The notes beneath the pieces are model-generated. The model worked only from the letters and a program-made list of their open reading frames with translations. It made no database searches and was not told the origin of the DNA. Position numbers and translations under genes: made by a program. DNA of 64,000 bases from an uncultured Pelagibacteraceae bacterium (GTDB lineage: Bacteria > Pseudomonadota > Alphaproteobacteria > Pelagibacterales > Pelagibacteraceae): the NCBI GenBank assembly GCA_902578525.1, contig CACHDJ010000003.1, positions 1-64,000 of the forward strand, in the 5' to 3' direction. Positions 1-64,000 of the stretch are shown here, piece by piece. Within the stretch, counting starts at the first letter, position 1; every line of letters begins with the position of its first letter.

Positions 1-428
1 ATAATTACTCCAAAACTATTTTTAAAATTTTTATCAAAAAAATTTACTGGAAATGGTTTTTTTATGTCAAAAAATCTAAAAAGCACAAAACAAATAGAAT
101 AAAAAATAATTGCTTCTTCAGAAGATTTTTCAGTTCCATGAGAAATTTCATACAAATAAATAGGAATTGATTGTCCAATAAATTCATCAATTATAATTTC
201 TTTAGGATCTTTATTTTCATTATATTTTATATAACTTGTGACAGCTGGAAAAGAATAGATGAAAATTAAAACTAATCCTAATAATATTATATTTGATGAA
301 ATATTAAAAATATGAAATAAAACATATAATATAATAACTGTAGTTAAGGATCCAATAGTTCCAGGTATCTTCTTTATATTTCCCAAACCAAACATTGTTA
401 CAAATAATGAATTAAATTTATTAGTCAT
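1..428 (-). CDS. pgpA: Phosphatidylglycerophosphatase A, partial (C-terminus outside window)
   Basis: Not in the ORF track because the frame runs off the left edge. Reading the minus strand from an ATG at 428 gives an open frame of about 142 codons. It contains FGLGNIKKIPGTIGSL near the start, DPKEIIIDEFIGQ in the middle and FRFFDIKKPFP near the truncated end. These match the conserved blocks of PgpA, the membrane phosphatase that removes the phosphate from phosphatidylglycerophosphate to make phosphatidylglycerol. Hydrophobic segments lie between the blocks. The start codon lies inside the end of ispDF (8-base overlap), so the two genes are probably one transcript. The C-terminal part is outside the window. 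Family recognition is by eye; the motif set is quite specific. Confidence 0.85.
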   Translation of the reverse strand, partial: MTNKFNSLFVTMFGLGNIKKIPGTIGSLTTVIILYVLFHIFNISSNIILLGLVLIFIYSFPAVTSYIKYNENKDPKEIIIDEFIGQSIPIYLYEISHGTEKSSEEAIIFYSICFVLFRFFDIKKPFPVNFFDKNFKNSFGVI

Positions 429-1524
429 ACTTGGTTACAGAAGTTATTACTTCACATGCAATAGCCTTTTCTTTTCCAATTAAACCTAACTTTTCAACTG
501 TTTTCCCTTTCAAATTAATTTTATTTTTATCTAAATTCATTAGATTTGATATTGAATTAATTATTTTGTCTCGATATTTTGAAACCTTAGGCTGTTCACA
601 TATTAAATTAATATCTAAATTATTTATAAAAAAATTTGATTTATTTAGATTATGTAAAATAGGTTTTAATATTTTTGTTGATCTTATATTTTTAAACTTT
701 TTTGTGTTAGGAAAATAAGTACCTATATCTTTTTTTGATGTTGCACCTAATAAAGCATCAATAATTGAATGTAATATTACATCACCATCAGAATGACCTT
801 TTAAACCAGAATGAAACGGAATTTTTATACCACCTAAATATAGTTTTTTATTTTTGACTAGTCTATGAATATCGAATCCGATACCGTAATAATTTTTAGA
901 TGAATCAATATCTTCTTTAAAGGTTATTTTTAAATTTTTATTCTCACCTTTAATAAATTTAATTTTTTTATCAAAATTGATAAACAAACTTGACTCGTCA
1001 GAAAATTTATCTTTTTCTTTAATAGCTAAATTATATAATTCATAAAATTTAAATCCTTGTGGTGTTTGAGTTAAATAAGAATTTTCTCTTTTTAAATTAA
1101 ATACTTGCTTATTAATTTTATACTTTAAAGAGTCTTTAGGTTGAAATATTGGAACAGCTGAACTATTATTTTTTAAATTTTTTAATATTCTTTTTAATAG
1201 ATTGATAGAAAAATTTGGTCTAGCTGCATCATGTATTAAAACATTATTTGGCCTGTACTTTTTAATTTTTTTAAGAGCGATTAGCGATGAGTCAGATCTT
1301 TCCCTTCCACCTTTAATTATAAATATATTTTTTGAATATTTTTTTTTAATTTTTTTTGGATTATCTACAACTAAAATAATTCTTTTGAATAATTTGGATT
1401 GAATAGCCTTTTCAATTGAATGTTCAAATAATTCTTTATTTTTGTATAAAAAGTACTGCTTGGGTTTTTTATTATCAAATCTTTTACCAGATCCAGCAGC
1501 TAATATTATAAAATAGTTGTTCAT
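421..1524 (-). CDS. ispDF: Bifunctional IspD/IspF, methylerythritol phosphate pathway
   Basis: A fused enzyme for two non-consecutive steps of the MEP isoprenoid pathway: CTP-dependent cytidylyl transfer to 2-C-methyl-D-erythritol 4-phosphate (IspD), and formation of the 2,4-cyclodiphosphate (IspF). The IspD half carries the nucleotide-binding loop ILAAGSGKRF (about residues 7-16) and LIHDAARP (about 96-103). The IspF half begins near residue 214 with GIGFDIHRL (metal-binding Asp/His), followed by LKGHSDGDV and GKTVEKLGLIGKEKAIA near the C-terminus. The 367-residue length fits the fused form common in Alphaproteobacteria. It overlaps downstream pgpA by 8 bases and is divergent from ntrY across a 27-base gap. 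Confidence 0.95.
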   Translation of the reverse strand: MNNYFIILAAGSGKRFDNKKPKQYFLYKNKELFEHSIEKAIQSKLFKRIILVVDNPKKIKKKYSKNIFIIKGGRERSDSSLIALKKIKKYRPNNVLIHDAARPNFSINLLKRILKNLKNNSSAVPIFQPKDSLKYKINKQVFNLKRENSYLTQTPQGFKFYELYNLAIKEKDKFSDESSLFINFDKKIKFIKGENKNLKITFKEDIDSSKNYYGIGFDIHRLVKNKKLYLGGIKIPFHSGLKGHSDGDVILHSIIDALLGATSKKDIGTYFPNTKKFKNIRSTKILKPILHNLNKSNFFINNLDINLICEQPKVSKYRDKIINSISNLMNLDKNKINLKGKTVEKLGLIGKEKAIACEVITSVTKYD

Positions 1525-1551
1525 TTTTTATAACTATAATATCTCTAAATA

Positions 1552-3333
1552 ATGCGAGAGTTTTTAAAAAAAAATTTATTCATTATTATAATATCCTTAA
1601 TTACTCTTTTTATAGGTTTTTTTACTTTTTTAACTTTTATCGATAAAAGTTTTATAGAGCTAAATCAACTAAATCTTCAATATTTATTAATTTTAAATAT
1701 TATTTTACTAGTATTATTATTTAGTTTCATTTTTTTTGAGATTAAAAAATCGATTAGAACTGATATTGATCAAGATGGGCTTAAATCAAATAAAAAATAT
1801 ATAACTTATTTTTCATTATTTACTTTAATACCTTCAATTTTGATTTCAATTTTCTCTCTCTTTTTATTTTCATTTGCACTTGAAAAATATTTTGACAAAA
1901 AAGTTACAACGGTAGTAAATAATTCGTATGCACTTGCTAAAAGTTATGTCCGTGAAGTTAGAAACAAGGTTGAGGCCGATATTGTTTTAACAGCTTTCGA
2001 TACTAATAAAAGTGCAAAATTTCTCAATGATAATCCTAATGAATATTTTAGATTTTTAAAAACACAAAAAATAATTAGAGATATTGATGAAATTCATATT
2101 ATTGACCAAAATAAAAATTTACTTTTTTCAAGCTTAGATAATAGATCTCTTTATCAACCACCTTTAGAAGAGGCATTAAAACTTGTACTTGATGACGATC
2201 GACCTTTAAAAATAATTAATGCACCTGAAAATATTTCTGCAGCTATTATGAGATTACAAAATTTTGATAATCGATTTTTGTATGTAGTAAAATATTTAGA
2301 TAAAAATATTTCAAATTATCTCACAGAATCTCAGGAAGCTATAAACTTTTATTATACAGTTGAAGAGAAAAGTACTGGTATTAAAATTTCATTTGCTATT
2401 ATCTATTTAATTATAGTCACTTTGTTAATGTTCATTTCTATAAGTATTGCTATAAGGTTTTCATCTAGATTTTTCAGATCAATAAATAATTTAATTTTTG
2501 CCTCTTCTGCTATTGGTAATGGAGATTTAGATATAAAAGTTCCAGAATTAAAAACAGATAAAGATTTAGAAACATTAAATAAAAATTTTAATTCTATGAT
2601 CAATAGACTTAAGATCCAACAAGAAAAACTAATTATTAATGAAAGACATGAAGCTTGGGGCAGCCTAGCTAGAAAATTAGCACACGAAATTAAAAATCCT
2701 TTAACACCAATTCAATTAACAATAGACAGAATTAAAAATAATTATGCGAATCAGATTGATAATAAAGATAAATCAAATTTTGAAGAAAATCTTCAAATAA
2801 TAAATAATCAAATTAAGCAAATAGGTAATCTAGTTAACGAATTTTCTGATTTTGCAAGAATGCCAAAACCAGTTTTTAAAAATAATGATTTAATAAAAGA
2901 ATTAAATGATAATATAAAATTATTATCTAAGATAGATGATGATATTAAAATAGATTTAAAAACTAACAGAAATAAAGTAATTTTTAAAAGTGATAAAGAA
3001 CAGCTTAGTAGAGTTTTTTTAAATTTGATTAAGAATTCAATTGAAAGTATTCAGCAAAAATCAGAAAACATAAGTAATTATGATAAAAAGATATCTATTG
3101 AAATTGATGATAATAGTGATCATATAAACATTATAATGACCGATAACGGTATTGGGTTTAGAAATTTTAAGAAAAATATTAGGGATATATTGCATCCATA
3201 TTTTACAACAAAAAAAAATGGTACAGGATTAGGGCTTTCAATAGTCAATAAGATTGTAAATGATCACAATGGAAAAATTGATTTTGTTTCTATAGATAAT
3301 GGAGCAAAAGTTAAAATAATTTTCAATAAATAA
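1552..3333 (+). CDS. ntrY: NtrY-like sensor histidine kinase
   Basis: Membrane-bound sensor kinase that should phosphorylate NtrX encoded immediately downstream. In order: hydrophobic segments near residues 8-30, 40-62 and 82-112; an extracytoplasmic or juxtamembrane region; a further membrane segment at about 280-303; a HAMP-like linker; the dimerisation/phosphoacceptor helix with AHEIKNPLTP (His378); and an ATPase domain with NLIKNSIES, DNGIGF and GTGLGLSIV. The 593-residue length is shorter than many NtrY proteins (about 700-750). The last base overlaps the A of the ntrX ATG (TAATG). The ntrY-ntrX-trkA-trkH order is the alphaproteobacterial arrangement without ntrBC. The signal sensed cannot be read from sequence; nitrogen, redox and envelope signals have been proposed for relatives. 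Confidence 0.9.
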   Translation: MREFLKKNLFIIIISLITLFIGFFTFLTFIDKSFIELNQLNLQYLLILNIILLVLLFSFIFFEIKKSIRTDIDQDGLKSNKKYITYFSLFTLIPSILISIFSLFLFSFALEKYFDKKVTTVVNNSYALAKSYVREVRNKVEADIVLTAFDTNKSAKFLNDNPNEYFRFLKTQKIIRDIDEIHIIDQNKNLLFSSLDNRSLYQPPLEEALKLVLDDDRPLKIINAPENISAAIMRLQNFDNRFLYVVKYLDKNISNYLTESQEAINFYYTVEEKSTGIKISFAIIYLIIVTLLMFISISIAIRFSSRFFRSINNLIFASSAIGNGDLDIKVPELKTDKDLETLNKNFNSMINRLKIQQEKLIINERHEAWGSLARKLAHEIKNPLTPIQLTIDRIKNNYANQIDNKDKSNFEENLQIINNQIKQIGNLVNEFSDFARMPKPVFKNNDLIKELNDNIKLLSKIDDDIKIDLKTNRNKVIFKSDKEQLSRVFLNLIKNSIESIQQKSENISNYDKKISIEIDDNSDHINIIMTDNGIGFRNFKKNIRDILHPYFTTKKNGTGLGLSIVNKIVNDHNGKIDFVSIDNGAKVKIIFNK

Positions 3334-4688
3334 TGAAAGCTGAAATATTAATAGTTGATGATAACTCAGATATAAGAAATATCCTGAATGAACTAATTGT
3401 TGATGCAGGCTATAAGACAAGGGTTGCTGCTAATTACAATCAAGCACTTAATGAAATCGATAAAAAAATACCTGATGTTGCGATTCTTGATGTTAAATTA
3501 GATAAAGGAGATCATGATGGGATTCAGTTATTGTCACATATAAAATCCAAGAGTAAAGATGTTCCAGTTATTATGATATCTGGACATGCAAATATTGAAA
3601 TGGCAATAAGTTCTTTAAAACATGGTGCTTTTGAATTTGTAGAAAAACCTTTTGATCAAGCAAGACTATTAAATTTTATTACCAGAGCTGTTGAAAATTT
3701 GAATTTAAAGATTCAAAATAAAGAATATGAAAATAAACTTTTCTCTTCTTTTGATTTAATTGGGAATAGTAAAAATATAGCAACAATAAGAGATCAAATT
3801 GAAAAAATTTCTGTGACTGATAGTAGAATTATTATTAACGGTCCTTCAGGCTCTGGAAAAGAATTAATTGCAAGAAAAATTCATAAGAAATCTAAAAGAA
3901 ATAATAAACCATTTATAATTTTAAATGGAGCATTATTAGATAATAATAAATATGAACTAGAATTATTTGGTGAAGAAAAAATTGATGGTTCAATTTCATA
4001 TGGAGCACTAGAAAAAGCAAATAAAGGCACTTTATTAATCGATCAAATATCTGATATTCCATTAGACATTCAATCTAAAATTTTAAGAGTATTGATTGAT
4101 CAGAAGTTTAAAAGAGTTAATGGATCAAGTGATATTAAAGTTGACGTCAGATTAATTTGTTCTTCAAGCAAAGACTTAAAAAGTGAAATTGAAATGGGAA
4201 ATTTTAGAGAAGATCTTTTTCATAGAATAAATGTATTTGAAATTAATATTGATCCTTTAAGTGATAGAATTTCAGATATACCTTTATTGATTAAGTATTT
4301 TTCAAAAAAAATTACGGAAAATTATAATATTAAAGATCTAGAAATTGATGAAAATGATAATTATATTTTAAATCACAAATGGAAAGGCAATGTAAGGGAA
4401 TTAAGAAATTTAATAGAGAGAATAGCTATTTTACAACCTGATAGTAAAGATAAGATATCGAATATTATTAAAGAATCTCTTAAAAGTGATCATTTTCAAG
4501 AAAAAGTCTCTGAAAATAGCCTATCTATACCGTTAAAAGAAGCTAGAGAAAAATTTGAAAAAGAGTATTTAACTATCCAATTAAAAAAATTTAATGGAAA
4601 TATATCTAAAACAGCCAATTTTGTTGGTATGGAAAGAAGCGCACTACATAGAAAACTTAAAGGCCTAGGAATAAAAGAATTTAATTAA
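3333..4688 (+). CDS. ntrX: NtrX-type response regulator with AAA+ and Fis domains
   Basis: Partner of NtrY. The receiver domain has acidic residues at VDD (9-10), phosphoacceptor Asp53 in AILDVKL and the switch Lys in VEKPF. A central AAA+ domain follows, with Walker A GPSGSGKE (170-177) and FREDLFHRI. The C-terminal Fis-type helix-turn-helix contains NISKTANFVGMERSALHRKL. Two oddities are visible. There is no GAFTGA loop for sigma-54 contact; the equivalent stretch reads SISYGALEKA, which is usual for NtrX relatives. The Walker B acidic pair reads LLIDQ (Asp237, Gln238) instead of the common DE, which would be expected to weaken ATP hydrolysis. As SAR11 genomes are not known to carry rpoN, it probably acts as an ordinary DNA-binding regulator. 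Confidence 0.88.
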   Translation: MKAEILIVDDNSDIRNILNELIVDAGYKTRVAANYNQALNEIDKKIPDVAILDVKLDKGDHDGIQLLSHIKSKSKDVPVIMISGHANIEMAISSLKHGAFEFVEKPFDQARLLNFITRAVENLNLKIQNKEYENKLFSSFDLIGNSKNIATIRDQIEKISVTDSRIIINGPSGSGKELIARKIHKKSKRNNKPFIILNGALLDNNKYELELFGEEKIDGSISYGALEKANKGTLLIDQISDIPLDIQSKILRVLIDQKFKRVNGSSDIKVDVRLICSSSKDLKSEIEMGNFREDLFHRINVFEINIDPLSDRISDIPLLIKYFSKKITENYNIKDLEIDENDNYILNHKWKGNVRELRNLIERIAILQPDSKDKISNIIKESLKSDHFQEKVSENSLSIPLKEAREKFEKEYLTIQLKKFNGNISKTANFVGMERSALHRKLKGLGIKEFN

Positions 4689-6074
4689 ATGAATATTATA
4701 ATTTGTGGTGCCGGAAGAGTAGGGTTTACTATTGCTAAACTATTAAGTGAACAAGGCCATTCAATAACTGTAATTGACCAATCTAGTGAAGATATTCAAA
4801 AAATTAACGAAAGTTTAGACGTAAAAGCAATTGTTGGTAAAGGCACATATCCATCTATTCTAGAAAAAGCAAATGCTTCTGAAACTGACATGATTATTGC
4901 TGTAACTAGAAATGATGAAATTAATATGTTAATTTGTCAAATAGCCTATTCAATTTTTAATGTTCAAAAAAAAATTGCTAGAATTCGTTCACAAGACTAT
5001 TTGAATCCTAAATTCACCAGAGTATACAATAAAGAAAATTTGCCGATAGATGTAATTATTTCTCCAGAAATTGAGATTGCAAAGTCGATTCAAAGAAAGT
5101 TAGAAGCCCCAGGTGCTTTAGATAGTGTACCTTTTGCTGAGAATAAGATTAGATTACTTGAAATTTTAATTAAAGATAATTGTAAACTAATTAATTTTAA
5201 ACTTAACGAATTAACTAAAAAATATCCTCAATTAGATGCAAATATTATAGCATTAATAAGGGGAGATAAGATTTTTATACCTAAAAAAACAGACCAAATA
5301 AAATGTAATGATAAGATATATGTTATTATAAATTCTTCACAAATGGCCGAAACTTTGCAAGCATTTGGACATGATGAAAAAATTTCTAAAAAGATTTTGA
5401 TTATTGGTGGTGGAAATATTGGATTCAATTTAGCAAAAAATTTAGAAGAAAGCTTAGATTCTGTTAGAATCAAAATTGTTGAAAAAAATAAAGAGAGAGC
5501 TGAATTTTTAGCTAACCAGCTTAATAATACTATTGTGATTAATGGTGATGGACTTGATGAGGAAGCATTAATAGAGGCAAATTTAGGTGAAGCCGAAACT
5601 GTTTTGGCACTAACAAATGATGACGAGGATAATTTAATGGTAAGTGTACTCGTTGAAAAATTTGCAAAAGATCAAAAAGATATTGATGACAAAAGAACAA
5701 TGGCTTTAATCAATAAACCAAACTATTCTTTACTCCAATCATCTTTAAAAATTGATGATTTGATTGATCCAAGAATGAATACTGTTTCAAGTATTTTAAA
5801 ACATGTTCATAAAGGCTCAATTGAAAACGCTTATACTATTTCAAACGGTGAATATGAAATAATAGAAGCAGAAATTATTGAAACTTCAGAATTAATTAAT
5901 AAAGAATTGAAAAATTCTAATCTTCCTGAAGAAATACGGATAGGAGCAATTTTAAGAGATAAAAAAGTTATAATACCAAGATCTGATTTTATTTTCAAAA
6001 AAGATGATCGAGTTGTTTTTTTAGCTAAAAAAGATTCAATTTCAATTGTAGAAAATATTTTTAGGTTAAGTTAA
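4689..6074 (+). CDS. trkA: Trk potassium uptake regulator TrkA
   Basis: Peripheral, NAD(H)-binding regulatory subunit of the Trk K+ uptake channel, acting with TrkH on the cytoplasmic face. Two tandem RCK units are visible. The first starts with a Rossmann GAGRVGFTIAKLL loop at residues 7-19; the second starts near residue 238 with IIGGGNIGFNLA. Each is followed by a ligand-binding TrkA_C-like segment. The 461-residue length matches the classic double-RCK TrkA. It starts directly after the ntrX stop codon and is 10 bases from trkH, so all four genes are likely one operon. Linkage to NtrYX suggests control by that system, an inference from gene order only. Confidence 0.93.
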   Translation: MNIIICGAGRVGFTIAKLLSEQGHSITVIDQSSEDIQKINESLDVKAIVGKGTYPSILEKANASETDMIIAVTRNDEINMLICQIAYSIFNVQKKIARIRSQDYLNPKFTRVYNKENLPIDVIISPEIEIAKSIQRKLEAPGALDSVPFAENKIRLLEILIKDNCKLINFKLNELTKKYPQLDANIIALIRGDKIFIPKKTDQIKCNDKIYVIINSSQMAETLQAFGHDEKISKKILIIGGGNIGFNLAKNLEESLDSVRIKIVEKNKERAEFLANQLNNTIVINGDGLDEEALIEANLGEAETVLALTNDDEDNLMVSVLVEKFAKDQKDIDDKRTMALINKPNYSLLQSSLKIDDLIDPRMNTVSSILKHVHKGSIENAYTISNGEYEIIEAEIIETSELINKELKNSNLPEEIRIGAILRDKKVIIPRSDFIFKKDDRVVFLAKKDSISIVENIFRLS

Positions 6075-6084
6075 TAGCTATTTA

Positions 6085-7491
6085 ATGTTTGGTCTAAGAA
6101 TTAAATATTTAAGTTTTTTTTGTGGATTAATTTCGATATTATCATTTTTTAATGTTATTTACTCATATTATTTTAATTTATATTTAAATCTTAATACTTA
6201 CTACATAAGCTTTATATCATCTATTATAATAGCTATTTTATTTTATAATTTAGAAAGGGTTAAAGATAAAACAACGATTTTTGAAAAAATTTTAACAATT
6301 TGTTTTGGATATTTTTTATTACCCTTAATCTTAGCCCTTCCATTTTATTTTAGTATTTATAACTTAACTTTCTTAAATTCTTTTTTTGAGTCAATTTCTG
6401 GATTTACATCTACCGGATTCACTATTTTCGAAAACATTAAGCACGTTGATCAAAGTTTAATATTATGGAGGTCATCTATTCAATGGATTGGAGGCTTATA
6501 TTTTCTATTTTCTATAATCTATCTTATTGATATATACGATGAAAGTTTTAAAAAATCATTAACAAACTACTTATCTTTAAATAACGAAGAAATATTAAAA
6601 CAAACAATTAAGATATTTTTATTATATTCTGGTTTAACCATTTTTATTTTTCTAATTCTAAATTTTTTATCTATAAGAACATTTGACTCTTTAAACTTAG
6701 CTTTAACTATTATTTCATCTGGTGGTTTTTTACCGGTAAACGACCTTTCAAGTATTTTAAGAGGAAATACTCAAATTATTATATTTTCGTTACTTCTTTT
6801 ATTTTCTTATTTTAGTATTTTCTTTAGTTACAACTTATTTTTTATCAAAAAAAAAAATATAAATTTTTTTTATGAAGACTTTCATTTAATTTTTTATTTG
6901 CTTATAGTTGTTTCAATCTTTTTTTTATTCTTTTCGTATAATAACGATTTTTCGTACAATCTATTGTCTTTAATAAGTAGTATGTCTAATATTGGTTTTT
7001 CGATATCCTATGAACAATCAAACTTAAATTTTATTTATTTACTTTTAGTAATTATAGGAGGATCTTTTTTTTCTACTAGTTCAGGTTTGAGATTTATTAA
7101 GATTTATTCTCTTTTTAAATACTCAATAAATCAAATTTTATCTTACAGTAAACCCAAAAATATTTTTATGAATAAGTTATTTTTTACTGAAATAAATTTT
7201 GATTTTAAAGAGATTAATAAATATTTTTTAACAGTTTTAATATTTATTTTCTCTTTATTTATTCTTACGATTCTCCTGAGTTTAAGCCAACTTGATTTTG
7301 AAAGTGCATTTAAATTATCGATATTAACTCTCATGAATACTGTTAATTCATCTTCTTATGGGTTAACAGATTTTGAATTTTACAATCTACATTATTTTAC
7401 TAAGAATTGTTTGATTTTATTTATGATTATTGGAAGAATTGAACTGTTAACAGTTTTAATTATTATCAAAAAATTTCTTTTTAAAGATTAA
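6085..7491 (+). CDS. trkH: Trk potassium channel subunit TrkH
   Basis: Integral membrane ion-conducting subunit of the Trk system. The 468-residue protein is almost wholly hydrophobic, with many transmembrane helices. Pore-loop-like stretches with the expected Ser/Thr-Gly-Phe character are visible, for example SISGFTSTGFT near residue 110, IISSGGFLP near 215, SSMSNIGFS near 300 and NTVNSSSYGLT near 425. These correspond to the four selectivity-filter repeats of the TrkH/KtrB superfamily. It follows trkA by 10 bases and is the last gene of the ntrYX-trkAH unit, ahead of tRNA-Arg. The first 50 residues are especially AT-driven and poorly conserved by eye. Confidence 0.9.
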   Translation: MFGLRIKYLSFFCGLISILSFFNVIYSYYFNLYLNLNTYYISFISSIIIAILFYNLERVKDKTTIFEKILTICFGYFLLPLILALPFYFSIYNLTFLNSFFESISGFTSTGFTIFENIKHVDQSLILWRSSIQWIGGLYFLFSIIYLIDIYDESFKKSLTNYLSLNNEEILKQTIKIFLLYSGLTIFIFLILNFLSIRTFDSLNLALTIISSGGFLPVNDLSSILRGNTQIIIFSLLLLFSYFSIFFSYNLFFIKKKNINFFYEDFHLIFYLLIVVSIFFLFFSYNNDFSYNLLSLISSMSNIGFSISYEQSNLNFIYLLLVIIGGSFFSTSSGLRFIKIYSLFKYSINQILSYSKPKNIFMNKLFFTEINFDFKEINKYFLTVLIFIFSLFILTILLSLSQLDFESAFKLSILTLMNTVNSSSYGLTDFEFYNLHYFTKNCLILFMIIGRIELLTVLIIIKKFLFKD

Positions 7492-7520
7492 CTAAATATT
7501 GTATATGTATATCTCAATTT

Positions 7521-7597
7521 GCGCCCTTAGCTCAGCTGGATAGAGCATCGGTTTTCTAAACCGAGGGTCGGAGGTTCGAATCCTCCAGGGCGCGCCA
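7521..7597 (+). tRNA. tRNA-Arg (anticodon TCT)
   Basis: 77 bases with encoded CCA. The acceptor stem GCGCCCT pairs with AGGGCGC, followed by discriminator G and CCA. The anticodon arm TCGGT-TTTCTAA-ACCGA places TCT at positions 34-36. The T arm carries GGTTCGAATCC. It is followed by a 7-bp hairpin (CCATTTT...AAAATGG) that reuses the CCA end and may be a processing or termination element. Confidence 0.97.
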
Positions 7598-7750
7598 TTT
7601 TAGACCAAAATGGGTTTCAGATGCGTTGTTATCTCTACTGTTTTGTAATAATTTTATCTTGAAGAGTTATTTCTTACATGCTTAAATTATAAAAATTCAA
7701 AAGTTATTTTGAATTATTTGTTAACAAATAAATAAACAATAGGAAGAAAT

Positions 7751-8791
7751 ATGTTTAAATACTTAAAACAATTAACTTCTTTAGTTGCTATGGTTGCTGT
7801 GTTGTTCACTTTTACAACAGAGACTATGGCTGCTAAAAAATCTAAAACACTTAAAAACACTCAAAAAAAGGGTTTTGTTAGATGTGGAGTATCTCAAGGT
7901 CTTCCAGGATTTTCTAATGCTGACGCTGCAGGAAATTGGACTGGTGTTGACGTTGATGTATGTAGAGCGGTAGCTGCTGCAGTACTAGGTGATGCAAACA
8001 AAGTTAAGTTTACACCACTAAGTGCTAAAGAAAGATTTACAGCTTTAACTTCTGGTGAGATTGATATCTTATCAAGAAACACAACTTGGACTCTTTCAAG
8101 GGATGCTGATATCGGACTTACTTTCGTAGGTGTGAACTTTTACGATGGACAAGGTTTCATGGTAAGAAAAAGTTCAGGTATTACTTCGGTAGATCAATTT
8201 AAAAATGGTATCTCAGCTTGTACAAACATTGGTACAACAACTGAGTTAAACATGAGAGACTTCTTTAATTCTAGAGGAATTTCTTATGAACCAGTTGCTT
8301 TTGAAAAAGCTGACGAAGTTGTAGCTGCATATGATGCAGGTAGATGTGATACTTATACTACTGATAAATCTGGTTTAGCTGCTCAAAGAACTAAAATGAA
8401 AAACCCTGATGAACACATTGTTCTACCAGAAACTATTTCTAAAGAACCTTTAGGACCAGTTGTAAGACAAGGTGACTCAGTATGGGAAGATATCGTAAGA
8501 TGGTCTTTGAACACTATGATCGAAGCAGAGGAATATGGTATTACTTCAGCTAATGCAGACTCAATGAAAACTTCAGACAACCCACAAATTAAAAGACTTG
8601 TTGGTGCTGAAGGTGAAATGGGTGCAGCATTCGGTTTAGATAATGAGTGGAACTTAAGAATTATCAAACAAGTTGGAAATTATGGTGAAAGTTATAAAAG
8701 AAATATAGCTGACACTGGTATTTTACCAGACAGAGGTCCAAATGAATTATGGACTAAAGGTGGTATTTTATACGTTCCACCATCAAGATAA
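7751..8791 (+). CDS. aapJ: General L-amino acid ABC transporter, periplasmic binding protein
   Basis: Solute-binding component (family 3, AapJ/BztA/YhdW type) that captures amino acids in the periplasm for the permease encoded downstream. A signal peptide of about 27 residues ends near ETMAA. The mature part starts with the family-typical segment KGFVRCGVSQGLPGFS, followed by GVDVDVCRAVAAAVLG and FTALTSGEIDILSRNTTWT. The 346-residue length is typical. Codon use is richer in C-ending codons than neighbouring genes, as expected for one of the most abundant SAR11 proteins. AGGAAG lies just upstream as ribosome-binding site. A strong terminator separates it from aapQ. Substrate range is inferred from family. 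Confidence 0.94.
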   Translation: MFKYLKQLTSLVAMVAVLFTFTTETMAAKKSKTLKNTQKKGFVRCGVSQGLPGFSNADAAGNWTGVDVDVCRAVAAAVLGDANKVKFTPLSAKERFTALTSGEIDILSRNTTWTLSRDADIGLTFVGVNFYDGQGFMVRKSSGITSVDQFKNGISACTNIGTTTELNMRDFFNSRGISYEPVAFEKADEVVAAYDAGRCDTYTTDKSGLAAQRTKMKNPDEHIVLPETISKEPLGPVVRQGDSVWEDIVRWSLNTMIEAEEYGITSANADSMKTSDNPQIKRLVGAEGEMGAAFGLDNEWNLRIIKQVGNYGESYKRNIADTGILPDRGPNELWTKGGILYVPPSR

Positions 8792-8810
8792 TTTAAGTCA
8801 TTAATTACTT

Positions 8811-8843
8811 AAAAAGGGCTAGATTTTTCTAGCCCTTTTTTTA
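8811..8843 (+). terminator. Rho-independent terminator after aapJ
   Basis: A near-perfect hairpin AAAAAGGGCTAGA-TTTT-TCTAGCCC followed by a run of seven T. It lies between the binding-protein gene and its permease genes, so it probably acts as a partial terminator that keeps aapJ mRNA in excess over aapQMP. A similar element follows pstS. Confidence 0.9.
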
Positions 8844-8866
8844 TAAACTCATATATTATCCCCATT

Positions 8867-10018
8867 GTGAATTTTAAACTTAAAGATCTTGGCCCACAAT
8901 TAATTACAGTTTTAGCTGTTGTTCTAGTTTTTGGTTTTTTTACATATAACGCTCAAGTTAATATGGAAAATAGAGGTATTGATTTTGGTTACGGATTTTT
9001 ATCTCAAGAGTCATCATTTGATGTACAGTTTTCTTTAATAGAATATGATGGATCTCATTCTTATTTTAGAGCGTATTTAGTTGGTTTATTAAATACTATA
9101 CTTGTTTCTGTAATTGGAATTATTCTTGCAACTATTCTTGGGGTAATAGTTGGAATAGCAAGATTATCTCCTAATTATTTAATAAATAAATTTGCAGCTT
9201 TTTATGTAGAATTTTTTAGAAATATACCATTACTTTTACAAATTTTTTTTTGGTATTTTGCTGCTTTAAGAGCTTTACCTCTCCCTCAAGATGCCGAACC
9301 TATGTTTGGAATTTCATTTTTAACAATTAAAGGCTTATTTGTTCCTGCTTTTATTTGGCAAAATTTTAATATTTTTTTTTACTCAATAGTCGCTGCAATT
9401 ATTGCAATAATTGTTATTCGTATTCATGCAAAAAAAGTACAAGAGACTCAAGGCAAACAAACACCAGTTTTATTAATATCAATAGGTTTATTATTAATCC
9501 TACCTCTTTTAAGTTTTTTAATTGGAGGAGTAAGATTAGAATTTGAAGTTCCTGTATTAAAACAACTTGCTACTACATCATTTATTTATGAAGGAGGAGT
9601 AAGCTTGCCGCCAGAATTAATTGCCTTAGCGTTATCATTGTCTTTATATACAGCAACTTTTATAGCAGAATGTGTTAGAGCAGGAATTCAAGGCGTTGGA
9701 AAAGGTCAAAAAGAGGCGGCAGCATCAATTGGTCTTACACCAAATCAAGTACTTAAACTTGTAATAATGCCCCAAGCTCTTAGAATAATAATTCCACCTA
9801 CAACTAATCAATATCTAAATCTTACTAAAAATTCCTCGTTAGCTGCAGCAATAGCTTATCCTGATTTAGTATTAGTTTTCGCAGGAACAGCTTTAATGCA
9901 AACTGGTAAGGCGATTGAAATTGTTTCCATAACAATGTTCACTTATTTATCATTAAGTATTTCAATTTCAATATTGATGAATTGGTATAACAAAAAAATA
10001 GCAATACAGGAAAAATAG
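8867..10018 (+). CDS. aapQ: General L-amino acid ABC transporter, permease AapQ
   Basis: One of two membrane permeases of the amino acid importer. The 383-residue protein starts at GTG; no in-frame ATG lies close upstream, and the protein begins MNFKLKDLG. It has the large His/Glu/Pro-type permease architecture with an N-terminal membrane helix, and an inserted loop region between helices after IFFYSIV. The ABC-contacting EAA loop is EAAASIGLTPNQVLKLVIMPQALRIIIPP near residues 285-313. FVEFFRNIPLLLQ-like sequence (here YVEFFRNIPLLLQIFFWY) is characteristic of this family. The stop codon shares a base with the GTG of aapM. Confidence 0.93.
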   Translation: MNFKLKDLGPQLITVLAVVLVFGFFTYNAQVNMENRGIDFGYGFLSQESSFDVQFSLIEYDGSHSYFRAYLVGLLNTILVSVIGIILATILGVIVGIARLSPNYLINKFAAFYVEFFRNIPLLLQIFFWYFAALRALPLPQDAEPMFGISFLTIKGLFVPAFIWQNFNIFFYSIVAAIIAIIVIRIHAKKVQETQGKQTPVLLISIGLLLILPLLSFLIGGVRLEFEVPVLKQLATTSFIYEGGVSLPPELIALALSLSLYTATFIAECVRAGIQGVGKGQKEAAASIGLTPNQVLKLVIMPQALRIIIPPTTNQYLNLTKNSSLAAAIAYPDLVLVFAGTALMQTGKAIEIVSITMFTYLSLSISISILMNWYNKKIAIQEK

Positions 10019-11460
10019 TGTCAAAAATCAATTTTTTAAAACCTGATAAGTCTAATCTTTACACTTTTTTGTATTTAGGCACTTTTTTGTTTTTTGTTAG
10101 TGTTTTAGATGTTCTTTTAAATTCTTTTTTTAGTTTAAACATAACGGGTTTCTTGCCTGATTTCTTAAGTTTTTTATTACCATTAATAATTGGTTTTATT
10201 GGACTTTATTTCATTAGGATTGAGTTAAGTGGAATTAAACAATTAGATTTATTAAATAAGCATATTAATACTAATAATTTTAATGCTGTATTATCTTTAT
10301 TAATAATATTTATAATTCTTAAATCTATTCCACCTATATTAAACTGGTTTTTTGTTGAGGCTAGTTTTGCGGGTGATTCAAAAGATGTTTGCACAGGTTC
10401 AGGAGCTTGTTGGACTTATATAAAGGTTTGGATGAGGAGATTTATGTATGGGATGTATCCAAATGGAGAGCAATGGAGAATTAATTTATCTTTTATAGCT
10501 TTAGCTTTACTTGGATCAGTTGGATATTTCGCAACTGATAGATTTAAGAAATACTTAACACTTTATTATGTTGTAATATATCCATTTATAGCATTTTTAT
10601 TTATTTTTTTCTTTATTTCTGGTGGACCAGTATTTTTTGATTTTTCTTATGGAATAATTGCTGCAATTTTATCAATTATAATTGGATTTTTTATACCTAA
10701 TAAATTTAAGTTTTATTATTTTTTAATTGTCCCATTTGGTCTTTATATTTTATTAAAATATTTTATTTTTTATGAAGAGTTGATTGAACTTGGAAAATTA
10801 GATGGACTAAATTGGGTAGAAACTGGTGCTTGGGGCGGATTATCACTTACATTCATAATTTCTTTTTTCTGTTTAATTTTTTGTTTTCCAATCGGAATGG
10901 CCTTTGCACTTGGTAGAAGATCTGGATTCCCTTTAATTAGATATATATCAATAGGCTTTATTGAATTTTGGAGAGGCGTACCGCTAATTACAGTATTATT
11001 CATGTCAGCTGTAATGTTTCCCATGTTTTTACCAGCGGATTTTTTTATAGATAAATTAGTAAGATGTATAATAGCTATTTCTTTATTTGAAGCAGCCTAT
11101 GTTGCTGAAGTTATTAGAGGAGGTCTACAAGCTCTTCCTAGAGGTCAATACGAGGCAGCAAAGTCATTAGGAATGGGATACTGGAGAATGCATATATTTG
11201 TAATTTTACCTCAAGCTTTAAAACTAGTTATACCAGGAATAGCCAATACATTTTTAGCGTTAGTTAAAGATACTCCATTAATCTTTGTAGTTGGTTTATT
11301 GGAAATAGTAGGAATGCTTAATTTAGCCAAAACTAATCCAGAATGGTTAGGATTTGCTATGGAAGGCTACGTGTTTGCAGCAATAATTTTCTGGATTATT
11401 TGTTATGCAATGAGTAAATATAGTTATAATTTAGAAGAAAAATACAAAACAGATCGATAG
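10018..11460 (+). CDS. aapM: General L-amino acid ABC transporter, permease AapM
   Basis: Second membrane permease of the importer, 480 residues. It starts at a GTG overlapping the aapQ stop by one base. Many transmembrane helices are visible, more than in AapQ, which explains its greater length. The ABC-contacting loop reads YEAAKSLGMGYWRMHIFVILPQALKLVIPG at about residues 378-407. The block FIEFWRGVPLITVLFM mirrors the equivalent block of AapQ. Translational coupling to aapQ, and the aapP gene 6 bases downstream, indicate a single operon. Together AapQ and AapM form the heterodimeric channel energised by AapP. Confidence 0.93.
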   Translation: MSKINFLKPDKSNLYTFLYLGTFLFFVSVLDVLLNSFFSLNITGFLPDFLSFLLPLIIGFIGLYFIRIELSGIKQLDLLNKHINTNNFNAVLSLLIIFIILKSIPPILNWFFVEASFAGDSKDVCTGSGACWTYIKVWMRRFMYGMYPNGEQWRINLSFIALALLGSVGYFATDRFKKYLTLYYVVIYPFIAFLFIFFFISGGPVFFDFSYGIIAAILSIIIGFFIPNKFKFYYFLIVPFGLYILLKYFIFYEELIELGKLDGLNWVETGAWGGLSLTFIISFFCLIFCFPIGMAFALGRRSGFPLIRYISIGFIEFWRGVPLITVLFMSAVMFPMFLPADFFIDKLVRCIIAISLFEAAYVAEVIRGGLQALPRGQYEAAKSLGMGYWRMHIFVILPQALKLVIPGIANTFLALVKDTPLIFVVGLLEIVGMLNLAKTNPEWLGFAMEGYVFAAIIFWIICYAMSKYSYNLEEKYKTDR

Positions 11461-11466
11461 TTAACT

Positions 11467-12201
11467 ATGTCAGATAATATAATTCAAATAAACAATGTTA
11501 ATAAATGGTTTGGTGATTTCCAAGTTTTAAAAGAAATAAATTTAGAAGTTAAACCAAAACAAAAAATTGTTGTTTGTGGTCCATCTGGTTCAGGTAAGTC
11601 TACTTTAATAAGATGTATAAATAGATTAGAAGAACATCAAGAAGGAGATATAATTGTTGATGGCAATACTCTTACTGAAGATACGAAAAATATAGAACAA
11701 ATAAGATCTGAGGTAGGAATGGTATTTCAACAATTTAATTTATTTCCTCATTTATCAGTCTTAGATAATTGCACACTAGCACCAATATGGGTTAAAAAAT
11801 TACCTAAAAAAGAAGCAGAACAATTAGCCCTAGAACATTTAGAAAGAGTTCAAATTTTAGATCAAGCACAAAAATATCCAGGTCAACTATCAGGAGGTCA
11901 ACAACAAAGAGTAGCAATTGCTAGAGCTTTGTGTATGAAGCCAAAAATAATGTTATTTGACGAACCTACATCTGCTTTAGATCCCGAAATGATTAAAGAA
12001 GTGCTTGATGTTATGGTTAATTTAGCAAAAGAGGGAATGACAATGATTGTAGTTACTCATGAAATGGGGTTTGCTAAGGAAGTAGCAGATCAAATGATAT
12101 TTATGGATGAGGGAATGATAGTAGAAAAAGCTGATACTAAGGAATTTTTTGCTAACCCAAAGAGCGATAGGACCAAACTTTTTCTAAGCCAGATACTATA
12201 G
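11467..12201 (+). CDS. aapP: General L-amino acid ABC transporter, ATPase AapP
   Basis: Cytoplasmic ATP-binding subunit that powers the AapJQM importer. The 244-residue sequence has all ABC signatures: Walker [11 protein letters not shown] near residue 38, Q-loop [16 protein letters not shown] near 92, signature [15 protein letters not shown] near 139, Walker [15 protein letters not shown] near 163, and the switch His in VVTHEMGF near 197. It resembles the GlnQ/AapP polar amino acid family throughout. It ends the aap operon. The 160 bases after it, up to the XRE gene, hold no coding region or convincing terminator. Confidence 0.95.
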
Positions 12202-12361
12202 TCAATATAAAATTCAAGGAATTTTTCTCAAATTAGGCCTTAAGTATTGCTTGACATATTTTCTGTATAACAGCCTTTTCCTAAAAAAATAAATAAAAAT
12301 ATAGTTGCAGTAGGTATTAAAAACTAGTTGAATAGCATTTAAAAATTTAAGAGGGGTCTTA

Positions 12362-12733
12362 ATGGAAGATAATTTTAACAAGCATCTAGGCAATAAGCTT
12401 AAGCTTAGAAGGTTAGCTTTAGGGTTAACACAAACAAAAGTTGCAAAAGCAATCAACGTTACTTTCCAACAAATTCAAAAATACGAAAAAGGAACTAATG
12501 GAGTAAGTTCAATAAGATTATTGCAACTCTCAAATTACTTAAAGGTACCAATTAATTATTTTTTTGAAGATTTTTCAGAATACCTTGTTAACTTGGAAAA
12601 ATCTCAAGAAGGTCATATGAATGTGAATTATAATTTTTTAACAAAGGTTTATTCAGAATTAAATGCTGATCAAAAATTAAAGTTTAATAAATCTTTACAA
12701 CTTATAAATAATTCAAATTTAAAAGTAGGATAA
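12362..12733 (+). CDS. XRE-family transcriptional regulator
   Basis: A 123-residue DNA-binding protein with an N-terminal Cro/C1-type helix-turn-helix (about residues 8-65): KLRRLALGLTQTKVAKAI, then VTFQQIQKYEKGTNGVSSI and LKVPINYFFED. The C-terminal half has no recognisable sensor domain and may serve for dimerisation. AAGAGGGGT is a good ribosome-binding site just ahead of the ATG. It follows the aap operon after 160 bases and precedes the convergent tRNA-Asn gene. Similar short XRE regulators are widespread in Alphaproteobacteria, but I do not recognise a specific characterised orthologue, and its target genes are unknown. Confidence 0.85.
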   Translation: MEDNFNKHLGNKLKLRRLALGLTQTKVAKAINVTFQQIQKYEKGTNGVSSIRLLQLSNYLKVPINYFFEDFSEYLVNLEKSQEGHMNVNYNFLTKVYSELNADQKLKFNKSLQLINNSNLKVG

Positions 12734-12740
12734 ATAATTT

Positions 12741-12816
12741 TGGCTCCTCGGGCAGGACTCGAACCTGCGACCAATTGATTAACAGTCAACTGCTCTACCA
12801 ACTGAGCTACCGAGGA
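12741..12816 (-). tRNA. tRNA-Asn (anticodon GTT)
   Basis: 76 bases with encoded CCA on the minus strand. The acceptor TCCTCGG pairs with CCGAGGA, followed by discriminator G and CCA. The anticodon arm GTTGA-CTGTTAA-TCAAT gives GTT. The T arm contains GGTTCGAGTCC. It lies 49 bases downstream of tRNA-Cys on the same strand and is probably co-transcribed with it. Confidence 0.97.
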
Positions 12817-12865
12817 ATATAAAAAACTCAACTTACTTTTTTTTTTAACTAAAACAAGATTTTTT

Positions 12866-12939
12866 TGGAGGCAACGCCCGGAATCGAACCGGGATACAAG
12901 GATTTGCAATCCTCTGCGTAACCATTCCGCCACGTTGCC
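12866..12939 (-). tRNA. tRNA-Cys (anticodon GCA)
   Basis: 74 bases with encoded CCA on the minus strand. The acceptor GGCAACG pairs with CGTTGCC, followed by discriminator T and CCA. The anticodon loop TTGCAAA carries GCA. The T arm reads CCGGTTCGATTCCGG. It lies upstream of tRNA-Asn in the same orientation. Confidence 0.97.
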
Positions 12940-13060
12940 ATGAGTTTTAGTAGATAGCTACAATGAGTTTTATATTAAATTTTTGTAATTAGTCTATTAA
13001 ATAACGTTCTAATTTGATTATTGTTAATTTAGATTATTAAATTATAAACTACTTACACCA

Positions 13061-15688
13061 ATGAATAGTGATAAATATATACATTCTGAAGTAGAAGATA
13101 ATATTTATTCTTATTGGGAAAAAAATAGATTATTCAAACCTAAAAAAAACTCCAAGAAATTCTCGATTGTAATTCCTCCTCCTAATGTAACTGGAAGTTT
13201 ACATATGGGACACGCACTAAATAATTCAATTCAAGATCTTTTAGTTCGTTATTATCGAATGAATAATTATGAAACTCTGTGGCAACCCGGAACAGATCAT
13301 GCTGGAATAGCCACTCAAGCACTTGTTGAAAAAAAACTTGAAGAAGAGAATTTAAATAAAAATGATTTAGGTAGAGAAAAATTTATAGAAAAAGTGTGGG
13401 AATGGAAAAATCAATATGGGGATATTATAATTAATCAGCTTAAAAAACTTGGGTGCTCTTGTGATTGGTCTAGAAACGCTTTTACAATGGATGAAAATCT
13501 CTCAAAGTCAGTAGTTAAAGTTTTTGTTGAATTACATAAAAAAAAATTAATTTATAAAGCAGAAAAACTAGTTAATTGGGACACAGTTTTAAAAACAGCA
13601 ATATCTGATCTAGAGGTTGATCAAAGGGAGATGAATTCAAAAATTTACTATATTAGATACCCAATAGATAATTCTTCTGATTTTATAACTATTGCAACTA
13701 CAAGACCTGAGACAATGCTTGGAGATACGGCTATTGCGGTTAATCCAAAGGATAAAAGATTTAAAAAGTATGTGGGTAAAACTGTCACTATCCCGATAGT
13801 AGGTAGAAAGATAAAAATCATTAAAGATAATTATGCAGATCCTGAACAAGGAACTGGTGCATTAAAAATTACACCTGCACATGATTTTAATGATTATGAT
13901 GTTGGACAAAGAAATAAGCTAGATATAATAAATGTGTTTACTGAAGATGGTAAAATAAATAATAACGCTCCAGCTGATTATGTCGGATTAGATAGATTTG
14001 AAGCACGTAAAAAAATTTTAAACGAGTTAAAAGTAAAAAATTTTTTTGTTAAAGAAGAAAATATTAAAAATAAAGTACCATACGGAGATAGATCAAATTC
14101 AGTTATTGAACCTTTTTTAACAGAGCAATGGTTCGTGAATGCAAAAAAATTATCTATTAAAGCTAAACAAATAGTTAAATCAAAAAAAACAAATTTCTTT
14201 CCTGAAAATTGGTCAAAGACTTATTTTCAATGGATGAATAATATTGAGCCTTGGTGTATTTCTAGGCAACTTTGGTGGGGTCATCAAATACCAGCTTGGT
14301 ATGGGCCTAACAAAAAAATATTCGTTGCAACAAATGAATTAGATGCAAAAAAACAAGCTAAAAAATTTTATAAAAAAGATGTAAAAATTGTCAGGGATCC
14401 TGATGTTTTGGATACATGGTTTTCATCTGGATTATGGCCATTTGCAACATTAGGTTGGCCTGATAAAAAAGATTTTGTTAAAAAATTTTATCCGACAACG
14501 GTTTTAGTTACAGGTTTTGATATTATTTTCTTTTGGGTAGCGAGAATGATGATGTTTGGAATGGAATTTTTAAACAAAGAACCTTTTAAAGATATTTATG
14601 TTCATGCTTTAGTTAGAGATGAAAAAGGACAAAAAATGTCAAAGTCAAAAGGAAACGTAATTGATCCATTAGATTTAATCGAAAAGTACAGCGCGGATGC
14701 TTTAAGATTTACTCTTCTTTCAATGGCCTCACCTGGAACAGATGTTAAACTTTCAGAAGATAGAGTTAAAGGATATAGAAATTTTTTAAATAAACTATGG
14801 AATGCCAATAATTTCTTAATTACCAATAAATGTGATTTTAATAAAACAGATAAAATTCCTAAAACTTCACTAAATATTAATAAATGGATTTATTCAGAAC
14901 TAATTCAAACAAAAGATAAAATTGAAAAAAATCTTAAAGATTATCGATTTGATGAAGCAGCTAAAAATGCCTATCAGTTTGCTTGGCACTCTTATTGTGA
15001 CTGGTACATTGAGCTTTCAAAAACTATTCTGTTTTCAGACGATGAAAGATCTAAAAATGAGGTAAAAGAAGTATCAGCTTATATATTTAAACAAATACTT
15101 GTTATTCTTCATCCATTTATTCCATTTGTTACAGAGAAAATCTGGTTAAAAAATAAATTTGATAAATCAGATAAGAATTTTCTCATGTATGCTAATTGGC
15201 CATCAGGAAAATCTAAGAAAGATCAATCTATGAAAGACGTAGAAAGTATCATCAATGTTATTTCTGAGCTTAGATCCTTTAAAAATGAACTAAATGTGAG
15301 CCCAGGTTCATTTATTGATATTTCAATTAATAAAATCACTAAAAAAAATAAAACTCTAATGACCAATAATGAAATCATTCTCAAAAAGCTTGGTCGTATC
15401 AATAATTTCTATGATAAAGACCAAGAAAAGCCATCCGCTACATTGGTTATATCTGGCGACATATTTAAGATATATTTTGATGAGAATGTAGATTTAAATC
15501 TAATAAAAGAAAACTTAGTTAAAAGACAGAATAAATATCAAGAAGAAATGGATAAAATATCTCAACGATTATCTAATAAAGGTTTTACTGATAGAGCTCC
15601 AAAAAATATTGTTGAACAAGAAAAAACTAACTATAGTAATTTAAAAAATGATATCAAAAAAATATCGTTAACAATTGAAAGTTTATAA
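13061..15688 (+). CDS. valS: Valyl-tRNA synthetase
   Basis: Class I aminoacyl-tRNA synthetase charging tRNA-Val, 875 residues. The HIGH motif appears as [14 protein letters not shown] near residue 38, and the KMSKS loop as [14 protein letters not shown] near 525. The editing domain contains [15 protein letters not shown] near 210 and [16 protein letters not shown] near 268. The [18 protein letters not shown] block is typical of Ile/Val/Leu enzymes. The C-terminal 65 residues form the charged coiled coil expected of ValRS. Its stop overlaps the ilvD start (TAATG), so the synthetase is translationally coupled to a valine-biosynthesis enzyme. Confidence 0.97.
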
Positions 15689-17406
15689 TGCGGAAGTTTA
15701 ATAAGAAGAAATTACCCAGCAGACATACATCTTTAGGAGCTGATAGAGCTCCTCATCGTTCTTTTTATTATGCAATGGGTGAGACGGAAAAGGATGTATC
15801 AAAACCATTTATAGGAGTTGTATCGACATGGAATGAAGCAGCGCCATGTAATATTGCTTTAATGAGACAAGCTCAGTCAGTTAAGAAGGGTGTTCGAGCA
15901 TCAGGAGGAACTCCAAGAGAATTTTGTACAATTACTGTAACAGATGGTATTGCAATGGGCCATGAAGGAATGAAATCCTCATTAATTTCAAGAGAGGTAA
16001 TAGCAGATAGTGCTGAATTAACTGTAAGAGGACATTGTTATGACGCATTAGTAGGTATTGCAGGTTGTGATAAATCTTTACCTGGATTAATGATGTCGAT
16101 GGTACGTTTAAACGTACCAAGTGTATTTATTTATGGAGGATCAATACTTCCAGGAAAATATAAAGGTAAAGATGTAACCGTAGTAGATGTTTTTGAAGCA
16201 GTTGGAAAACATTCATCAGGACAGATGACAGCAAAAGAATTAAGAAAATTAGAATTAGTTGCATGTCCGAGTGCGGGTGCATGTGGTGGTCAATTTACTG
16301 CAAATACAATGGCCTGTGTATCAGAAGCTATTGGTTTAGCTTTACCTTATTCAGCAGGAACACCAGCTCCTTATGAAGAAAGAGATAAGTATGCAAAATT
16401 AAGTGGTAAAATGGTAATGGAATTATTAGCTAAAAGAATTAAACCAAGAGATATCGTTACAAAAAAAGCATTAGAAAATGCTGCAACAATAGTTGCTGCA
16501 ACTGGTGGTTCAACAAACGCAGCATTACATTTACCAGCAATTGCAAATGAAGCTGGAATTAAATTTGATTTAATGGATGTTGCAAAAATATTTAAAAGAA
16601 CACCTTATCTTGCTGATTTAAAACCAGGTGGAAAATATGTTGCAAAAGATATGTGGTTAGCAGGTGGTGTACCAATGTTATTAAAAACTCTTTACGACGG
16701 TGGTTATATTCACGGTGATTGTATGACAGTGACTGGCAAAACCATGAAAGAAAATTTAAAAGGAATTAAGTTTAATCCAAAACAAAAAGTTTTAAGAGCT
16801 TATAATAGACCGTTGTCACCTGATGGAGGTGTTGTTGGATTAAAAGGTAATTTAGCTCCAGAAGGTGGAATTGTTAAAATTGCGGGACTAAAAAAATTAC
16901 AATTTACTGGAAGAGCAAGATGTTTTGATAATGAAGAAAGCGCAATGAAAGCAGTTCAAAGTAGAAAATATAAAGATGGTGATGTGATTATTATTAGATA
17001 TGAAGGTCCAGTAGGGGGACCAGGTATGAGAGAGATGCTTTCAACAACGGGTGCAATTTATGGACAAGGTAAAGGAGAGAAGGTTGCTTTAATTACAGAT
17101 GGAAGATTTTCAGGAGCAACTAGAGGCTTTTGTGTAGGTCATGTAGGTCCAGAAGCTGCATTAGGTGGACCTATTGCACTTTTACGTAACGGAGATGTAA
17201 TTGATATTGATGCTAAAAAAGGAACTATTAATGTTCGATTAACCAGAGCTCAATTAGCTTCAAGAAAAAGAAAATGGAAGGCAAGAAAATCTGATTTTGG
17301 ATCAGGTACACTTTGGAAATACGCTCAAACAGTTGGACCTGCTTATTTAGGAGCACCAACTCATCCAGGTAAGAAAAAAGAAGTTAAGGATTATTCTAAA
17401 ATTTAA
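15688..17406 (+). CDS. ilvD: Dihydroxy-acid dehydratase
   Basis: Iron-sulfur enzyme of branched-chain amino acid synthesis that dehydrates 2,3-dihydroxy-isovalerate and its isoleucine counterpart to the 2-keto acids. In 572 residues it shows the cluster-binding cysteines in [13 protein letters not shown] (about 51), [14 protein letters not shown] (about 125) and [16 protein letters not shown] (about 195-208). The C-terminal block [20 protein letters not shown] is also present. The start overlaps the valS stop and the end overlaps the start of the mannose-1-phosphate guanylyltransferase gene (TAATG). Co-location with valS links synthesis and use of valine. Related sugar-acid dehydratases of the same family are an alternative, but this gene matches IlvD proper better. 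Confidence 0.92.
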
Positions 17407-18596
17407 TGAAAATTTGCCCAGTCATTTTATGTGGTGGAGCAGGAACTAGACTTTGGAAAAAAACTAAAAAGCATCAAGCAAAACAGTTTATCGATTTTGG
17501 TAATTGGACTTTATTAGGTAAAACTCTTGAGAGAGTTAAAGCCTCTATATTTGATGCACCAATTATAAGCACTAATGCAAAATATTTAGGACAAGTAAAA
17601 CAACACCTCAAAAAACACAAAATAAGAAAATTTAAGATAGTTTTAGAACCAGCTAAAAGAAACACAGCACCAGCCATATTAAGTACAGCATTAATAAAGG
17701 ATATTCCAGACGAACAACCTTTAATGTTCTTAGCTGCTGATCATTTGATAGAGAAGGTTGGTTTATTCAATAAAGCTATTAAAAAAAATCAAAAGAAACT
17801 CACTCAAAATAATATCTTTATATTTGGGATTAAACCCACAATGCCTTCCAGTGAATTTGGTTATTTTTTAACAAAAAATATCAAAGTAACTAAATTTATA
17901 GAAAAACCCAAAGAAGTAAAAGCAAGACAAATAATTAGCAAAAAAGGTTATTGGAATTCAGGAATGTTTTATTTGAGAAAAGACTCAATCATCAATAATT
18001 TTAAAAAATATCAACCGAATATTTATCGAAATTGTAGTAAAGCCGTTTCAAAAGCAAAATATAAAAGTAATGTTTATTATTTAAACAAACAAGCATTCAC
18101 CAAAGCAACAGCTAAGTCTTTTGACTATGCAATATTAGAAAAAACTAAAGATATAAATGCGATCAAATTAGATATTCCTTGGTCTGACTTAGGTTCCTGG
18201 AAAGAAATCTGTAAAATGTACGGACGAAATAAAAGACATTATTATAAAAAGAAGAATGTATTTCATAGACCTTGGGGTAGTTATGTAAATTTATTTAATG
18301 GTAAGGAATTCTTAATTAAAGAATTATATGTAAAACCAAAAGGTATATTAAGTCTTCAAAAACATCATCATAGAGCTGAACACTGGGTAGTAACCCAAGG
18401 TAAACCTAAAATTACGTTAGATAAAAAATATTTTACCATGAAACCTGATGAAACTATTTTTATACCATTAGGTGCAATCCATAGAATAGAAAACCCATAT
18501 AAAAAACCAGTAAAAATAATTGAAGCACAAGTAGGCTCAATTTTAAAAGAAACTGATATAGTTAGATACCAAGATATTTATGGAAGAATAAAATAA
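17406..18596 (+). CDS. manC: Mannose-1-phosphate guanylyltransferase / mannose-6-phosphate isomerase type II
   Basis: Makes GDP-mannose from GTP and mannose 1-phosphate for surface polysaccharide or glycoconjugate synthesis. The nucleotidyltransferase half has CGGAGTRLWKKTKKHQAKQF near residue 9 and a second conserved block VTKFIEKPKEVKA near 160. The C-terminal 100 residues are a cupin isomerase domain with HRPWGSY, LSLQKHHHRAEHWVV (metal ligands) and FIPLGAIHRIENP. At 396 residues it is shorter than typical ManC/AlgA (about 470), with the deletion in the middle region. It is coupled to ilvD by TAATG and converges on the lipid kinase gene with no gap. GDP-mannose-using partners are not in the window. 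Whether both activities survive cannot be judged. Confidence 0.85.
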   Translation: MKICPVILCGGAGTRLWKKTKKHQAKQFIDFGNWTLLGKTLERVKASIFDAPIISTNAKYLGQVKQHLKKHKIRKFKIVLEPAKRNTAPAILSTALIKDIPDEQPLMFLAADHLIEKVGLFNKAIKKNQKKLTQNNIFIFGIKPTMPSSEFGYFLTKNIKVTKFIEKPKEVKARQIISKKGYWNSGMFYLRKDSIINNFKKYQPNIYRNCSKAVSKAKYKSNVYYLNKQAFTKATAKSFDYAILEKTKDINAIKLDIPWSDLGSWKEICKMYGRNKRHYYKKKNVFHRPWGSYVNLFNGKEFLIKELYVKPKGILSLQKHHHRAEHWVVTQGKPKITLDKKYFTMKPDETIFIPLGAIHRIENPYKKPVKIIEAQVGSILKETDIVRYQDIYGRIK

Positions 18597-19481
18597 TTAT
18601 TTTACAAGAAAATTCACTTTTTTATTTGATAGATTTAAATGAATTTTTTTATATGAACCAAAATTATCTCCATCAATTTGAACAGGTATCAAATCATTTC
18701 CATCAATTGTAATGTTTTGTGCATAAGTAGTAATAACATTTTTATTTTTACTTAAATCACCATTAAGAATTATTAAAAAAATTGAATATAATAAACTAAT
18801 CCTAGTCAAATCTTTAAATATATAGGTGACTAATTTCTCTTCAAAAATATTTGTTTTATTTATTTTATGATGTCCAGCGTAATATTTGGTATTTGAAGAT
18901 AATATCCAGTCTGCTTGATAAAATTGACCATCAAAAGTGACATTTAACTTTTTATTATTCATAAACAAGAAATATTGAAAACCTTTGATACCAAATATAA
19001 TTTTACCTAGAATCTTTTTAATTTTTGAATTAATTGAATGAACAATTTTTGCATCCCATCCTATACCAGCCATTAAAAAGAAATAATTATCGTTAATTTT
19101 TACAAGATTAGAGGATTTATAATTATTAGAAACCAACACATTTACTATATCATCAACTTTTTTATTCATTGATAATTCAGCTTGAAGCAAATTTGCAGTG
19201 CCAGCAGGAATATAACCTATGGCAAAATCGTCTTTAAAATCAAAATTATTTTTAATTAATTCATTAATTGCAAAAGAAACTGAACCATCACCACCAGCTA
19301 CTATTAGTCGATCATAATTTTTTTGATTAAAATTTTTGAAAATTTTCTTAGCTTGATTTATTGTTTTTGTTTCAAAGTAGTCTACAGAAATATTCTCTTT
19401 TAACTTAGATAAAATCCTATTTATGAATATAGATTTTCTTCCAGAGGAAGAATTCAAATTATAAATCAAACAACATAACAT
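18597..19481 (-). CDS. Diacylglycerol kinase family lipid kinase
   Basis: A 294-residue soluble lipid kinase of the DAGK catalytic / YegS family, which phosphorylates diacylglycerol or a similar lipid with ATP. The signature VAGGDGSVSFAINELI is at about residues 61-76, and GYIPAGTANLLQAEL at about 92-106. The C-terminal half is the usual beta-sandwich (VTFDGQFYQADWILSSN...). It is divergent from plcP across 98 bases, and its upstream region holds a minus-strand PhoB-like box. Next to PlcP, which releases diacylglycerol from phospholipids, a DAG kinase would return part of that diacylglycerol to phosphatidic acid. That role is inference from context. Confidence 0.85.
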   Translation of the reverse strand: MLCCLIYNLNSSSGRKSIFINRILSKLKENISVDYFETKTINQAKKIFKNFNQKNYDRLIVAGGDGSVSFAINELIKNNFDFKDDFAIGYIPAGTANLLQAELSMNKKVDDIVNVLVSNNYKSSNLVKINDNYFFLMAGIGWDAKIVHSINSKIKKILGKIIFGIKGFQYFLFMNNKKLNVTFDGQFYQADWILSSNTKYYAGHHKINKTNIFEEKLVTYIFKDLTRISLLYSIFLIILNGDLSKNKNVITTYAQNITIDGNDLIPVQIDGDNFGSYKKIHLNLSNKKVNFLVK

Positions 19482-19500
19482 AATTAATCCTTAAAAAATT

Positions 19501-19518
19501 TTTAACAAATTTGTAACA
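19501..19518 (+). promoter_or_regulatory. Putative PhoB box for plcP-agt
   Basis: TTTAACA at 19501 and TGTAACA at 19512 are direct 7-mers exactly 11 bases apart, the spacing of PhoB half-sites. A weak -10-like AATAAA follows at 19528. Orientation points to plcP. The same 7-mers recur upstream of pstS. AT-richness raises the chance level. Confidence 0.6.
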
Positions 19519-19547
19519 TTCAAATGAAATAAAAAGTACATGATTCG

Positions 19548-19565
19548 TGTTACAGTTGTATTAAA
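19548..19565 (-). promoter_or_regulatory. Putative PhoB box for the diacylglycerol kinase gene
   Basis: On the minus strand, TTTAATA (19565-19559) and TGTAACA (19554-19548) are 11 bases apart. A TACTTT hexamer lies 9 bases further, a plausible -10. It would drive the lipid kinase gene, divergent from the plcP box in the same 98-base gap. Confidence 0.5.
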
Positions 19566-19579
19566 ATATAGGTCTTTAA

Positions 19580-20392
19580 ATGCCTAATTTACTTAAATAT
19601 AAAAGTATATTTATTTCTGATGTTCATTTAGGTACCAAGGGTTGTCAGGCAAAAAAACTTTTAGAGTTTTTTAAAAACTCAAGATCCGAAAATCTTTATC
19701 TTGTAGGGGACATTATAGATATCTGGGAAATGCAAAAAAGTTTTTTTTGGCCTCAAGAACATAATGATGTAATCCAAAAAATTTTAAGAAAAGCTAGACA
19801 TGGTACCAAAGTTTTCTACATAATGGGTAATCATGACGAAATGTTAAGAAAATTTATTCCAATGCATTTTGGTGATATCCATATGGTTAATAGAGTTATT
19901 CATGAAACAAATGCAGGAAAAAAATATGTTGTTGTTCATGGTGATGCTTGGGATGGTGTTATGAAACATGCTAAATGGTTATCTAAACTTGGATCAATAG
20001 CCTATAATTTACTATTAAAATTAAATGTAATAATTAACTTTTTTAGAAGATTGAGAGGAAAAGAATATTGGTCTCTTGCAAAATTTTTAAAGTATAAAGT
20101 CAAAAATGCAGTTAAATATATTGGTGAATATGAAAAAACACTTTCAGATTATGCAAAAAGAAAAAAATTTGATGGAATTATTTGTGGCCACATCCATCAT
20201 GCTGAGGATAGAGACTTTAATGGGGTCAATTATTTAAATTGTGGAGACTGGGTTGAATCTTGTACCGCATTAGCCGAAAATTATGATGGTAGTTTTGAAA
20301 TATTATATTGGGACAAAATAAGAGAACAATATTTAGACGATAAAGAAATAATTAAACCAATTAAAACTGAAGAATTAAAAAAAGCTTCATAA
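19580..20392 (+). CDS. plcP: PlcP-type metallophosphoesterase (phospholipid-degrading, lipid renovation)
   Basis: A calcineurin-like phosphoesterase of 270 residues. Metal-binding blocks are FISDVHLGTKGCQAKK (about 10-25), LVGDIIDIWEM (about 42-52), IMGNHDEM (about 81-88), VVHGDAWD (about 117-124) and GIICGHIHHAE (about 197-207). These fit both LpxH-like UDP-diacylglucosamine diphosphatases and PlcP. The next gene is an Agt-type glycosyltransferase, and the pair sits in a phosphate locus behind a PhoB-like box. PlcP, which cleaves the head group off membrane phospholipids during phosphate starvation, is therefore the better call. In rhizobia and marine heterotrophs the plcP-agt pair carries out this lipid exchange. 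Many databases would name it UDP-2,3-diacylglucosamine diphosphatase. Confidence 0.82.
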   Translation: MPNLLKYKSIFISDVHLGTKGCQAKKLLEFFKNSRSENLYLVGDIIDIWEMQKSFFWPQEHNDVIQKILRKARHGTKVFYIMGNHDEMLRKFIPMHFGDIHMVNRVIHETNAGKKYVVVHGDAWDGVMKHAKWLSKLGSIAYNLLLKLNVIINFFRRLRGKEYWSLAKFLKYKVKNAVKYIGEYEKTLSDYAKRKKFDGIICGHIHHAEDRDFNGVNYLNCGDWVESCTALAENYDGSFEILYWDKIREQYLDDKEIIKPIKTEELKKAS

Positions 20393-20395
20393 TTA

Positions 20396-21403
20396 ATGAA
20401 AATTTTAATTGCTACAGATGCATATTTTCCACAAGTAAATGGTGTCGTAAGAACCTTACATGAAACAGGTAATGTATTAAAAGAACAAGGTCATAGAATA
20501 GAATATATTACACCTGACTTATTTTTTACTTTTCCGATGCCGAAATATAATGAAATTAAGTTGTCTATAAATGTATGGCCAAGAGTTGGTAATTTAATAA
20601 AGAAAATCAATCCAGATGCAATTCATATCGCTACCGAAGGCCCGATAGGCACTATGGCAAGAAGATATTGTTTAAAAAATAATCTAAAGTTTACTACGAG
20701 TTTCCATACAAGATTTGATAAATATCTAAAACTTTACTTTCCTATTATACCAGCAAAATGGGCTGAAAAATTCTTAGCAAATTTTCATAATAAGGCTGAG
20801 AGAATTTTAGTAACTACAGAGTCTATGAGAAAAGAATTAATCGATATAGGTATAGATGACAATAAAATGATTACTTGGACTAGAGGAGGAAATCATGGAG
20901 CTTTTAAGAACCCTAAAAAAATTGATTTACCTCATAAAAGACCTATTTGGATTTATGTTGGAAGAGTTGCAGTTGAAAAAAACATAAGAGCTTTTTTAGA
21001 ATGTGATTTAGAAGGTACAAAAATAATTATAGGAAAAGGACCTGATTTAAAAAAATTGAAAAAAGAATTCCCTAAAGATATTTTTTTAGGAGAAAAAACA
21101 AATGGTGAATTAGCATCACATTTTGCATCTTCTGATGTTTTTGTATTTCCAAGCAAAACAGATACATTTGGAATTGTAGTTACAGAGGCTTTAAATTGTG
21201 GAACTCCTGTAGCTGCTTATCCTGTTCCAGGTCCTAAAGATATATTTGAGGGCTCTAAAATAGATTGTTTAGATAATGATCTTAAAGTTTCAGCACATAA
21301 AGCTTTAAAAGTTGATCGAAATGATTGTCTTGAATTTGCAAAAAAATTCACTTGGGAAGAAACAGCAAAAATATTTTTTAATAATATTTCACCAAATCAT
21401 TAG
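20396..21403 (+). CDS. agt: Agt-type GT4 glycosyltransferase, glycolipid synthesis
   Basis: A 335-residue retaining glycosyltransferase of family GT4 (GT-B fold). The N-terminal acceptor domain begins ILIATDAYFPQVNGVVRTL and contains TSFHTRFDKYLKLYFP near residue 102. The nucleotide-sugar domain contains IYVGRVAVEKNIRAFLE near 187, and FVFPSKTDTFGIVVTEALNCGTPV near 250-273, which holds the EX7E-like element. It lies 3 bases after plcP. In the PlcP/Agt pathway this enzyme adds glucose or glucuronic acid to the diacylglycerol made by PlcP, giving phosphorus-free membrane lipids. That assignment rests on family and pairing; the sugar donor cannot be told from sequence. Confidence 0.85.
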   Translation: MKILIATDAYFPQVNGVVRTLHETGNVLKEQGHRIEYITPDLFFTFPMPKYNEIKLSINVWPRVGNLIKKINPDAIHIATEGPIGTMARRYCLKNNLKFTTSFHTRFDKYLKLYFPIIPAKWAEKFLANFHNKAERILVTTESMRKELIDIGIDDNKMITWTRGGNHGAFKNPKKIDLPHKRPIWIYVGRVAVEKNIRAFLECDLEGTKIIIGKGPDLKKLKKEFPKDIFLGEKTNGELASHFASSDVFVFPSKTDTFGIVVTEALNCGTPVAAYPVPGPKDIFEGSKIDCLDNDLKVSAHKALKVDRNDCLEFAKKFTWEETAKIFFNNISPNH

Positions 21404-21467
21404 TTAATTTTTCTTAATTTATTTGCATTAAAAAGAGTAATGATGCAAAATTAACCTATCTAAATTT

Positions 21468-22613
21468 ATGGAATATTTCGTCATTCTACTTATAGTTGTT
21501 ATAATTTATCTCCTCTATTTACTTAATCAAAAAAAAAATAAATCAATAAATACCGCTACAATAATTAATAAAAGAGAAGAAAAAACTAAAAGAGTAATTA
21601 TTGATGAACTAGAGGATCAGTTTTTTGCATTAAATAAATTTAACATAATTAAATATGCCAATCCAAGTGCATTAAAAAGATTTGGAAGTAATTTAATTGA
21701 TAAAAACATATCTTCTATAATTCGAAAACCAGAATTAATAGAAAATATTGAAAAAGCTATCGTAGAAAATAAAACAAAAAATATCGATGTTGAAATAGAC
21801 CTCCCATCATATCAATTCTATAAAATTTATATTATTCCTGGCCCAACTCATTTGTTTACTGAACCAGACTCTGTTGTGTTATTTTTAAAAGATTTTACTG
21901 AAATTACAAAAGCACAAAAATTTAAAACTGATTTTGTAGCAAATGTAAGCCATGAATTAAGAACACCTTTAATGGCAATCAAAGGATCACTAGAAACAAT
22001 TGAGGGCCCAGCGTCTGATGATGAAAAGGCTAAAAAAAAATTTATGAAAATAATGACTGATCAATCAAATAGAATGGAAAATTTAATTAATGATCTTTTA
22101 ATACTCACAAGAATTGAATTAGAAGAACACATAAGGCCAAACTCTTTAGTTGATATAAATGATCTTTTCAAAACAATCATCAGTAATTTTGAGATTATTT
22201 TAAAAAGAAAGAAATTAAATATTAATTTATCTCTCGCCAATCCAACAGTCGTTATTGGAGATGAAAAAAAATTACAAACTGTTTTTTCTAATCTTTTAGA
22301 TAATGCAATTAAGTATTCAAAGGAAAATAAGTCTATTTTTATATCAAGCAAAATTAGCGATGGTAAATTGTTAGAAAAAAATTTTATGATCAGTATTAAA
22401 GACGAAGGTGTTGGCATTCCTCAAAGATATATTTCTAGAATTACAGAAAGATTTTTTAGGGTAGATCTTGAACAAAGTAACAAGGTTGGTGGAACCGGTT
22501 TAGGATTAGCTATAGTTAAACATATAGTTACTCAACATCGTGGACATTATGAGATTCTAAGTGAGGAAAACCAAGGAACTGAAATTCAAATTTATTTACC
22601 AGCGAAAACTTAA
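21468..22613 (+). CDS. phoR: Phosphate regulon sensor histidine kinase PhoR
   Basis: Sensor kinase of 381 residues, expected to phosphorylate PhoB (encoded 6 kb downstream) when phosphate is scarce. One N-terminal membrane helix (about residues 3-21) is followed by a charged linker and a PAS-like domain (about 45-140). The phosphoacceptor motif is FVANVSHELRTPLMAIKGS, with His162. The ATPase domain shows NLLDNAIKYS, DEGVGIPQ, ITERFFRVD and GGTGLGLAIVKHI. The single membrane helix and lack of a periplasmic domain are as in classic PhoR, which senses through Pst and PhoU. It is separated from phoB by the pst genes, unlike the adjacent phoBR of enterics. Confidence 0.88.
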   Translation: MEYFVILLIVVIIYLLYLLNQKKNKSINTATIINKREEKTKRVIIDELEDQFFALNKFNIIKYANPSALKRFGSNLIDKNISSIIRKPELIENIEKAIVENKTKNIDVEIDLPSYQFYKIYIIPGPTHLFTEPDSVVLFLKDFTEITKAQKFKTDFVANVSHELRTPLMAIKGSLETIEGPASDDEKAKKKFMKIMTDQSNRMENLINDLLILTRIELEEHIRPNSLVDINDLFKTIISNFEIILKRKKLNINLSLANPTVVIGDEKKLQTVFSNLLDNAIKYSKENKSIFISSKISDGKLLEKNFMISIKDEGVGIPQRYISRITERFFRVDLEQSNKVGGTGLGLAIVKHIVTQHRGHYEILSEENQGTEIQIYLPAKT

Positions 22614-22703
22614 ATTTAAAAAGTGTTATATTGTAATAGTTTTAGAAGATTTTTTTAACAATTCTTTACTTGATTAATGTTAATCTTTTAATTAATTTTT
22701 TAT

Positions 22704-23312
22704 ATGGTTAAAATATTCAAAAATATTTTGATTTTTGCTTTTTTATTAAGCTCTATAACAACAAGTGTTTTTTCTAAAGATATCACAACATTATTAAGAA
22801 ATCAGCAACTTACAGTTTTTGATATTGGAATTTTTAGATTAGAAGCAGATTTAAAAACTTCATATCCTTCTATAAAAGATCATTTAGAAGTTACTGAAGC
22901 TGAATTTTATACAGACGTAGTTACCTCGTATTCTAAAAATTCAATTGATTTAATTGTTTCTGTTCCTATGAATAAAAATCTCAAGAAGGAAAATTATTTT
23001 TCAGATTCTTTTAGATGTAGGAATATTTTTAATTCTGTAAGAGATTTTTTATTGAGGAATGAAAATTTGAGTAATTACAGATATACTATGGCTACAAGTT
23101 ATTTAACCTCTATATTTTCAACCCCAAGTTCATGGCCTAGCTGGAGATATGATGAAGAAATTAGAGAAGAATTAGTAAACTTAGTAAAACTAGAAATAAC
23201 TTTACGTCCAAGCAATGAACTCGCTATTAATGAACAGGTAAACCCTGTTTCATGTATTGGTGGCCTAGAAACTGATATTGATCAGATAATTATTTCAAAA
23301 AAATACAACTAA
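22704..23312 (+). CDS. Uncharacterised exported protein in the phosphate locus
   Basis: I do not recognise the family. The 202-residue product has a clear signal peptide (FKNILIFAFLLSSITTSVFS, cleavage expected before KD at about residue 24). The mature part, about 178 residues, has two cysteines (FRCRNIF and VSCIGG) that could form a disulfide, and no obvious metal or nucleotide motif. It lies between phoR (90 bases upstream) and pstS (109 bases downstream), on the same strand. Its own upstream region holds a weak PhoB-like pattern (TGTAATA at 22632 and TTTAACA at 22654, two 11-base turns apart). Position suggests a periplasmic role in phosphate starvation; that is inference. Confidence 0.75.
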   Translation: MVKIFKNILIFAFLLSSITTSVFSKDITTLLRNQQLTVFDIGIFRLEADLKTSYPSIKDHLEVTEAEFYTDVVTSYSKNSIDLIVSVPMNKNLKKENYFSDSFRCRNIFNSVRDFLLRNENLSNYRYTMATSYLTSIFSTPSSWPSWRYDEEIREELVNLVKLEITLRPSNELAINEQVNPVSCIGGLETDIDQIIISKKYN

Positions 23313-23323
23313 AAAGTTACCTT

Positions 23324-23352
23324 TTTAACAAAAGTGTAACAATTCTGTAATA
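23324..23352 (+). promoter_or_regulatory. Triple PhoB box upstream of pstS
   Basis: Three direct 7-mers at exact 11-base spacing: TTTAACA (23324), TGTAACA (23335) and TGTAATA (23346). A weaker fourth (AAAGTTA) is one turn upstream. An AATAAA hexamer about 10 bases downstream could be the -10. This is the clearest PhoB-type site in the window and precedes the phosphate-binding protein gene. Confidence 0.8.
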
Positions 23353-23421
23353 TTAAAGATTCAATAAATTTATACGAGTCAGTCATCTTTTAATTAATAA
23401 ATAACGAAAGGATTAAAGATA

Positions 23422-24453
23422 ATGAAAAAACTAACTATAGTAATTGCTTCTTTAGTTGCACTTTCAATTGCAACTGTTGCTCAAGCAAGAGATCAAATTA
23501 AGATAGTTGGTTCTTCTACGGTATTCCCTTATGCAACAGTTGTTGCTGAAAGATTTGGTGGTTCAGGATTTAAAACTCCTGTAATCGAGTCTACTGGTAC
23601 TGGTGGTGGAGCTAAACTATTCTGTGCTGGTGTAGGTGAACAACATCCAGATATTACAAACGCATCAAGAGCTATGAAAGATAAAGAAAAAGCTCTATGT
23701 AAGAAAAATGGTGTAAATGAAATCGTTGAGATCGTAATTGGTAACGATGGTATTACATTAGCTTACAGCAAAGATGCAAAACCAGTAAACTTTACTAAAG
23801 AACATTTGTATTTAGCACTAGCTGCTCATACAGTTGTTGATGGTAAATTAGTTCCAAATATTTATAAAACTTGGGACCAAATTGACTCTAGTTTACCAAA
23901 ACAAAAAATTTCAGTGATGATCCCACCAGGAACATCAGGAACTAGAGATGCTTGGAATTCTTTAGTAATGAAAAAAGGTATGACTAAAGAAGCTAAAGCT
24001 CTTTATAAAGCTGGTTTTGAAGCTGGAAATAAAAAATACAAAAAACCTCAAAAACTTTACAGAGAAGATGGTGCTGCTATTGAAGTAGGAGAAAACGATA
24101 GTTTAATCATCCAAAAGTTAACTCAAGATAAAGATATGTTTGGTTTCTTTGGTTTCAGTTATTTCTTAGCTGCAAAAGATAAATTGCAAGCAGCAAGTAT
24201 TGATGGTGGACAACCATCATTGAAGTCTATTCAAGACTACAGTTATGCTGTTGCTAGACCTTTATTCTTCTACGTGAAAAAAGCTCACGTTGGAGTAATT
24301 CCAGGCTTACATGAGTTTGTGAAAGAATTCACAACGAAGAAAGCTATTGGAAAAGGTGGTTACCTAGCAGACATTGGTTTAGTGCCATTAGACTCTAAGT
24401 TGTATAAAACAACTAGAACTAATGCTACCAAACTAGTTGCTATGGGTAATTAA
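23422..24453 (+). CDS. pstS: Phosphate ABC transporter, periplasmic phosphate-binding protein PstS
   Basis: Captures phosphate in the periplasm for PstCAB. The 343-residue precursor has a signal peptide ending AQA near residue 22. The mature N-terminus reads KIVGSSTVFPYATVVAERF, followed by ESTGTGGGAKLFCAG, where Ser/Thr residues bind phosphate, and NASRAMK. The block IPPGTSGTRDAWNSLV near 180 is the second phosphate-binding loop. AAAGGAT is the ribosome-binding site. Codon use is enriched in preferred codons, as in aapJ, which suggests high expression. A terminator separates it from pstC, allowing excess PstS. A triple PhoB box lies 70 bases upstream of the start. Confidence 0.95.
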   Translation: MKKLTIVIASLVALSIATVAQARDQIKIVGSSTVFPYATVVAERFGGSGFKTPVIESTGTGGGAKLFCAGVGEQHPDITNASRAMKDKEKALCKKNGVNEIVEIVIGNDGITLAYSKDAKPVNFTKEHLYLALAAHTVVDGKLVPNIYKTWDQIDSSLPKQKISVMIPPGTSGTRDAWNSLVMKKGMTKEAKALYKAGFEAGNKKYKKPQKLYREDGAAIEVGENDSLIIQKLTQDKDMFGFFGFSYFLAAKDKLQAASIDGGQPSLKSIQDYSYAVARPLFFYVKKAHVGVIPGLHEFVKEFTTKKAIGKGGYLADIGLVPLDSKLYKTTRTNATKLVAMGN

Positions 24454-24476
24454 TTATTCCTCAGTTAACAAATGAT

Positions 24477-24509
24477 AAAAAAGGGGGTCTTTTTAGACCC
24501 CTTTTTTTT
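24477..24509 (+). terminator. Rho-independent terminator after pstS
   Basis: Hairpin GGGGTCT-TTTT-AGACCCC flanked by A-run and T-run (eight T). It lies between pstS and pstC, so it likely lets only a fraction of transcripts continue into pstCAB-phoUB. The arrangement parallels that after aapJ. Confidence 0.9.
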
Positions 24510-24544
24510 AAATTAAGAGTACAGTCCTCAATAAAGGAGATTCT

Positions 24545-25930
24545 TTGAACTTAATATTATTTACATTTATTGTTCTTCTAGGTTTCACAAGTTATTATTT
24601 TGGACGCAAAAAAGCATATACAATTCAATCTACAAAAAAAAGATTAACTGCATTACCACAATTTTATGGTTATTATCTTGCAATCTGGTGTGCAATACCA
24701 GCCTTTATAATTTTTTCTTTATGGGCAATTTTCGAGCCCACAATTGTAAAACTATTAATCTTAAGTGATTATTCAAATCAAGGTTATCTTGATGATGAAT
24801 TAAATTTAATATACGAAAAAACAAAAGCATTGTCTCGAGGTCAATTCACTGGAGAAATTACACCTTTTATTGAGGCTTCAGCTGAAAAATATTTAAGTCT
24901 TCGATCAATAGCTCAAAGTTCAAAAGTTGTTATAGTATTATCTGCAATTATTGCCTCTGTTGCTTACGCATATAAAAGAATTTCATCTAATTCTAGAACA
25001 AGAGAACCAGTTGAAAAATTTTTAAACGCAGTTTTATTTACAGCTTCTTTAGCTGCAATATTAACTACTGTTGGAATAGTTTTCTCACTTATATTTCAAA
25101 CTATAGATTTTTTTAAAGTAATTCCATTATTTGATTTTGTCTTTGGAACTCACTGGTATCCAGCAAAAGCTTTTGTTAGAGATTCTTCTGAGGCTTTAGA
25201 TCCGACAATGTATTCCGATACTTTTGGAGCAGTCCCTATTTTTGCAGGTACTTTTTTTATTGCATTTATTGCTATGTGCGTTGCTATCCCAATTGGATTA
25301 ATGAGTGGAATTTATTTAGCTGAATATGCATCAACTAAAGTTAGACAATATGCAAAACCATTAATTGAAATTTTAGCTGGTATACCAACAGTTGTTTATG
25401 GTTTTTTTGCTGCCCTAACTGTTGGACCATTTTTGAAAGAATTAGGAACTTCAATGGGTCTTGAAGTTTCAGCTGAAAGTGCTTTAGCAGCAGGAGGGGT
25501 AATGGGTATTATGATTATACCATTTATTTCAAGTTTAAGTGACGATGTCATTACAAGTGTGCCTCAAAGTTTAAGAGATGGAAGTTACGCTATGGGAGCA
25601 ACTAAATCAGAAACAATTAAGAGAGTTATTTTTCCCGCGGCATTGCCGGGGATAGTTGGATCTATTTTACTTGGTGTTTCAAGAGCTATTGGAGAAACAA
25701 TGATAGTTGTTATGGCCTCTGGTTTAGCTGCTAATTTAACTTTAAATCCTTTAGAGTCTACTTCAACGATTACAGCTCAAATTGTAGTTATTCTAATTGG
25801 TGACCAAGCTTTTGGCGACCCAAAAACGCAAGCTGCTTTTGCTTTAGGTATGTCATTATTTTTAGTAACACTTTGTTTAAATATTGTGGCCTTGAGAGTA
25901 GTTAAAAAATATAGAGAAAAATATGAATAA
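24545..25930 (+). CDS. pstC: Phosphate ABC transporter permease PstC
   Basis: Membrane permease of the high-affinity phosphate importer, 461 residues. The start is a TTG preceded by AAAGGAGATTC, a strong ribosome-binding site at correct distance, giving MNLILF. The long N-terminal extension (residues 1-230) with extra membrane helices is typical of alphaproteobacterial PstC. The transport domain has YLAEYAS near 263, EILAGIPTVVYGFFA near 280-294 and the ABC-contacting DGSYAMGATKSETIKRVIFPAALPGIVG near 350-377. The end overlaps pstA by 8 bases. It follows the post-pstS terminator, so it depends on read-through or an internal promoter. Confidence 0.93.
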   Translation: MNLILFTFIVLLGFTSYYFGRKKAYTIQSTKKRLTALPQFYGYYLAIWCAIPAFIIFSLWAIFEPTIVKLLILSDYSNQGYLDDELNLIYEKTKALSRGQFTGEITPFIEASAEKYLSLRSIAQSSKVVIVLSAIIASVAYAYKRISSNSRTREPVEKFLNAVLFTASLAAILTTVGIVFSLIFQTIDFFKVIPLFDFVFGTHWYPAKAFVRDSSEALDPTMYSDTFGAVPIFAGTFFIAFIAMCVAIPIGLMSGIYLAEYASTKVRQYAKPLIEILAGIPTVVYGFFAALTVGPFLKELGTSMGLEVSAESALAAGGVMGIMIIPFISSLSDDVITSVPQSLRDGSYAMGATKSETIKRVIFPAALPGIVGSILLGVSRAIGETMIVVMASGLAANLTLNPLESTSTITAQIVVILIGDQAFGDPKTQAAFALGMSLFLVTLCLNIVALRVVKKYREKYE

Positions 25931-27191
25931 AAATAAAGAACAATTATTAAATAAAAGATATAAAGCTGAACAGCGATTTCGCTTATACGGTCTGAGTGCA
26001 ATTTTTATGGCACTTTTATTTTTAACAATCTTTATTTTTAAAATTTTTTCAACTGGCTATTCAGCTTTTCAAAAAACATGGCTTATTGTTCCAGTAACTT
26101 TCGATGCTGAATTAATGATGTTAGACCGAAATCCTTCTAAAGAAGATTTACAGGACGCTGATTATTACGATATAGCATTAAAATCAATGGCTGATTTAGA
26201 TCCAAACGCCAATGAAGATCAAGAAAATGAATTGAAGAGAATGGTTTCTTATTTCTTTGAAAAAGAAATTAAAAATGAACTTTTAAATGACCCTAGTTTA
26301 ATAGGAAAAACAAAAGAGGTTTATTTAACTGCTTCAGATGATCTAGATCAAGTTTTTAAAGGAAATTATCCAAGAGATTTACCTGAAGATCAAAGAAGAG
26401 TAAGCGATTATCAATTAAAAATTTTTGATCAACTTGTTGCAAATGGTAAGGTTGAAAGTAAATTTAATATTAGCTTTTTTACAAATGCTGACTCAAGAGA
26501 AGCAGAACTAGCTGGAATAGCAAGTTCATTTATGGGCTCAATTTTTTCTATACTTGTTTGTTTAATGATAGCTTTTCCTGTAGCGGTTCTAGCAGCAATC
26601 TATCTTGAAGAATTTGCCCCTAAAAATAGATTTACTGATTTTATTGAAGTAAATATAAATAACTTAGCAGCAGTTCCATCTATAGTTTTTGGTCTATTAG
26701 GGTTAGGAGTTTTATTGGCTATATTTCAACTACCAAGGTCTACCCCATTAGTTGGAGGTATTACTTTGTCCTTAATGACCTTACCAACAATAATCATAGC
26801 TGCCAGAGCATCTTTAAAAGCAGTTCCGCCAAGTATAAGAGAGGCAGCACTTGCTATGGGAGCAAGTCGAATGCAAACCACAATGCATCATACTGTTCCT
26901 CTTTCAATGCCTGGCACGTTATCAGGAACAATAATTGGTTTAGCTCAAGCTTTAGGAGAAACTGCACCCCTCATTTTAATTGGAATGGTTGCTTTTGTTA
27001 ACACGATACCTGGATCACCTATGGATCCTGCTGCAAGTTTACCAGTTCAAATTTATATTTGGGCTGAAAGTGCTGAAAGAGGATTTGTAGAAAAAGTTTC
27101 GGCATGTATAATGGTCCTTCTTGGCTTTTTAATAACAATGAACTTATTTGCCCAAATAATAAGACATAAGTTTGAGAAAAAATGGAGTTAA
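25923..27191 (+). CDS. pstA: Phosphate ABC transporter permease PstA
   Basis: Second membrane permease of the importer, 422 residues. The first 190 residues form the alphaproteobacterial N-terminal extension (DUF3333-like). It has a membrane helix at about 20-45, followed by an acidic soluble region rich in Asp and Glu. The transport domain shows YLEEFAPKN near 236, [20 protein letters not shown] near 251-270 and the coupling loop [26 protein letters not shown] near 310-335. It overlaps pstC by 8 bases and is followed by pstB after one base. The periplasmic or cytoplasmic function of the extension is not known to me. Confidence 0.93.
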
Positions 27192-27192
27192 A

Positions 27193-27948
27193 ATGATAAA
27201 GATTAAAGCAAAAGATGTTGATGTTTTTTATGGAAAAAAACAAGCGCTCTTTAATATAAGTTTAGATATTGAGGAAAATCAAGTAACAGCATTAATTGGT
27301 CCATCTGGTTGTGGTAAATCAACTTTCCTAAGATGTCTTAATAGGATGAATGATGTAATTGATATCTGCAGTGTTAAAGGAGAAATTTTAATTAATGACT
27401 TTAATATCAATGATAAAAGTTGTGATGTTGTAAGACTAAGAGAAAAAATTGGTATGGTTTTTCAAAAACCTAATCCTTTCCCAAAAACTTTATATGAAAA
27501 TGTATCTTACGGTCCAACAATTCATGGTATGGCTCAATCAAAACAAGAAATGGATGAAATTGTTGAAACTAGCTTAAAAAAAGCTGCACTATGGGAAGAA
27601 GTAAAAGATAGATTGCATGAACCTGGAACTGGATTATCTGGAGGACAACAGCAAAGACTTTGTATTGCTAGAGCGATTTCTGTAAGACCAGAAGTTATAT
27701 TAATGGATGAGCCTTGTTCAGCATTAGATCCAATAGCAACAGCACAAATTGAAGAATTGATTGATGAGTTAAAAAAAGAGCACACAATAATAATTGTAAC
27801 TCATTCTATGGCTCAAGCGGCACGTGTATCTCAAAATACAGGTTTTTTTCACTTAGGACAATTGATAGAACATGGATCTACTGATAAAATATTTAAGAAT
27901 CCTGATAATACAAAAACCCAGGACTATATAACCGGGAGGTTTGGATAA
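27193..27948 (+). CDS. pstB: Phosphate ABC transporter ATPase PstB
   Basis: ATP-binding subunit of the phosphate importer. I place the start at the ATG at 27193 ([16 protein letters not shown]). The track's TTG at 27172 adds seven residues that overlap pstA and lack family support. The 251-residue product has Walker [21 protein letters not shown] near residue 34, the PstB-typical [20 protein letters not shown] near 87, signature [15 protein letters not shown] near 143, Walker [17 protein letters not shown] near 166 and switch His in VTHSM near 201. The gene starts one base after pstA, and its end abuts the phoU start (TAATG). Confidence 0.95.
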
Positions 27949-28655
27949 TGTCTGAAGCACCACATACAGTTAAATCTTACGAAGAAGAACTAAAAAACCT
28001 GAATGCTAATATAATTAAAATGGGAAGTGCATGTGAGGATGCTTTAGGTAAAGCAATTCAAGCCATCACAACAAGAAATAGCGATATTGCAGAAAATGTA
28101 ATTCAAGATGATGAAAAAATAGATAAATATGAAGCCTTGATTGAACAACAAGTTGTAAATTTAATTGCTTTAAGACAACCTATGGCAATTGATTTAAGAG
28201 AGACAGTAACGGCTTTGAAAATGTCTTCAGATTTAGAAAGAATAGGTGATTTAGCAAAAAATATATCCAAGAGAACACTTTTGCTAAATGAAAATCTTCC
28301 AAAGAATTTGGTAGATTCACTAAATAGAGTATCTACCAATGTTCAAAAACAATTAAAATCAACATTAGACGCTTATTTAGAAAGATCTGCGCCAATGGCA
28401 GTAAATGTTTGGGAAGGTGATGAGCAAATAGATGATCTAACAAATCTTTGTATGCAAGAAGTTATAAAATATCTTAAAGAAAATGAAAAAAATTTAGACG
28501 ATGGAACTCACTTGTTGTTTGTGACCAAAAATGTTGAGCGTATTGGTGATCATACTACAAATGTTGCAGAACAAATTTATTATTTAGTTAAAGGTGAATA
28601 TTTAGAAGGTGACAGACCTAAGGGTACTGAGCCAATTGTAACTGGAGAAAAATGA
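27948..28655 (+). CDS. phoU: Phosphate signalling protein PhoU
   Basis: Negative regulator that links PstSCAB occupancy to PhoR kinase activity, a cytoplasmic three-helix-bundle repeat protein. The 235 residues form two PhoU repeats. Each has a metal-binding helix with E/DxxxD character: LRETVTALKMSSDLERIGDLAKNI near residues 82-105, and LLFVTKNVERIGDHTTNVAE near 186-205. It overlaps pstB by one base (TAATG) and is 3 bases from phoB, so it belongs to the pstCAB-phoU-phoB operon. Confidence 0.95.
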   Translation: MSEAPHTVKSYEEELKNLNANIIKMGSACEDALGKAIQAITTRNSDIAENVIQDDEKIDKYEALIEQQVVNLIALRQPMAIDLRETVTALKMSSDLERIGDLAKNISKRTLLLNENLPKNLVDSLNRVSTNVQKQLKSTLDAYLERSAPMAVNVWEGDEQIDDLTNLCMQEVIKYLKENEKNLDDGTHLLFVTKNVERIGDHTTNVAEQIYYLVKGEYLEGDRPKGTEPIVTGEK

Positions 28656-28658
28656 TTT

Positions 28659-29342
28659 ATGTCAGCTCATGTTTTCATAGCTGAAGATGAAGCATCAATT
28701 GTTAGTTTGTTAAAGTATAATCTTGAAAAAGAAGGTTATAAAGTCAGTCATTCAGAAAATGGAGAAGATGCTCTTAAACAAATAAAATCAAAACAGCCAG
28801 ATTTGATATTAATGGATTGGATGTTACCTGAATTATCTGGTGTTGAAATTTGTAAAAACTTAAAAAAAGATAATAAGTTTAATGATATTCCTGTCATTAT
28901 GTTAACTGCAAAAGGGGAGGAAGAAGACAAATTAAAAGCATTTGATACAGGTGCAGATGATTATGTAACTAAACCTTTTAGTCAAAAAGAATTAAATGCT
29001 AGAATTAAATCTTTATTGAGAAGATCTAAGCCTCAATCATCATCAGACATTGTAGAATTTACTGATTTAAAAATAGATCGGATTACAAAAAGAGTTTATA
29101 GAAAAGATAAGGAAATTACTTTAGGTCCAACTGAATTTAAACTATTAGATTTTTTTATCAAAAATCCAAAAAGAGTTTATTCAAGAGAACAACTTCTAAA
29201 TAATGTTTGGGGGGAAGATATATATGTTGAGTCTAGAACAGTAGATGTTCATATTAGAAGATTAAGACAAGCAATTAATATACAAAATACAAAACCTTTA
29301 ATTAGAACAGTGAGATCAGCTGGTTATTCTTTAGAATCTTGA
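28659..29342 (+). CDS. phoB: Phosphate regulon response regulator PhoB
   Basis: DNA-binding response regulator of the phosphate regulon, 227 residues. The receiver domain has acidic residues AEDE at 8-11, phosphoacceptor Asp53 in LILMDWMLPE, the switch Thr in VIMLTAKGEE and Lys in YVTKPFSQKEL. The C-terminal OmpR-type winged helix (about 130-227) includes LGPTEFKLLDFFIKNPKRVYSREQLLNNVWG and RTVDVHIRRLRQAI. It is the likely binder of the 11-base repeats upstream of pstS, plcP, the lipid kinase gene and the arsC operon. The last 19 bases overlap the convergent sixA gene. Confidence 0.93.
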   Translation: MSAHVFIAEDEASIVSLLKYNLEKEGYKVSHSENGEDALKQIKSKQPDLILMDWMLPELSGVEICKNLKKDNKFNDIPVIMLTAKGEEEDKLKAFDTGADDYVTKPFSQKELNARIKSLLRRSKPQSSSDIVEFTDLKIDRITKRVYRKDKEITLGPTEFKLLDFFIKNPKRVYSREQLLNNVWGEDIYVESRTVDVHIRRLRQAINIQNTKPLIRTVRSAGYSLES

Positions 29343-29848
29343 AGATCTTTGGGCCTTATAAATTCTTTTAATACTCCTTTTTTCTCAACTTCATTCCAGG
29401 ATTTAATATCAAACTCAATTTTTGCAAATGCTGCTGTTGGGAATTTATAATTCATTAGTTTAAAATTATTCGTATTATGATTTTTTGTAAGATTTCGTAC
29501 TAAATTTTTCACTGATGGTTCATGGTTTATAATCAAAATTGATTTATATTCACTGGATATTTCTTTAATTTTTTTTATAATTGCATTCTCATCAACTAAA
29601 TATAAATCTTTTGAAAAATTAACTTTTTTTGGTTTATTAATTTTCTTGGACAAAATTTGAAAAGTTTTTTTTGTTCTTTTTGATGATGAAATTAATGCAT
29701 AATCAAATTTAAATTTTTTTTTAACAAAAAATTCACAAATCATTTTTGCATTTCTCTTGCCTCTTTTACTAAGTGGTCTATCAAAATCATTAATACTTAA
29801 ATCATCCCAACTAGATTTTGCGTGTCTCATGACGTATAATTGATACAT
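29324..29848 (-). CDS. sixA: SixA-family phosphohistidine phosphatase
   Basis: Histidine-phosphatase superfamily enzyme. I place the start at the ATG at 29848 (MYQLYVMRHAKSSWDD), which puts the catalytic RHA motif at residues 8-10. The track's upstream start adds a 31-residue tail that runs into ppk and has no family support. The 174-residue product shows the SixA pattern: RHAKSSWDDLS, FDRPLSKRGKRNA, ISSSKRTKKTF and the second catalytic His in LIINHEPSVKNLV. SixA proteins dephosphorylate phosphohistidine on signalling or PTS proteins. Here it is convergent with phoB (19-base overlap) and divergent from ppk (13-base gap). Its target is unknown. Confidence 0.85.
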   Translation of the reverse strand: MYQLYVMRHAKSSWDDLSINDFDRPLSKRGKRNAKMICEFFVKKKFKFDYALISSSKRTKKTFQILSKKINKPKKVNFSKDLYLVDENAIIKKIKEISSEYKSILIINHEPSVKNLVRNLTKNHNTNNFKLMNYKFPTAAFAKIEFDIKSWNEVEKKGVLKEFIRPKDLQDSKE

Positions 29849-29861
29849 AAAATTTAAATAT

Positions 29862-32018
29862 ATGACTGCTTTAAAAAAACAACATAAAGAAGAGCTGAAA
29901 TCTAGATATATAAATAGAGAGCTTTCTTGGTTAAAATTCAACGACAGAGTACTTTTAGAGGCACAAAATATCGAAAATCCTCTTTATGAAAGAGTAAAGT
30001 TTTTATCAATTGCTGGGTCTAATCTAGATGAATTTTTTATGGTCCGAGTTGCTGGATTATATAGTCAAATAAAACAAGAAGTTGACTCATTAAGTTCTGA
30101 TGGTTTGACACCTGAAGAGCAAATGGATGAGGTAGTGCTTGAAACTAAGAATCTATTAAAAAAACAGAACAAAATTTTTATTCAACTGATTATGGAATTA
30201 AAAAAAAATAATATCAGTTTAGTTAAACCAGTTAATTTAAATACTAAGGATAAAAAAAAACTTCTAGAAATATTTAAAGAAGAGATTTACCCTTTACTAA
30301 CACCATCAGCAATTGATCCTGCACACCCATTTCCTTTTATAATCAATCAAGGAAGAGCAATTGTAATGAAGTTAAGAAAAAAAAATAAAAAAAGGATTTT
30401 AAACTCAATAATTGTAATACCAAAAGCATTATCTAGATTTATTGAAATAGAGTCTTCTAAAAATCATAAGAAGTTTGTTATTCTAGATGACATAATAAGT
30501 TTTTTTGCTAATGAAATTTTTCCAGATCATGATTTAGAAAAAAAAATGATTTTTAGAGTAATAAGAGACAGCGATGTAGAGATTCAAGAGGAAGCAGAAG
30601 ATTTAGTTAGATCTTTTGAATTGGCTTTAAAAAGTCGTAGAACGGGTGATATTGTTCGTTTAGAGGTTCTTGAAAATAGTGATAATGAATTGGTAAGATT
30701 TATAACTAATAAATTAGACATAAATCCTGACTATATTTATGATGTTGCTGGCCTTGTTGGAATTCAAGATATAGATCAAATATGTAAAGTAAAAAATCCA
30801 AAATTAAGATTTAAACATTTTACACCTAGAGAAGTTGAAAGATTAAAAGAATATAATGATAATTTTTTTGAAACTATTAAAAAGAAAGATTTAGTTGTTC
30901 ATCATCCTTTTGAAACATTTGACTCAGTAATTGAATTTTTAAACCAAGCAGCAAATGATAAAAAAGTTATAGCTATAAAACAAACTCTATATAGAACAAC
31001 TCTAGACTCACCAATTGTTAAAGCTTTAATAACAGCAGCAGAAAACGGAAAAACAGTTACCGCTTTAATTGAAATTAAAGCTAGATTTGATGAGGAAGCT
31101 AATATTCAACTATCAAGAAGTTTAGAAAAAGCAGGTGTCCAAATTGTTTATGGTTTTGCTAAATATAAAACCCATGCAAAATCATCATTAGTTTTAAGAA
31201 GAGAACAAGGAAAAATACAAACTTATTTTCATTTAGGAACCGGCAATTATCATCCTGTAAATGCTAAAATTTATACTGATTTATCTTTATTTAGTTGTGA
31301 TAAGAAAATGGCGTCAGATGTTGAAAAGTTTTTTAATTATGTAACAGGATACGCAAAACCAAAAAATCTTAATAAAATTTCTATTTCGCCAGTAAATATG
31401 AGGCAAACTTTAAATGAAAATATTGATGCTGAAATTAGAAATTCTAAAAATGGAAAATTTGCAGTTATTTGGGCAAAAATGAACTCTTTAGTAGATCCAG
31501 AAATTATTGATAAATTTTATGAAGCTTCAAATGCTGGTGTAAAAATTCATTTATTTGTGAGAGGTGTTTGTTGTTTAAGACCAGGAGTTAAAGATAGATC
31601 AGAAAACATAGTTGTAAAAAGTATCATAGGAAGATTTTTAGAGCATTCTAGAATTTATTGTTTTAGTAACGGCACTAAAAACATGCCTAATAGAAATGCA
31701 AAAGTATATATTTCTTCAGCTGATTTAATGCCGAGAAATTTAAATAGAAGAGTAGAACTTCTAGTTCCAATTGAAAATGAAACTGTTCATGAACAGATTT
31801 TAGATCAAATAATGTTAGCAAATTATCTTGATACTAATCAGAGCTGGGAGCTCAATGCTGATGGTAATTATAAAAAAATTAAATATAGTAAGAACGATTC
31901 TTTTTCAGCTCATGAATATTTTATGAATAATCCGAGCTTATCTGGAAGAGGTAAGGCTAAATTAAAAATGCAGCCTAAACAACTGCACTTAAGATTGATT
32001 AAAAGTGGAAGTAATTAA
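29862..32018 (+). CDS. ppk1: Polyphosphate kinase 1
   Basis: Reversibly transfers the ATP gamma-phosphate to polyphosphate, storing phosphorus. The 718-residue length is normal for PPK1. The N-terminal domain reads INRELSWLKFNDRVLLEA, and SIAGSNLDEFFMVRVAGL follows. The head domain and two phospholipase-D-like C-terminal domains are present. The catalytic His lies in YAKYKTHAKSSLVLRRE near residue 430, preceded by ALIEIKARFDEEANIQ. A second His block is near RFLEHSRIYCF. It starts 13 bases from sixA with opposite orientation and overlaps ppx by 14 bases, so kinase and exopolyphosphatase are co-translated. Confidence 0.95.
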   Translation: MTALKKQHKEELKSRYINRELSWLKFNDRVLLEAQNIENPLYERVKFLSIAGSNLDEFFMVRVAGLYSQIKQEVDSLSSDGLTPEEQMDEVVLETKNLLKKQNKIFIQLIMELKKNNISLVKPVNLNTKDKKKLLEIFKEEIYPLLTPSAIDPAHPFPFIINQGRAIVMKLRKKNKKRILNSIIVIPKALSRFIEIESSKNHKKFVILDDIISFFANEIFPDHDLEKKMIFRVIRDSDVEIQEEAEDLVRSFELALKSRRTGDIVRLEVLENSDNELVRFITNKLDINPDYIYDVAGLVGIQDIDQICKVKNPKLRFKHFTPREVERLKEYNDNFFETIKKKDLVVHHPFETFDSVIEFLNQAANDKKVIAIKQTLYRTTLDSPIVKALITAAENGKTVTALIEIKARFDEEANIQLSRSLEKAGVQIVYGFAKYKTHAKSSLVLRREQGKIQTYFHLGTGNYHPVNAKIYTDLSLFSCDKKMASDVEKFFNYVTGYAKPKNLNKISISPVNMRQTLNENIDAEIRNSKNGKFAVIWAKMNSLVDPEIIDKFYEASNAGVKIHLFVRGVCCLRPGVKDRSENIVVKSIIGRFLEHSRIYCFSNGTKNMPNRNAKVYISSADLMPRNLNRRVELLVPIENETVHEQILDQIMLANYLDTNQSWELNADGNYKKIKYSKNDSFSAHEYFMNNPSLSGRGKAKLKMQPKQLHLRLIKSGSN

Positions 32019-33516
32019 AAGTAAAAATAGTTTAAAATTTAAACAGACAAAATTAGCTATAATAGACATTGGATCAAACTCTATAAGAATGCTAATTTAT
32101 GAAGATTTCAGTTCTTCTCGTGTGCCTTTTTTTAATGAAAAAGCTGTTTGTGAACTTGGAAAAAATTTAGATAAATCGAAAAAACTTCACAGATCTGGTA
32201 CTGAATATGCTTTAAAAGTTTTAAAAAGATTTTCTGAAATTTTAAATGTTTCAAAAATCACAAATCTAAAGATTATTGCAACAGCAGTTATAAGAGAAGC
32301 AACTGATACAAAACCTTTTATTGATGAAGTTGAAAAACTTTTTAAAACTAAGATTAATATATTATCAGGCGAAGAAGAAGCTACATACTCAGCTGAGGGA
32401 GTAAAAATAGGTTTTGAAAATGTTGATGGATTAGTTGCTGATCTAGGTGGGGGTAGTTTGGAGTTAGCCCGAGTTGAAAACAATATAGTAACAAATAAGA
32501 CCTCTTTACCCGTTGGTGTCTTAAGATTAATGAATAATCCTATTGTTAAAAAAAGAAATTTAGCAAAATATATTAAAAAATTATTAAGAGATGAAAAATG
32601 GATCTCAAAAAAGAAGTTTAATAATTTATATTTAGTTGGAGGTACTTGGCGTGCATTATTTAAGTTACATCTTTTTCAAAATAATCATCCAGTACATATA
32701 ATCCATCAATATAGTATTGATAATAACGTTTTATCTAAGTTTGTTGAAAAAATTTCTTCTTTTAATAAATCCAAACTTAAAACAGTTGAGTATATTTCAA
32801 AATCTAGAACACCGTATTTACCTTATAGCTGTATTATACTTGATGAAATTATGAAAGTTTCAAATCCAAAAAATATAATTTGTTCTATCAGTGGTTTGCG
32901 AGAAGGATCTTTATCAATTGATTATTTTAAAGATGTAAAAGAATCTGAAATCTTTTATAAAGCACTTGAGAAGGTTGCGCAAAAAAGAGGTGATCTAGGA
33001 TCAAATTATAAAAAATATTATGAATTTATTCAGCCAGTTTTTGAGGGTAATGAGCACTTTAATAAGAAATTATTATATCTGGCATGTGTATTAAGTCATA
33101 TGGACTGGGGATTAGGAGCATTTCAAAAAGCTGAATTGGTATTTCAAGAAACGATAAATACTCCGTTACTCAGATTGACTCATAAAGAAAGAATACAATT
33201 AGCTTTGTCATGCTATTGGCGGTACTGTAGTATCAAGTATAATCCAAAGATGGAGTATCTAACTTTTTTGAATAATAATGAAATTTTTTCAAGCAAACAA
33301 GTTGGAGCAGCATTGAGATTTTCACAATCATTGACCTCGATATCTACGATATTTCTTGAAGAGTTTAAATTGTATAAAAGAGGTAATGCTGTATTTTTAA
33401 AAATTCCATCACAACATCAAGAAATAATCTCAAAACAAGTTACCAAAAGATTTAAAGCTCTTGCTAGAGAATTATTTTTAGAACCAAGAGTAATTTATTC
33501 TAATAATTCAAAATAA
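32005..33516 (+). CDS. ppx: Exopolyphosphatase / guanosine pentaphosphatase
   Basis: Ppx/GppA phosphatase of the actin-like ATPase superfamily. It releases phosphate from the ends of polyphosphate, or the 5' phosphate of pppGpp. The 503-residue product starts at GTG, overlapping the end of ppk by 14 bases. Phosphate-binding loops are AIIDIGSNSIRMLIYE near residue 18 and LVADLGGGSLELARV near 145. ILSGEEEATYSAEGV contains the catalytic Glu region. The C-terminal 190 residues form the HD-like helical domain (ACVLSHMDWGLGAF). Pairing with ppk argues for polyphosphate turnover as the main role. Confidence 0.92.
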   Translation: MEVIKSKNSLKFKQTKLAIIDIGSNSIRMLIYEDFSSSRVPFFNEKAVCELGKNLDKSKKLHRSGTEYALKVLKRFSEILNVSKITNLKIIATAVIREATDTKPFIDEVEKLFKTKINILSGEEEATYSAEGVKIGFENVDGLVADLGGGSLELARVENNIVTNKTSLPVGVLRLMNNPIVKKRNLAKYIKKLLRDEKWISKKKFNNLYLVGGTWRALFKLHLFQNNHPVHIIHQYSIDNNVLSKFVEKISSFNKSKLKTVEYISKSRTPYLPYSCIILDEIMKVSNPKNIICSISGLREGSLSIDYFKDVKESEIFYKALEKVAQKRGDLGSNYKKYYEFIQPVFEGNEHFNKKLLYLACVLSHMDWGLGAFQKAELVFQETINTPLLRLTHKERIQLALSCYWRYCSIKYNPKMEYLTFLNNNEIFSSKQVGAALRFSQSLTSISTIFLEEFKLYKRGNAVFLKIPSQHQEIISKQVTKRFKALARELFLEPRVIYSNNSK

Positions 33517-33533
33517 ACTTAAGTTAATTAAAC

Positions 33534-33577
33534 TTTAACAATAAGTAAATAATTTTGTAACTTAGTTAATCTATAAA
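33534..33577 (+). promoter_or_regulatory. Weak candidate PhoB-type promoter after ppx
   Basis: TTTAACA at 33534 and TGTAACT at 33556 are 22 bases apart (two 11-base turns), with a poorer GTAAATA between at 33545. TATAAA follows the last repeat after 9 bases (33572). No coding gene lies downstream on this strand before the terminator at 33639. It may be chance in AT-rich DNA. Confidence 0.25.
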
Positions 33578-33638
33578 GACTTAACAAAATTTGAAATAAA
33601 ATCATTATTTTTCCCCCTTAAATTTTGTTAATTAACTA

Positions 33639-33684
33639 CTTTCTCCCTTCTCTTAAACTAAGAAGGGGGAAAGACGATTTTTTT
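33639..33684 (+). terminator. Rho-independent terminator downstream of ppx
   Basis: Thirteen-base stem CTTTCTCCCTTCT / AGAAGGGGGAAAG with one G-T wobble and a 9-base loop, followed after four bases by seven T. It ends the ppk-ppx transcript and any transcript from the candidate promoter upstream. A T-rich stretch on the other side could let it also serve the convergent lysine-rich gene. Confidence 0.85.
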
Positions 33685-33688
33685 GATA

Positions 33689-33898
33689 TTAATTATTTAT
33701 AGATGCAGGAGACTGCTTTGCATTTTTCTTAGCAAGCTTTTTTGCTTTTTTTTCTGCAACCTTTTTTTCTAAACCAGCAATTTTAATATTAACTTTTGAC
33801 AATTTTTTTTCTTTAGCCGTAATTTTGTTTTTCAGTCTATCAATTGCTTTTAAAATTTTTGTTTTTTTCTTCTCATTTTTTTTTAATTTTTTTCCCAT
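33689..33898 (-). CDS. Small lysine-rich coiled-coil protein
   Basis: I place the start at the ATG at 33898, because GGAGGT lies 4 bases ahead of it, an unusually strong ribosome-binding site for this genome. The track's TTG start would include the ribosome-binding site as coding sequence. The 69-residue product is about one third lysine, has no signal peptide and no cysteine, and shows heptad-like spacing (IDRLKNKITAKEKKLSKV...). It is probably a basic coiled coil followed by an alanine/lysine tail. Histone-H1-like nucleoid proteins and ribosome-associated proteins have such composition, but I do not recognise a family. It is convergent with ppx and downstream of the Nudix gene by 79 bases on the same strand. 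Confidence 0.65.
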   Translation of the reverse strand: MGKKLKKNEKKKTKILKAIDRLKNKITAKEKKLSKVNIKIAGLEKKVAEKKAKKLAKKNAKQSPASINN

Positions 33899-33977
33899 CT
33901 CTACCTCCAAATTTTTAGATGATTAATTTAATCACATAATTTATAAATCTGAAAGTTAATATAATACAACCTGTAGT

Positions 33978-34469
33978 TTATTGATTTTTAAGATTTGTTA
34001 TTAGATATAAAAACATTGCTATATGAGAACTATTATTAAATTTTTGATTTAATATTAATTTAAATATGTCTCTTTGATTAAAAAGATGAATTCTAATACC
34101 TTGTTCTGGTTTCGAAATTTTAATTAAGTCTTTCGTAAAATAACCAGTAATTTTAGTAGTTAGTCGTCCAGGCTCAGTATAAAAAGTTATAATTTTACTC
34201 AATTTTGATCTTGATTTATACCCTGTTTCTTCTTTTAATTCCTTATAAGCTGATTGCAGAGTTGTTTCTTTTATTTCTACTATGCCAGAAGGAAACTCAT
34301 AATTAATTTTATTAATTGGAACTCTTTTTTGAGAAACTACTATATATTTGTCTTTAATCTTAGGTATTACTAATGAAAGATTAGAAGTTTTAAGATAATG
34401 ATAAAACTCTTTTTTCTTAAATTTTTTGTTAATCAAACTTATTTGATTGGTAAGTTTTATATTTTTCAA
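33978..34469 (-). CDS. Nudix hydrolase
   Basis: A 163-residue pyrophosphohydrolase. The Nudix box is visible at about residues 81-103 as GIVEIKETTLQSAYKELKEETGY. It matches GX5EX7REUXEEXGU except for Lys in place of the usual Arg. The flanking FPSG and the later YTEPGRLTTKITGYF resemble ADP-ribose pyrophosphatase-like Nudix enzymes, so a nucleoside diphosphate sugar is a reasonable substrate guess. Its start overlaps the aquaporin stop by 4 bases (ATGA), making it the last gene of the arsC-aquaporin operon. Why a Nudix enzyme sits there is unclear. Confidence 0.85.
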   Translation of the reverse strand: MKNIKLTNQISLINKKFKKKEFYHYLKTSNLSLVIPKIKDKYIVVSQKRVPINKINYEFPSGIVEIKETTLQSAYKELKEETGYKSRSKLSKIITFYTEPGRLTTKITGYFTKDLIKISKPEQGIRIHLFNQRDIFKLILNQKFNNSSHIAMFLYLITNLKNQ

Positions 34470-35125
34470 TTTTTCTCTAAAAATAACTTTTTAACAATAA
34501 ATACAGCAATTAACATTCCGATAAGCTCAGCTAATATATAATAAGGAGTATTTAAATAACTAATACCAGTAAATGACTCTGTAAATGTTCTAGCAATTGC
34601 AACAGCTGGATTTGCAAAAGAAGTTGAAGAAGTAAACCAATAACCAGCAGTAATATAAAGACCAACACTAGCAGCAACAGTAATTTTACCTGACTTCATT
34701 GAACCAAAAATTATCACTATAAGTCCTAATGTTGCTATTACCTCAGATGTAAATATATAAATTCCATCTCTTGATTTAGTAGATAATTCATAAATTTCAT
34801 GTTCAAAAAAGAAATTGGCTAAACCAACACCAATCAAGCAACCAACCAATTGAGCAATAATATAGTAGGGTAGTAGTTTCTTTTTTAATTTTCCTGTTAT
34901 TGTCATTGCGATACTTACAAATGGATTAAAGTGAGCTCCTGATACATCAGCAAATACTGTAATAAGGACAAATAAACCTGCTCCTGTTGCTATTGTGTTT
35001 GCAATTAACATTACAGCAACGTCATTAGTTAAGTTTTCAGCCATTAAACCTGAGCCAACAATAATCATTACCAAAAAACAACTGCCTAATAATTCAGCAA
35101 GAAAATAACGACTTTTATTTTTCAT
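34466..35125 (-). CDS. aqpS: MIP-family aquaglyceroporin, likely arsenite channel
   Basis: A 219-residue major intrinsic protein with six membrane helices. The second pore motif is canonical (STSFANPAVAIARTF, about residues 172-186). The first reads HFNPFVSIA (about 65-73), with Phe instead of the Ala of NPA, which should reshape the pore. It overlaps arsC by 11 bases. In Sinorhizobium meliloti an ars operon uses the aquaglyceroporin AqpS to let arsenite made by ArsC leave the cell, and the gene arrangement here suggests the same. An aquaporin or glycerol channel is the alternative. No arsR, arsB or acr3 is present nearby. Confidence 0.82.
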   Translation of the reverse strand: MKNKSRYFLAELLGSCFLVMIIVGSGLMAENLTNDVAVMLIANTIATGAGLFVLITVFADVSGAHFNPFVSIAMTITGKLKKKLLPYYIIAQLVGCLIGVGLANFFFEHEIYELSTKSRDGIYIFTSEVIATLGLIVIIFGSMKSGKITVAASVGLYITAGYWFTSSTSFANPAVAIARTFTESFTGISYLNTPYYILAELIGMLIAVFIVKKLFLEKN

Positions 35126-35546
35126 TAAGTAGTTCCTTTATATTTTTATTAATATGGTTAAAAACTTTTTCAATTATTTCGTCTTTTTTATTTAAGTCAT
35201 TTGTTTCATTAAGTAGTTTAACAGGATCCTCTATATCCCAATGAATTATCTGATCTTTATTTGGCCAAATAGGGCAGACTTCATTATTGGCATTATTACA
35301 AACTGTAATAACATAATCCATTTTAATTTGACCATTAATAAACTCATTAAAATTTTTAGATTTATAATTTGAAAGATCATAATGTTTTGATAATAAATAA
35401 TTCTTCACATCCTCATTTACTTTTCCTGTTGGATTACTTCCAGCACTAAAACCTTTATACAAATCGTCATACTCGTTGTTTATTATACTTTCAGCAATAA
35501 TACTTCTTGCTGAATTACCTGTGCATACGAACAATATATTCTTCAT
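35115..35546 (-). CDS. arsC: Arsenate reductase, low-molecular-weight phosphatase type
   Basis: Reduces arsenate to arsenite in the cytoplasm. The 143-residue product has the LMW-phosphatase P-loop CTGNSARS with nucleophile Cys8 and Arg14 (CX5R). The two further cysteines of the thioredoxin-coupled class are Cys83 and Cys91, in TVCNNANNEVCPIWP. HWDIEDP near the C-terminus carries the general acid Asp. It starts directly after the small membrane protein stop and overlaps the aquaporin by 11 bases. Arsenate enters as a phosphate analogue, so location beside the pst/pho genes and behind a PhoB-like box makes physiological sense. Confidence 0.9.
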   Translation of the reverse strand: MKNILFVCTGNSARSIIAESIINNEYDDLYKGFSAGSNPTGKVNEDVKNYLLSKHYDLSNYKSKNFNEFINGQIKMDYVITVCNNANNEVCPIWPNKDQIIHWDIEDPVKLLNETNDLNKKDEIIEKVFNHINKNIKELLNEK

Positions 35547-35768
35547 TTAAAAAATAACTTTATAAATACCAATTACAAACAATGGAATTTGTAATCCAAA
35601 GTTTGTTAAGATTGCTTTATCTTTGCTCATAAATCCTGCAATAGTCCATCCAACAACTCCTAATCCATGAAAATATATATTTAATGGATATATATTTAAA
35701 TTTGTAAGAAGTATTCCCACTAAAACTAGAAACGTACTGATCCATTTTAGATATTTTTTTATAAACAT
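35547..35768 (-). CDS. Small membrane protein, first gene of the arsC operon
   Basis: A 73-residue protein of unknown function with two or three hydrophobic segments (about residues 8-26, 30-47 and 55-72). A short charged turn, SKDKA, lies near 48-52. There is no signal for export of a soluble domain and no cysteine. AAAGGG is the ribosome-binding site. The stop abuts the arsC ATG, so the two are tightly coupled. A PhoB-like box lies immediately upstream. Size and topology recall small membrane proteins of uncharacterised families seen in marine bacteria, but I cannot name one with confidence. Confidence 0.7.
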   Translation of the reverse strand: MFIKKYLKWISTFLVLVGILLTNLNIYPLNIYFHGLGVVGWTIAGFMSKDKAILTNFGLQIPLFVIGIYKVIF

Positions 35769-35790
35769 AAAATTTCCCTTTAGTTGTTAT

Positions 35791-35819
35791 TATTTCAGTT
35801 ATGTTAAGAATTTATTACA
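35791..35819 (-). promoter_or_regulatory. Putative PhoB box for the arsC-aquaporin operon
   Basis: On the minus strand, TGTAATA (35819-35813), CTTAACA (35808-35802) and TGAAATA (35797-35791) are each 11 bases apart. TAATAA lies 9 bases after the second repeat and is a good -10, leaving a short leader with AAAGGG before the ATG at 35768. Confidence 0.6.
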
Positions 35820-35838
35820 GTTTATATGAAAAATAATC

Positions 35839-36567
35839 TTATTTTTTGTCTTCCCAATCAAATCTTGGAAAAGAATCAAAAATTTTAAAGATACCGTCCG
35901 ACCACTGATCACAGACCTTAGAATATTCAGTATCGGTAATATTTAAGCATTTTTGTGAGGCAATTTTATATTCATCTTTTTTATAGACAGCAAAATCAAT
36001 AGGAGGGCCTACGGTTAAATCACTTTTTAATGTTGAGTCCATTGAAATCAAAGCACATCTTGATGCATCACCAATAGATACGCTTGGTTTTATAACTCTA
36101 TCTAAAATAGGTTTACCGTATTTTACTTCACCAATAACTAGATAAGGTTTGCTATCAGCTGGTTTAATATAATTTCCCTGAGAGTACACTAAGTACAATT
36201 CTAATGGTTGATCTTTAATTTGACCACCAACTAAAAATGACGAACCTAATAAAACTGTATCTGTGTTTATTCCTTTTGGTGCTGAATGTTTAATATTTAA
36301 TGAACCAATGTAAGATGCAATTTGGTCGAAATCTTTGCATGTGTTTAAATTTATACCATTGTCACCTTTAAGATCATTTTCAATAGATTTATATACTGCT
36401 TGGGATGTACCTAAGTTTCCAGAAGTAACTATAATAACACTTCTATCCCCAACGTCATGAACAAACATTTTTGAGTAAATATTGACATTATCTAATCCAG
36501 CATTTGTTCTAGAGTCTGAGGCAAAAACAATTCCGTCATGGGCTTTAATACCAACACAATAAGTCAT
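35839..36567 (-). CDS. Anbu, bacterial proteasome-like peptidase
   Basis: Ancestral beta-subunit (Anbu) of the Ntn-hydrolase/proteasome superfamily, 242 residues. The N-terminus MTYCVGIKAHDGIVFASDSRTN exposes the catalytic Thr2 after Met removal. SDSRTNAGLDN is diagnostic for Anbu rather than HslV. Further blocks are IIVTSGNLGTSQAV near residue 45 and DASRCALISMDSTLKSDLTVGPP near 170. In many bacteria Anbu is encoded with a circularly permuted ATP-grasp, an alpha-E protein and a transglutaminase-like protein. Here the ATP-grasp is divergent across 107 bases and the other two are absent. Substrates are unknown; a peptide-tag synthesis and degradation system has been proposed from genomic context. 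Confidence 0.88.
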   Translation of the reverse strand: MTYCVGIKAHDGIVFASDSRTNAGLDNVNIYSKMFVHDVGDRSVIIVTSGNLGTSQAVYKSIENDLKGDNGINLNTCKDFDQIASYIGSLNIKHSAPKGINTDTVLLGSSFLVGGQIKDQPLELYLVYSQGNYIKPADSKPYLVIGEVKYGKPILDRVIKPSVSIGDASRCALISMDSTLKSDLTVGPPIDFAVYKKDEYKIASQKCLNITDTEYSKVCDQWSDGIFKIFDSFPRFDWEDKK

Positions 36568-36640
36568 AATACTATTAATAATTATTAATTAATTAACATA
36601 TAATTAAATTCAAGCATAGCTGATATAACTATATCGCAAT

Positions 36641-36670
36641 TGATTGTTTACCCTAATTATTAAACAATCA
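36641..36670. promoter_or_regulatory. Perfect 10-bp inverted repeat upstream of the ATP-grasp gene
   Basis: TGATTGTTTA and TAAACAATCA are exact reverse complements separated by 10 bases. The repeat ends 4 bases before the ATG at 36675, so it covers the ribosome-binding region. It has no T-run, so it is unlikely to be a terminator. An operator or an RNA hairpin limiting translation is plausible. Confidence 0.5.
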
Positions 36671-36674
36671 TTCT

Positions 36675-38117
36675 ATGAGCGGGAAACTCTGGGATAATTA
36701 CAATGCTACTAAAGCATATGATGGTTATTTTACCAATGAAAATAAATTAAGAAAACATGCCGTTATAATTTCAAATATTTTAGAGAGATATGGTAAAGAA
36801 AAACTTCAAGAAATAGAAAAAAATTGTCAAAGTACAATAAGTGCTAGAGGAATTAACTTTAGAGTTTATGCTGCTAATAACAGGGCAGAGGAAAAGAAAT
36901 GGCCATTAGATATTATTCCAAGAATAATTCCTAAATCACAATGGAATAAAGTAACCAAAGGTTTAAAGCAAAGAGTTAAAGCCTTAAATTTATTTATAGA
37001 TGACGTTTATAATCAAAAGAAAATCTTTAAAGACAATATTGTTCCAAAAGATATCATTTTTAATTCACCTTACTATGTAAAAGAATGTGAAGGATTTTCG
37101 CCTAAATATAAATCATGGGCAAATATATCTGGAGTGGACTTAATCAGAAATAAAAATGGTGACTATTTGGTGCTCGAAGATAATCTAAGAGTACCTTCAG
37201 GAGTTTCTTATATGCTCGAGAATAGAATGGTTATGAGAGATGTATTTCCTGAACTTTTTACAAGATATAAAGTTGCATCAATACATCAATACACCAACAA
37301 ACTTTTCAACTGTATGAACGAATGCATCCCCAAAAAAACAGCTCATCCCCACATGGTAGTACTTACACCAGGGATTTATAATTCTGCTTATTTTGAACAT
37401 TCTTTTTTAGCTGAACAAATGGGTATTGCATTAGTAGAAGGAAAAGATCTTTTTGTTGAAAATGATAATGTTTATATGAAGACTGTAAAAGGTCCTTTGA
37501 AAGTTGATTGTATATATAGAAGACTAGACGATAATTTCTTAGACCCAAAAGCCTTCAATAAAGATTCTGTTATTGGTGTTCCAGGATTATTTAAATGTTG
37601 GTTAAAAAAAAATGTAGGTATAATAAATGCAGTAGGAACAGGTGTTGCTGATGATAAGGTTGTTTATTCTTACGTAAATAAGATGATTGTTTACTATTTG
37701 GGAGAGCAACCTATCTTAAATCAAGTCGAGACTTATTTGTGTCATGAGGAAAGTCAAAAAAAATATGTGTTAGACAATTTATCGAAATTAGTCGTTAAAC
37801 CAGCTAATGCCTCTGGTGGATATGGAATAATGATAGGTCCGAAGGCTTCATCAAAAGAAAGAGAAGAGGTGGCAGGGAAAATTAAAAAAAATCCAAGAGA
37901 ATATATTGCACAACCATTGGAAACATTATCAACAGCACCAACGATTACTGAAAAAAACATTGAACCTAGACATCTAGATTTAAGACCATTTGTGTTAAGT
38001 GGTAAAACTAATTATGTAACAACAGGTGGACTTACTAGAGTTGCTCTTAGAGAAGGAAGCACAATTGTAAATAGTTCTCAGGGAGGTGGATCAAAAGATA
38101 CTTTAATAGTTGAATAA
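36675..38117 (+). CDS. Circularly permuted ATP-grasp protein (DUF404/DUF407)
   Basis: A 480-residue circularly permuted type-2 ATP-grasp ligase, expected to join a carboxylate to an amine or thiol using ATP. Recognisable blocks are NRAEEKKWPLDIIPRIIP near residue 71, YLVLEDNLRVPSGVSYML near 164, VDCIYRRLDDNFLDP near 275, LVVKPANASGGYGIMIGP near 373 and HLDLRPFVL near 435. These match the family linked with Anbu and alpha-E proteins. It is divergent from anbu. The gene stops 4 bases before the convergent zur gene, so there is no room for the usual alpha-E partner. The product and substrate are not known. Confidence 0.85.
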   Translation: MSGKLWDNYNATKAYDGYFTNENKLRKHAVIISNILERYGKEKLQEIEKNCQSTISARGINFRVYAANNRAEEKKWPLDIIPRIIPKSQWNKVTKGLKQRVKALNLFIDDVYNQKKIFKDNIVPKDIIFNSPYYVKECEGFSPKYKSWANISGVDLIRNKNGDYLVLEDNLRVPSGVSYMLENRMVMRDVFPELFTRYKVASIHQYTNKLFNCMNECIPKKTAHPHMVVLTPGIYNSAYFEHSFLAEQMGIALVEGKDLFVENDNVYMKTVKGPLKVDCIYRRLDDNFLDPKAFNKDSVIGVPGLFKCWLKKNVGIINAVGTGVADDKVVYSYVNKMIVYYLGEQPILNQVETYLCHEESQKKYVLDNLSKLVVKPANASGGYGIMIGPKASSKEREEVAGKIKKNPREYIAQPLETLSTAPTITEKNIEPRHLDLRPFVLSGKTNYVTTGGLTRVALREGSTIVNSSQGGGSKDTLIVE

Positions 38118-38121
38118 CTTT

Positions 38122-38529
38122 TTATCTAGTATTACACTTTTTACATAATCCAAAAAACTCAAGATTGTATTTACTATATTTCATACCATCTTTGTCTTTG
38201 AAATTAGCTAAGTATTTAGAAAGACTTGCGCTACTTATTTCTGTAACTTTTTCACAAATCTCGCAGATTGAAAATGCAGTAGCTTTAGCTACCTGACAGC
38301 TCGAATTATGGCAGGCAATAAAGGCATTTCGACTTTCGATTTTATGAATTTTTCCCATTTCAACTAATTTGTCTAATGCTCGATAAACCTGTGGTGGGGC
38401 TTTGATACCTTTTTTTTGAACATTAAAAAGTATTGAATAAGCTTTTAAAGGCTCAGGAGATTTATCAATTAAATCAAAAATAATTCGCTGATTTTTTGTG
38501 AGAGTATGTTCTTTATGCATTGTTTTCAT
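38122..38529 (-). CDS. zur: Fur-family zinc uptake regulator Zur
   Basis: A 135-residue Fur-superfamily repressor. The N-terminal winged helix (about residues 8-75) includes NQRIIFDLIDKSPEPLKAYSILF and PPQVYRALDKLVEMGKIHKIES. The C-terminal half carries two CXXC pairs, CEICEK and LCKKC, for the structural zinc, and His/Cys residues in FIACHNSSC. It is the last gene of the minus-strand znuC-znuB-zur group and follows znuB by 15 bases. With zinc bound it should repress znuCB-zur and znuA at the palindromes between znuC and znuA. Location, rather than sequence alone, favours Zur over Fur. Confidence 0.88.
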   Translation of the reverse strand: MKTMHKEHTLTKNQRIIFDLIDKSPEPLKAYSILFNVQKKGIKAPPQVYRALDKLVEMGKIHKIESRNAFIACHNSSCQVAKATAFSICEICEKVTEISSASLSKYLANFKDKDGMKYSKYNLEFFGLCKKCNTR

Positions 38530-38544
38530 TTTACCGATTCTTCA

Positions 38545-39348
38545 TTAATTTTTCAATTTAATTGATTGTTTTATTTTGAATAATGAAAGTATAAATAATA
38601 ATAAGGCAGCTGTTATGATTGATGGACCTGAAGATGTATTAAATTCTAAAGATGTGAACAATCCTATAATTACAGATAATAAGCCTCCTATAACTGAATA
38701 CATAACCATACTTTGTGGACTAGTTGATAAATTTCTAGCCATTGCTGCAGGTATAATTAACATCCCAGTAATTAATAACAATCCGACCATTTTAATTGAA
38801 ATAGCAATGATCGCAGCCATCAAGATAGTGAATATTGCTTTAGCTCTGTCAGGATTTAAACCTTCAGCTTCCGCTAACTCATAATTTACTGTTGAGGCAA
38901 ATAAAGGTTTCCAAATAAATTTTAGAGTTAATAGGATCAATGCTCCTCCTATCCATATGATTAACAAATCATCAACTGAAACTGCTAAAATATCTCCAAA
39001 TAATAATCCCATAATATCAAACCTGATAAATGTTAAAAAACCAATAACAACAAGTCCAACAGCAAGAGATGAATGAGCTAGAAGACCCAACAATGCATCA
39101 CCAGGCAAATTAGTTTTTTTTTGAAGTTGAATTAAAATAAGTGCTATTAGCGATGAAATAATGAATACTGATAATGCAATATTAAATTCCATGGTAAAAG
39201 CCAATGTAACACCTAACAATGCTGAGTGGGCCAGTGTATCACCAAAATAAGATAATCTTCTCCATATTACAAAACAACCAAGAGGTCCTGTTACAAGAGC
39301 AACTCCAATTCCAGCTACCAAAGCTCTTATAAAAAAATCATCAAACAT
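38545..39348 (-). CDS. znuB: Zinc ABC transporter permease ZnuB
   Basis: Inner-membrane permease of the high-affinity zinc importer, 267 residues with about eight helices. Family blocks are FVIWRRLSYFGDTLAHSALLGV near residues 27-48 and GLLLITGMLIIPAAMARNLS near 189-208. The first is the ABC-3 permease signature. It starts where znuC ends (stop and ATG adjacent) and is followed by zur. Together with ZnuC and the divergent ZnuA it forms a complete ZnuABC system. A manganese specificity is the usual alternative for this family, but the adjacent Zur and His-rich ZnuA favour zinc. Confidence 0.92.
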   Translation of the reverse strand: MFDDFFIRALVAGIGVALVTGPLGCFVIWRRLSYFGDTLAHSALLGVTLAFTMEFNIALSVFIISSLIALILIQLQKKTNLPGDALLGLLAHSSLAVGLVVIGFLTFIRFDIMGLLFGDILAVSVDDLLIIWIGGALILLTLKFIWKPLFASTVNYELAEAEGLNPDRAKAIFTILMAAIIAISIKMVGLLLITGMLIIPAAMARNLSTSPQSMVMYSVIGGLLSVIIGLFTSLEFNTSSGPSIITAALLLFILSLFKIKQSIKLKN

Positions 39349-40095
39349 TTAATTTTTTTTTATTTTACCTTCATCTGTATGTATATGATCATGTCTATGT
39401 TCGTACCTTGATAATATTTGTGAAGCTTGCTCACCAAATAAAGCTTTATACTCATTATTTTTTGCAACATCTATTGGAGATCCTGAACAACATACATGAC
39501 CGTTTAAACAAACCACATGATCTGTAGCACTCATTACAGTATGTAAGTCGTGAGAAATTAATAAGATACCACAGTTTAATTCATCAGAAATTTTCTTAAT
39601 TAGTTCGTATAGAGCGATTTCACCAGTAAAATCTACTCCTTGGACTGGTTCATCAAGTACTAATAGATCTGGTTTTTTTGATATGGCTCTTGCAAGCAAT
39701 ACTCTTTGAAATTCACCACCGGATAAATCTCCTAAATTTTTATTTTTAAGATGAATAACCCCAGTCAATGATAAAGCTTCATCTATTGTTTCATTATCAA
39801 GACTTTCAGTTAACACCATGAAATCATTTACTCTTAATGGCAATGTCCAATCAATTGAAATTTTTTGTGGTACGTAGCCAACTTTAGTGGTGTATTTTTC
39901 AACTGAACCATCAATCTGTTTATAAATACCTAAAGCAATTTTAGCTGTAGTACTTTTTCCTGATCCATTTGGACCTATGAGAGTAACTATTTTACCTTTT
40001 TCAACCTGTAGTGAGACTCCTTTTACTAACCACTTATCATCAATACGTAAGCCAGCTTGATTTAATTTTACTAGTATATTTTGATCTGAGCTCAT
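39349..40095 (-). CDS. znuC: Zinc ABC transporter ATPase ZnuC
   Basis: ATP-binding subunit of the zinc importer, 248 residues. Walker A is IGPNGSGKSTTAKIAL near residue 38. The Q-loop lies in VGYVPQKISIDWTLPLRV, the signature is LSGGEFQRVLLARAI near 123, Walker B is LLVLDEPVQGVDF near 145, and the switch His is in LLISHDLHTVM. The C-terminal tail is His/Asp-rich (YEHRHDHIHTDEGK), as often seen in zinc transport proteins. It is the first gene of the minus-strand operon and is divergent from znuA across 70 bases that hold two Zur-type palindromes. Confidence 0.93.
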   Translation of the reverse strand: MSSDQNILVKLNQAGLRIDDKWLVKGVSLQVEKGKIVTLIGPNGSGKSTTAKIALGIYKQIDGSVEKYTTKVGYVPQKISIDWTLPLRVNDFMVLTESLDNETIDEALSLTGVIHLKNKNLGDLSGGEFQRVLLARAISKKPDLLVLDEPVQGVDFTGEIALYELIKKISDELNCGILLISHDLHTVMSATDHVVCLNGHVCCSGSPIDVAKNNEYKALFGEQASQILSRYEHRHDHIHTDEGKIKKN

Positions 40096-40115
40096 TTTAT
40101 TCCTTGACTAGAATA

Positions 40116-40130
40116 TGTTATATTATTACA
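40116..40130. promoter_or_regulatory. Zur-type palindrome 1 (znuC side)
   Basis: TGTTATATTATTACA is a 7-1-7 palindrome with one mismatch. It lies 20 bases upstream of znuC. The sequence resembles the TGTTATAnTATAACA core of alphaproteobacterial Zur sites and recurs 18 bases away. Confidence 0.7.
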
Positions 40131-40133
40131 TAG

Positions 40134-40148
40134 TGTTATATTATAACA
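40134..40148. promoter_or_regulatory. Zur-type palindrome 2 (znuA side)
   Basis: TGTTATATTATAACA is a perfect 7-1-7 palindrome, 17 bases ahead of the znuA ATG. With palindrome 1 it forms a pair offset by 18 bases, well placed to repress both divergent transcripts. Confidence 0.8.
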
Positions 40149-40165
40149 ATTTAAAAACATAACAT

Positions 40166-41221
40166 ATGAAAAATATTAAAAAACTACCATTAATTTTATC
40201 AATTCTATCATTCTTAATTACTTTTGTACCAGCAAATGCTGAAATTAAAGTAGTGGCAACAATAAAACCAATTCATTCACTTGCAAGTTATCTAATGGAT
40301 GGCATTGGTAAGCCAGATTTAATCGTTGATGGTTACGCCTCACCTCATGGATTTGCGCTCAAGCCATCCCATGCAAAAATGATTCAAAACGCTGATATTA
40401 TATTTTGGGTAGGTGAGGACATAGAAAATTTCTTAGAAAAACCATTAAAAACTATTGCAAAAAAAGCGGAAAAAATTGAATTAATGGAAATTAAAGGTTT
40501 AACTAAACTTAAATTTAGAGAAAGAAATATTTTTGAAGGTCATGACGATCATGGTCATAAAGAGGACGATCATGATGATCATGCTAAAAAAGAAGATGAT
40601 CACGATGACCACGGACATGACGATGAGCATAAAGAAGATGGTCACGATGACCACGGACATGACGATAAGCATAAAGAAGATGATCACGATGATCACGGTC
40701 ATGAAGGACACGCTCATGGTGAGTATGATCCACATATTTGGTTGGATCCAATGAATGCAAAAGTGATTTTAAGTGAAATGGCAGAACATTTGATAGAGAA
40801 TGATCAAAAGAATGAGGCTAAATATAAAGAAAACTTAAATAAAGCACATAAAGATTTAGATAAACTTACTAAGAAAGTTAAATCTGAATTAAATAAAGAT
40901 TTCAAATCAATAGTTTTTCATGATGCGTATCAATATTTTGAAGAAAGATTTGGTATTAACATTCTTGGTGCATTTACTGTAAATACAGATGTATTACCTG
41001 GTGCTGAACAATTAGCTGAAATCAGAGAAGTAATTGAGCATGATAAAGTAAGTTGCATATTTTCAGAGCCTCAATTTAATCCTGATATTATAAAAGCTGT
41101 AGCGAAAGATACTAATGTTGCAACAGGAGTCATAGATCCATTAGGAGCAACTCTTAACCCTGGTAAAGATTTATATTTTGATTTAATCAATAACATGTCA
41201 AAATCTTTCAAAGGTTGTTAA
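40166..41221 (+). CDS. znuA: Zinc ABC transporter, periplasmic zinc-binding protein ZnuA
   Basis: Zinc-binding protein (family 9 solute-binding) of 351 residues, with a signal peptide ending about residue 25 (VPANA). Metal ligands are His in VDGYASPHGFALKPSH near residue 58-70, DPHIWLDP near 190-197 and the later FHDAYQYFEERFG near 252 plus FSEPQFNP. Between residues about 125 and 190 lies a tract of Asp, His, Lys and Glu with about 18 histidines, built from a 42-base tandem repeat. Such loops are usual in zinc-specific members and may sense or collect zinc. The tract is long for a streamlined genome. The gene is divergent from znuC and covered by Zur-type palindromes. Confidence 0.93.
   Translation: MKNIKKLPLILSILSFLITFVPANAEIKVVATIKPIHSLASYLMDGIGKPDLIVDGYASPHGFALKPSHAKMIQNADIIFWVGEDIENFLEKPLKTIAKKAEKIELMEIKGLTKLKFRERNIFEGHDDHGHKEDDHDDHAKKEDDHDDHGHDDEHKEDGHDDHGHDDKHKEDDHDDHGHEGHAHGEYDPHIWLDPMNAKVILSEMAEHLIENDQKNEAKYKENLNKAHKDLDKLTKKVKSELNKDFKSIVFHDAYQYFEERFGINILGAFTVNTDVLPGAEQLAEIREVIEHDKVSCIFSEPQFNPDIIKAVAKDTNVATGVIDPLGATLNPGKDLYFDLINNMSKSFKGC
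40604..40687 (+). repeat. 42-base tandem repeat inside znuA
   Basis: Two adjacent copies of a 42-base unit (40604-40645 and 40646-40687) beginning GATGACCACGGACATGACGA and differing at two bases. A degenerate partial copy lies on each side. It is in frame and encodes 14-residue His/Asp units. Its length could change by slippage without breaking the reading frame. Confidence 0.85.
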
Positions 41222-41263
41222 TTAGAAATTGATCTTTATTCATAAATAATATCTAATAATGGG

Positions 41264-42262
41264 ATGAGTACGGTTTCCCTTACATTAGATGAAATTTTTG
41301 ATTTAGCTAAAAAGACTTTATTAGTTAATGGATGTGATGATGAAACAGCATCTATTCTATCAGATTTAATCAGAAATGCTGAAAGAGATGGATCTTTATC
41401 TCATGGTTTGTTTAGATTACCTGCGTATGTGAGTGGTTTAAAAAGTGGAAAAATTAATGGTAAAGGAAAACCAGAAGTTAAAAAGATTTCAGCATCAGTA
41501 ATTAAAGTTCAAGGTAATAATTGTTTAGCACCTGTAGTTTTAGATAAAGGCTTACCTGAATTAGCAAAAGCTGCAAAAGAAAATGGTGTAGCAGTGCTAG
41601 CAATTAATAATTCACATCATATGGCTGCTATGTGGCCTGAAACAGAAAAATTAGCAGAAGAAGGTTTAGTTGCTTTTGCTTGTACATCATATAAGCCAGC
41701 TGTTGCCCCAACAGGTTCAATCAAACCTTTGTTTGGAACAAATCCAATTTCATTTGCTTGGCCAAGACCTGGCAAAACTCCAGTTGTTTATGATATGGCA
41801 ACTGCATCAATGGCAATGGGGGAGGTTCAAGTTGCTAAAAGAGAAGGTCACAAAGTTCCCCTTGGAACTGGATTAACAAAAGAAGGAAAGGAAACAACCG
41901 ATCCTGCCGCAATAGCTGACGGCGGGGTGTTATTACCATTTGGAGGTTATAAAGGTTCAGCAATAGCAATGATGGTAGAATTAATGGCTGGCGCGTTAGT
42001 TGGTGATAATTTTAGCTTTGAGACAGCTGCAAAAGATAATAATGATGGTGGACCTCCTAGTGGAGGTGAATTTATTCTTGCTATCTCTCCTGAAAAAACT
42101 TCTGGAACTAATTGGCAAAAACATGCAGATGAATTTTTTGAAAAAATGAAATCAATGGGTGAAGTAAGATTACCTGGGGAAAGACGACACAAAAATAGAC
42201 TTGATAAAGGTCCTCGTAATATAAACGAGGAATTAGTTAATAAAATAAAATCGTTAAGCTAA
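41264..42262 (+). CDS. Ldh-family (malate/lactate dehydrogenase type 2) oxidoreductase
   Basis: An NAD(P)H-dependent dehydrogenase of the Ldh/YlbC/DpkA superfamily, unrelated in fold to ordinary lactate dehydrogenase. The 332 residues include SHGLFRLPAYVSGL near 46, AVLAINNSHHMAAMWPETE near 108 (catalytic His region), FGTNPISFAWPRPG near 157, VYDMATASMAMGEV near 175 and LPFGGYKGSAIAMMVELM near 225. Family members act on malate, ureidoglycolate, Delta1-piperideine-2-carboxylate or related 2-oxo and imino acids; the substrate cannot be assigned here. It follows znuA by 42 bases on the same strand but is probably unrelated to zinc. It converges on xth with a 9-base overlap. Confidence 0.85.
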   Translation: MSTVSLTLDEIFDLAKKTLLVNGCDDETASILSDLIRNAERDGSLSHGLFRLPAYVSGLKSGKINGKGKPEVKKISASVIKVQGNNCLAPVVLDKGLPELAKAAKENGVAVLAINNSHHMAAMWPETEKLAEEGLVAFACTSYKPAVAPTGSIKPLFGTNPISFAWPRPGKTPVVYDMATASMAMGEVQVAKREGHKVPLGTGLTKEGKETTDPAAIADGGVLLPFGGYKGSAIAMMVELMAGALVGDNFSFETAAKDNNDGGPPSGGEFILAISPEKTSGTNWQKHADEFFEKMKSMGEVRLPGERRHKNRLDKGPRNINEELVNKIKSLS

Positions 42263-43030
42263 TTTAATTTCAATTGGAGTATGGTCAGAGGGTTTTTCTT
42301 TTCCTCTAGGATCTTTATTAATATTTATAGACTTAATTTGGTCAATTAAAGAGTTTGAAGCTAGGAAATGATCTATTCTCATTCCATTATTCTTTTGCCA
42401 AGCTCCTCTCATATAATCCCAATAGGTATAACCTTCTTTTGTTTCATTAAAATGTCTGTAAACATCACTTAATCCTAAATTTAACATTTCTCTAAATTTT
42501 TTTCTTATCTCTAGTCTATATAGAGCATCATCTTCAAAACTTTTAACATTATAAACATCTTCAGCAGATGGAATTACATTAAAATCTCCAGCAAGAATTA
42601 TATTTAAATTTTTTTTTGATAATAACTTTAATTGTTTAATTAATTGATCCATCCAACTTTTTTTATAATCATATTTTTCTGTATCAACTGGATTACCATT
42701 AGGTGTATAGATATTTATTAATTGGATAATTTTTTTTTTATACTCAACCTCTGCAGAAATAACTCTTGATTGTTTTAATTTATCTTTAATTAAATCAGTT
42801 CTAACTTTTTTTAATTTTAATTTTGAAATAATAGCAACACCATTATAACTTTTTTGACCAAATACATAGCTTTCATAATCCATTGAAGAAAAATCATCAT
42901 AAGGAAAATTTATATCCTCAGTTTTGATCTCCTGCATCATTAAAATGTCTGGTTTATATTTTAAAAGATAACTTTTGATATTTTCAATACGTGCTCTTAC
43001 GGAATTCACATTCCAAGATGAAATGAGCAT
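42254..43030 (-). CDS. xth: Exodeoxyribonuclease III family AP endonuclease
   Basis: DNA repair enzyme that cuts at abasic sites and removes 3' blocking groups. I place the start at the ATG at 43030 (MLISSWNVNSVRARIENI), which overlaps the erpA stop as TAATG. The track's longer form adds ten residues encoded inside erpA. The 258-residue product has the catalytic set WNVNSVRAR, MMQEIKTED (metal-binding Glu), AGDFNVIPSAED, RIDHFLAS and SDHTPIEI at the C-terminus. It converges with the Ldh-family gene. Conserved positions are intact, so it should be active. Confidence 0.93.
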   Translation of the reverse strand: MLISSWNVNSVRARIENIKSYLLKYKPDILMMQEIKTEDINFPYDDFSSMDYESYVFGQKSYNGVAIISKLKLKKVRTDLIKDKLKQSRVISAEVEYKKKIIQLINIYTPNGNPVDTEKYDYKKSWMDQLIKQLKLLSKKNLNIILAGDFNVIPSAEDVYNVKSFEDDALYRLEIRKKFREMLNLGLSDVYRHFNETKEGYTYWDYMRGAWQKNNGMRIDHFLASNSLIDQIKSININKDPRGKEKPSDHTPIEIKLA

Positions 43031-43347
43031 TAAAGAGAAAAGGAAACACCACAACCACAAGAGGATTTGGTTTGAGGATTAGTTATTTTAAATTGTTCAC
43101 CTATTAATTCTGAAACATAATCAACTTCGGAACCTTTTAAAAGACCTGCCGAAGTTTTGTCAATTAGAATATTTTCAAATTTTAAATCATCTTCAGTTTT
43201 TGATTTATCAAATGTAAATTCATATTGAAAACCTGAACAACCACCACCTTTGATAGCGATTCTAAAAAAAGACCCCTTATCTTTTTTAGATAACAAAGTA
43301 TTGATCTGTTTTAGAGCTTTATCAGTAAATTTAATTTCTTTTATCAT
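43030..43347 (-). CDS. erpA: Iron-sulfur cluster insertion protein, ErpA/IscA family
   Basis: A-type carrier that passes iron-sulfur clusters to client proteins. The 105-residue product carries the three conserved cysteines: one in IKGGGCSGFQYEFTFD (about residue 35) and the CGC pair in SSCGCGVSFSL at the C-terminus. It is translationally coupled to xth by a TAATG overlap, a linkage also seen in other Alphaproteobacteria. It is divergent from dgt across 50 bases. Assignment as ErpA rather than IscA is by genomic context only. Clients in this window would include IlvD. Confidence 0.9.
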   Translation of the reverse strand: MIKEIKFTDKALKQINTLLSKKDKGSFFRIAIKGGGCSGFQYEFTFDKSKTEDDLKFENILIDKTSAGLLKGSEVDYVSELIGEQFKITNPQTKSSCGCGVSFSL

Positions 43348-43397
43348 TATTGATCACTGGTATTACTAATATAATACTTAATATTAGATTTTAAAGG

Positions 43398-44513
43398 ATG
43401 AAAAAATACTCAAAGATTGGCTTATTTAAAAGTAAAGGTAGAATCTTTAAAGAATCTTTATCTAAATATAGAACTCCGTTTCAAAGAGATAGAGATCGAA
43501 TTATTCACAGCGCTTCATTCCGAAGACTTAAACATAAAACTCAAGTATTCGTTAATACTGAAGGAGATCATTATCGAACAAGAATAACTCATTCTATGGA
43601 AGTAGCTCAAATAGCTAGGTCTATTGCAAGATATCTTAATCTCAACGAGGATTTAGCTGAGACCTTAAGTTTAGCTCATGATTTAGGTCACACTCCATTT
43701 GGTCATGCTGGTGAAGACTCTTTAAATGAATGTATGGAAAATTTTGGAGGATTTGATCACAACTTGCAAACTTTAAGAATCATTATGTTTTTAGAGAATA
43801 AGTATTTAAAATTTACTGGCTTAAATCTTTCTATTGAAACTTTAGAAGGACTATTAAAGCATAATGGTCCAGTAGAGGATCTAGATTTAGTTAATGATTT
43901 AATAGGTATTAAGAATTTTAAAAGTATGATAAATTTTAATACATATCCATCGATAGAAGCACAAATTTCCGCAATTTCTGATGACATAGCTTATAACAAT
44001 CATGATATCCAAGATGGAATAAATGCAAATTTATTTAGATTAGAGGAATTAGTTGAAATTGATTTTTTTAGAGATATTTACAAAAAATATAAAAAAAAAA
44101 TTAATAAACAAAATTATAAAGTGGCTACTTATCAGATTATAAGAGACTCTATAGATAGAATGATAAAAGATTTAATAAAAAATACAAAAAACAATCTTAA
44201 GTCAAATAATATCAAATCATTTAAAGATATTGATAAAACAAATTTTTTAATGGTTAACTTTTCTGACAAAATTAAAGACTCTGAAAGTGAAATAAAATAT
44301 TTTTTAAAATCTAAAATGTATAATAATAAGAAGGTGCTAGAGAAAAATAATAAAGGTAAATTAATTATAAAAAGATTATTTAATAAGATTAAACAAAATC
44401 CAAAAAAATTTATCTCAAATCAACTACTCTCTAAGGATAAATATAGAGCTATTTCTGATTTTATATCAGGTATGACAGATAGATATGCAATTAATCTTTA
44501 TAATAATAAATGA
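43398..44513 (+). CDS. dgt: dGTP triphosphohydrolase-like HD-domain protein
   Basis: Metal-dependent dNTP triphosphohydrolase of the Dgt family, 371 residues, trimming nucleotide pools. The N-terminal YRTPFQRDRDRIIHSASFRRLKHKTQVF block is typical. HD-domain ligands are in RITHSMEVAQIARSIAR near residue 63, AHDLGHTPFGHAGEDSL near 95 and AISDDIAYNNHDIQDG near 193. The C-terminal third is rich in Lys and Asn and poorly conserved. It overlaps argS by 4 bases (ATGA) and begins a long same-strand run through serS that keeps the alphaproteobacterial order. Confidence 0.92.
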   Translation: MKKYSKIGLFKSKGRIFKESLSKYRTPFQRDRDRIIHSASFRRLKHKTQVFVNTEGDHYRTRITHSMEVAQIARSIARYLNLNEDLAETLSLAHDLGHTPFGHAGEDSLNECMENFGGFDHNLQTLRIIMFLENKYLKFTGLNLSIETLEGLLKHNGPVEDLDLVNDLIGIKNFKSMINFNTYPSIEAQISAISDDIAYNNHDIQDGINANLFRLEELVEIDFFRDIYKKYKKKINKQNYKVATYQIIRDSIDRMIKDLIKNTKNNLKSNNIKSFKDIDKTNFLMVNFSDKIKDSESEIKYFLKSKMYNNKKVLEKNNKGKLIIKRLFNKIKQNPKKFISNQLLSKDKYRAISDFISGMTDRYAINLYNNK

Positions 44514-46243
44514 ACATTTTTGATAAATATTTAGATAATATAAAAAAAATTTTATTAGATCTGTCAAAAAATGGTGATTTAATTTTACCTGAAAAATTAG
44601 ATCGAATTACTACTGAGATACCTCCTTCAAAATTTGATAGCGATATTTCAACAAATGTTGCGATGATTTTATCAAAAGTAAATAATAAATTGCCAACCGA
44701 GCTCGCAGTTACTTTAGCAGAAGCAATTAAAAAAAGTGATAATTTAATTGATGATATATCTATAATTAAACCAGGTTTTATAAATATTAAATTTAAACCA
44801 ATTTTCTGGACAAATTTTGCAGAAGAAATAATTAGAAATTCTAAAACTTTTGGAATTAATACAAAAGAAGGAAAGAAGAATTACTTGGTTGAATTTGTTT
44901 CAGCTAATCCAACAGGACCTTTACATGTAGGACACTGTAGAGGAGCAATTTTAGGCGATGTTATTTCTAATGTTTTGTTATTTAATAAACATAAAGTTAC
45001 AAAAGAATATTATGTTAATGATTACGGTAATCAAATTATAAATTTTACAAAATCAGTTTATTTTAGAATTAGAGAGATTATTTATAATGAGCCTTTCCCC
45101 AAAGATAATGATGATTTGTATCCTGGGGATTATTTAATAGATTTTGCTCAAAATATAATAGATACAAATCAAAAAATTGATTTCAAAAATTTTGAAAATA
45201 TATCAGATGTACTAACAGATCTATCTATTGATGAGGCATTAAAATTAATAAAAAATAACCTTAGTATCCTTGGAGTTAATCATGATAATTTTGTAAGTGA
45301 AAAAAAATTAGTTAAAAATGATGAAGTTAAAAAAGTTATTGATTTTCTAAGAAAAAATGAATTTGTTTATAAAGGTAAAATTAAAGCACCAGTAAGTGAG
45401 AATAATGACAAATGGGTAGAACGTGAACAATTACTTTTTAGATCTACAGATTTTGGAGATGATAAAGATAGAGCTTTACAAAAATCTGATGGTGCTTGGA
45501 CTTATTTTGCAAGTGATGTTGCATATCATAAGAATAAATTAGATAGAAAATTCGATTATTTGATTAATATTTTGGGTGCTGATCATGCAGGATATATCAA
45601 AAGAATTACTTCATCTGTAGATGCATTATCAGGAAAAAAAGATAAATTAATTTGCAAAATTAGTCAGCTTGTAAAACTTATCAAAGACAACAAACCTTTT
45701 AAAATGTCAAAGAGAAAGGGAGATTACATAACTGTTGATGATTTGATTGAAGAAGTTGGTAAAGATGCCACTAGATTTATAATGCTTAACAGAAGCAGTG
45801 ATGTTGAATTGGATTTCGATTTTGATGCAGTTAAAGAAACTTCAAAAGATAATCCACTTTATTACGTTCAATATTGTTATGCGAGAATTGCATCTGTATT
45901 TAGACATATCAACAAGGATTTGAAATTAGATATTGAAATAAAAAGCTATAAATTTGAATATACCAATGACGAAATAAAAATTTTAAAAAAAGTTTCTGAA
46001 TGGCCTAAATGTATTGATACAGCTAGTAGTAAATTTGAACCTCACCGCATCCCAGTATTTTTATATGAACTAGCATCAGAATTTCATTCATATTGGAACT
46101 TAGGAAAGCAAAACCCAAAGAAAAGATTCATAAATGATAATAAAGATATTTCTGAAGATAAATTAGTTTTTTTAAAAGTAATCTCTAATGTTATTAAGTC
46201 CGGTATGGATATAGTGGGAGTCAGTACACCAGAAAAAATGTAA
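44510..46243 (+). CDS. argS: Arginyl-tRNA synthetase
   Basis: Class I synthetase charging tRNA-Arg, 577 residues. The N-terminal Add-1 domain (about residues 1-110) is followed by the HIGH motif as VSANPTGPLHVGHCRGA near residue 130. ILGADHAGYIKRI is near 355. The KMSKS-like loop reads KMSKRKGDYITVDDLIEEVG near 400. The C-terminal anticodon-binding helical domain contains YYVQYCYARIASVFRHI. ArgRS enzymes often have a degenerate KMSK loop, so KMSKR is normal. It overlaps dgt by 4 bases, and its stop overlaps the next gene's ATG. Confidence 0.96.
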   Translation: MNIFDKYLDNIKKILLDLSKNGDLILPEKLDRITTEIPPSKFDSDISTNVAMILSKVNNKLPTELAVTLAEAIKKSDNLIDDISIIKPGFINIKFKPIFWTNFAEEIIRNSKTFGINTKEGKKNYLVEFVSANPTGPLHVGHCRGAILGDVISNVLLFNKHKVTKEYYVNDYGNQIINFTKSVYFRIREIIYNEPFPKDNDDLYPGDYLIDFAQNIIDTNQKIDFKNFENISDVLTDLSIDEALKLIKNNLSILGVNHDNFVSEKKLVKNDEVKKVIDFLRKNEFVYKGKIKAPVSENNDKWVEREQLLFRSTDFGDDKDRALQKSDGAWTYFASDVAYHKNKLDRKFDYLINILGADHAGYIKRITSSVDALSGKKDKLICKISQLVKLIKDNKPFKMSKRKGDYITVDDLIEEVGKDATRFIMLNRSSDVELDFDFDAVKETSKDNPLYYVQYCYARIASVFRHINKDLKLDIEIKSYKFEYTNDEIKILKKVSEWPKCIDTASSKFEPHRIPVFLYELASEFHSYWNLGKQNPKKRFINDNKDISEDKLVFLKVISNVIKSGMDIVGVSTPEKM

Positions 46244-46503
46244 TGCTTAAAGAAATTAAATATTTATTATTTGTGCTGATTATTGGGATGTTTCTTTTTT
46301 TTACAGGCAGATATTATTTTTCAGATCAAAATATAAAAAATTCATACAGATCATTTAATCAAATTAATGAGAAAATTGATATTTATTCAAGAAATTTGCC
46401 TACTTTAGAAAATGATACACAAGATATAATTGAATATGTAAAACAAAGTAAAAATAAAAAAAAGAAAAAGTTTAATTTTTGGAAACTTTTAGAGAATGAT
46501 TAA
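46243..46503 (+). CDS. Small single-pass membrane protein in the SPOR-protein slot
   Basis: An 86-residue protein with one N-terminal membrane helix (about residues 6-26, YLLFVLIIGMFLFFTGRYYF). A polar region predicted to lie outside the membrane follows, ending in a Lys-rich patch SKNKKKKKF. In Alphaproteobacteria the gene between argS and nagZ usually encodes a membrane-anchored SPOR-domain protein that binds denuded peptidoglycan glycans. Here the position and N-terminal anchor are kept, but no SPOR repeat domain is present. It is coupled at both ends (TAATG with argS, 8-base overlap with nagZ), which supports it being a real gene. Function unknown. Confidence 0.7.
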   Translation: MLKEIKYLLFVLIIGMFLFFTGRYYFSDQNIKNSYRSFNQINEKIDIYSRNLPTLENDTQDIIEYVKQSKNKKKKKFNFWKLLEND

Positions 46504-47446
46504 CAAAAGAAAAGCGTTTATAGTAGGTTTAAAATCATACAAATTATCTAATAAAGAAAAAATTTTTTTAAAGAAATATAAACCTTGGGGTGTTATTTTG
46601 TTTTCAAGAAATATTAAAACAATTAAGCAAACTAAAACTCTTACAGATAATATAAAAAAAATTTTTAAAGATAAAAAATATCCAATATTAATTGATCAAG
46701 AAGGGGGTAGAATAAATAGACTAAATAAAATAATTAGTTTTGATAATTTAACTTCTGAATATTTTGGAAATTTGTTTGAAAAAGATTTAAATCAACTAAA
46801 TATTTTTTATAAATTATTTGTAGATAAAACCTCTTATTTATTGAAGATGATTGGAGTAAATATTAATACAGTTCCCGTTTTAGATCTTAGAGTAAAAGGT
46901 GCTAGTAACATTATTGGTGATCGATCTTTCTCTAAAAACAAAAATATTGTATCAAAAATGGGTGATTATTGTATTGAATTATATCATGAAAACTCAGTAG
47001 GAACCGTTATAAAGCATATGCCTGGACATGGATTAGCTAAAGTAGACAGCCATAAATTCACTCCTGTTATTAAGAAGTCATTAAAATATCTTTCTAAAAA
47101 TGACTTTTATACTTTTAAAAATAAAAAAAGTTATTTTGCTATGACTGCTCATATTATTTACGAAAAATTAGATAAATTAAATACTGCAACACATTCAAAA
47201 AAAATTATTAAACTCATAAGAAATAAGATTGGATTTAAAAATATTCTAATTTCTGATGATTTATCAATGAAAAGTCTTAAAGGAGATATTAAAATTAATA
47301 CAATTAAATCTTTTAAAGCCGGTTGTAACATAGTCCTACATTGCAATGGTAATCTTAATGAAATGCAGATAGTTGCTAATAATTCCCCTTTAATTAACAA
47401 CTTTGTAATAAAAAAAACATCACAATTTCGTAAAATTTTAAGTTAA
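46496..47446 (+). CDS. nagZ: Beta-N-acetylhexosaminidase NagZ
   Basis: Family GH3 glycosidase that removes N-acetylglucosamine from muropeptides during cell-wall recycling. The 316-residue product has the family blocks WGVILFSRNI near 31, LIDQEGGRINRL near 64, the signature VIKHMPGHGLAKVDSHKFTPVI near 172-193 (His of the catalytic Asp-His pair in the flexible loop) and NILISDDLSMKSLKGD near 245, where the Asp nucleophile lies. There is no signal peptide, as expected for the cytoplasmic enzyme. The start overlaps the upstream small membrane protein by 8 bases; scpA follows after 9 bases. Confidence 0.92.
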   Translation: MINKRKAFIVGLKSYKLSNKEKIFLKKYKPWGVILFSRNIKTIKQTKTLTDNIKKIFKDKKYPILIDQEGGRINRLNKIISFDNLTSEYFGNLFEKDLNQLNIFYKLFVDKTSYLLKMIGVNINTVPVLDLRVKGASNIIGDRSFSKNKNIVSKMGDYCIELYHENSVGTVIKHMPGHGLAKVDSHKFTPVIKKSLKYLSKNDFYTFKNKKSYFAMTAHIIYEKLDKLNTATHSKKIIKLIRNKIGFKNILISDDLSMKSLKGDIKINTIKSFKAGCNIVLHCNGNLNEMQIVANNSPLINNFVIKKTSQFRKILS

Positions 47447-47455
47447 TATCTTCAC

Positions 47456-48196
47456 ATGTCTGAAACTGATTCTGTACTGTTTAAAGTAAATGTAAATAAT
47501 TATAATGGACCTTTAGATGCTCTTTTAGATCTTGCTAAAGCACAAAAAGTTGATTTAGAACAAATTTCTATAACCAAATTAGCAGATCAGTTTCATGATT
47601 ATATAACTAAAAAAAAAGATTTGAATTTGGAAGTTGCTTCAGAATATTTGTTGATGGCAACCTGGTTAGCATATCTTAAATCTAAATTATTATTACCAGG
47701 TACTCCAGAAGAGGAATTTAAAGTTCAAGAGGTTGCTGAAAAATTAAAACTCCAATTAAAAAAATTAGAGTTAATTCGTTTGCTTTCTGATCAAATGTTA
47801 AAAAGAAAAAGGCTTGGTAGAGAAATTCGATCAAGAGGAATGAAAGGAAATATAAGATCAATGTATAGTTCAGAATATAAATTAAGTTTATTTGAACTTT
47901 TGAAATCTTATTCAACAATTATTATGACTAAAGATTTTCAAAAAATGAATATCCCCAAGTTACCTGTTTTCACAACTGAAGATGGAATTAAAACAATAAA
48001 AGAATTTTTTGGTAAACTAATTGATTGGCAAAATTTAGATGATTTAATACCAAAAAACTTTAAATCTGGGAAAGGTTATAAAACAACTGGTAAAGCAGGA
48101 ATTTTTTCTGGCTCTTTAGAACTAGTTAAAGAAGGTAATTTGAAAATTAAACAAGACGAATTATTTAAAGATATTTATATTAAAGAAAATTCATGA
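47456..48196 (+). CDS. scpA: Segregation and condensation protein A
   Basis: Kleisin subunit of the SMC-ScpAB chromosome condensin. The 246 residues begin with the N-terminal kleisin domain, including YNGPLDALLDLAKAQKVDLEQISITKLADQF near 15-45 and YLLMATWLAYLKSKLLLPG near 63-81. A variable middle section is followed by the C-terminal winged helix ending near KIKQDELFKDIYIK. It is preceded by nagZ and overlaps scpB by 4 bases (ATGA). The gene order nagZ-scpA-scpB-tatA is typical of Alphaproteobacteria. Confidence 0.93.
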   Translation: MSETDSVLFKVNVNNYNGPLDALLDLAKAQKVDLEQISITKLADQFHDYITKKKDLNLEVASEYLLMATWLAYLKSKLLLPGTPEEEFKVQEVAEKLKLQLKKLELIRLLSDQMLKRKRLGREIRSRGMKGNIRSMYSSEYKLSLFELLKSYSTIIMTKDFQKMNIPKLPVFTTEDGIKTIKEFFGKLIDWQNLDDLIPKNFKSGKGYKTTGKAGIFSGSLELVKEGNLKIKQDELFKDIYIKENS

Positions 48197-48894
48197 ATAA
48201 AAAAAAAATATTAAAAAAAGATAATATCGTGAACTTTCCATCTAAATTATCATCTATTGAAAAAGAAATTGAAGCTATAATCTTTGCAGCAGCCGAACCA
48301 TTAGATATTGAAACAATAGAAAGTAAACTTTCGAAAAAGGTAGATATAAATAAGTCATTAGAAAAATTAAAAACTGAATATTCTATGAGAGGAATTAATT
48401 TAGTTTGTATTTCAAAAAAATGGTCTTTTCGAACATCTCCTCATTTATCAAATTTGATGATTAAAGAAAAAATGGTTGAAAAAAAATTATCAAGAGCTGC
48501 TATAGAAACTTTGGCTATAATTGTTTATCATCAACCTGTAACTAGAGCTGAAATTGAGGAAATAAGAGGTGTTGCGTTTGGAACTAATACTATAGAAATT
48601 TTAATGGAACTCAACTGGGTTAAACCTGGTGGTCGTAAAGATTTACCCGGTAAACCAATTCAGTATGTCACTACTGAAGAATTTTTAAGCCATTTCAATT
48701 TACAAAAATTGTCAGATTTACCCACAGTTGATGAATTAGGAGCTGCTGGTTTGATAGATACTACTAGTGTAGATAATGAAATTTTTGGTACTGGGAAGTT
48801 TTATAAAGAGAAGCAAGAAGAAAAAAAAGAAGACATTTACTCAAATATCGATGAAATGTTGAGTGGCACTCTTGATGAAGAGGATAATAAATAA
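48193..48894 (+). CDS. scpB: Segregation and condensation protein B
   Basis: Dimeric winged-helix partner of ScpA in the SMC complex. The 233-residue product has an N-terminal basic leader, then IEAIIFAAAEPLDIETIES near residue 24, and the hallmark segment LSRAAIETLAIIVYHQPVTRAEIEEIRGV near 97-125. GRKDLPGKPIQYVTTEEFLSHF follows near 150. The C-terminal tail is acidic and probably disordered. The start overlaps scpA by 4 bases. tatA follows after 43 bases. Confidence 0.94.
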   Translation: MNKKKILKKDNIVNFPSKLSSIEKEIEAIIFAAAEPLDIETIESKLSKKVDINKSLEKLKTEYSMRGINLVCISKKWSFRTSPHLSNLMIKEKMVEKKLSRAAIETLAIIVYHQPVTRAEIEEIRGVAFGTNTIEILMELNWVKPGGRKDLPGKPIQYVTTEEFLSHFNLQKLSDLPTVDELGAAGLIDTTSVDNEIFGTGKFYKEKQEEKKEDIYSNIDEMLSGTLDEEDNK

Positions 48895-48937
48895 AAAGTC
48901 ACTTTTAAAATTTTTATAAACAGGATATAAAGTTTTT

Positions 48938-49144
48938 ATGAGTATAGGTATTTGGCAAATTGCTATCGTAGTTATTTTAGTAGTTTTACTATTTGGTAGA
49001 GGTAAGATCTCTAGTTTAATGGGTGATGTTGCTAAAGGAATAAAAAGTTTTAAAAAAGGTATGGCTTCAGATGTTTCAGATGAGTCAGAACCAAAAAATA
49101 TTTCTGAAGATAATCAAGATTCAAATAATAAAGATAAAGACTAA
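48938..49144 (+). CDS. tatA: Twin-arginine translocase subunit TatA
   Basis: Pore-forming subunit of the Tat export system, 68 residues. One membrane helix ([18 protein letters not shown]) is followed by the [24 protein letters not shown] amphipathic helix and an acidic, disordered tail. The Phe-Gly hinge is intact. It is the first of tatA-tatB-tatC, with tatB 5 bases downstream. At least one likely Tat client is in the window: the M48 peptidase at the right end has an RRKFL leader. Confidence 0.92.
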
Positions 49145-49149
49145 GTCAC

Positions 49150-49368
49150 ATGCCTACTATTGGTTGGTTTGAGATTTTAATTGTAGTTGCAATAGCTATA
49201 GTTGTTTTAGGACCAAAAGATTTTCCTTTAATGTTAAAAAAAGTTGGATCATGGATAGGAACAACTAAAAGATATATTAATAATATTCAAAATGAAGTTT
49301 CTAATATTGATATAGAAGAAAATAATATTCAAAAAAAAGAAAATAAAGAAAATAAGAAAGATGCTTAA
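49150..49368 (+). CDS. tatB: Twin-arginine translocase subunit TatB
   Basis: Receptor-complex subunit that works with TatC, 72 residues. The membrane helix begins PTIGWFEILIVVAIAIVVLGPKDFP, with Glu8 in the helix and the GPKDFP hinge characteristic of TatB rather than TatA. The amphipathic helix MLKKVGSWIGTTKRYINNIQNEV is followed by a very short acidic/lysine tail, so this is a minimal TatB compared with the 100-200 residues usual elsewhere. It overlaps tatC by 8 bases. Confidence 0.9.
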   Translation: MPTIGWFEILIVVAIAIVVLGPKDFPLMLKKVGSWIGTTKRYINNIQNEVSNIDIEENNIQKKENKENKKDA

Positions 49369-50128
49369 GGAAGACAAAGAGAGTGGGTTTATCAGTCATC
49401 TATCTGAACTAAGAAAAAGACTAATTCATAGTTTTATTTTTCTTATAATCTTTTTTGTCTTTTGTTATATATTTGCTGAACATCTTTATGGTTTTTTAGT
49501 TGAACCGTATGCTACTGCAGTAAAAGATGATGAAATTGATAGGAGGTTAATATTTACTGCTCTTCAAGAAACTTTTTTAACTTATTTAAAGGTTTCATTT
49601 TTTACTGCTTTCTTTATTACATTTCCGTTTATATTAATTCAAATTTGGAAATTTATCGCGCCTGGTTTATATAAACATGAAAAGGTAGCTATTTTACCTT
49701 ACTTGATATTAACACCCATCTTATTTTTTTTAGGTGGTATGCTTGTCTATTATTTAATTATGCCTCTAGCTATAAAGTTTTTTTTATCTTTTGAGAGCAG
49801 TGGTATTTCAACAAATCTTCCAATACAATTAGAAGCAAAAGTTAATGAATATCTTTCATTAGTAATGAAATTGATATTTGCTTTTGGTATAAGCTTTCAA
49901 TTACCAGTAGTTTTAAGTTTGTTAGCCAGAGTAGGGATAGTAGATTCAGAATTTTTGAAAACAAGAAGAAAATATGTTGTTGTAATGATTTTTGCTGCTG
50001 CAGCATTATTAACACCACCTGATCCTATTACTCAAATTGGATTAGCAATACCATTGTTAATTCTATATGAATTATCTATTTTTTCAGTAAAGTTTATTGA
50101 AAATAAAAAATTTAAAAACGATGTATAA
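49361..50128 (+). CDS. tatC: Twin-arginine translocase subunit TatC
   Basis: Six-helix membrane receptor for twin-arginine signal peptides, 255 residues. The N-terminal cytoplasmic segment FISHLSELRKRLIHSFIF carries the conserved SHLxELRxR motif. PYATAVKDDEIDRRLIFTALQETFLTYLKVSF matches the first periplasmic loop and second helix. FIAPGLYKHEK follows near residue 105, and the later FGISFQLPVVLSLLARVG segment precedes LTPPDPITQ. The start overlaps tatB by 8 bases, and the end overlaps serS by 8 bases. Confidence 0.95.
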   Translation: MLKEDKESGFISHLSELRKRLIHSFIFLIIFFVFCYIFAEHLYGFLVEPYATAVKDDEIDRRLIFTALQETFLTYLKVSFFTAFFITFPFILIQIWKFIAPGLYKHEKVAILPYLILTPILFFLGGMLVYYLIMPLAIKFFLSFESSGISTNLPIQLEAKVNEYLSLVMKLIFAFGISFQLPVVLSLLARVGIVDSEFLKTRRKYVVVMIFAAAALLTPPDPITQIGLAIPLLILYELSIFSVKFIENKKFKNDV

Positions 50129-51380
50129 TTTTAAAGAAATACGTAAAGATTTTGATAATTTCAAAAAATTGTTAGAAAAGCGCAATGTTGATATTGATTT
50201 TGATCATCTTAAGCATTTAGATGAAAAAAATAGAAATCTTATTCAAAAAAAGGAAAGTTTTGAAAATGAAAAAAAAGCTATATCAAAGTCAAAAGATCAA
50301 TCTTTATTTAAAAAATCAAAAGAGATTTCCAATCAAATAGAAATCATTTCTGAAGAGCAAAAAAAGATTAAAAACGAGCTTGATTTATTATTATCAAATA
50401 TTCCAAATTTACCACATTCAGATGTTCCAATTGGTAAAGATGAAAATGATAATGTAGAAATATCAAAAAATGGTAAAATTCCAAAATTTGATTTTAAAAT
50501 TAGATCACACTACGAATTAGGTGAAAATCTTAATATGCTTGATTTTGATTTAGCTACCAAAACAACTGGATCAAGATTTGTTTTTGTAAAAAATCAATTA
50601 GCTCTATTAGAAAGGGCACTATCTAATTTTATGTTAGATAAGCATATTTCTAAAAACGGATATCAAGAAATATCTCCACCATTAATTGCTTCAGAAAATA
50701 CGATGTATGGAACTGGCCAATTACCAAAGTTTGAAAATGATCAATTTGAAATTAAATTTGATAAAGGATCTGATAGAAAGTTTTTGATTCCAACAGCTGA
50801 AGTCATTTTAACCAATATAGTAAAAGATAAAATTGTAGATTTAAAGGATCTTCCAATGAGATTTGTTGCTTCTACTCCTTGTTTCAGAAAGGAGGCAGGA
50901 AGTTACGGTAAAGATACTAAAGGCATGATCCGACAACATCAGTTTTATAAAGTTGAAATGGTCAGTATAGTTGAAAAAGATAAATGTCTTAATGAACTTG
51001 AACGCATGACTGATTGTGCTACGGGTATATTAGATGATCTTAATCTTCCATATAGAAAAATGATTTTATGCAGTGGAGATATGGGATTTAGTGCTGAAAA
51101 AACATATGATATTGAAGTTTGGATTCCGTCAGAAAATAGATATAGAGAAATTTCCTCTTGCTCATCTTGTTCTACTTTTCAAGCTGTAAGAATGAAAACA
51201 AGATATAAAAATCAAGCTAACGAAACCGTAAATGTTGGTACACTTAACGGAAGTGGTTTAGCTATTGGAAGAACTTTAATTGCTGTAATGGAAAATTATC
51301 AATTGAAGGATGGCAGCATTATTGTCCCTGAAAAATTGCGACCTTATATGAATAATTTACAAATAATTTCTTTGAATTAA
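50121..51380 (+). CDS. serS: Seryl-tRNA synthetase
   Basis: Class II synthetase charging tRNA-Ser. I place the start at the ATG at 50121 (MYNFKEIRKDFDNFKKLLEKR), the usual N-terminus. The track's upstream start adds eight residues within tatC. The 419-residue product has the N-terminal coiled-coil arm (about 30-100), motif 2 in FRKEAGSYGKDTKGMIRQHQFYKVE near 260 and motif 3 in TLNGSGLAIGRTLIAVMENYQ near 375-395. SSCSSCSTFQAVRMKTRYK is the serine-binding region. It overlaps tatC by 8 bases. Confidence 0.96.
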   Translation: MYNFKEIRKDFDNFKKLLEKRNVDIDFDHLKHLDEKNRNLIQKKESFENEKKAISKSKDQSLFKKSKEISNQIEIISEEQKKIKNELDLLLSNIPNLPHSDVPIGKDENDNVEISKNGKIPKFDFKIRSHYELGENLNMLDFDLATKTTGSRFVFVKNQLALLERALSNFMLDKHISKNGYQEISPPLIASENTMYGTGQLPKFENDQFEIKFDKGSDRKFLIPTAEVILTNIVKDKIVDLKDLPMRFVASTPCFRKEAGSYGKDTKGMIRQHQFYKVEMVSIVEKDKCLNELERMTDCATGILDDLNLPYRKMILCSGDMGFSAEKTYDIEVWIPSENRYREISSCSSCSTFQAVRMKTRYKNQANETVNVGTLNGSGLAIGRTLIAVMENYQLKDGSIIVPEKLRPYMNNLQIISLN

Positions 51381-51434
51381 AGTTGTTTTAGTTGAGTAGA
51401 TGGTATAAATAATCATCTTTAATAAAGGAGTTTT

Positions 51435-51722
51435 ATGGAAGGTTCAGGAATAGGTCAATTTATACCACTAATTTTAATTTTTGTTATTTTTTATTTTTTC
51501 TTAATTAGACCCCAACAAAAAAAGGTTAAAGAGCATAAGGCTATGGTTGAAGGTTTAAAAAAAGGAGATAAGGTTGTAACTTCAGGTGGCATTACAGGGA
51601 CTATCACAAGAGTTGTTGATAATGATAAAGTTGAGGTAGAAATTGCCGACAATGTTACAGTTGAAGTTATAAGAGGCACAGGCATTCAAAGCCTTTTAAA
51701 TACACTAGAAGTTAAAAAATAA
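51435..51722 (+). CDS. yajC: Preprotein translocase subunit YajC
   Basis: Small accessory protein of the SecDF-YajC complex, 95 residues. One membrane helix (FIPLILIFVIFYFFLIRPQQKK) is followed by the conserved cytoplasmic part KVKEHKAMVEGLKKGDKVVTSGGITGTI. TAAAGGAG lies just ahead of the ATG as ribosome-binding site. secD follows after 17 bases, giving the standard yajC-secD-secF order. Confidence 0.95.
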   Translation: MEGSGIGQFIPLILIFVIFYFFLIRPQQKKVKEHKAMVEGLKKGDKVVTSGGITGTITRVVDNDKVEVEIADNVTVEVIRGTGIQSLLNTLEVKK

Positions 51723-51739
51723 TCAAATTTTTTTGAGAA

Positions 51740-53293
51740 ATGTTATATTTTTCTAAATTAAGAATTATATTTGTTTCTTTAATAACTTTATGCTGCATAT
51801 TGATTGCATCAAATAATATATTAAATCCAGATCAAAGATTTTTCGGTAAAAAAATAAATCTTGGATTGGATTTACAGGGCGGATCATATTTATTATTGGA
51901 AATTGACAATACACCAGTAATTGATCAAAAACTTCAAAATACAACCACTTTAATAAGAACTTATTTTAAAGATAAGAATATAAGAATTGGTAATTTAAGT
52001 TTAGATAATCAGAAAATCAAATTTGAAGTTGATGAAAAATCTAAACAGTTAGTACTAGAAACTTTCAGTGATGAAAACAGTGAAATTAATCCTTATTATC
52101 CAAGATTTAAATCACATCAATTTGATGTAGAAGATTTAGGGAATTTTATTGAATTAAGTTTTTCAAGACAGGGATTGGTTAAATTAAAAACATCCTCTCA
52201 AGATCAAGCTTTAGAAATTGTAAGAAGAAGAATTGATGAAGTAGGCACTAATGAACCTAATATTCTGAAACGAGGAAATGATAGGGTACTTGTTGAACTT
52301 CCAGGATTAGATGATCCTATGAGAATCAAATCATTACTAGGAAAAACTGCAAATTTATCTTTTAGATTTGTATCTAATAATAATCAGGATTCCTTTGGTG
52401 TTGAATTATTAAAATATGAAAATGATATAGATGAAGATTATGTTAGTAAAAGAATAATTTTAAGTGGTGATAACTTATTAGATGCTCAACCTAGAATGAA
52501 TAATCAAACTAACGAAACTGTAGTATCTTTCACATTAGATAGAGTTGGTGCAAAACGTTTTGGAAAAGCCACATCAACAGGTATAGGAAAGCAATTAGCT
52601 ATTGTTTTAGATGGAAAAATTATAAGCGCGCCAATTATTCAAGATACTATTGCAAGTGGCAATGGTCAAATCAGTGGAGGTTTTACATTTCAATCAGCGA
52701 CAGATCTTGCTCTTTTATTAAGATCTGGTGCGTTACCAGCTCCATTAAATATTATAGAGGAAAGAACTGTTGGACCTGATTTGGGGCAAGATTCTATAAA
52801 TGCTGGAATGTTTGCCCTAATTATAGGTTTTTTATTGGTAATCGTATTTATGTTTGTGAAATACAAAATCTTTGGATTAATAACTAATATTACTCTTATT
52901 GTTAATCTAATATTACTATTGGGGATATTAACTTTATTTGAAGCAACACTTACTCTTCCAGGAATAGCAGGCATAATTTTAACTGTAGGTATGGCTGTAG
53001 ATGCAAATGTATTAATATTTGAGAGAATTAAAGAAGAGTCTAAAAATGAAAAAAATAATATTATTGCTTTTGATAGTGGTTATTCAAAATCTAGGACAGC
53101 GATACTAGATGCAAATATAACTACTTTATTGGCAGCTATAATATTATTTTTTATGGGATCTGGTCCTATAAAAGGATTTTCAGTGACTTTAGGTGTAGGA
53201 ATTTTTACTACCTTATTTTCTGTATATTTTATTGCTAGACTATTTACATCGCTTTACGTTTCTAAGAATAAAGATAAAGAAAGGCTAATATAA
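51740..53293 (+). CDS. secD: Protein translocase subunit SecD
   Basis: Membrane subunit that uses the proton gradient to aid late steps of Sec export, 517 residues. The first helix is followed by the P1 region with GLDLQGGSYLLLEID near residue 42, and later by LEIVRRRIDEVGTNEPNILKRGNDRVLVELPG near 160. LRSGALPAPLNIIEERTVGPDLGQDSI leads into the five C-terminal helices, which include TLPGIAGIILTVGMAVDANVLIFERIKEE with the key Asp in helix 4. The stop is adjacent to the secF ATG (TAATG). Confidence 0.95.
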   Translation: MLYFSKLRIIFVSLITLCCILIASNNILNPDQRFFGKKINLGLDLQGGSYLLLEIDNTPVIDQKLQNTTTLIRTYFKDKNIRIGNLSLDNQKIKFEVDEKSKQLVLETFSDENSEINPYYPRFKSHQFDVEDLGNFIELSFSRQGLVKLKTSSQDQALEIVRRRIDEVGTNEPNILKRGNDRVLVELPGLDDPMRIKSLLGKTANLSFRFVSNNNQDSFGVELLKYENDIDEDYVSKRIILSGDNLLDAQPRMNNQTNETVVSFTLDRVGAKRFGKATSTGIGKQLAIVLDGKIISAPIIQDTIASGNGQISGGFTFQSATDLALLLRSGALPAPLNIIEERTVGPDLGQDSINAGMFALIIGFLLVIVFMFVKYKIFGLITNITLIVNLILLLGILTLFEATLTLPGIAGIILTVGMAVDANVLIFERIKEESKNEKNNIIAFDSGYSKSRTAILDANITTLLAAIILFFMGSGPIKGFSVTLGVGIFTTLFSVYFIARLFTSLYVSKNKDKERLI

Positions 53294-54183
53294 TGATTAG
53301 ATTTAATAGATTTTATAAGCAATTTAATATCATATCTACGTTATTAATAGTCTGTTCATTGATATTATTAATTTTTAAGGGTTTGAATTTTGGAATTGAT
53401 TTCAAAGGAGGAACATTAATTGAGTTAAGATCAAGTGATAATAAAGTTAATGTTTCAAGTTTAAGAGATAATTTAAACCAAATGAATTTAGGAGATGTTT
53501 CAGTTAAGAAATTCGGTAGTGACCAGGATTATCTTATTAAATTCGAGAAAAAAGATAATAAAAATATGATTATCGAAAAGGTTAAATCAAATTTAGATAA
53601 ATCATTTGGCAATAATATAGATTTTAGAAGAGTTGAAAATGTTGGGCCTAAGGTGAGTTCTGAATTGTTAAGATCTGGAATTATTGCGATTAGTATTTCT
53701 TTAGCAGCTATGTTAATTTATATTTGGATTAGATTTGAATGGCAATTTAGTCTAGGAGCTATTATGGCTTTATTCCATGATGTAATAGTAACTCTAGGTT
53801 TGTTTTCTCTTTTGAATTTAGAAATTAATTTATCAATTATTGCAGCAGTTTTGACAATAGTTGGTTACTCCATGAATGATACAGTTGTTATTTTTGATAG
53901 AGTTAGAGAAAATTTAAGAAAATATTCTGATATTAAAATATTCGATTTAACTAATATTTCAATTAATGAAACTTTATCAAGAACGTTAATTACTTCTATA
54001 ACCACTTTGTTGGCATTGCTATCCATTTTCTTTTTTGGAGGAGAAGTATTAAAAGGATTTTCTTTAGCAATGATTTTTGGCGTAATATTTGGTACTTACT
54101 CCTCAATATATATAGCTAATACAGTATTAGTTAGATTAAATGTTTCTCAAAAAACAATATTAAAGGAAGATGAAAAAGTTTAA
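53293..54183 (+). CDS. secF: Protein translocase subunit SecF
   Basis: Partner of SecD, 296 residues. The N-terminal helix is followed by FGIDFKGGTLIELRSS near 36-51. The C-terminal membrane domain contains VENVGPKVSSELLRSGI, LGAIMALFHDVIVTLGLFSLL and IVGYSMNDTVVIFDRVRENLR, which carries the conserved Asn-Asp. RTLITSITTLLALLSIFFFGGEVLKGFSLAMIFGVIFGTYSSIYIA is typical. It is coupled to secD and converges on the next gene with a 4-base overlap. Confidence 0.95.
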   Translation: MIRFNRFYKQFNIISTLLIVCSLILLIFKGLNFGIDFKGGTLIELRSSDNKVNVSSLRDNLNQMNLGDVSVKKFGSDQDYLIKFEKKDNKNMIIEKVKSNLDKSFGNNIDFRRVENVGPKVSSELLRSGIIAISISLAAMLIYIWIRFEWQFSLGAIMALFHDVIVTLGLFSLLNLEINLSIIAAVLTIVGYSMNDTVVIFDRVRENLRKYSDIKIFDLTNISINETLSRTLITSITTLLALLSIFFFGGEVLKGFSLAMIFGVIFGTYSSIYIANTVLVRLNVSQKTILKEDEKV

Positions 54184-54782
54184 TAAAGATTTTGTGCCAT
54201 TACCATCGCTAAAAGCATTGGTAAAGAAAGTAAAGTATTTGTTCTAGAGAACAACATTGCAGTTTTAGCTGACTTAGCTTTTATATCGGGCTCACATTCA
54301 ACTATTCCTAAAGCTCTTTTTTGGTTTGGCCAAATTACGAACCAAACATTAAAAGCCATTATAACACCAAGCCACATACCAATACCAATTGCTGTATGTT
54401 TTGGAATACCTGAACCAACACTTAAAGTCATTGCATCATGCAAATAACCGTTTAATAAAGCTAAAATTAATCCCGACAAAACTGTTAGTGCTGCTGCCCA
54501 TCTAAAATAAAACAATGCAGCAGGAGCTATTACTTTACCTATTGCTGGTTTTTGTTCATCAGGAATTTTGCTCATATTTGGTATTTGAACAAAATTAAAA
54601 TACCAAAGTAATCCTATCCACATTATTGCTACAAGTACATGAACATATCTAAACAACCAGCTCCAAAAAATTGTATCAAAAGCAAAACCATCATTTTGAT
54701 AAAATAAACCAACAAATAAAAGGACAGCAATTATTAAAGAAACGTGAATTGTTTTAGATAAAGAAGATAGCAAGTTAATCAT
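54180..54782 (-). CDS. PuuD-like (Urate_ox_N) membrane protein without cytochrome domain
   Basis: A 200-residue protein with about five or six membrane helices. Segments FRYVHVLVAIMWIGLLWYFNFVQIP (about 44-68), FRWAAALTVLSGLILAL (about 93-109) and GIGMWLGVIMAFNVWFVIWPNQKRAL (about 131-156) match the membrane domain of the PuuD / Urate_ox_N family. In full PuuD urate oxidases a C-terminal cytochrome c follows; none is present here, and there is no CXXCH. Regularly placed His residues (His48, His115, His129) could still bind heme. It converges on secF and precedes uvrA on the same strand. Function is not established. Confidence 0.7.
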   Translation of the reverse strand: MINLLSSLSKTIHVSLIIAVLLFVGLFYQNDGFAFDTIFWSWLFRYVHVLVAIMWIGLLWYFNFVQIPNMSKIPDEQKPAIGKVIAPAALFYFRWAAALTVLSGLILALLNGYLHDAMTLSVGSGIPKHTAIGIGMWLGVIMAFNVWFVIWPNQKRALGIVECEPDIKAKSAKTAMLFSRTNTLLSLPMLLAMVMAQNLY

Positions 54783-54836
54783 AATTTACTTGATTATATA
54801 CTAATTTGTGATGAATTTTAATATTTTTTTTAATCA

Positions 54837-57689
54837 TTATTTTAATAATGGTTTCAAAAATTGCCCAGTATAACTATCTGCGACTTTACATACATCCTCA
54901 GGTTTGCCTTCAGCTATAATATTTCCACCTTTTACTCCACCTTCAGGGCCCATATCTACAATATAATCTGCAGTTTTAATTACATCTAAATTGTGCTCTA
55001 TTACAACAACAGTATTTCCAAGTTTTACAAAAGTATGTAAAATTTCTAATAATTTTTTTATATCATGCTGATGAAGACCTGTTGTGGGTTCATCTAAGAT
55101 ATACATTGTTCTACCAGTAGATCTTTTAGATAATTCTTTAGCTAGTTTTATTCTTTGCGCTTCACCACCAGAAAGTGTTGTAGCTTGCTGACCTATTTTA
55201 ATATAACCTAACCCTACTTTTTTAAGAGTAAGAAGTTTTGTTTTTATATTTGTTATATTTTCGAAATATTCGCAACCTTCATCCACTGACATATCTAAAA
55301 CATCAGCAATACTTTTACCTTTGAATTTTATTTCTAGGGTTTCTCTATTGTATCTTGTTCCTTTACATTCATCACATTGTATATAAACATCTGGTAAAAA
55401 ATGCATTTCATAAGTAATTACACCATCCCCCTCACATGCCTCACACCTTCCACCTTTAACGTTAAATGAAAATCTCCCAGGTTTATAACCTCTGGCTTTA
55501 GACTCAGGTAAACTTGTAAACCAATCTCTTATAGGTCCAAAAGCACCTGTATATGTAGCGGGATTTGATCTTGGCGTTCTTCCAATTGGTGATTGATCTA
55601 TATCAATAATTTTATCAATTAATTCAACACCTTTATAATTTTTAAATGCTTTAGGAGCTTTTCTTGCTTTATTGTTTAGAGTAAGATTTAAAGCATGATA
55701 CAAGGTTTGTAAAATTAATGTAGACTTTCCACTTCCTGATACTCCGGTAACACATGTAAAACTTCCTGTGGGAATTTTAAGATTTACATTGTTAAGATTG
55801 TTCCCACTTGCGCCATTGATTTCAACAAATCGACCATTTTTTGCTAATCTACGAGTTATCGGAATTTCAATTTTTTTTTTATTTGATAGATATTGACCAG
55901 TGATACTAGTTTTATTCATTTTAATTTCATCGTAAGTTCCTTGTGCAGTTACTTCACCACCATTATTTCCAGCCTCAGGTCCTAAGTCAATTATATGGTC
56001 TGCATTTTCCATTGTTTCAGTATCATGCTCCACGACTATAACCGTATTTCCTAAATCTCTAAGTCGTTTTAGTGCGTTAATAAGTTTTACATTATCTTTT
56101 TGGTGTAATCCTATAGAAGGTTCATCAAGAACATAAAGAACTCCGGTCAAGCCTGATCCAATTTGTGAGGCAAGCCTTATTCTCTGTGCTTCACCTCCAG
56201 AAAGTGTTCCTGATTCTCTGGATAAAGTGAGATAGTCTAAGCCTACATTCAATAAAAAATTTAATCGTTCGTTTATTTCTTTTAGTACATGTTCAGCAAT
56301 CTTAAACTGGCGTTTATCAAGTTTTTTTTCTAGATCTCTAAACCATTTTGAGGCATCTAAAATTGATTTTTTAGTTACTTCACTAATATTAAGATTATCA
56401 ATTTTAATACATAAAGCTTCTTCTTTTAATCTATTCCCATTACAAGCTTCACAAAAAGTATCAGATTGATACTCTGCGATAGCTTCTCTTTTCCATTCAC
56501 TATCTGATTCTAAAAATCTTCTTTCAAGATTATTAATCACACCTTCAAAAGATTTTTTATGTGAATATTTTTCATAACCATCATCATAGACAAACTTTAT
56601 TTCCTCATCATTTGATCCAAATAAAATAATATCTTTAATTTTTTTTGGTAATTTTTTCCATTTTTCATCTAGAGAAAAACCATAATGTTTTGCCAATGAA
56701 GCAAGTGTTTGAGCATAATAAAGTGTCGTAGATTTTGACCAAGGCTCAATAGCACCATCAGCAATACTTTTTCTATCGTCAGGAATTACTAAATTTGGAT
56801 CAACATTTAATTTCATGCCTATACCTTCACATTCTTCGCAGGCACCATACGGACTATTAAAGGAAAACAATCTTGGCTCTATTTCTTCAATTGTAAACCC
56901 ACTTTCTGGACATGCAAATTTAGTGGAGTAAATCAACTTTTCCATTTTTCTAAATTTTTGAGGCAATGTCTCATCTTCATGTTCGACAAACACTAAACCG
57001 TTTGATAAATTTACAGATGTTTCTATACTTTCAGCCAATCTGTTACCAATTTTTGAATTTAAAACTATTCTATCAACAAGAACTGAAATATCATGTTTAA
57101 GTTTTTTGTCTAAATTTGGAGTTTTCTCAATATCATATAAAACATCATCAATTTTTATTTTTCTAAAGCCTCTTCTTTTGTAACTTAAAATATCTTTTTT
57201 ATATTCACCCTTACGACCTCTAACAACAGGGGCATAGATATATAATGTTGATTTTTTTGGTAAATTTTTAATCATATCAACTATTTGAGTAATTGTTTGA
57301 GATGTAATTGGTTTTCCAGTAAATGGAGAATACGGAATTCCCGCTCTAGCATATAGAACTCTCATATAATCATAAATTTCAGTTACTGTTGCAACTGTAG
57401 ACCTAGGATTTTTTGACGTGTTTTTTTGTTCTATAGCGATTGCTGGACTTAAACCTTCTATAAGATCTACGTTAGGTTTTTTCATTTTATCTAAAAACTG
57501 TCTTGCATATGCCGATAAACTTTCAACATATCTTCTTTGACCTTCTGCATATATTGTATCAAAAGCTAAGGACGATTTTCCTGAACCAGATAGGCCTGTT
57601 ATTACCACAAATTGATCTTTAGGGATTTCGACAGAAACGTTCTTTAAATTGTGTTCTTTAGCGCCCTTAATAACTATCTTTTTAATCAT
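54837..57689 (-). CDS. uvrA: Excinuclease ABC subunit A
   Basis: DNA damage recognition ATPase of nucleotide excision repair, 950 residues. There are two ABC modules. The first Walker A is [23 protein letters not shown] near residue 29, and the second is [21 protein letters not shown] near 645. Signature/Walker B blocks are [35 protein letters not shown] near 490 and [39 protein letters not shown] near 830. The second zinc finger (RCEACEGDG...QCDECKG) is intact. The first reads [16 protein letters not shown], with Ser for one Cys, as I recall for other alphaproteobacterial UvrA. Divergent from ssb across 89 bases. Confidence 0.97.
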
Positions 57690-57778
57690 ATTTTTTGTTG
57701 CTTTGAATTAATAAAATTAATATTCAGAGGAATTATGGTATAAATCTAATTAATTTAATTAACAAATAATAAAATATT

Positions 57779-58237
57779 ATGGCTGGAAGTTTAAATAAAG
57801 TATTATTAATTGGTCGTTTGGGCGCAGACCCTGAGATTAAACAGATGGTGAATGGAAAAAGTGTAGCGAGAATTAGTTTAGCTACAAGTCAATCATGGAA
57901 GGATAAAAACACTGGTGAGAAAAAAGAAAAAACAGAATGGCACCGTATAGTTGTATTTAACGAGGGCCTAGTAAACGTCATTCAACAATATCTAAAAAAA
58001 GGTGCTCAAATTTATGTTGAAGGTCAATTGTCAACAAGAAAGTGGAAAGATGAACAGTCTGGTCAAGATAAGTACTCTACTGAAATTGTTCTTCAAGGAT
58101 ACAATTCTAGCTTAACAATGCTTGGTGGAGGAAATACTAGTAGTGGAATTCAGAATGATAATAACCAATCATCATCCAGTATTTCAGAAGATACTTCACA
58201 AGTGTCTAATGATATGGACGATGAAATTCCATTTTAA
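57779..58237 (+). CDS. ssb: Single-stranded DNA-binding protein
   Basis: Binds and protects single-stranded DNA in replication and repair, 152 residues. The OB fold spans about residues 1-115, with [40 protein letters not shown] and [35 protein letters not shown] Ser/Asn/Gln-rich linker follows and the protein-interaction tip ends MDDEIPF, matching the conserved acidic tail. It is divergent from uvrA, an arrangement common in Proteobacteria, and is 5 bases ahead of gyrA. Confidence 0.96.
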
Positions 58238-58242
58238 ATTCT

Positions 58243-60822
58243 ATGGAAAAAAACGAAGTCTCAAAAGATAAAAATATAAAACTCATTTCGATGCATGATG
58301 AGATGAGCTCATCATACTTATCCTATGCAATGAGTGTTATAGTTAGTCGAGCACTTCCAGATGTTCGTGATGGTTTAAAACCTGTTCATAGAAGAATATT
58401 GTACGCAATGTATAAAGGGGGTTATGATTGGTCTAAACAGTTTAGAAAATCAGCAAGAATAGTTGGAGATGTAATTGGTAAATATCATCCTCATGGTGAC
58501 CAATCTGTTTATGATGCGTTAGTTAGAATGGTTCAGGATTTTTCAATGAGTTTACCTTTAGTTGAAGGGCAAGGTAATTTTGGTTCAATAGACGGAGATC
58601 CAGCAGCTGCTATGAGATATACTGAAACAAGACTATCTAAAGTTTCTCAATTTTTAATTGATGATATAGAAAAAAATACAATTGAATTTAAAAGTAATTA
58701 CGATGAAACTGAAAAAGAACCAACAGTATTGCCTGCCCAATATCCCAATTTATTAGTTAACGGAGCTGGTGGTATAGCGGTAGGGATGGCTACCAGTATT
58801 CCCCCACATAACTTAGGAGAAATTATTGATGGCACATTAGCTTTAATTGACAATAAAGATATTAAAATTAAAGATTTAATGAAACATATTCCAGGACCAG
58901 ATTTTCCGACAGGTGGAGTAATTATTGGTAAAGATATTATTAAACAAGGTTATAACAAAGGTAGGGGTTCTTTTAAAATTAGAGGTGAAATTTCTAATGA
59001 AACTCAAAAAAACGGTAGAGATAGACTTGTAATAAATTCAATTCCTTATCAAGTAAACAAATCTGTTTTAAATGAGAGAATAGCTCAGTTAGTCAGAGAG
59101 AAAAAAATTGAAGGTATAAGAGATATTAGAGATGAGTCTAATAGAGAGGGAATAAGAGTATCCATAGATTTACGAAGTGGAGTTGAAGCTGAAACAGTAA
59201 AGAGACAACTCTATAAAAATACACAGATTGAAAGTTCATTTGGTTTTAACACATTAGCAATAGCTAATGGAAAACCAATGATGTGTAATTTAAAAGATTT
59301 TCTAGAAAATTTTTTAACTTTTAGAGAAGATGTTGTTATAAAAAAGACTAAGTTTGATTTATTAAAAGCCGAAGAACGAGCTCATATATTAATTGGCCTG
59401 TCTGTCTCAGTGGAAAATTTAGATAAAGTTATTAAGATTATTAGATCATCAAAAACACCCAATGATGCCAAAAAATCTATTTTAAATACAAAATGGAAAA
59501 TAAATAAATCTTTAAAAATGATATCTTTAGTTGAAGGAAAAAAAATAAAGAATGTTTATAACTTGAGTGAACCACAAACTGAAGCAATTTTAGAATTAAG
59601 ATTGCAAAAATTAACTGCTCTAGGAATTAATGAAATTGAAGTAGAAATTAAAAAACTTGCTGAATTGATATCTAAATATAAAAAAATTATTTCATCTAAA
59701 AAAGAATTGTTAAAGGTTATAAGTGAGGATCTTAAAAAAATTAAAGAAAGATTTGCTGTACCAAGAAGAACAAAGATAATTGATGCTGTTTTAAATTATG
59801 ATATAGAAGAGACAATTCAAAAACAGTCTGTTTTAATTACAGTTACTCTTCAGGGTTACATTAAAAGAGGCTCATTAAATAACGTAAAAACACAAAAAAG
59901 AGGCGGTAAAGGTAAAACAGGCATTACCACAAGAAATGAAGACTCTGTGGTCCAAACACTTTCTGTAGATACACATACTTCAGTTTTATTCTTTTCTACT
60001 GAAGGATTAGTTTATAGAGTAAAAGCTTGGAAAATTCCTGAAGGTTCAGCTTCATCAAAAGGGAAATCCCTTTTTAATATTTTACCTTTAAAAAATCATC
60101 AATCTATTAGTTCTATTATGCCATTTCCAGAAAGTGATGAAAAATTAAAAGATTATCAAATTATTTTTGCTACAGCTAAAGGCAAGGTTAGAAAAAATAG
60201 TTTAGAAGATTTTGAGTCTATTAATACTTCTGGGAAAATAGCTATGAAACTTGATAATAATGACAAAATTGTCGGGGTTAAAATCTGTAAGGATGATCAA
60301 GACGTGATTTTAAGTACAAAATTAGGAAAATGTATAAGATTTGAATCAAAAAAACTTAGAATTTTTAAAGGAAGATCTTCAAAAGGAATAAAAGGTATAG
60401 AACTTTCTCAAAACGACGAAATTGTATCATTATCAATAATCAATAATGATAAATTTAAAAAGAATGGGAAAAAATCTAAAGATGAAAAATCTGAATTTAA
60501 AGCTGGGGAAAAATTTATTCTTTCAATAACTGAAAATGGTTTTGGTAAAAAAACATCACATTATGATTATCGAGTGACGAATAGAGGCGGTAAAGGTATA
60601 ATAGGTATTGTAAATTCTCCCAGAAATGGGAATATTTCCTCATCATTTCCCGTTGTTGAAGGTGATGAAATTATGATATCTACAAATAAAGGAAGAGTAA
60701 TTAGAGTAGCTGTTAAAGAAATTAGAACGGGCGGAAGAAATACTCAGGGAGTAAGAATTATAAAACTTTCCGGAGATGAAAAAGTAGTTTCAGCAATTAA
60801 AATAGAAGATAATTTAATTTAA
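58243..60822 (+). CDS. gyrA: DNA gyrase subunit A
   Basis: Breakage-reunion subunit of DNA gyrase, 859 residues. The N-terminal part has [34 protein letters not shown], and the catalytic Tyr126 lies in [11 protein letters not shown]. The GyrA box in the C-terminal beta-pinwheel reads [11 protein letters not shown] near residue 551, one residue from the QRRGGKG consensus, so this is gyrase rather than topoisomerase IV. At the quinolone-contact site [10 protein letters not shown], the position of E. coli Ser83 is Gln87. The beta-pinwheel continues to the end with further GGKGIIGI and [10 protein letters not shown] blades. The stop overlaps the coaD ATG. Confidence 0.96.
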
Positions 60823-61316
60823 TGTCTAAAGTAGCAGTATATCCCGGCACATTTGATCCAATTACTTTTGGTCACATTGATGTAATAAAAAAATCTTTAA
60901 AATTATTTGAAAAAATAATCGTTGCAGTATCTGATGGAGAAAACAAAAATTATTTATTCAATATTGATGAAAGAATTGAAATAGTTAACAAGGCTCTTTT
61001 TTTAGATTTAAAATTAGATAAAAAAAAAATTAGAGTTATTTCTTTTACCTCTTTAACCACAGATATATGTAAAAAATATAAATCTAATATTATTCTACGT
61101 GGCTTAAGAGCAGTATCTGACTTTGAATATGAGTTTCAGCTAGCTGGAATGAATAGAAAATTAAATAAGAATATTGAGACAATTTTTCTAATGTCTGACG
61201 TTGAAAATCAGATTATATCTTCAAAGTTTGTAAAAGAAATAGTGAAATTAAATGGTGATATTAAAAAATTTACTACAAAAAGTACAATTAAGTCTTTAAA
61301 GGAAAAATATGAATAA
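60822..61316 (+). CDS. coaD: Phosphopantetheine adenylyltransferase
   Basis: Catalyses the penultimate step of coenzyme A synthesis, joining AMP from ATP to 4'-phosphopantetheine. The 164-residue length is standard. The nucleotidyltransferase motif appears as YPGTFDPITFGHIDVIKKSLK, with the (T/H)xGH element as FGHID. Further blocks are RGLRAVSDFEYEFQLAGMNRKL near 88-109 and SSKFVKEIVKLNGDI near 130-144. It is coupled to gyrA by a one-base overlap and to the cyclophilin gene by 8 bases. Confidence 0.96.
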   Translation: MSKVAVYPGTFDPITFGHIDVIKKSLKLFEKIIVAVSDGENKNYLFNIDERIEIVNKALFLDLKLDKKKIRVISFTSLTTDICKKYKSNIILRGLRAVSDFEYEFQLAGMNRKLNKNIETIFLMSDVENQIISSKFVKEIVKLNGDIKKFTTKSTIKSLKEKYE

Positions 61317-61869
61317 AATTTTATTTTCAATAGTATTTTTTTTTTTACTAATAACCAATAAATCAATGTCAGAGGAGAATATAATGATTTTAAAATTAAA
61401 AGATGGTGATGTTAAGATAGAACTGTTTCCAGATGTTGCACCAAATCATGTTAAAAGAATTAAAGAATTAGCAGATTCTGGTAAATATGATAATGTCGTA
61501 TTTCATAGAGTAATAGATGGATTTATGGCTCAAACAGGTGATGTTAAATTTGGAAATTCTAGTTCAAATGATTTTAATTTAAACAGAGCTGGTATGGGGG
61601 GATCTGATCTGCCAGATCTAAAACAAGAATTCAATAATTTACCACATGACAGAGGAACTTTATCAATGGCAAGATCATCAGATCCAAATAGTGCAAATAG
61701 TCAATTTTTTATATGTTTCAAACCAGCACCATTTTTAGATAAACAATATACTGTTTTTGGAAAAGTTATTGAAGGAATGGACTTTGTAGATAAAATTAAA
61801 AGAGGAGATGAAAATAATAATGGTTCTGTTTCTAATCCTGATAAGATTGTAAGCTTCAAATCTTTATAA
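61309..61869 (+). CDS. Exported cyclophilin-type peptidyl-prolyl isomerase
   Basis: Assists folding of proteins by cis-trans isomerisation at proline, here likely in the periplasm. The 186-residue product has a hydrophobic leader (KILFSIVFFFLLITNKSMS, about residues 3-21) followed by a complete cyclophilin domain. VVFHRVIDGFMAQTGDVKFGN holds the catalytic Arg, LSMARSSDPNSANSQFFICF the Gln/Phe residues and YTVFGKVIEGMDFVDKI the C-terminal block. An alternative start at Met20 or Met26 would give a cytoplasmic form, but the leader is convincing. It overlaps coaD by 8 bases and is 8 bases from tgt. Confidence 0.92.
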   Translation: MNKILFSIVFFFLLITNKSMSEENIMILKLKDGDVKIELFPDVAPNHVKRIKELADSGKYDNVVFHRVIDGFMAQTGDVKFGNSSSNDFNLNRAGMGGSDLPDLKQEFNNLPHDRGTLSMARSSDPNSANSQFFICFKPAPFLDKQYTVFGKVIEGMDFVDKIKRGDENNNGSVSNPDKIVSFKSL

Positions 61870-61877
61870 TTTTTTAA

Positions 61878-62990
61878 ATGGCATTAAAAGAATTTACTTT
61901 TAATGTTTTGAAGAATGATAAGTTTGCAAGATGTGGAATAATTAAAACCCATAGAGGTAATATTCATACCCCAGCTTTCATGCCAGTAGGCACTCAGGCT
62001 ACTGTTAAAGCTTGTACTGTAGATGATATAAAAAAAACAGGTTCAGAAATTATACTATCTAATACATACCATTTAATGATACGACCAGGTGTTGAAAGAA
62101 TCTCAAGTGTGGGTGGATTACATCAATTTATGAATTGTGATCTACCTATTTTAACTGACTCTGGTGGTTTCCAAGTAATGTCATTATCAAAATTAAATAA
62201 AATTGATAAAGAAAAAGGCGCAATCTTTAATTCTCATGTAGATGGTAAAAAATTTTATTTAAGTCCTGAGGAAAGTATAAGAATTCAATTAGGATTAAAT
62301 TCAGACATTTTAATGATAATGGATGAATGTCCAAAAAAAACTAATAATTATGATTTAATTGAAAAATCTATGAACCTTTCTTTATACTGGGCAAAAAGAT
62401 CAAAAAAAGCATTTGGTAAAAATCCTCATAAGGCTTTATTTGGAATAATACAGGGAGGTTTATTTAGTGATTTAAGACAACAATCTTTAGAAGGTTTAAT
62501 GAAAATCGGTTTTGATGGTTATGCTTTAGGTGGTTTGGCGGTAGGGGAGAGTCAAAAAGAAATGTTTGAAGTCTTAGATAATATAAAATCAAGTTTACCT
62601 CATGATAAGCCCCATTATTTGATGGGCGTAGGAACTCCATCAGATATTTTAGGTTCTGTAAAAAGAGGCATTGATATGTTTGATTGTGTTTTACCAACAA
62701 GATCTGGAAGAACTGGTCTAGCATTTACCTGGAAAGGAAGAGTAAATATTAAAAATAATAAATATCAAAATGACGATACTCCTCTTGATCCAAAGTGTAA
62801 AAATTTAAATTTAAATAAATATTCTAAAAATTATTTAAACCACTTATTTAATACCAATGAAATACTTGGTTCTATGCTTCTAACACTTCATAATATCAAT
62901 TTTTATCAAGAATTAATGAGTGCTATTCGAATAAATATTAAGAATGGCACGTTTGACGAATTTCATGATAAATTCATTAATAAGTTGTAA
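61878..62990 (+). CDS. tgt: tRNA-guanine transglycosylase with degenerate zinc site
   Basis: Exchanges guanine 34 of GUN-anticodon tRNAs for preQ1 in queuosine synthesis. The 370-residue barrel has the nucleophile/base Asp in ILTDSGGFQVMSLSKL near residue 96, GIIQGGLFSDLRQQS near 192, YALGGLAVGE near 216 and DMFDCVLPTRSGRTGLAFT near 267, with the second catalytic Asp. The C-terminal zinc site, normally CXCX2C plus His, reads DPKCKNLNLNKYS. Cys307 and His338 remain, but the second and third ligands are Asn309 and Leu312. Active-site residues are intact, so the enzyme is probably functional but may no longer bind zinc. Confidence 0.94.
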   Translation: MALKEFTFNVLKNDKFARCGIIKTHRGNIHTPAFMPVGTQATVKACTVDDIKKTGSEIILSNTYHLMIRPGVERISSVGGLHQFMNCDLPILTDSGGFQVMSLSKLNKIDKEKGAIFNSHVDGKKFYLSPEESIRIQLGLNSDILMIMDECPKKTNNYDLIEKSMNLSLYWAKRSKKAFGKNPHKALFGIIQGGLFSDLRQQSLEGLMKIGFDGYALGGLAVGESQKEMFEVLDNIKSSLPHDKPHYLMGVGTPSDILGSVKRGIDMFDCVLPTRSGRTGLAFTWKGRVNIKNNKYQNDDTPLDPKCKNLNLNKYSKNYLNHLFNTNEILGSMLLTLHNINFYQELMSAIRINIKNGTFDEFHDKFINKL

Positions 62991-63018
62991 AACTGAACTT
63001 TTTTTTTAAAATTCATAA

Positions 63019-63046
63019 TTGAAATATTAAAATAATTCTATATATA
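63019..63046 (+). promoter_or_regulatory. Probable sigma-70 promoter of tRNA-Lys
   Basis: TTGAAA at 63019 and TATATA at 63041 with a 16-base spacer, about 26 bases ahead of the tRNA 5' end. Good match to the housekeeping consensus, though AT-richness lowers specificity. Confidence 0.5.
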
Positions 63047-63071
63047 CAAATTTCATTCAGTTGAATAATGT

Positions 63072-63147
<76 letters not shown>

Positions 63148-63155
63148 CTAATTAT

Positions 63156-63980
63156 TTAAAATTTGATTGGTGGATAGTCTAATATTATTTCGTTCGTCCA
63201 CTTGTTAATATTTCTTATTCTGTTTTCTGCAGATGGGTGAGTGCTCATAAATTCTGGAGGAGCTTTCCCCTTATTAAGTTCTTTCATTCTTTCCCAGATT
63301 TTAACTGTTTCTCTGATATCATATCCTGAAAGAGAAGAAAAAATCATTCCTAAATAATCAGCTTCACTTTCTTGTTTTCTATTAAAGGGATTCATTAATC
63401 CAAGTTGAGATAACATGCCAACAGTATTCATTCCTGTAGTTCTATTTACTTGAGATAATTTACCTCCACTTGCTATGTCAACTATTTTTGTACTTATATT
63501 AAGTAAAGTGCCTCGACTAGCTCTTTCAATTGAGTGTTTGGCAACAGCATGTGCTATTTCATGACCCATTACGGCAGCGAGTCCGTCTGTATTTTTGGTA
63601 ACATCAAGTATTCCTGTATATACAGCTATCTTTCCACCAGGCATACACCAGGCATTTCTTATTTTTTTATTATCAATTAATATATACTCCCAATCAAAAT
63701 TTACTGTTGGATCTTCTAGCTGCTCCCTATTAAAATATTCTGTAATTGAATTTTCAATTTTTTTACCAATTTCTTTAATTTCATTTAATTTTTTTACATC
63801 TTTGCTAAGTTTTTCCCTTTGTTTAACTTTCTCATATATTTGAGCTGCCTGAGCATTTAATTTAGCCTCTGGGATGATTTTGAGTTGTCGTCTCTCAGTT
63901 ATCGGGGCTGTTGAACAAGAATTTAAAAGAATCCCACAGCAACTACAACCAGCATATGTTAAGAATTTTCTTCTATCCAT
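63156..63980 (-). CDS. M48-family metallopeptidase, probable Tat-exported lipoprotein
   Basis: Zinc metallopeptidase of the Ste24/LoiP/BepA type, 274 residues. The leader MDRRKFLTYAGCSCCGILLNSCSTAP has a twin-arginine motif (RRKFL) and a lipobox-like LLNSC, suggesting a lipid-anchored periplasmic protein exported by Tat. The active site is GHEIAHAVAKHSIER near residue 140 (HEXXH), with the third ligand Glu in ESEADYLGMIF near 205. MSTHPSAENRI near the C-terminus is typical of the family. Its expected job is turnover or quality control of envelope proteins. Start and stop are both in the window. It converges on tRNA-Lys. Confidence 0.9.
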   Translation of the reverse strand: MDRRKFLTYAGCSCCGILLNSCSTAPITERRQLKIIPEAKLNAQAAQIYEKVKQREKLSKDVKKLNEIKEIGKKIENSITEYFNREQLEDPTVNFDWEYILIDNKKIRNAWCMPGGKIAVYTGILDVTKNTDGLAAVMGHEIAHAVAKHSIERASRGTLLNISTKIVDIASGGKLSQVNRTTGMNTVGMLSQLGLMNPFNRKQESEADYLGMIFSSLSGYDIRETVKIWERMKELNKGKAPPEFMSTHPSAENRIRNINKWTNEIILDYPPIKF

Positions 63981-64000
63981 TTTTTATAACATTGATAATA

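Follow-up and report, generated by a model that had tools for sequence, protein, structure and literature searches.

A candidate bidirectional PhoB promoter between a lipid kinase gene and plcP-agt in one SAR11 lineage

The 98 bp gap that separates a divergently transcribed lipid kinase gene from plcP-agt is likely to be a compact bidirectional promoter, in which two inward-facing PhoB boxes predicted from the sequence would co-induce the kinase and plcP-agt, with the kinase returning diacylglycerol (DAG). The exchange of phospholipids for glycolipids helps SAR11 in the phosphate-poor ocean. The Pho boxes of plcP clusters are already known; what differs here is a kinase with a predicted PhoB box of its own, in one SAR11 lineage. 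Earlier work has passed over the kinase beside plcP or listed it as having nothing to do with phosphate, despite its tie to plcP. The features of the window, which is the whole 64 kb stretch of DNA that was analysed, are as follows.

18597-19481, minus strand: DgkB/YegS-type lipid kinase gene, 294 aa, divergent from plcP
19482-19579: intergenic gap (98 bp) between the lipid kinase gene (minus strand) and plcP-agt (plus strand)
19500-19518, plus strand: predicted PhoB box on the plcP-agt side, TTTTAAC-AAAT-TTGTAAC-A
19528-19533, plus strand: putative -10 of the plcP promoter, AATAAA; AATAAG or GATAAG in most relatives, with the ATAA core conserved
19538-19533, minus strand: putative -10 of the kinase promoter, TACTTT; TATTTC or TAATTC in most relatives
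19542-19546: GATTC, a GANTC (CcrM methylation) site, 24 nt past the plus half-site and at the expected plcP start
19566-19548, minus strand: predicted PhoB box on the kinase side, TTTTAAT-ACAA-CTGTAAC-A
19580-20392, plus strand: plcP, predicted metallophosphoesterase-type phospholipase C (Metallophos, PF00149)
20396-21403, plus strand: agt, GT4 glycosyltransferase (Glyco_transf_4 and Glycos_transf_1), directly 3' of plcP
21468-22613, plus strand: phoR, phosphate-regulon sensor kinase (TIGR02966, 281.9 bits; cut-off 334)
23323-23352, plus strand: pstS PhoB box of three 11 bp repeats, the independent reference used in matrix training
23358-23362 and 23376-23380: GANTC sites of the pstS promoter, one of the two at +6
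28659-29342, plus strand: phoB, the response regulator expected at the boxes (TIGR02154, 331.9 bits; cut-off 296.2)

An earlier note on this DNA had described one 11-base-spaced repeat pair on each strand of the gap (19501/19512 and 19565/19554), and both were found at those positions. The 7-mers are TTTAACA at 19501 and TGTAACA at 19512 on the plcP side, and TTTAATA at 19565 and TGTAACA at 19554 on the kinase side, with a spacing of 11 in each case. Both sides therefore have two half-sites 11 bp apart, like the pstS box of this organism. The boxes were scored with a 19-position weight matrix, trained on the pstS promoters alone from 40+ relatives. The two overlapping pstS sites score 24.9 and 24.2, the plcP box 24.4, and the kinase-side box 20.2; these are the top four in the window, and the next-best site scores 14.6. 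The exact zero-order probability per position is 3e-9 for the plcP box and 1e-7 for the kinase-side box, and sites as strong as the latter are expected by chance at 0.2 per 1 Mb, or 1.6e-5 per 98 bp gap. These values identify both boxes as predicted PhoB sites, well above chance.

The pattern TTTTAACANNNNTGTAACA, which was composed with the sites already known (the pstS matrix is independent of them), has two exact matches in the genome that holds the window (1.0 Mb, 81.6% complete), those of plcP and pstS. A further two matches have one mismatch, and the kinase-side box is one of these. Other sites with one or two mismatches to the pattern (L142, L143, L146, L147 and L156) lie inside or across coding sequence and were judged to be chance occurrences. 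A SAR11-specific model was built because the E. coli Pho consensus CTGTCATNNNNCTGTCAT barely beat its reversed control in the same genome, with 44 matches against 35.

The two boxes face inward onto one short core. Of 127 loci read, in a sample weighted to the window's lineage, 106 keep both boxes and represent 59 distinct intergenic sequences. The inner TGTAAC half-sites are exactly 31 bp apart in all 59. The -10-like hexamer that had been noted after each repeat pair is present on both strands, 10 nt beyond its own inner half-site without exception (59/59 distinct sequences), and the two hexamers abut at 19533. The one on the minus strand is weak, being a poor match to TATAAT, and its first two positions (19537-19538) are T-A and invariant in the 59 sequences. 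A standard sigma-70 scan of the region found no -35/-10 promoter, which is how an activator-dependent promoter is expected to look. From this spacing, transcripts would start near 19540 on the plus strand and near 19526 on the minus strand, divergent by about 14 bp. The gap is probably a bidirectional promoter with a predicted PhoB site on each flank, at which the two starts compete for polymerase.

Under phosphate limitation, the PhoR-PhoB system, encoded close by, would load both boxes with phosphorylated PhoB. The left box would then recruit RNA polymerase rightward, to plcP-agt, and the right box would recruit it leftward, to the lipid kinase. Because the inner half-sites are only 31 bp apart and the -10 hexamers abut, the core would hold one polymerase at a time, such that the kinase and plcP-agt would be induced jointly yet have to divide the initiation events between them. 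Cleavage of phospholipids by PlcP would yield DAG, Agt would add a sugar to this to make a phosphorus-free glycolipid, and the kinase would turn surplus DAG back to phosphatidic acid, as a relief or recycling valve. In this scheme we infer the binding of PhoB, the transcript starts, the competition, and the substrate and role of the kinase. The second box thereby suggests a testable role for the kinase, that of a DAG return valve.

The predicted kinase matches the Pfam family DAGK_cat at 75.8 bits (cut-off 23.6). Its nearest match among solved proteins is Staphylococcus aureus DgkB (PDB 2qv7, E 1.7e-20), and its predicted fold is also nearest DgkB (TM 0.74-0.77), with YegS and the sphingosine kinases matching too. 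The GGDG motif is invariant among the SAR11 kinase homologues. The DDG motif of the DgkB C-terminal Mg site, reportedly described in the DgkB structure paper as a structural motif of importance, is not kept in the SAR11 kinases, which have EEK, DDK or ENR there. By homology, this is a DgkB-like lipid kinase. Each of the five plcP-carrying genomes that were tested has this gene as its only DAGK_cat gene and yielded no DgkA-type gene. The same holds for the window's own genome, where the absence of other kinases is provisional because the genome is 81.6% complete. DAGK_cat genes are missing altogether from six complete Pelagibacter genomes that lack plcP. Across 297 genomes of the family, 126 have both the kinase and plcP, 156 have neither, 6 have plcP only, and 9 have the kinase only, a co-occurrence whose p-value ignores shared ancestry. 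In several of the plcP-only genomes the match sits at a contig end, and five of the kinase-only genomes have distant homologues of genus g5 that lack the box. In other alphaproteobacterial genera, a kinase of the same family is directly divergent to plcP in 20 of 29 plcP loci. The association of the kinase with plcP-agt thus extends far outside SAR11 and does not hinge on its promoter. Since HTCC7211-type and other lineages keep the kinase-plcP pair without a kinase-side box, the kinase does not need Pho control to function, which speaks against the scheme above. A DAGK gene found in HTCC7211 only has been counted with the SAR11 genes whose representation differs from one ocean site to another (PMC3686209).

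DAG recycling is the likely predicted function. There is a modest chance that the kinase acts on another lipid, such as a glycolipid, a lyso-lipid or a sphingoid base, which would leave the reading of the promoter unaffected. The fold matches to YegS and the sphingosine kinases and the degenerate Mg-site motif would fit such a substrate, but DgkB is the best match by both sequence and fold, and the kinase is tied across the whole class to an enzyme that produces DAG.

The kinase-side box is well conserved where it occurs. Mean column identity is 97% for the plus half-sites and 95% for the minus half-sites, against 81% for the adjoining plcP leader, which indicates that the minus-strand box is under constraint in the window's lineage. 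Every plcP promoter of the family that was scored has the plcP-side box, with scores of 12-26. The kinase-side box is present in L009-L031, L037, L040, L041, L044, L047, and closely related GTDB loci, and scores 16.6-22.5 in relatives of the same lineage. It is absent, with the plus box kept, from the Pelagibacter lineages L032-L036, L038, L039 (which is HTCC7211), L042, L043, L045 and L046, and also from the other genera scored that have the kinase-plcP pair. The identity of L039 is supported by its amt gene, whose end at 1227766 agrees with Table 2 of PMC5069720. HTCC7211-type Pelagibacter and the remaining genera scored all have minus-box scores under 4, and a search for a hidden kinase-side box in the HTCC7211-type and g2/g4 lineages gave best minus-strand scores at chance level. 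The two-box gap is therefore not a general SAR11 feature and is confined to one lineage. The conservation of both boxes in SAR11 strains with plcP-agt, which the earlier note had proposed as a check, holds for the window's lineage, in 59 sequences, and fails in HTCC7211-type Pelagibacter and other genera.

It is rather improbable that PhoB works only at the plus box, with constitutive expression of the kinase and minus repeats that merely resemble a box and are weak or neutral. The lineages that keep the kinase-plcP pair without the box are in keeping with this, as is the weak minus -10. Against it are the probability of 1e-7 per position for the kinase-side box and the 31 bp geometry, invariant in 59 sequences. 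In addition, half-sites have been kept while spacers changed. In L037 (genome G192), the bases between the minus half-sites are altered (TTGTAACAATATTGTAAC) and the half-sites retained, and both boxes persist in a cassette that lies outside the phoR-pst region. It is probable from the sequence data that both sides are turned on together in the window's lineage. The suggestion in the earlier note that the kinase is switched on with plcP-agt is well supported there, where the boxes are conserved, PhoR and PhoB are adjacent, and the kinase is tied to plcP. It does not stand as a rule for SAR11, the kinase-side box being missing in HTCC7211 and in other lineages and genera.

Different layouts were seen elsewhere. 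In g2/g4 loci (L048, L050 and L053-L055), the end of the plus box and the kinase start codon are only a few bases apart (judged by eye for L048), and PhoB bound there for plcP might hinder the kinase. Genome G019 (genus g5) was considered as a second case and set aside. Its boxes are back-to-back in a different layout (L058:1561-1604), and a CAAX-protease-like gene, not the kinase, shares them with plcP. Beyond SAR11, a search of kinase/plcP gaps with a generic Pho consensus produced results that were not consistent.

The two-box strains form one clade in the kinase tree (97/97) but not in the plcP tree, although there a constraint to one clade is not rejected (p-AU 0.107), and the linkage of the box to an allele is thus argued from the kinase tree and from the DNA identity of L035 and L036. 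These two strains are 89-97% identical to the window on both flanks and 59-91% identical over about 18.6-20.5 kb, a block that consists of the kinase, the gap and plcP. This drop in identity points to cassette exchange by recombination, with the box travelling with the kinase allele. The kinase-side box goes with a single kinase allele and does not characterize SAR11 as a whole. The idea that the right-hand box mainly tunes plcP-agt, with PhoB there a roadblock or competitor that limits plcP and kinase induction a by-product or absent, is also improbable. In its favour, the minus box begins about 8 bp past the expected plcP start, and activators at E. coli bidirectional promoters repress the opposite transcript through polymerase competition (PMC12825309). 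Against it, a conserved T-A start of a -10 faces the kinase at the canonical 10 nt spacing and the box follows the kinase allele (97/97) rather than plcP, for which a single clade is not rejected (p-AU 0.107).

A natural contrast is offered by alleles of the kinase that have or lack predicted Pho control, among them those of otherwise close strains that differ in the block. HTCC7211, the well-known lipid-remodelling strain, lacks the kinase-side box, and results on its kinase are not transferable to the two-box lineage. As a separate observation, the end of a manC-like gene in L087, L088 and L015 runs in frame into a phoR-like N-terminal fragment (2583 onward in L087) that has a strong Pho box (26.3); this fusion beside the kinase is probably a recombination scar.

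The GATTC at the expected plcP start is part of a wider pattern across the family, in which GANTC sites of plcP and pstS promoters keep a fixed distance (+6, +24 to +26) from the PhoB half-site. A GANTC lies at +22 to +30 from the inner half-site in 54 of 55 distinct plcP promoters, nearly always at 24-26 nt; counted by divergent groups, 11 of 12 have it, where shuffling gives a mean of 0.2. At a like position it is found in 26 of 33 pstS promoters, and in 3 of 6 of their divergent groups (mean of 0.1 after shuffling), and the promoter of the HTCC7211 GNAT gene has one at +24. Three of the seven non-tRNA intergenic GANTCs in the window are in the plcP and pstS promoters. The genome encodes a CcrM orthologue of 356 aa (L242, G000:C1:114325-114984, minus strand; PDB 6pbd, E 8e-140), and no Pfam match to GcrA was found in it. 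GANTC methylation is established in Pelagibacter (PMC9516812), and in Caulobacter phosphate starvation alters GANTC methylation at a PhoB-dependent promoter (PMC5172544). It is possible, as a tentative proposal, that DNA methylation, and with it the replication state, gates phosphate and lipid genes through PhoB boxes combined with a start-fixed GANTC, and that in one lineage this site lies in a two-way promoter whose kinase arm is gained or lost by cassette swap. In the pstS promoters the N base varies. In the plcP promoters it is always T, and a plain sequence requirement of the start site is therefore an equal alternative for plcP. The positions of these sites hint at a possible link of DNA methylation to the phosphate response in a genus with mapped GANTC methylation.

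The genes 3' of plcP-agt are phoR, pstS, pstC, pstA, pstB, phoU and phoB, with the pst and phoU names taken from translations. Between phoR and pstS (22704-23312) lies a reading frame of 202 aa that is conserved in relatives, at 43-55% identity, and has no Pfam or NCBIfam match. Further along, a weak triple Pho-like repeat (35791-35820, minus strand; 14.6 and 13.9) is upstream of arsC-like, aquaporin and nudix genes, and the same gene pair in genome G023 has strong boxes (L236:2938-2967). In HTCC7211 (G035), the neighbours of agt are GNAT and acyltransferase genes by Pfam, behind a weak Pho box (15.8), a pair that appears to be of the ornithine-lipid type. Carini 2015 is said to describe a four-gene cluster induced in HTCC7211; this set would be the GNAT and acyltransferase genes with plcP-agt, the kinase excluded. 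A literature search, Carini 2015 not covered, found no paper that places the kinase under a Pho box.

The window has the same plcP-agt gene pair as the SAR11 and marine clusters of PMC4796936, and its plcP is so named by homology with the SAR11 PlcP of that study. Putative Pho boxes in plcP clusters were published there, and the activity of SAR11 Agt has been tested and shown (PMC4796936, PMC8231724). The main text of PMC4796936 does not contain the word 'kinase', whereas the window's lineage has a divergent kinase with its own predicted box. The HIMB59 phosphate islands (PMC10734472) hold the same three gene types (DGK, LpxH-like and RfaG-like), but the kinase is listed there without a direct phosphate function and promoters were not analysed. 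In promoter structure, the gap is like the PhoB promoters of E. coli, which have two 7 bp half-sites 11 bp apart and a -10 at 10 nt (PMC3465305), and PhoB and PhoR are encoded in the same cluster as the gap. It differs from the E. coli Pho box, with its consensus CTGTCAT-A(AT)A(TA)-CTGT(CA)A(CT) (PMC3465305), in that the SAR11 box is AT-rich (TTTTAACANNNNTGTAACA) and two boxes are directed onto one common core. Bidirectional promoters with shared or abutting -10s have divergent starts within 7-25 bp, and polymerase engages them in only one orientation at any time (PMC12825309, PMC10268837). In E. coli, activation in one direction tends to come with repression of the opposite transcript, through competition for polymerase (PMC12825309). 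The published cases have an activator for one direction, whereas the SAR11 gap would have one activator with a site for each direction, for which co-induction with sharing is expected.
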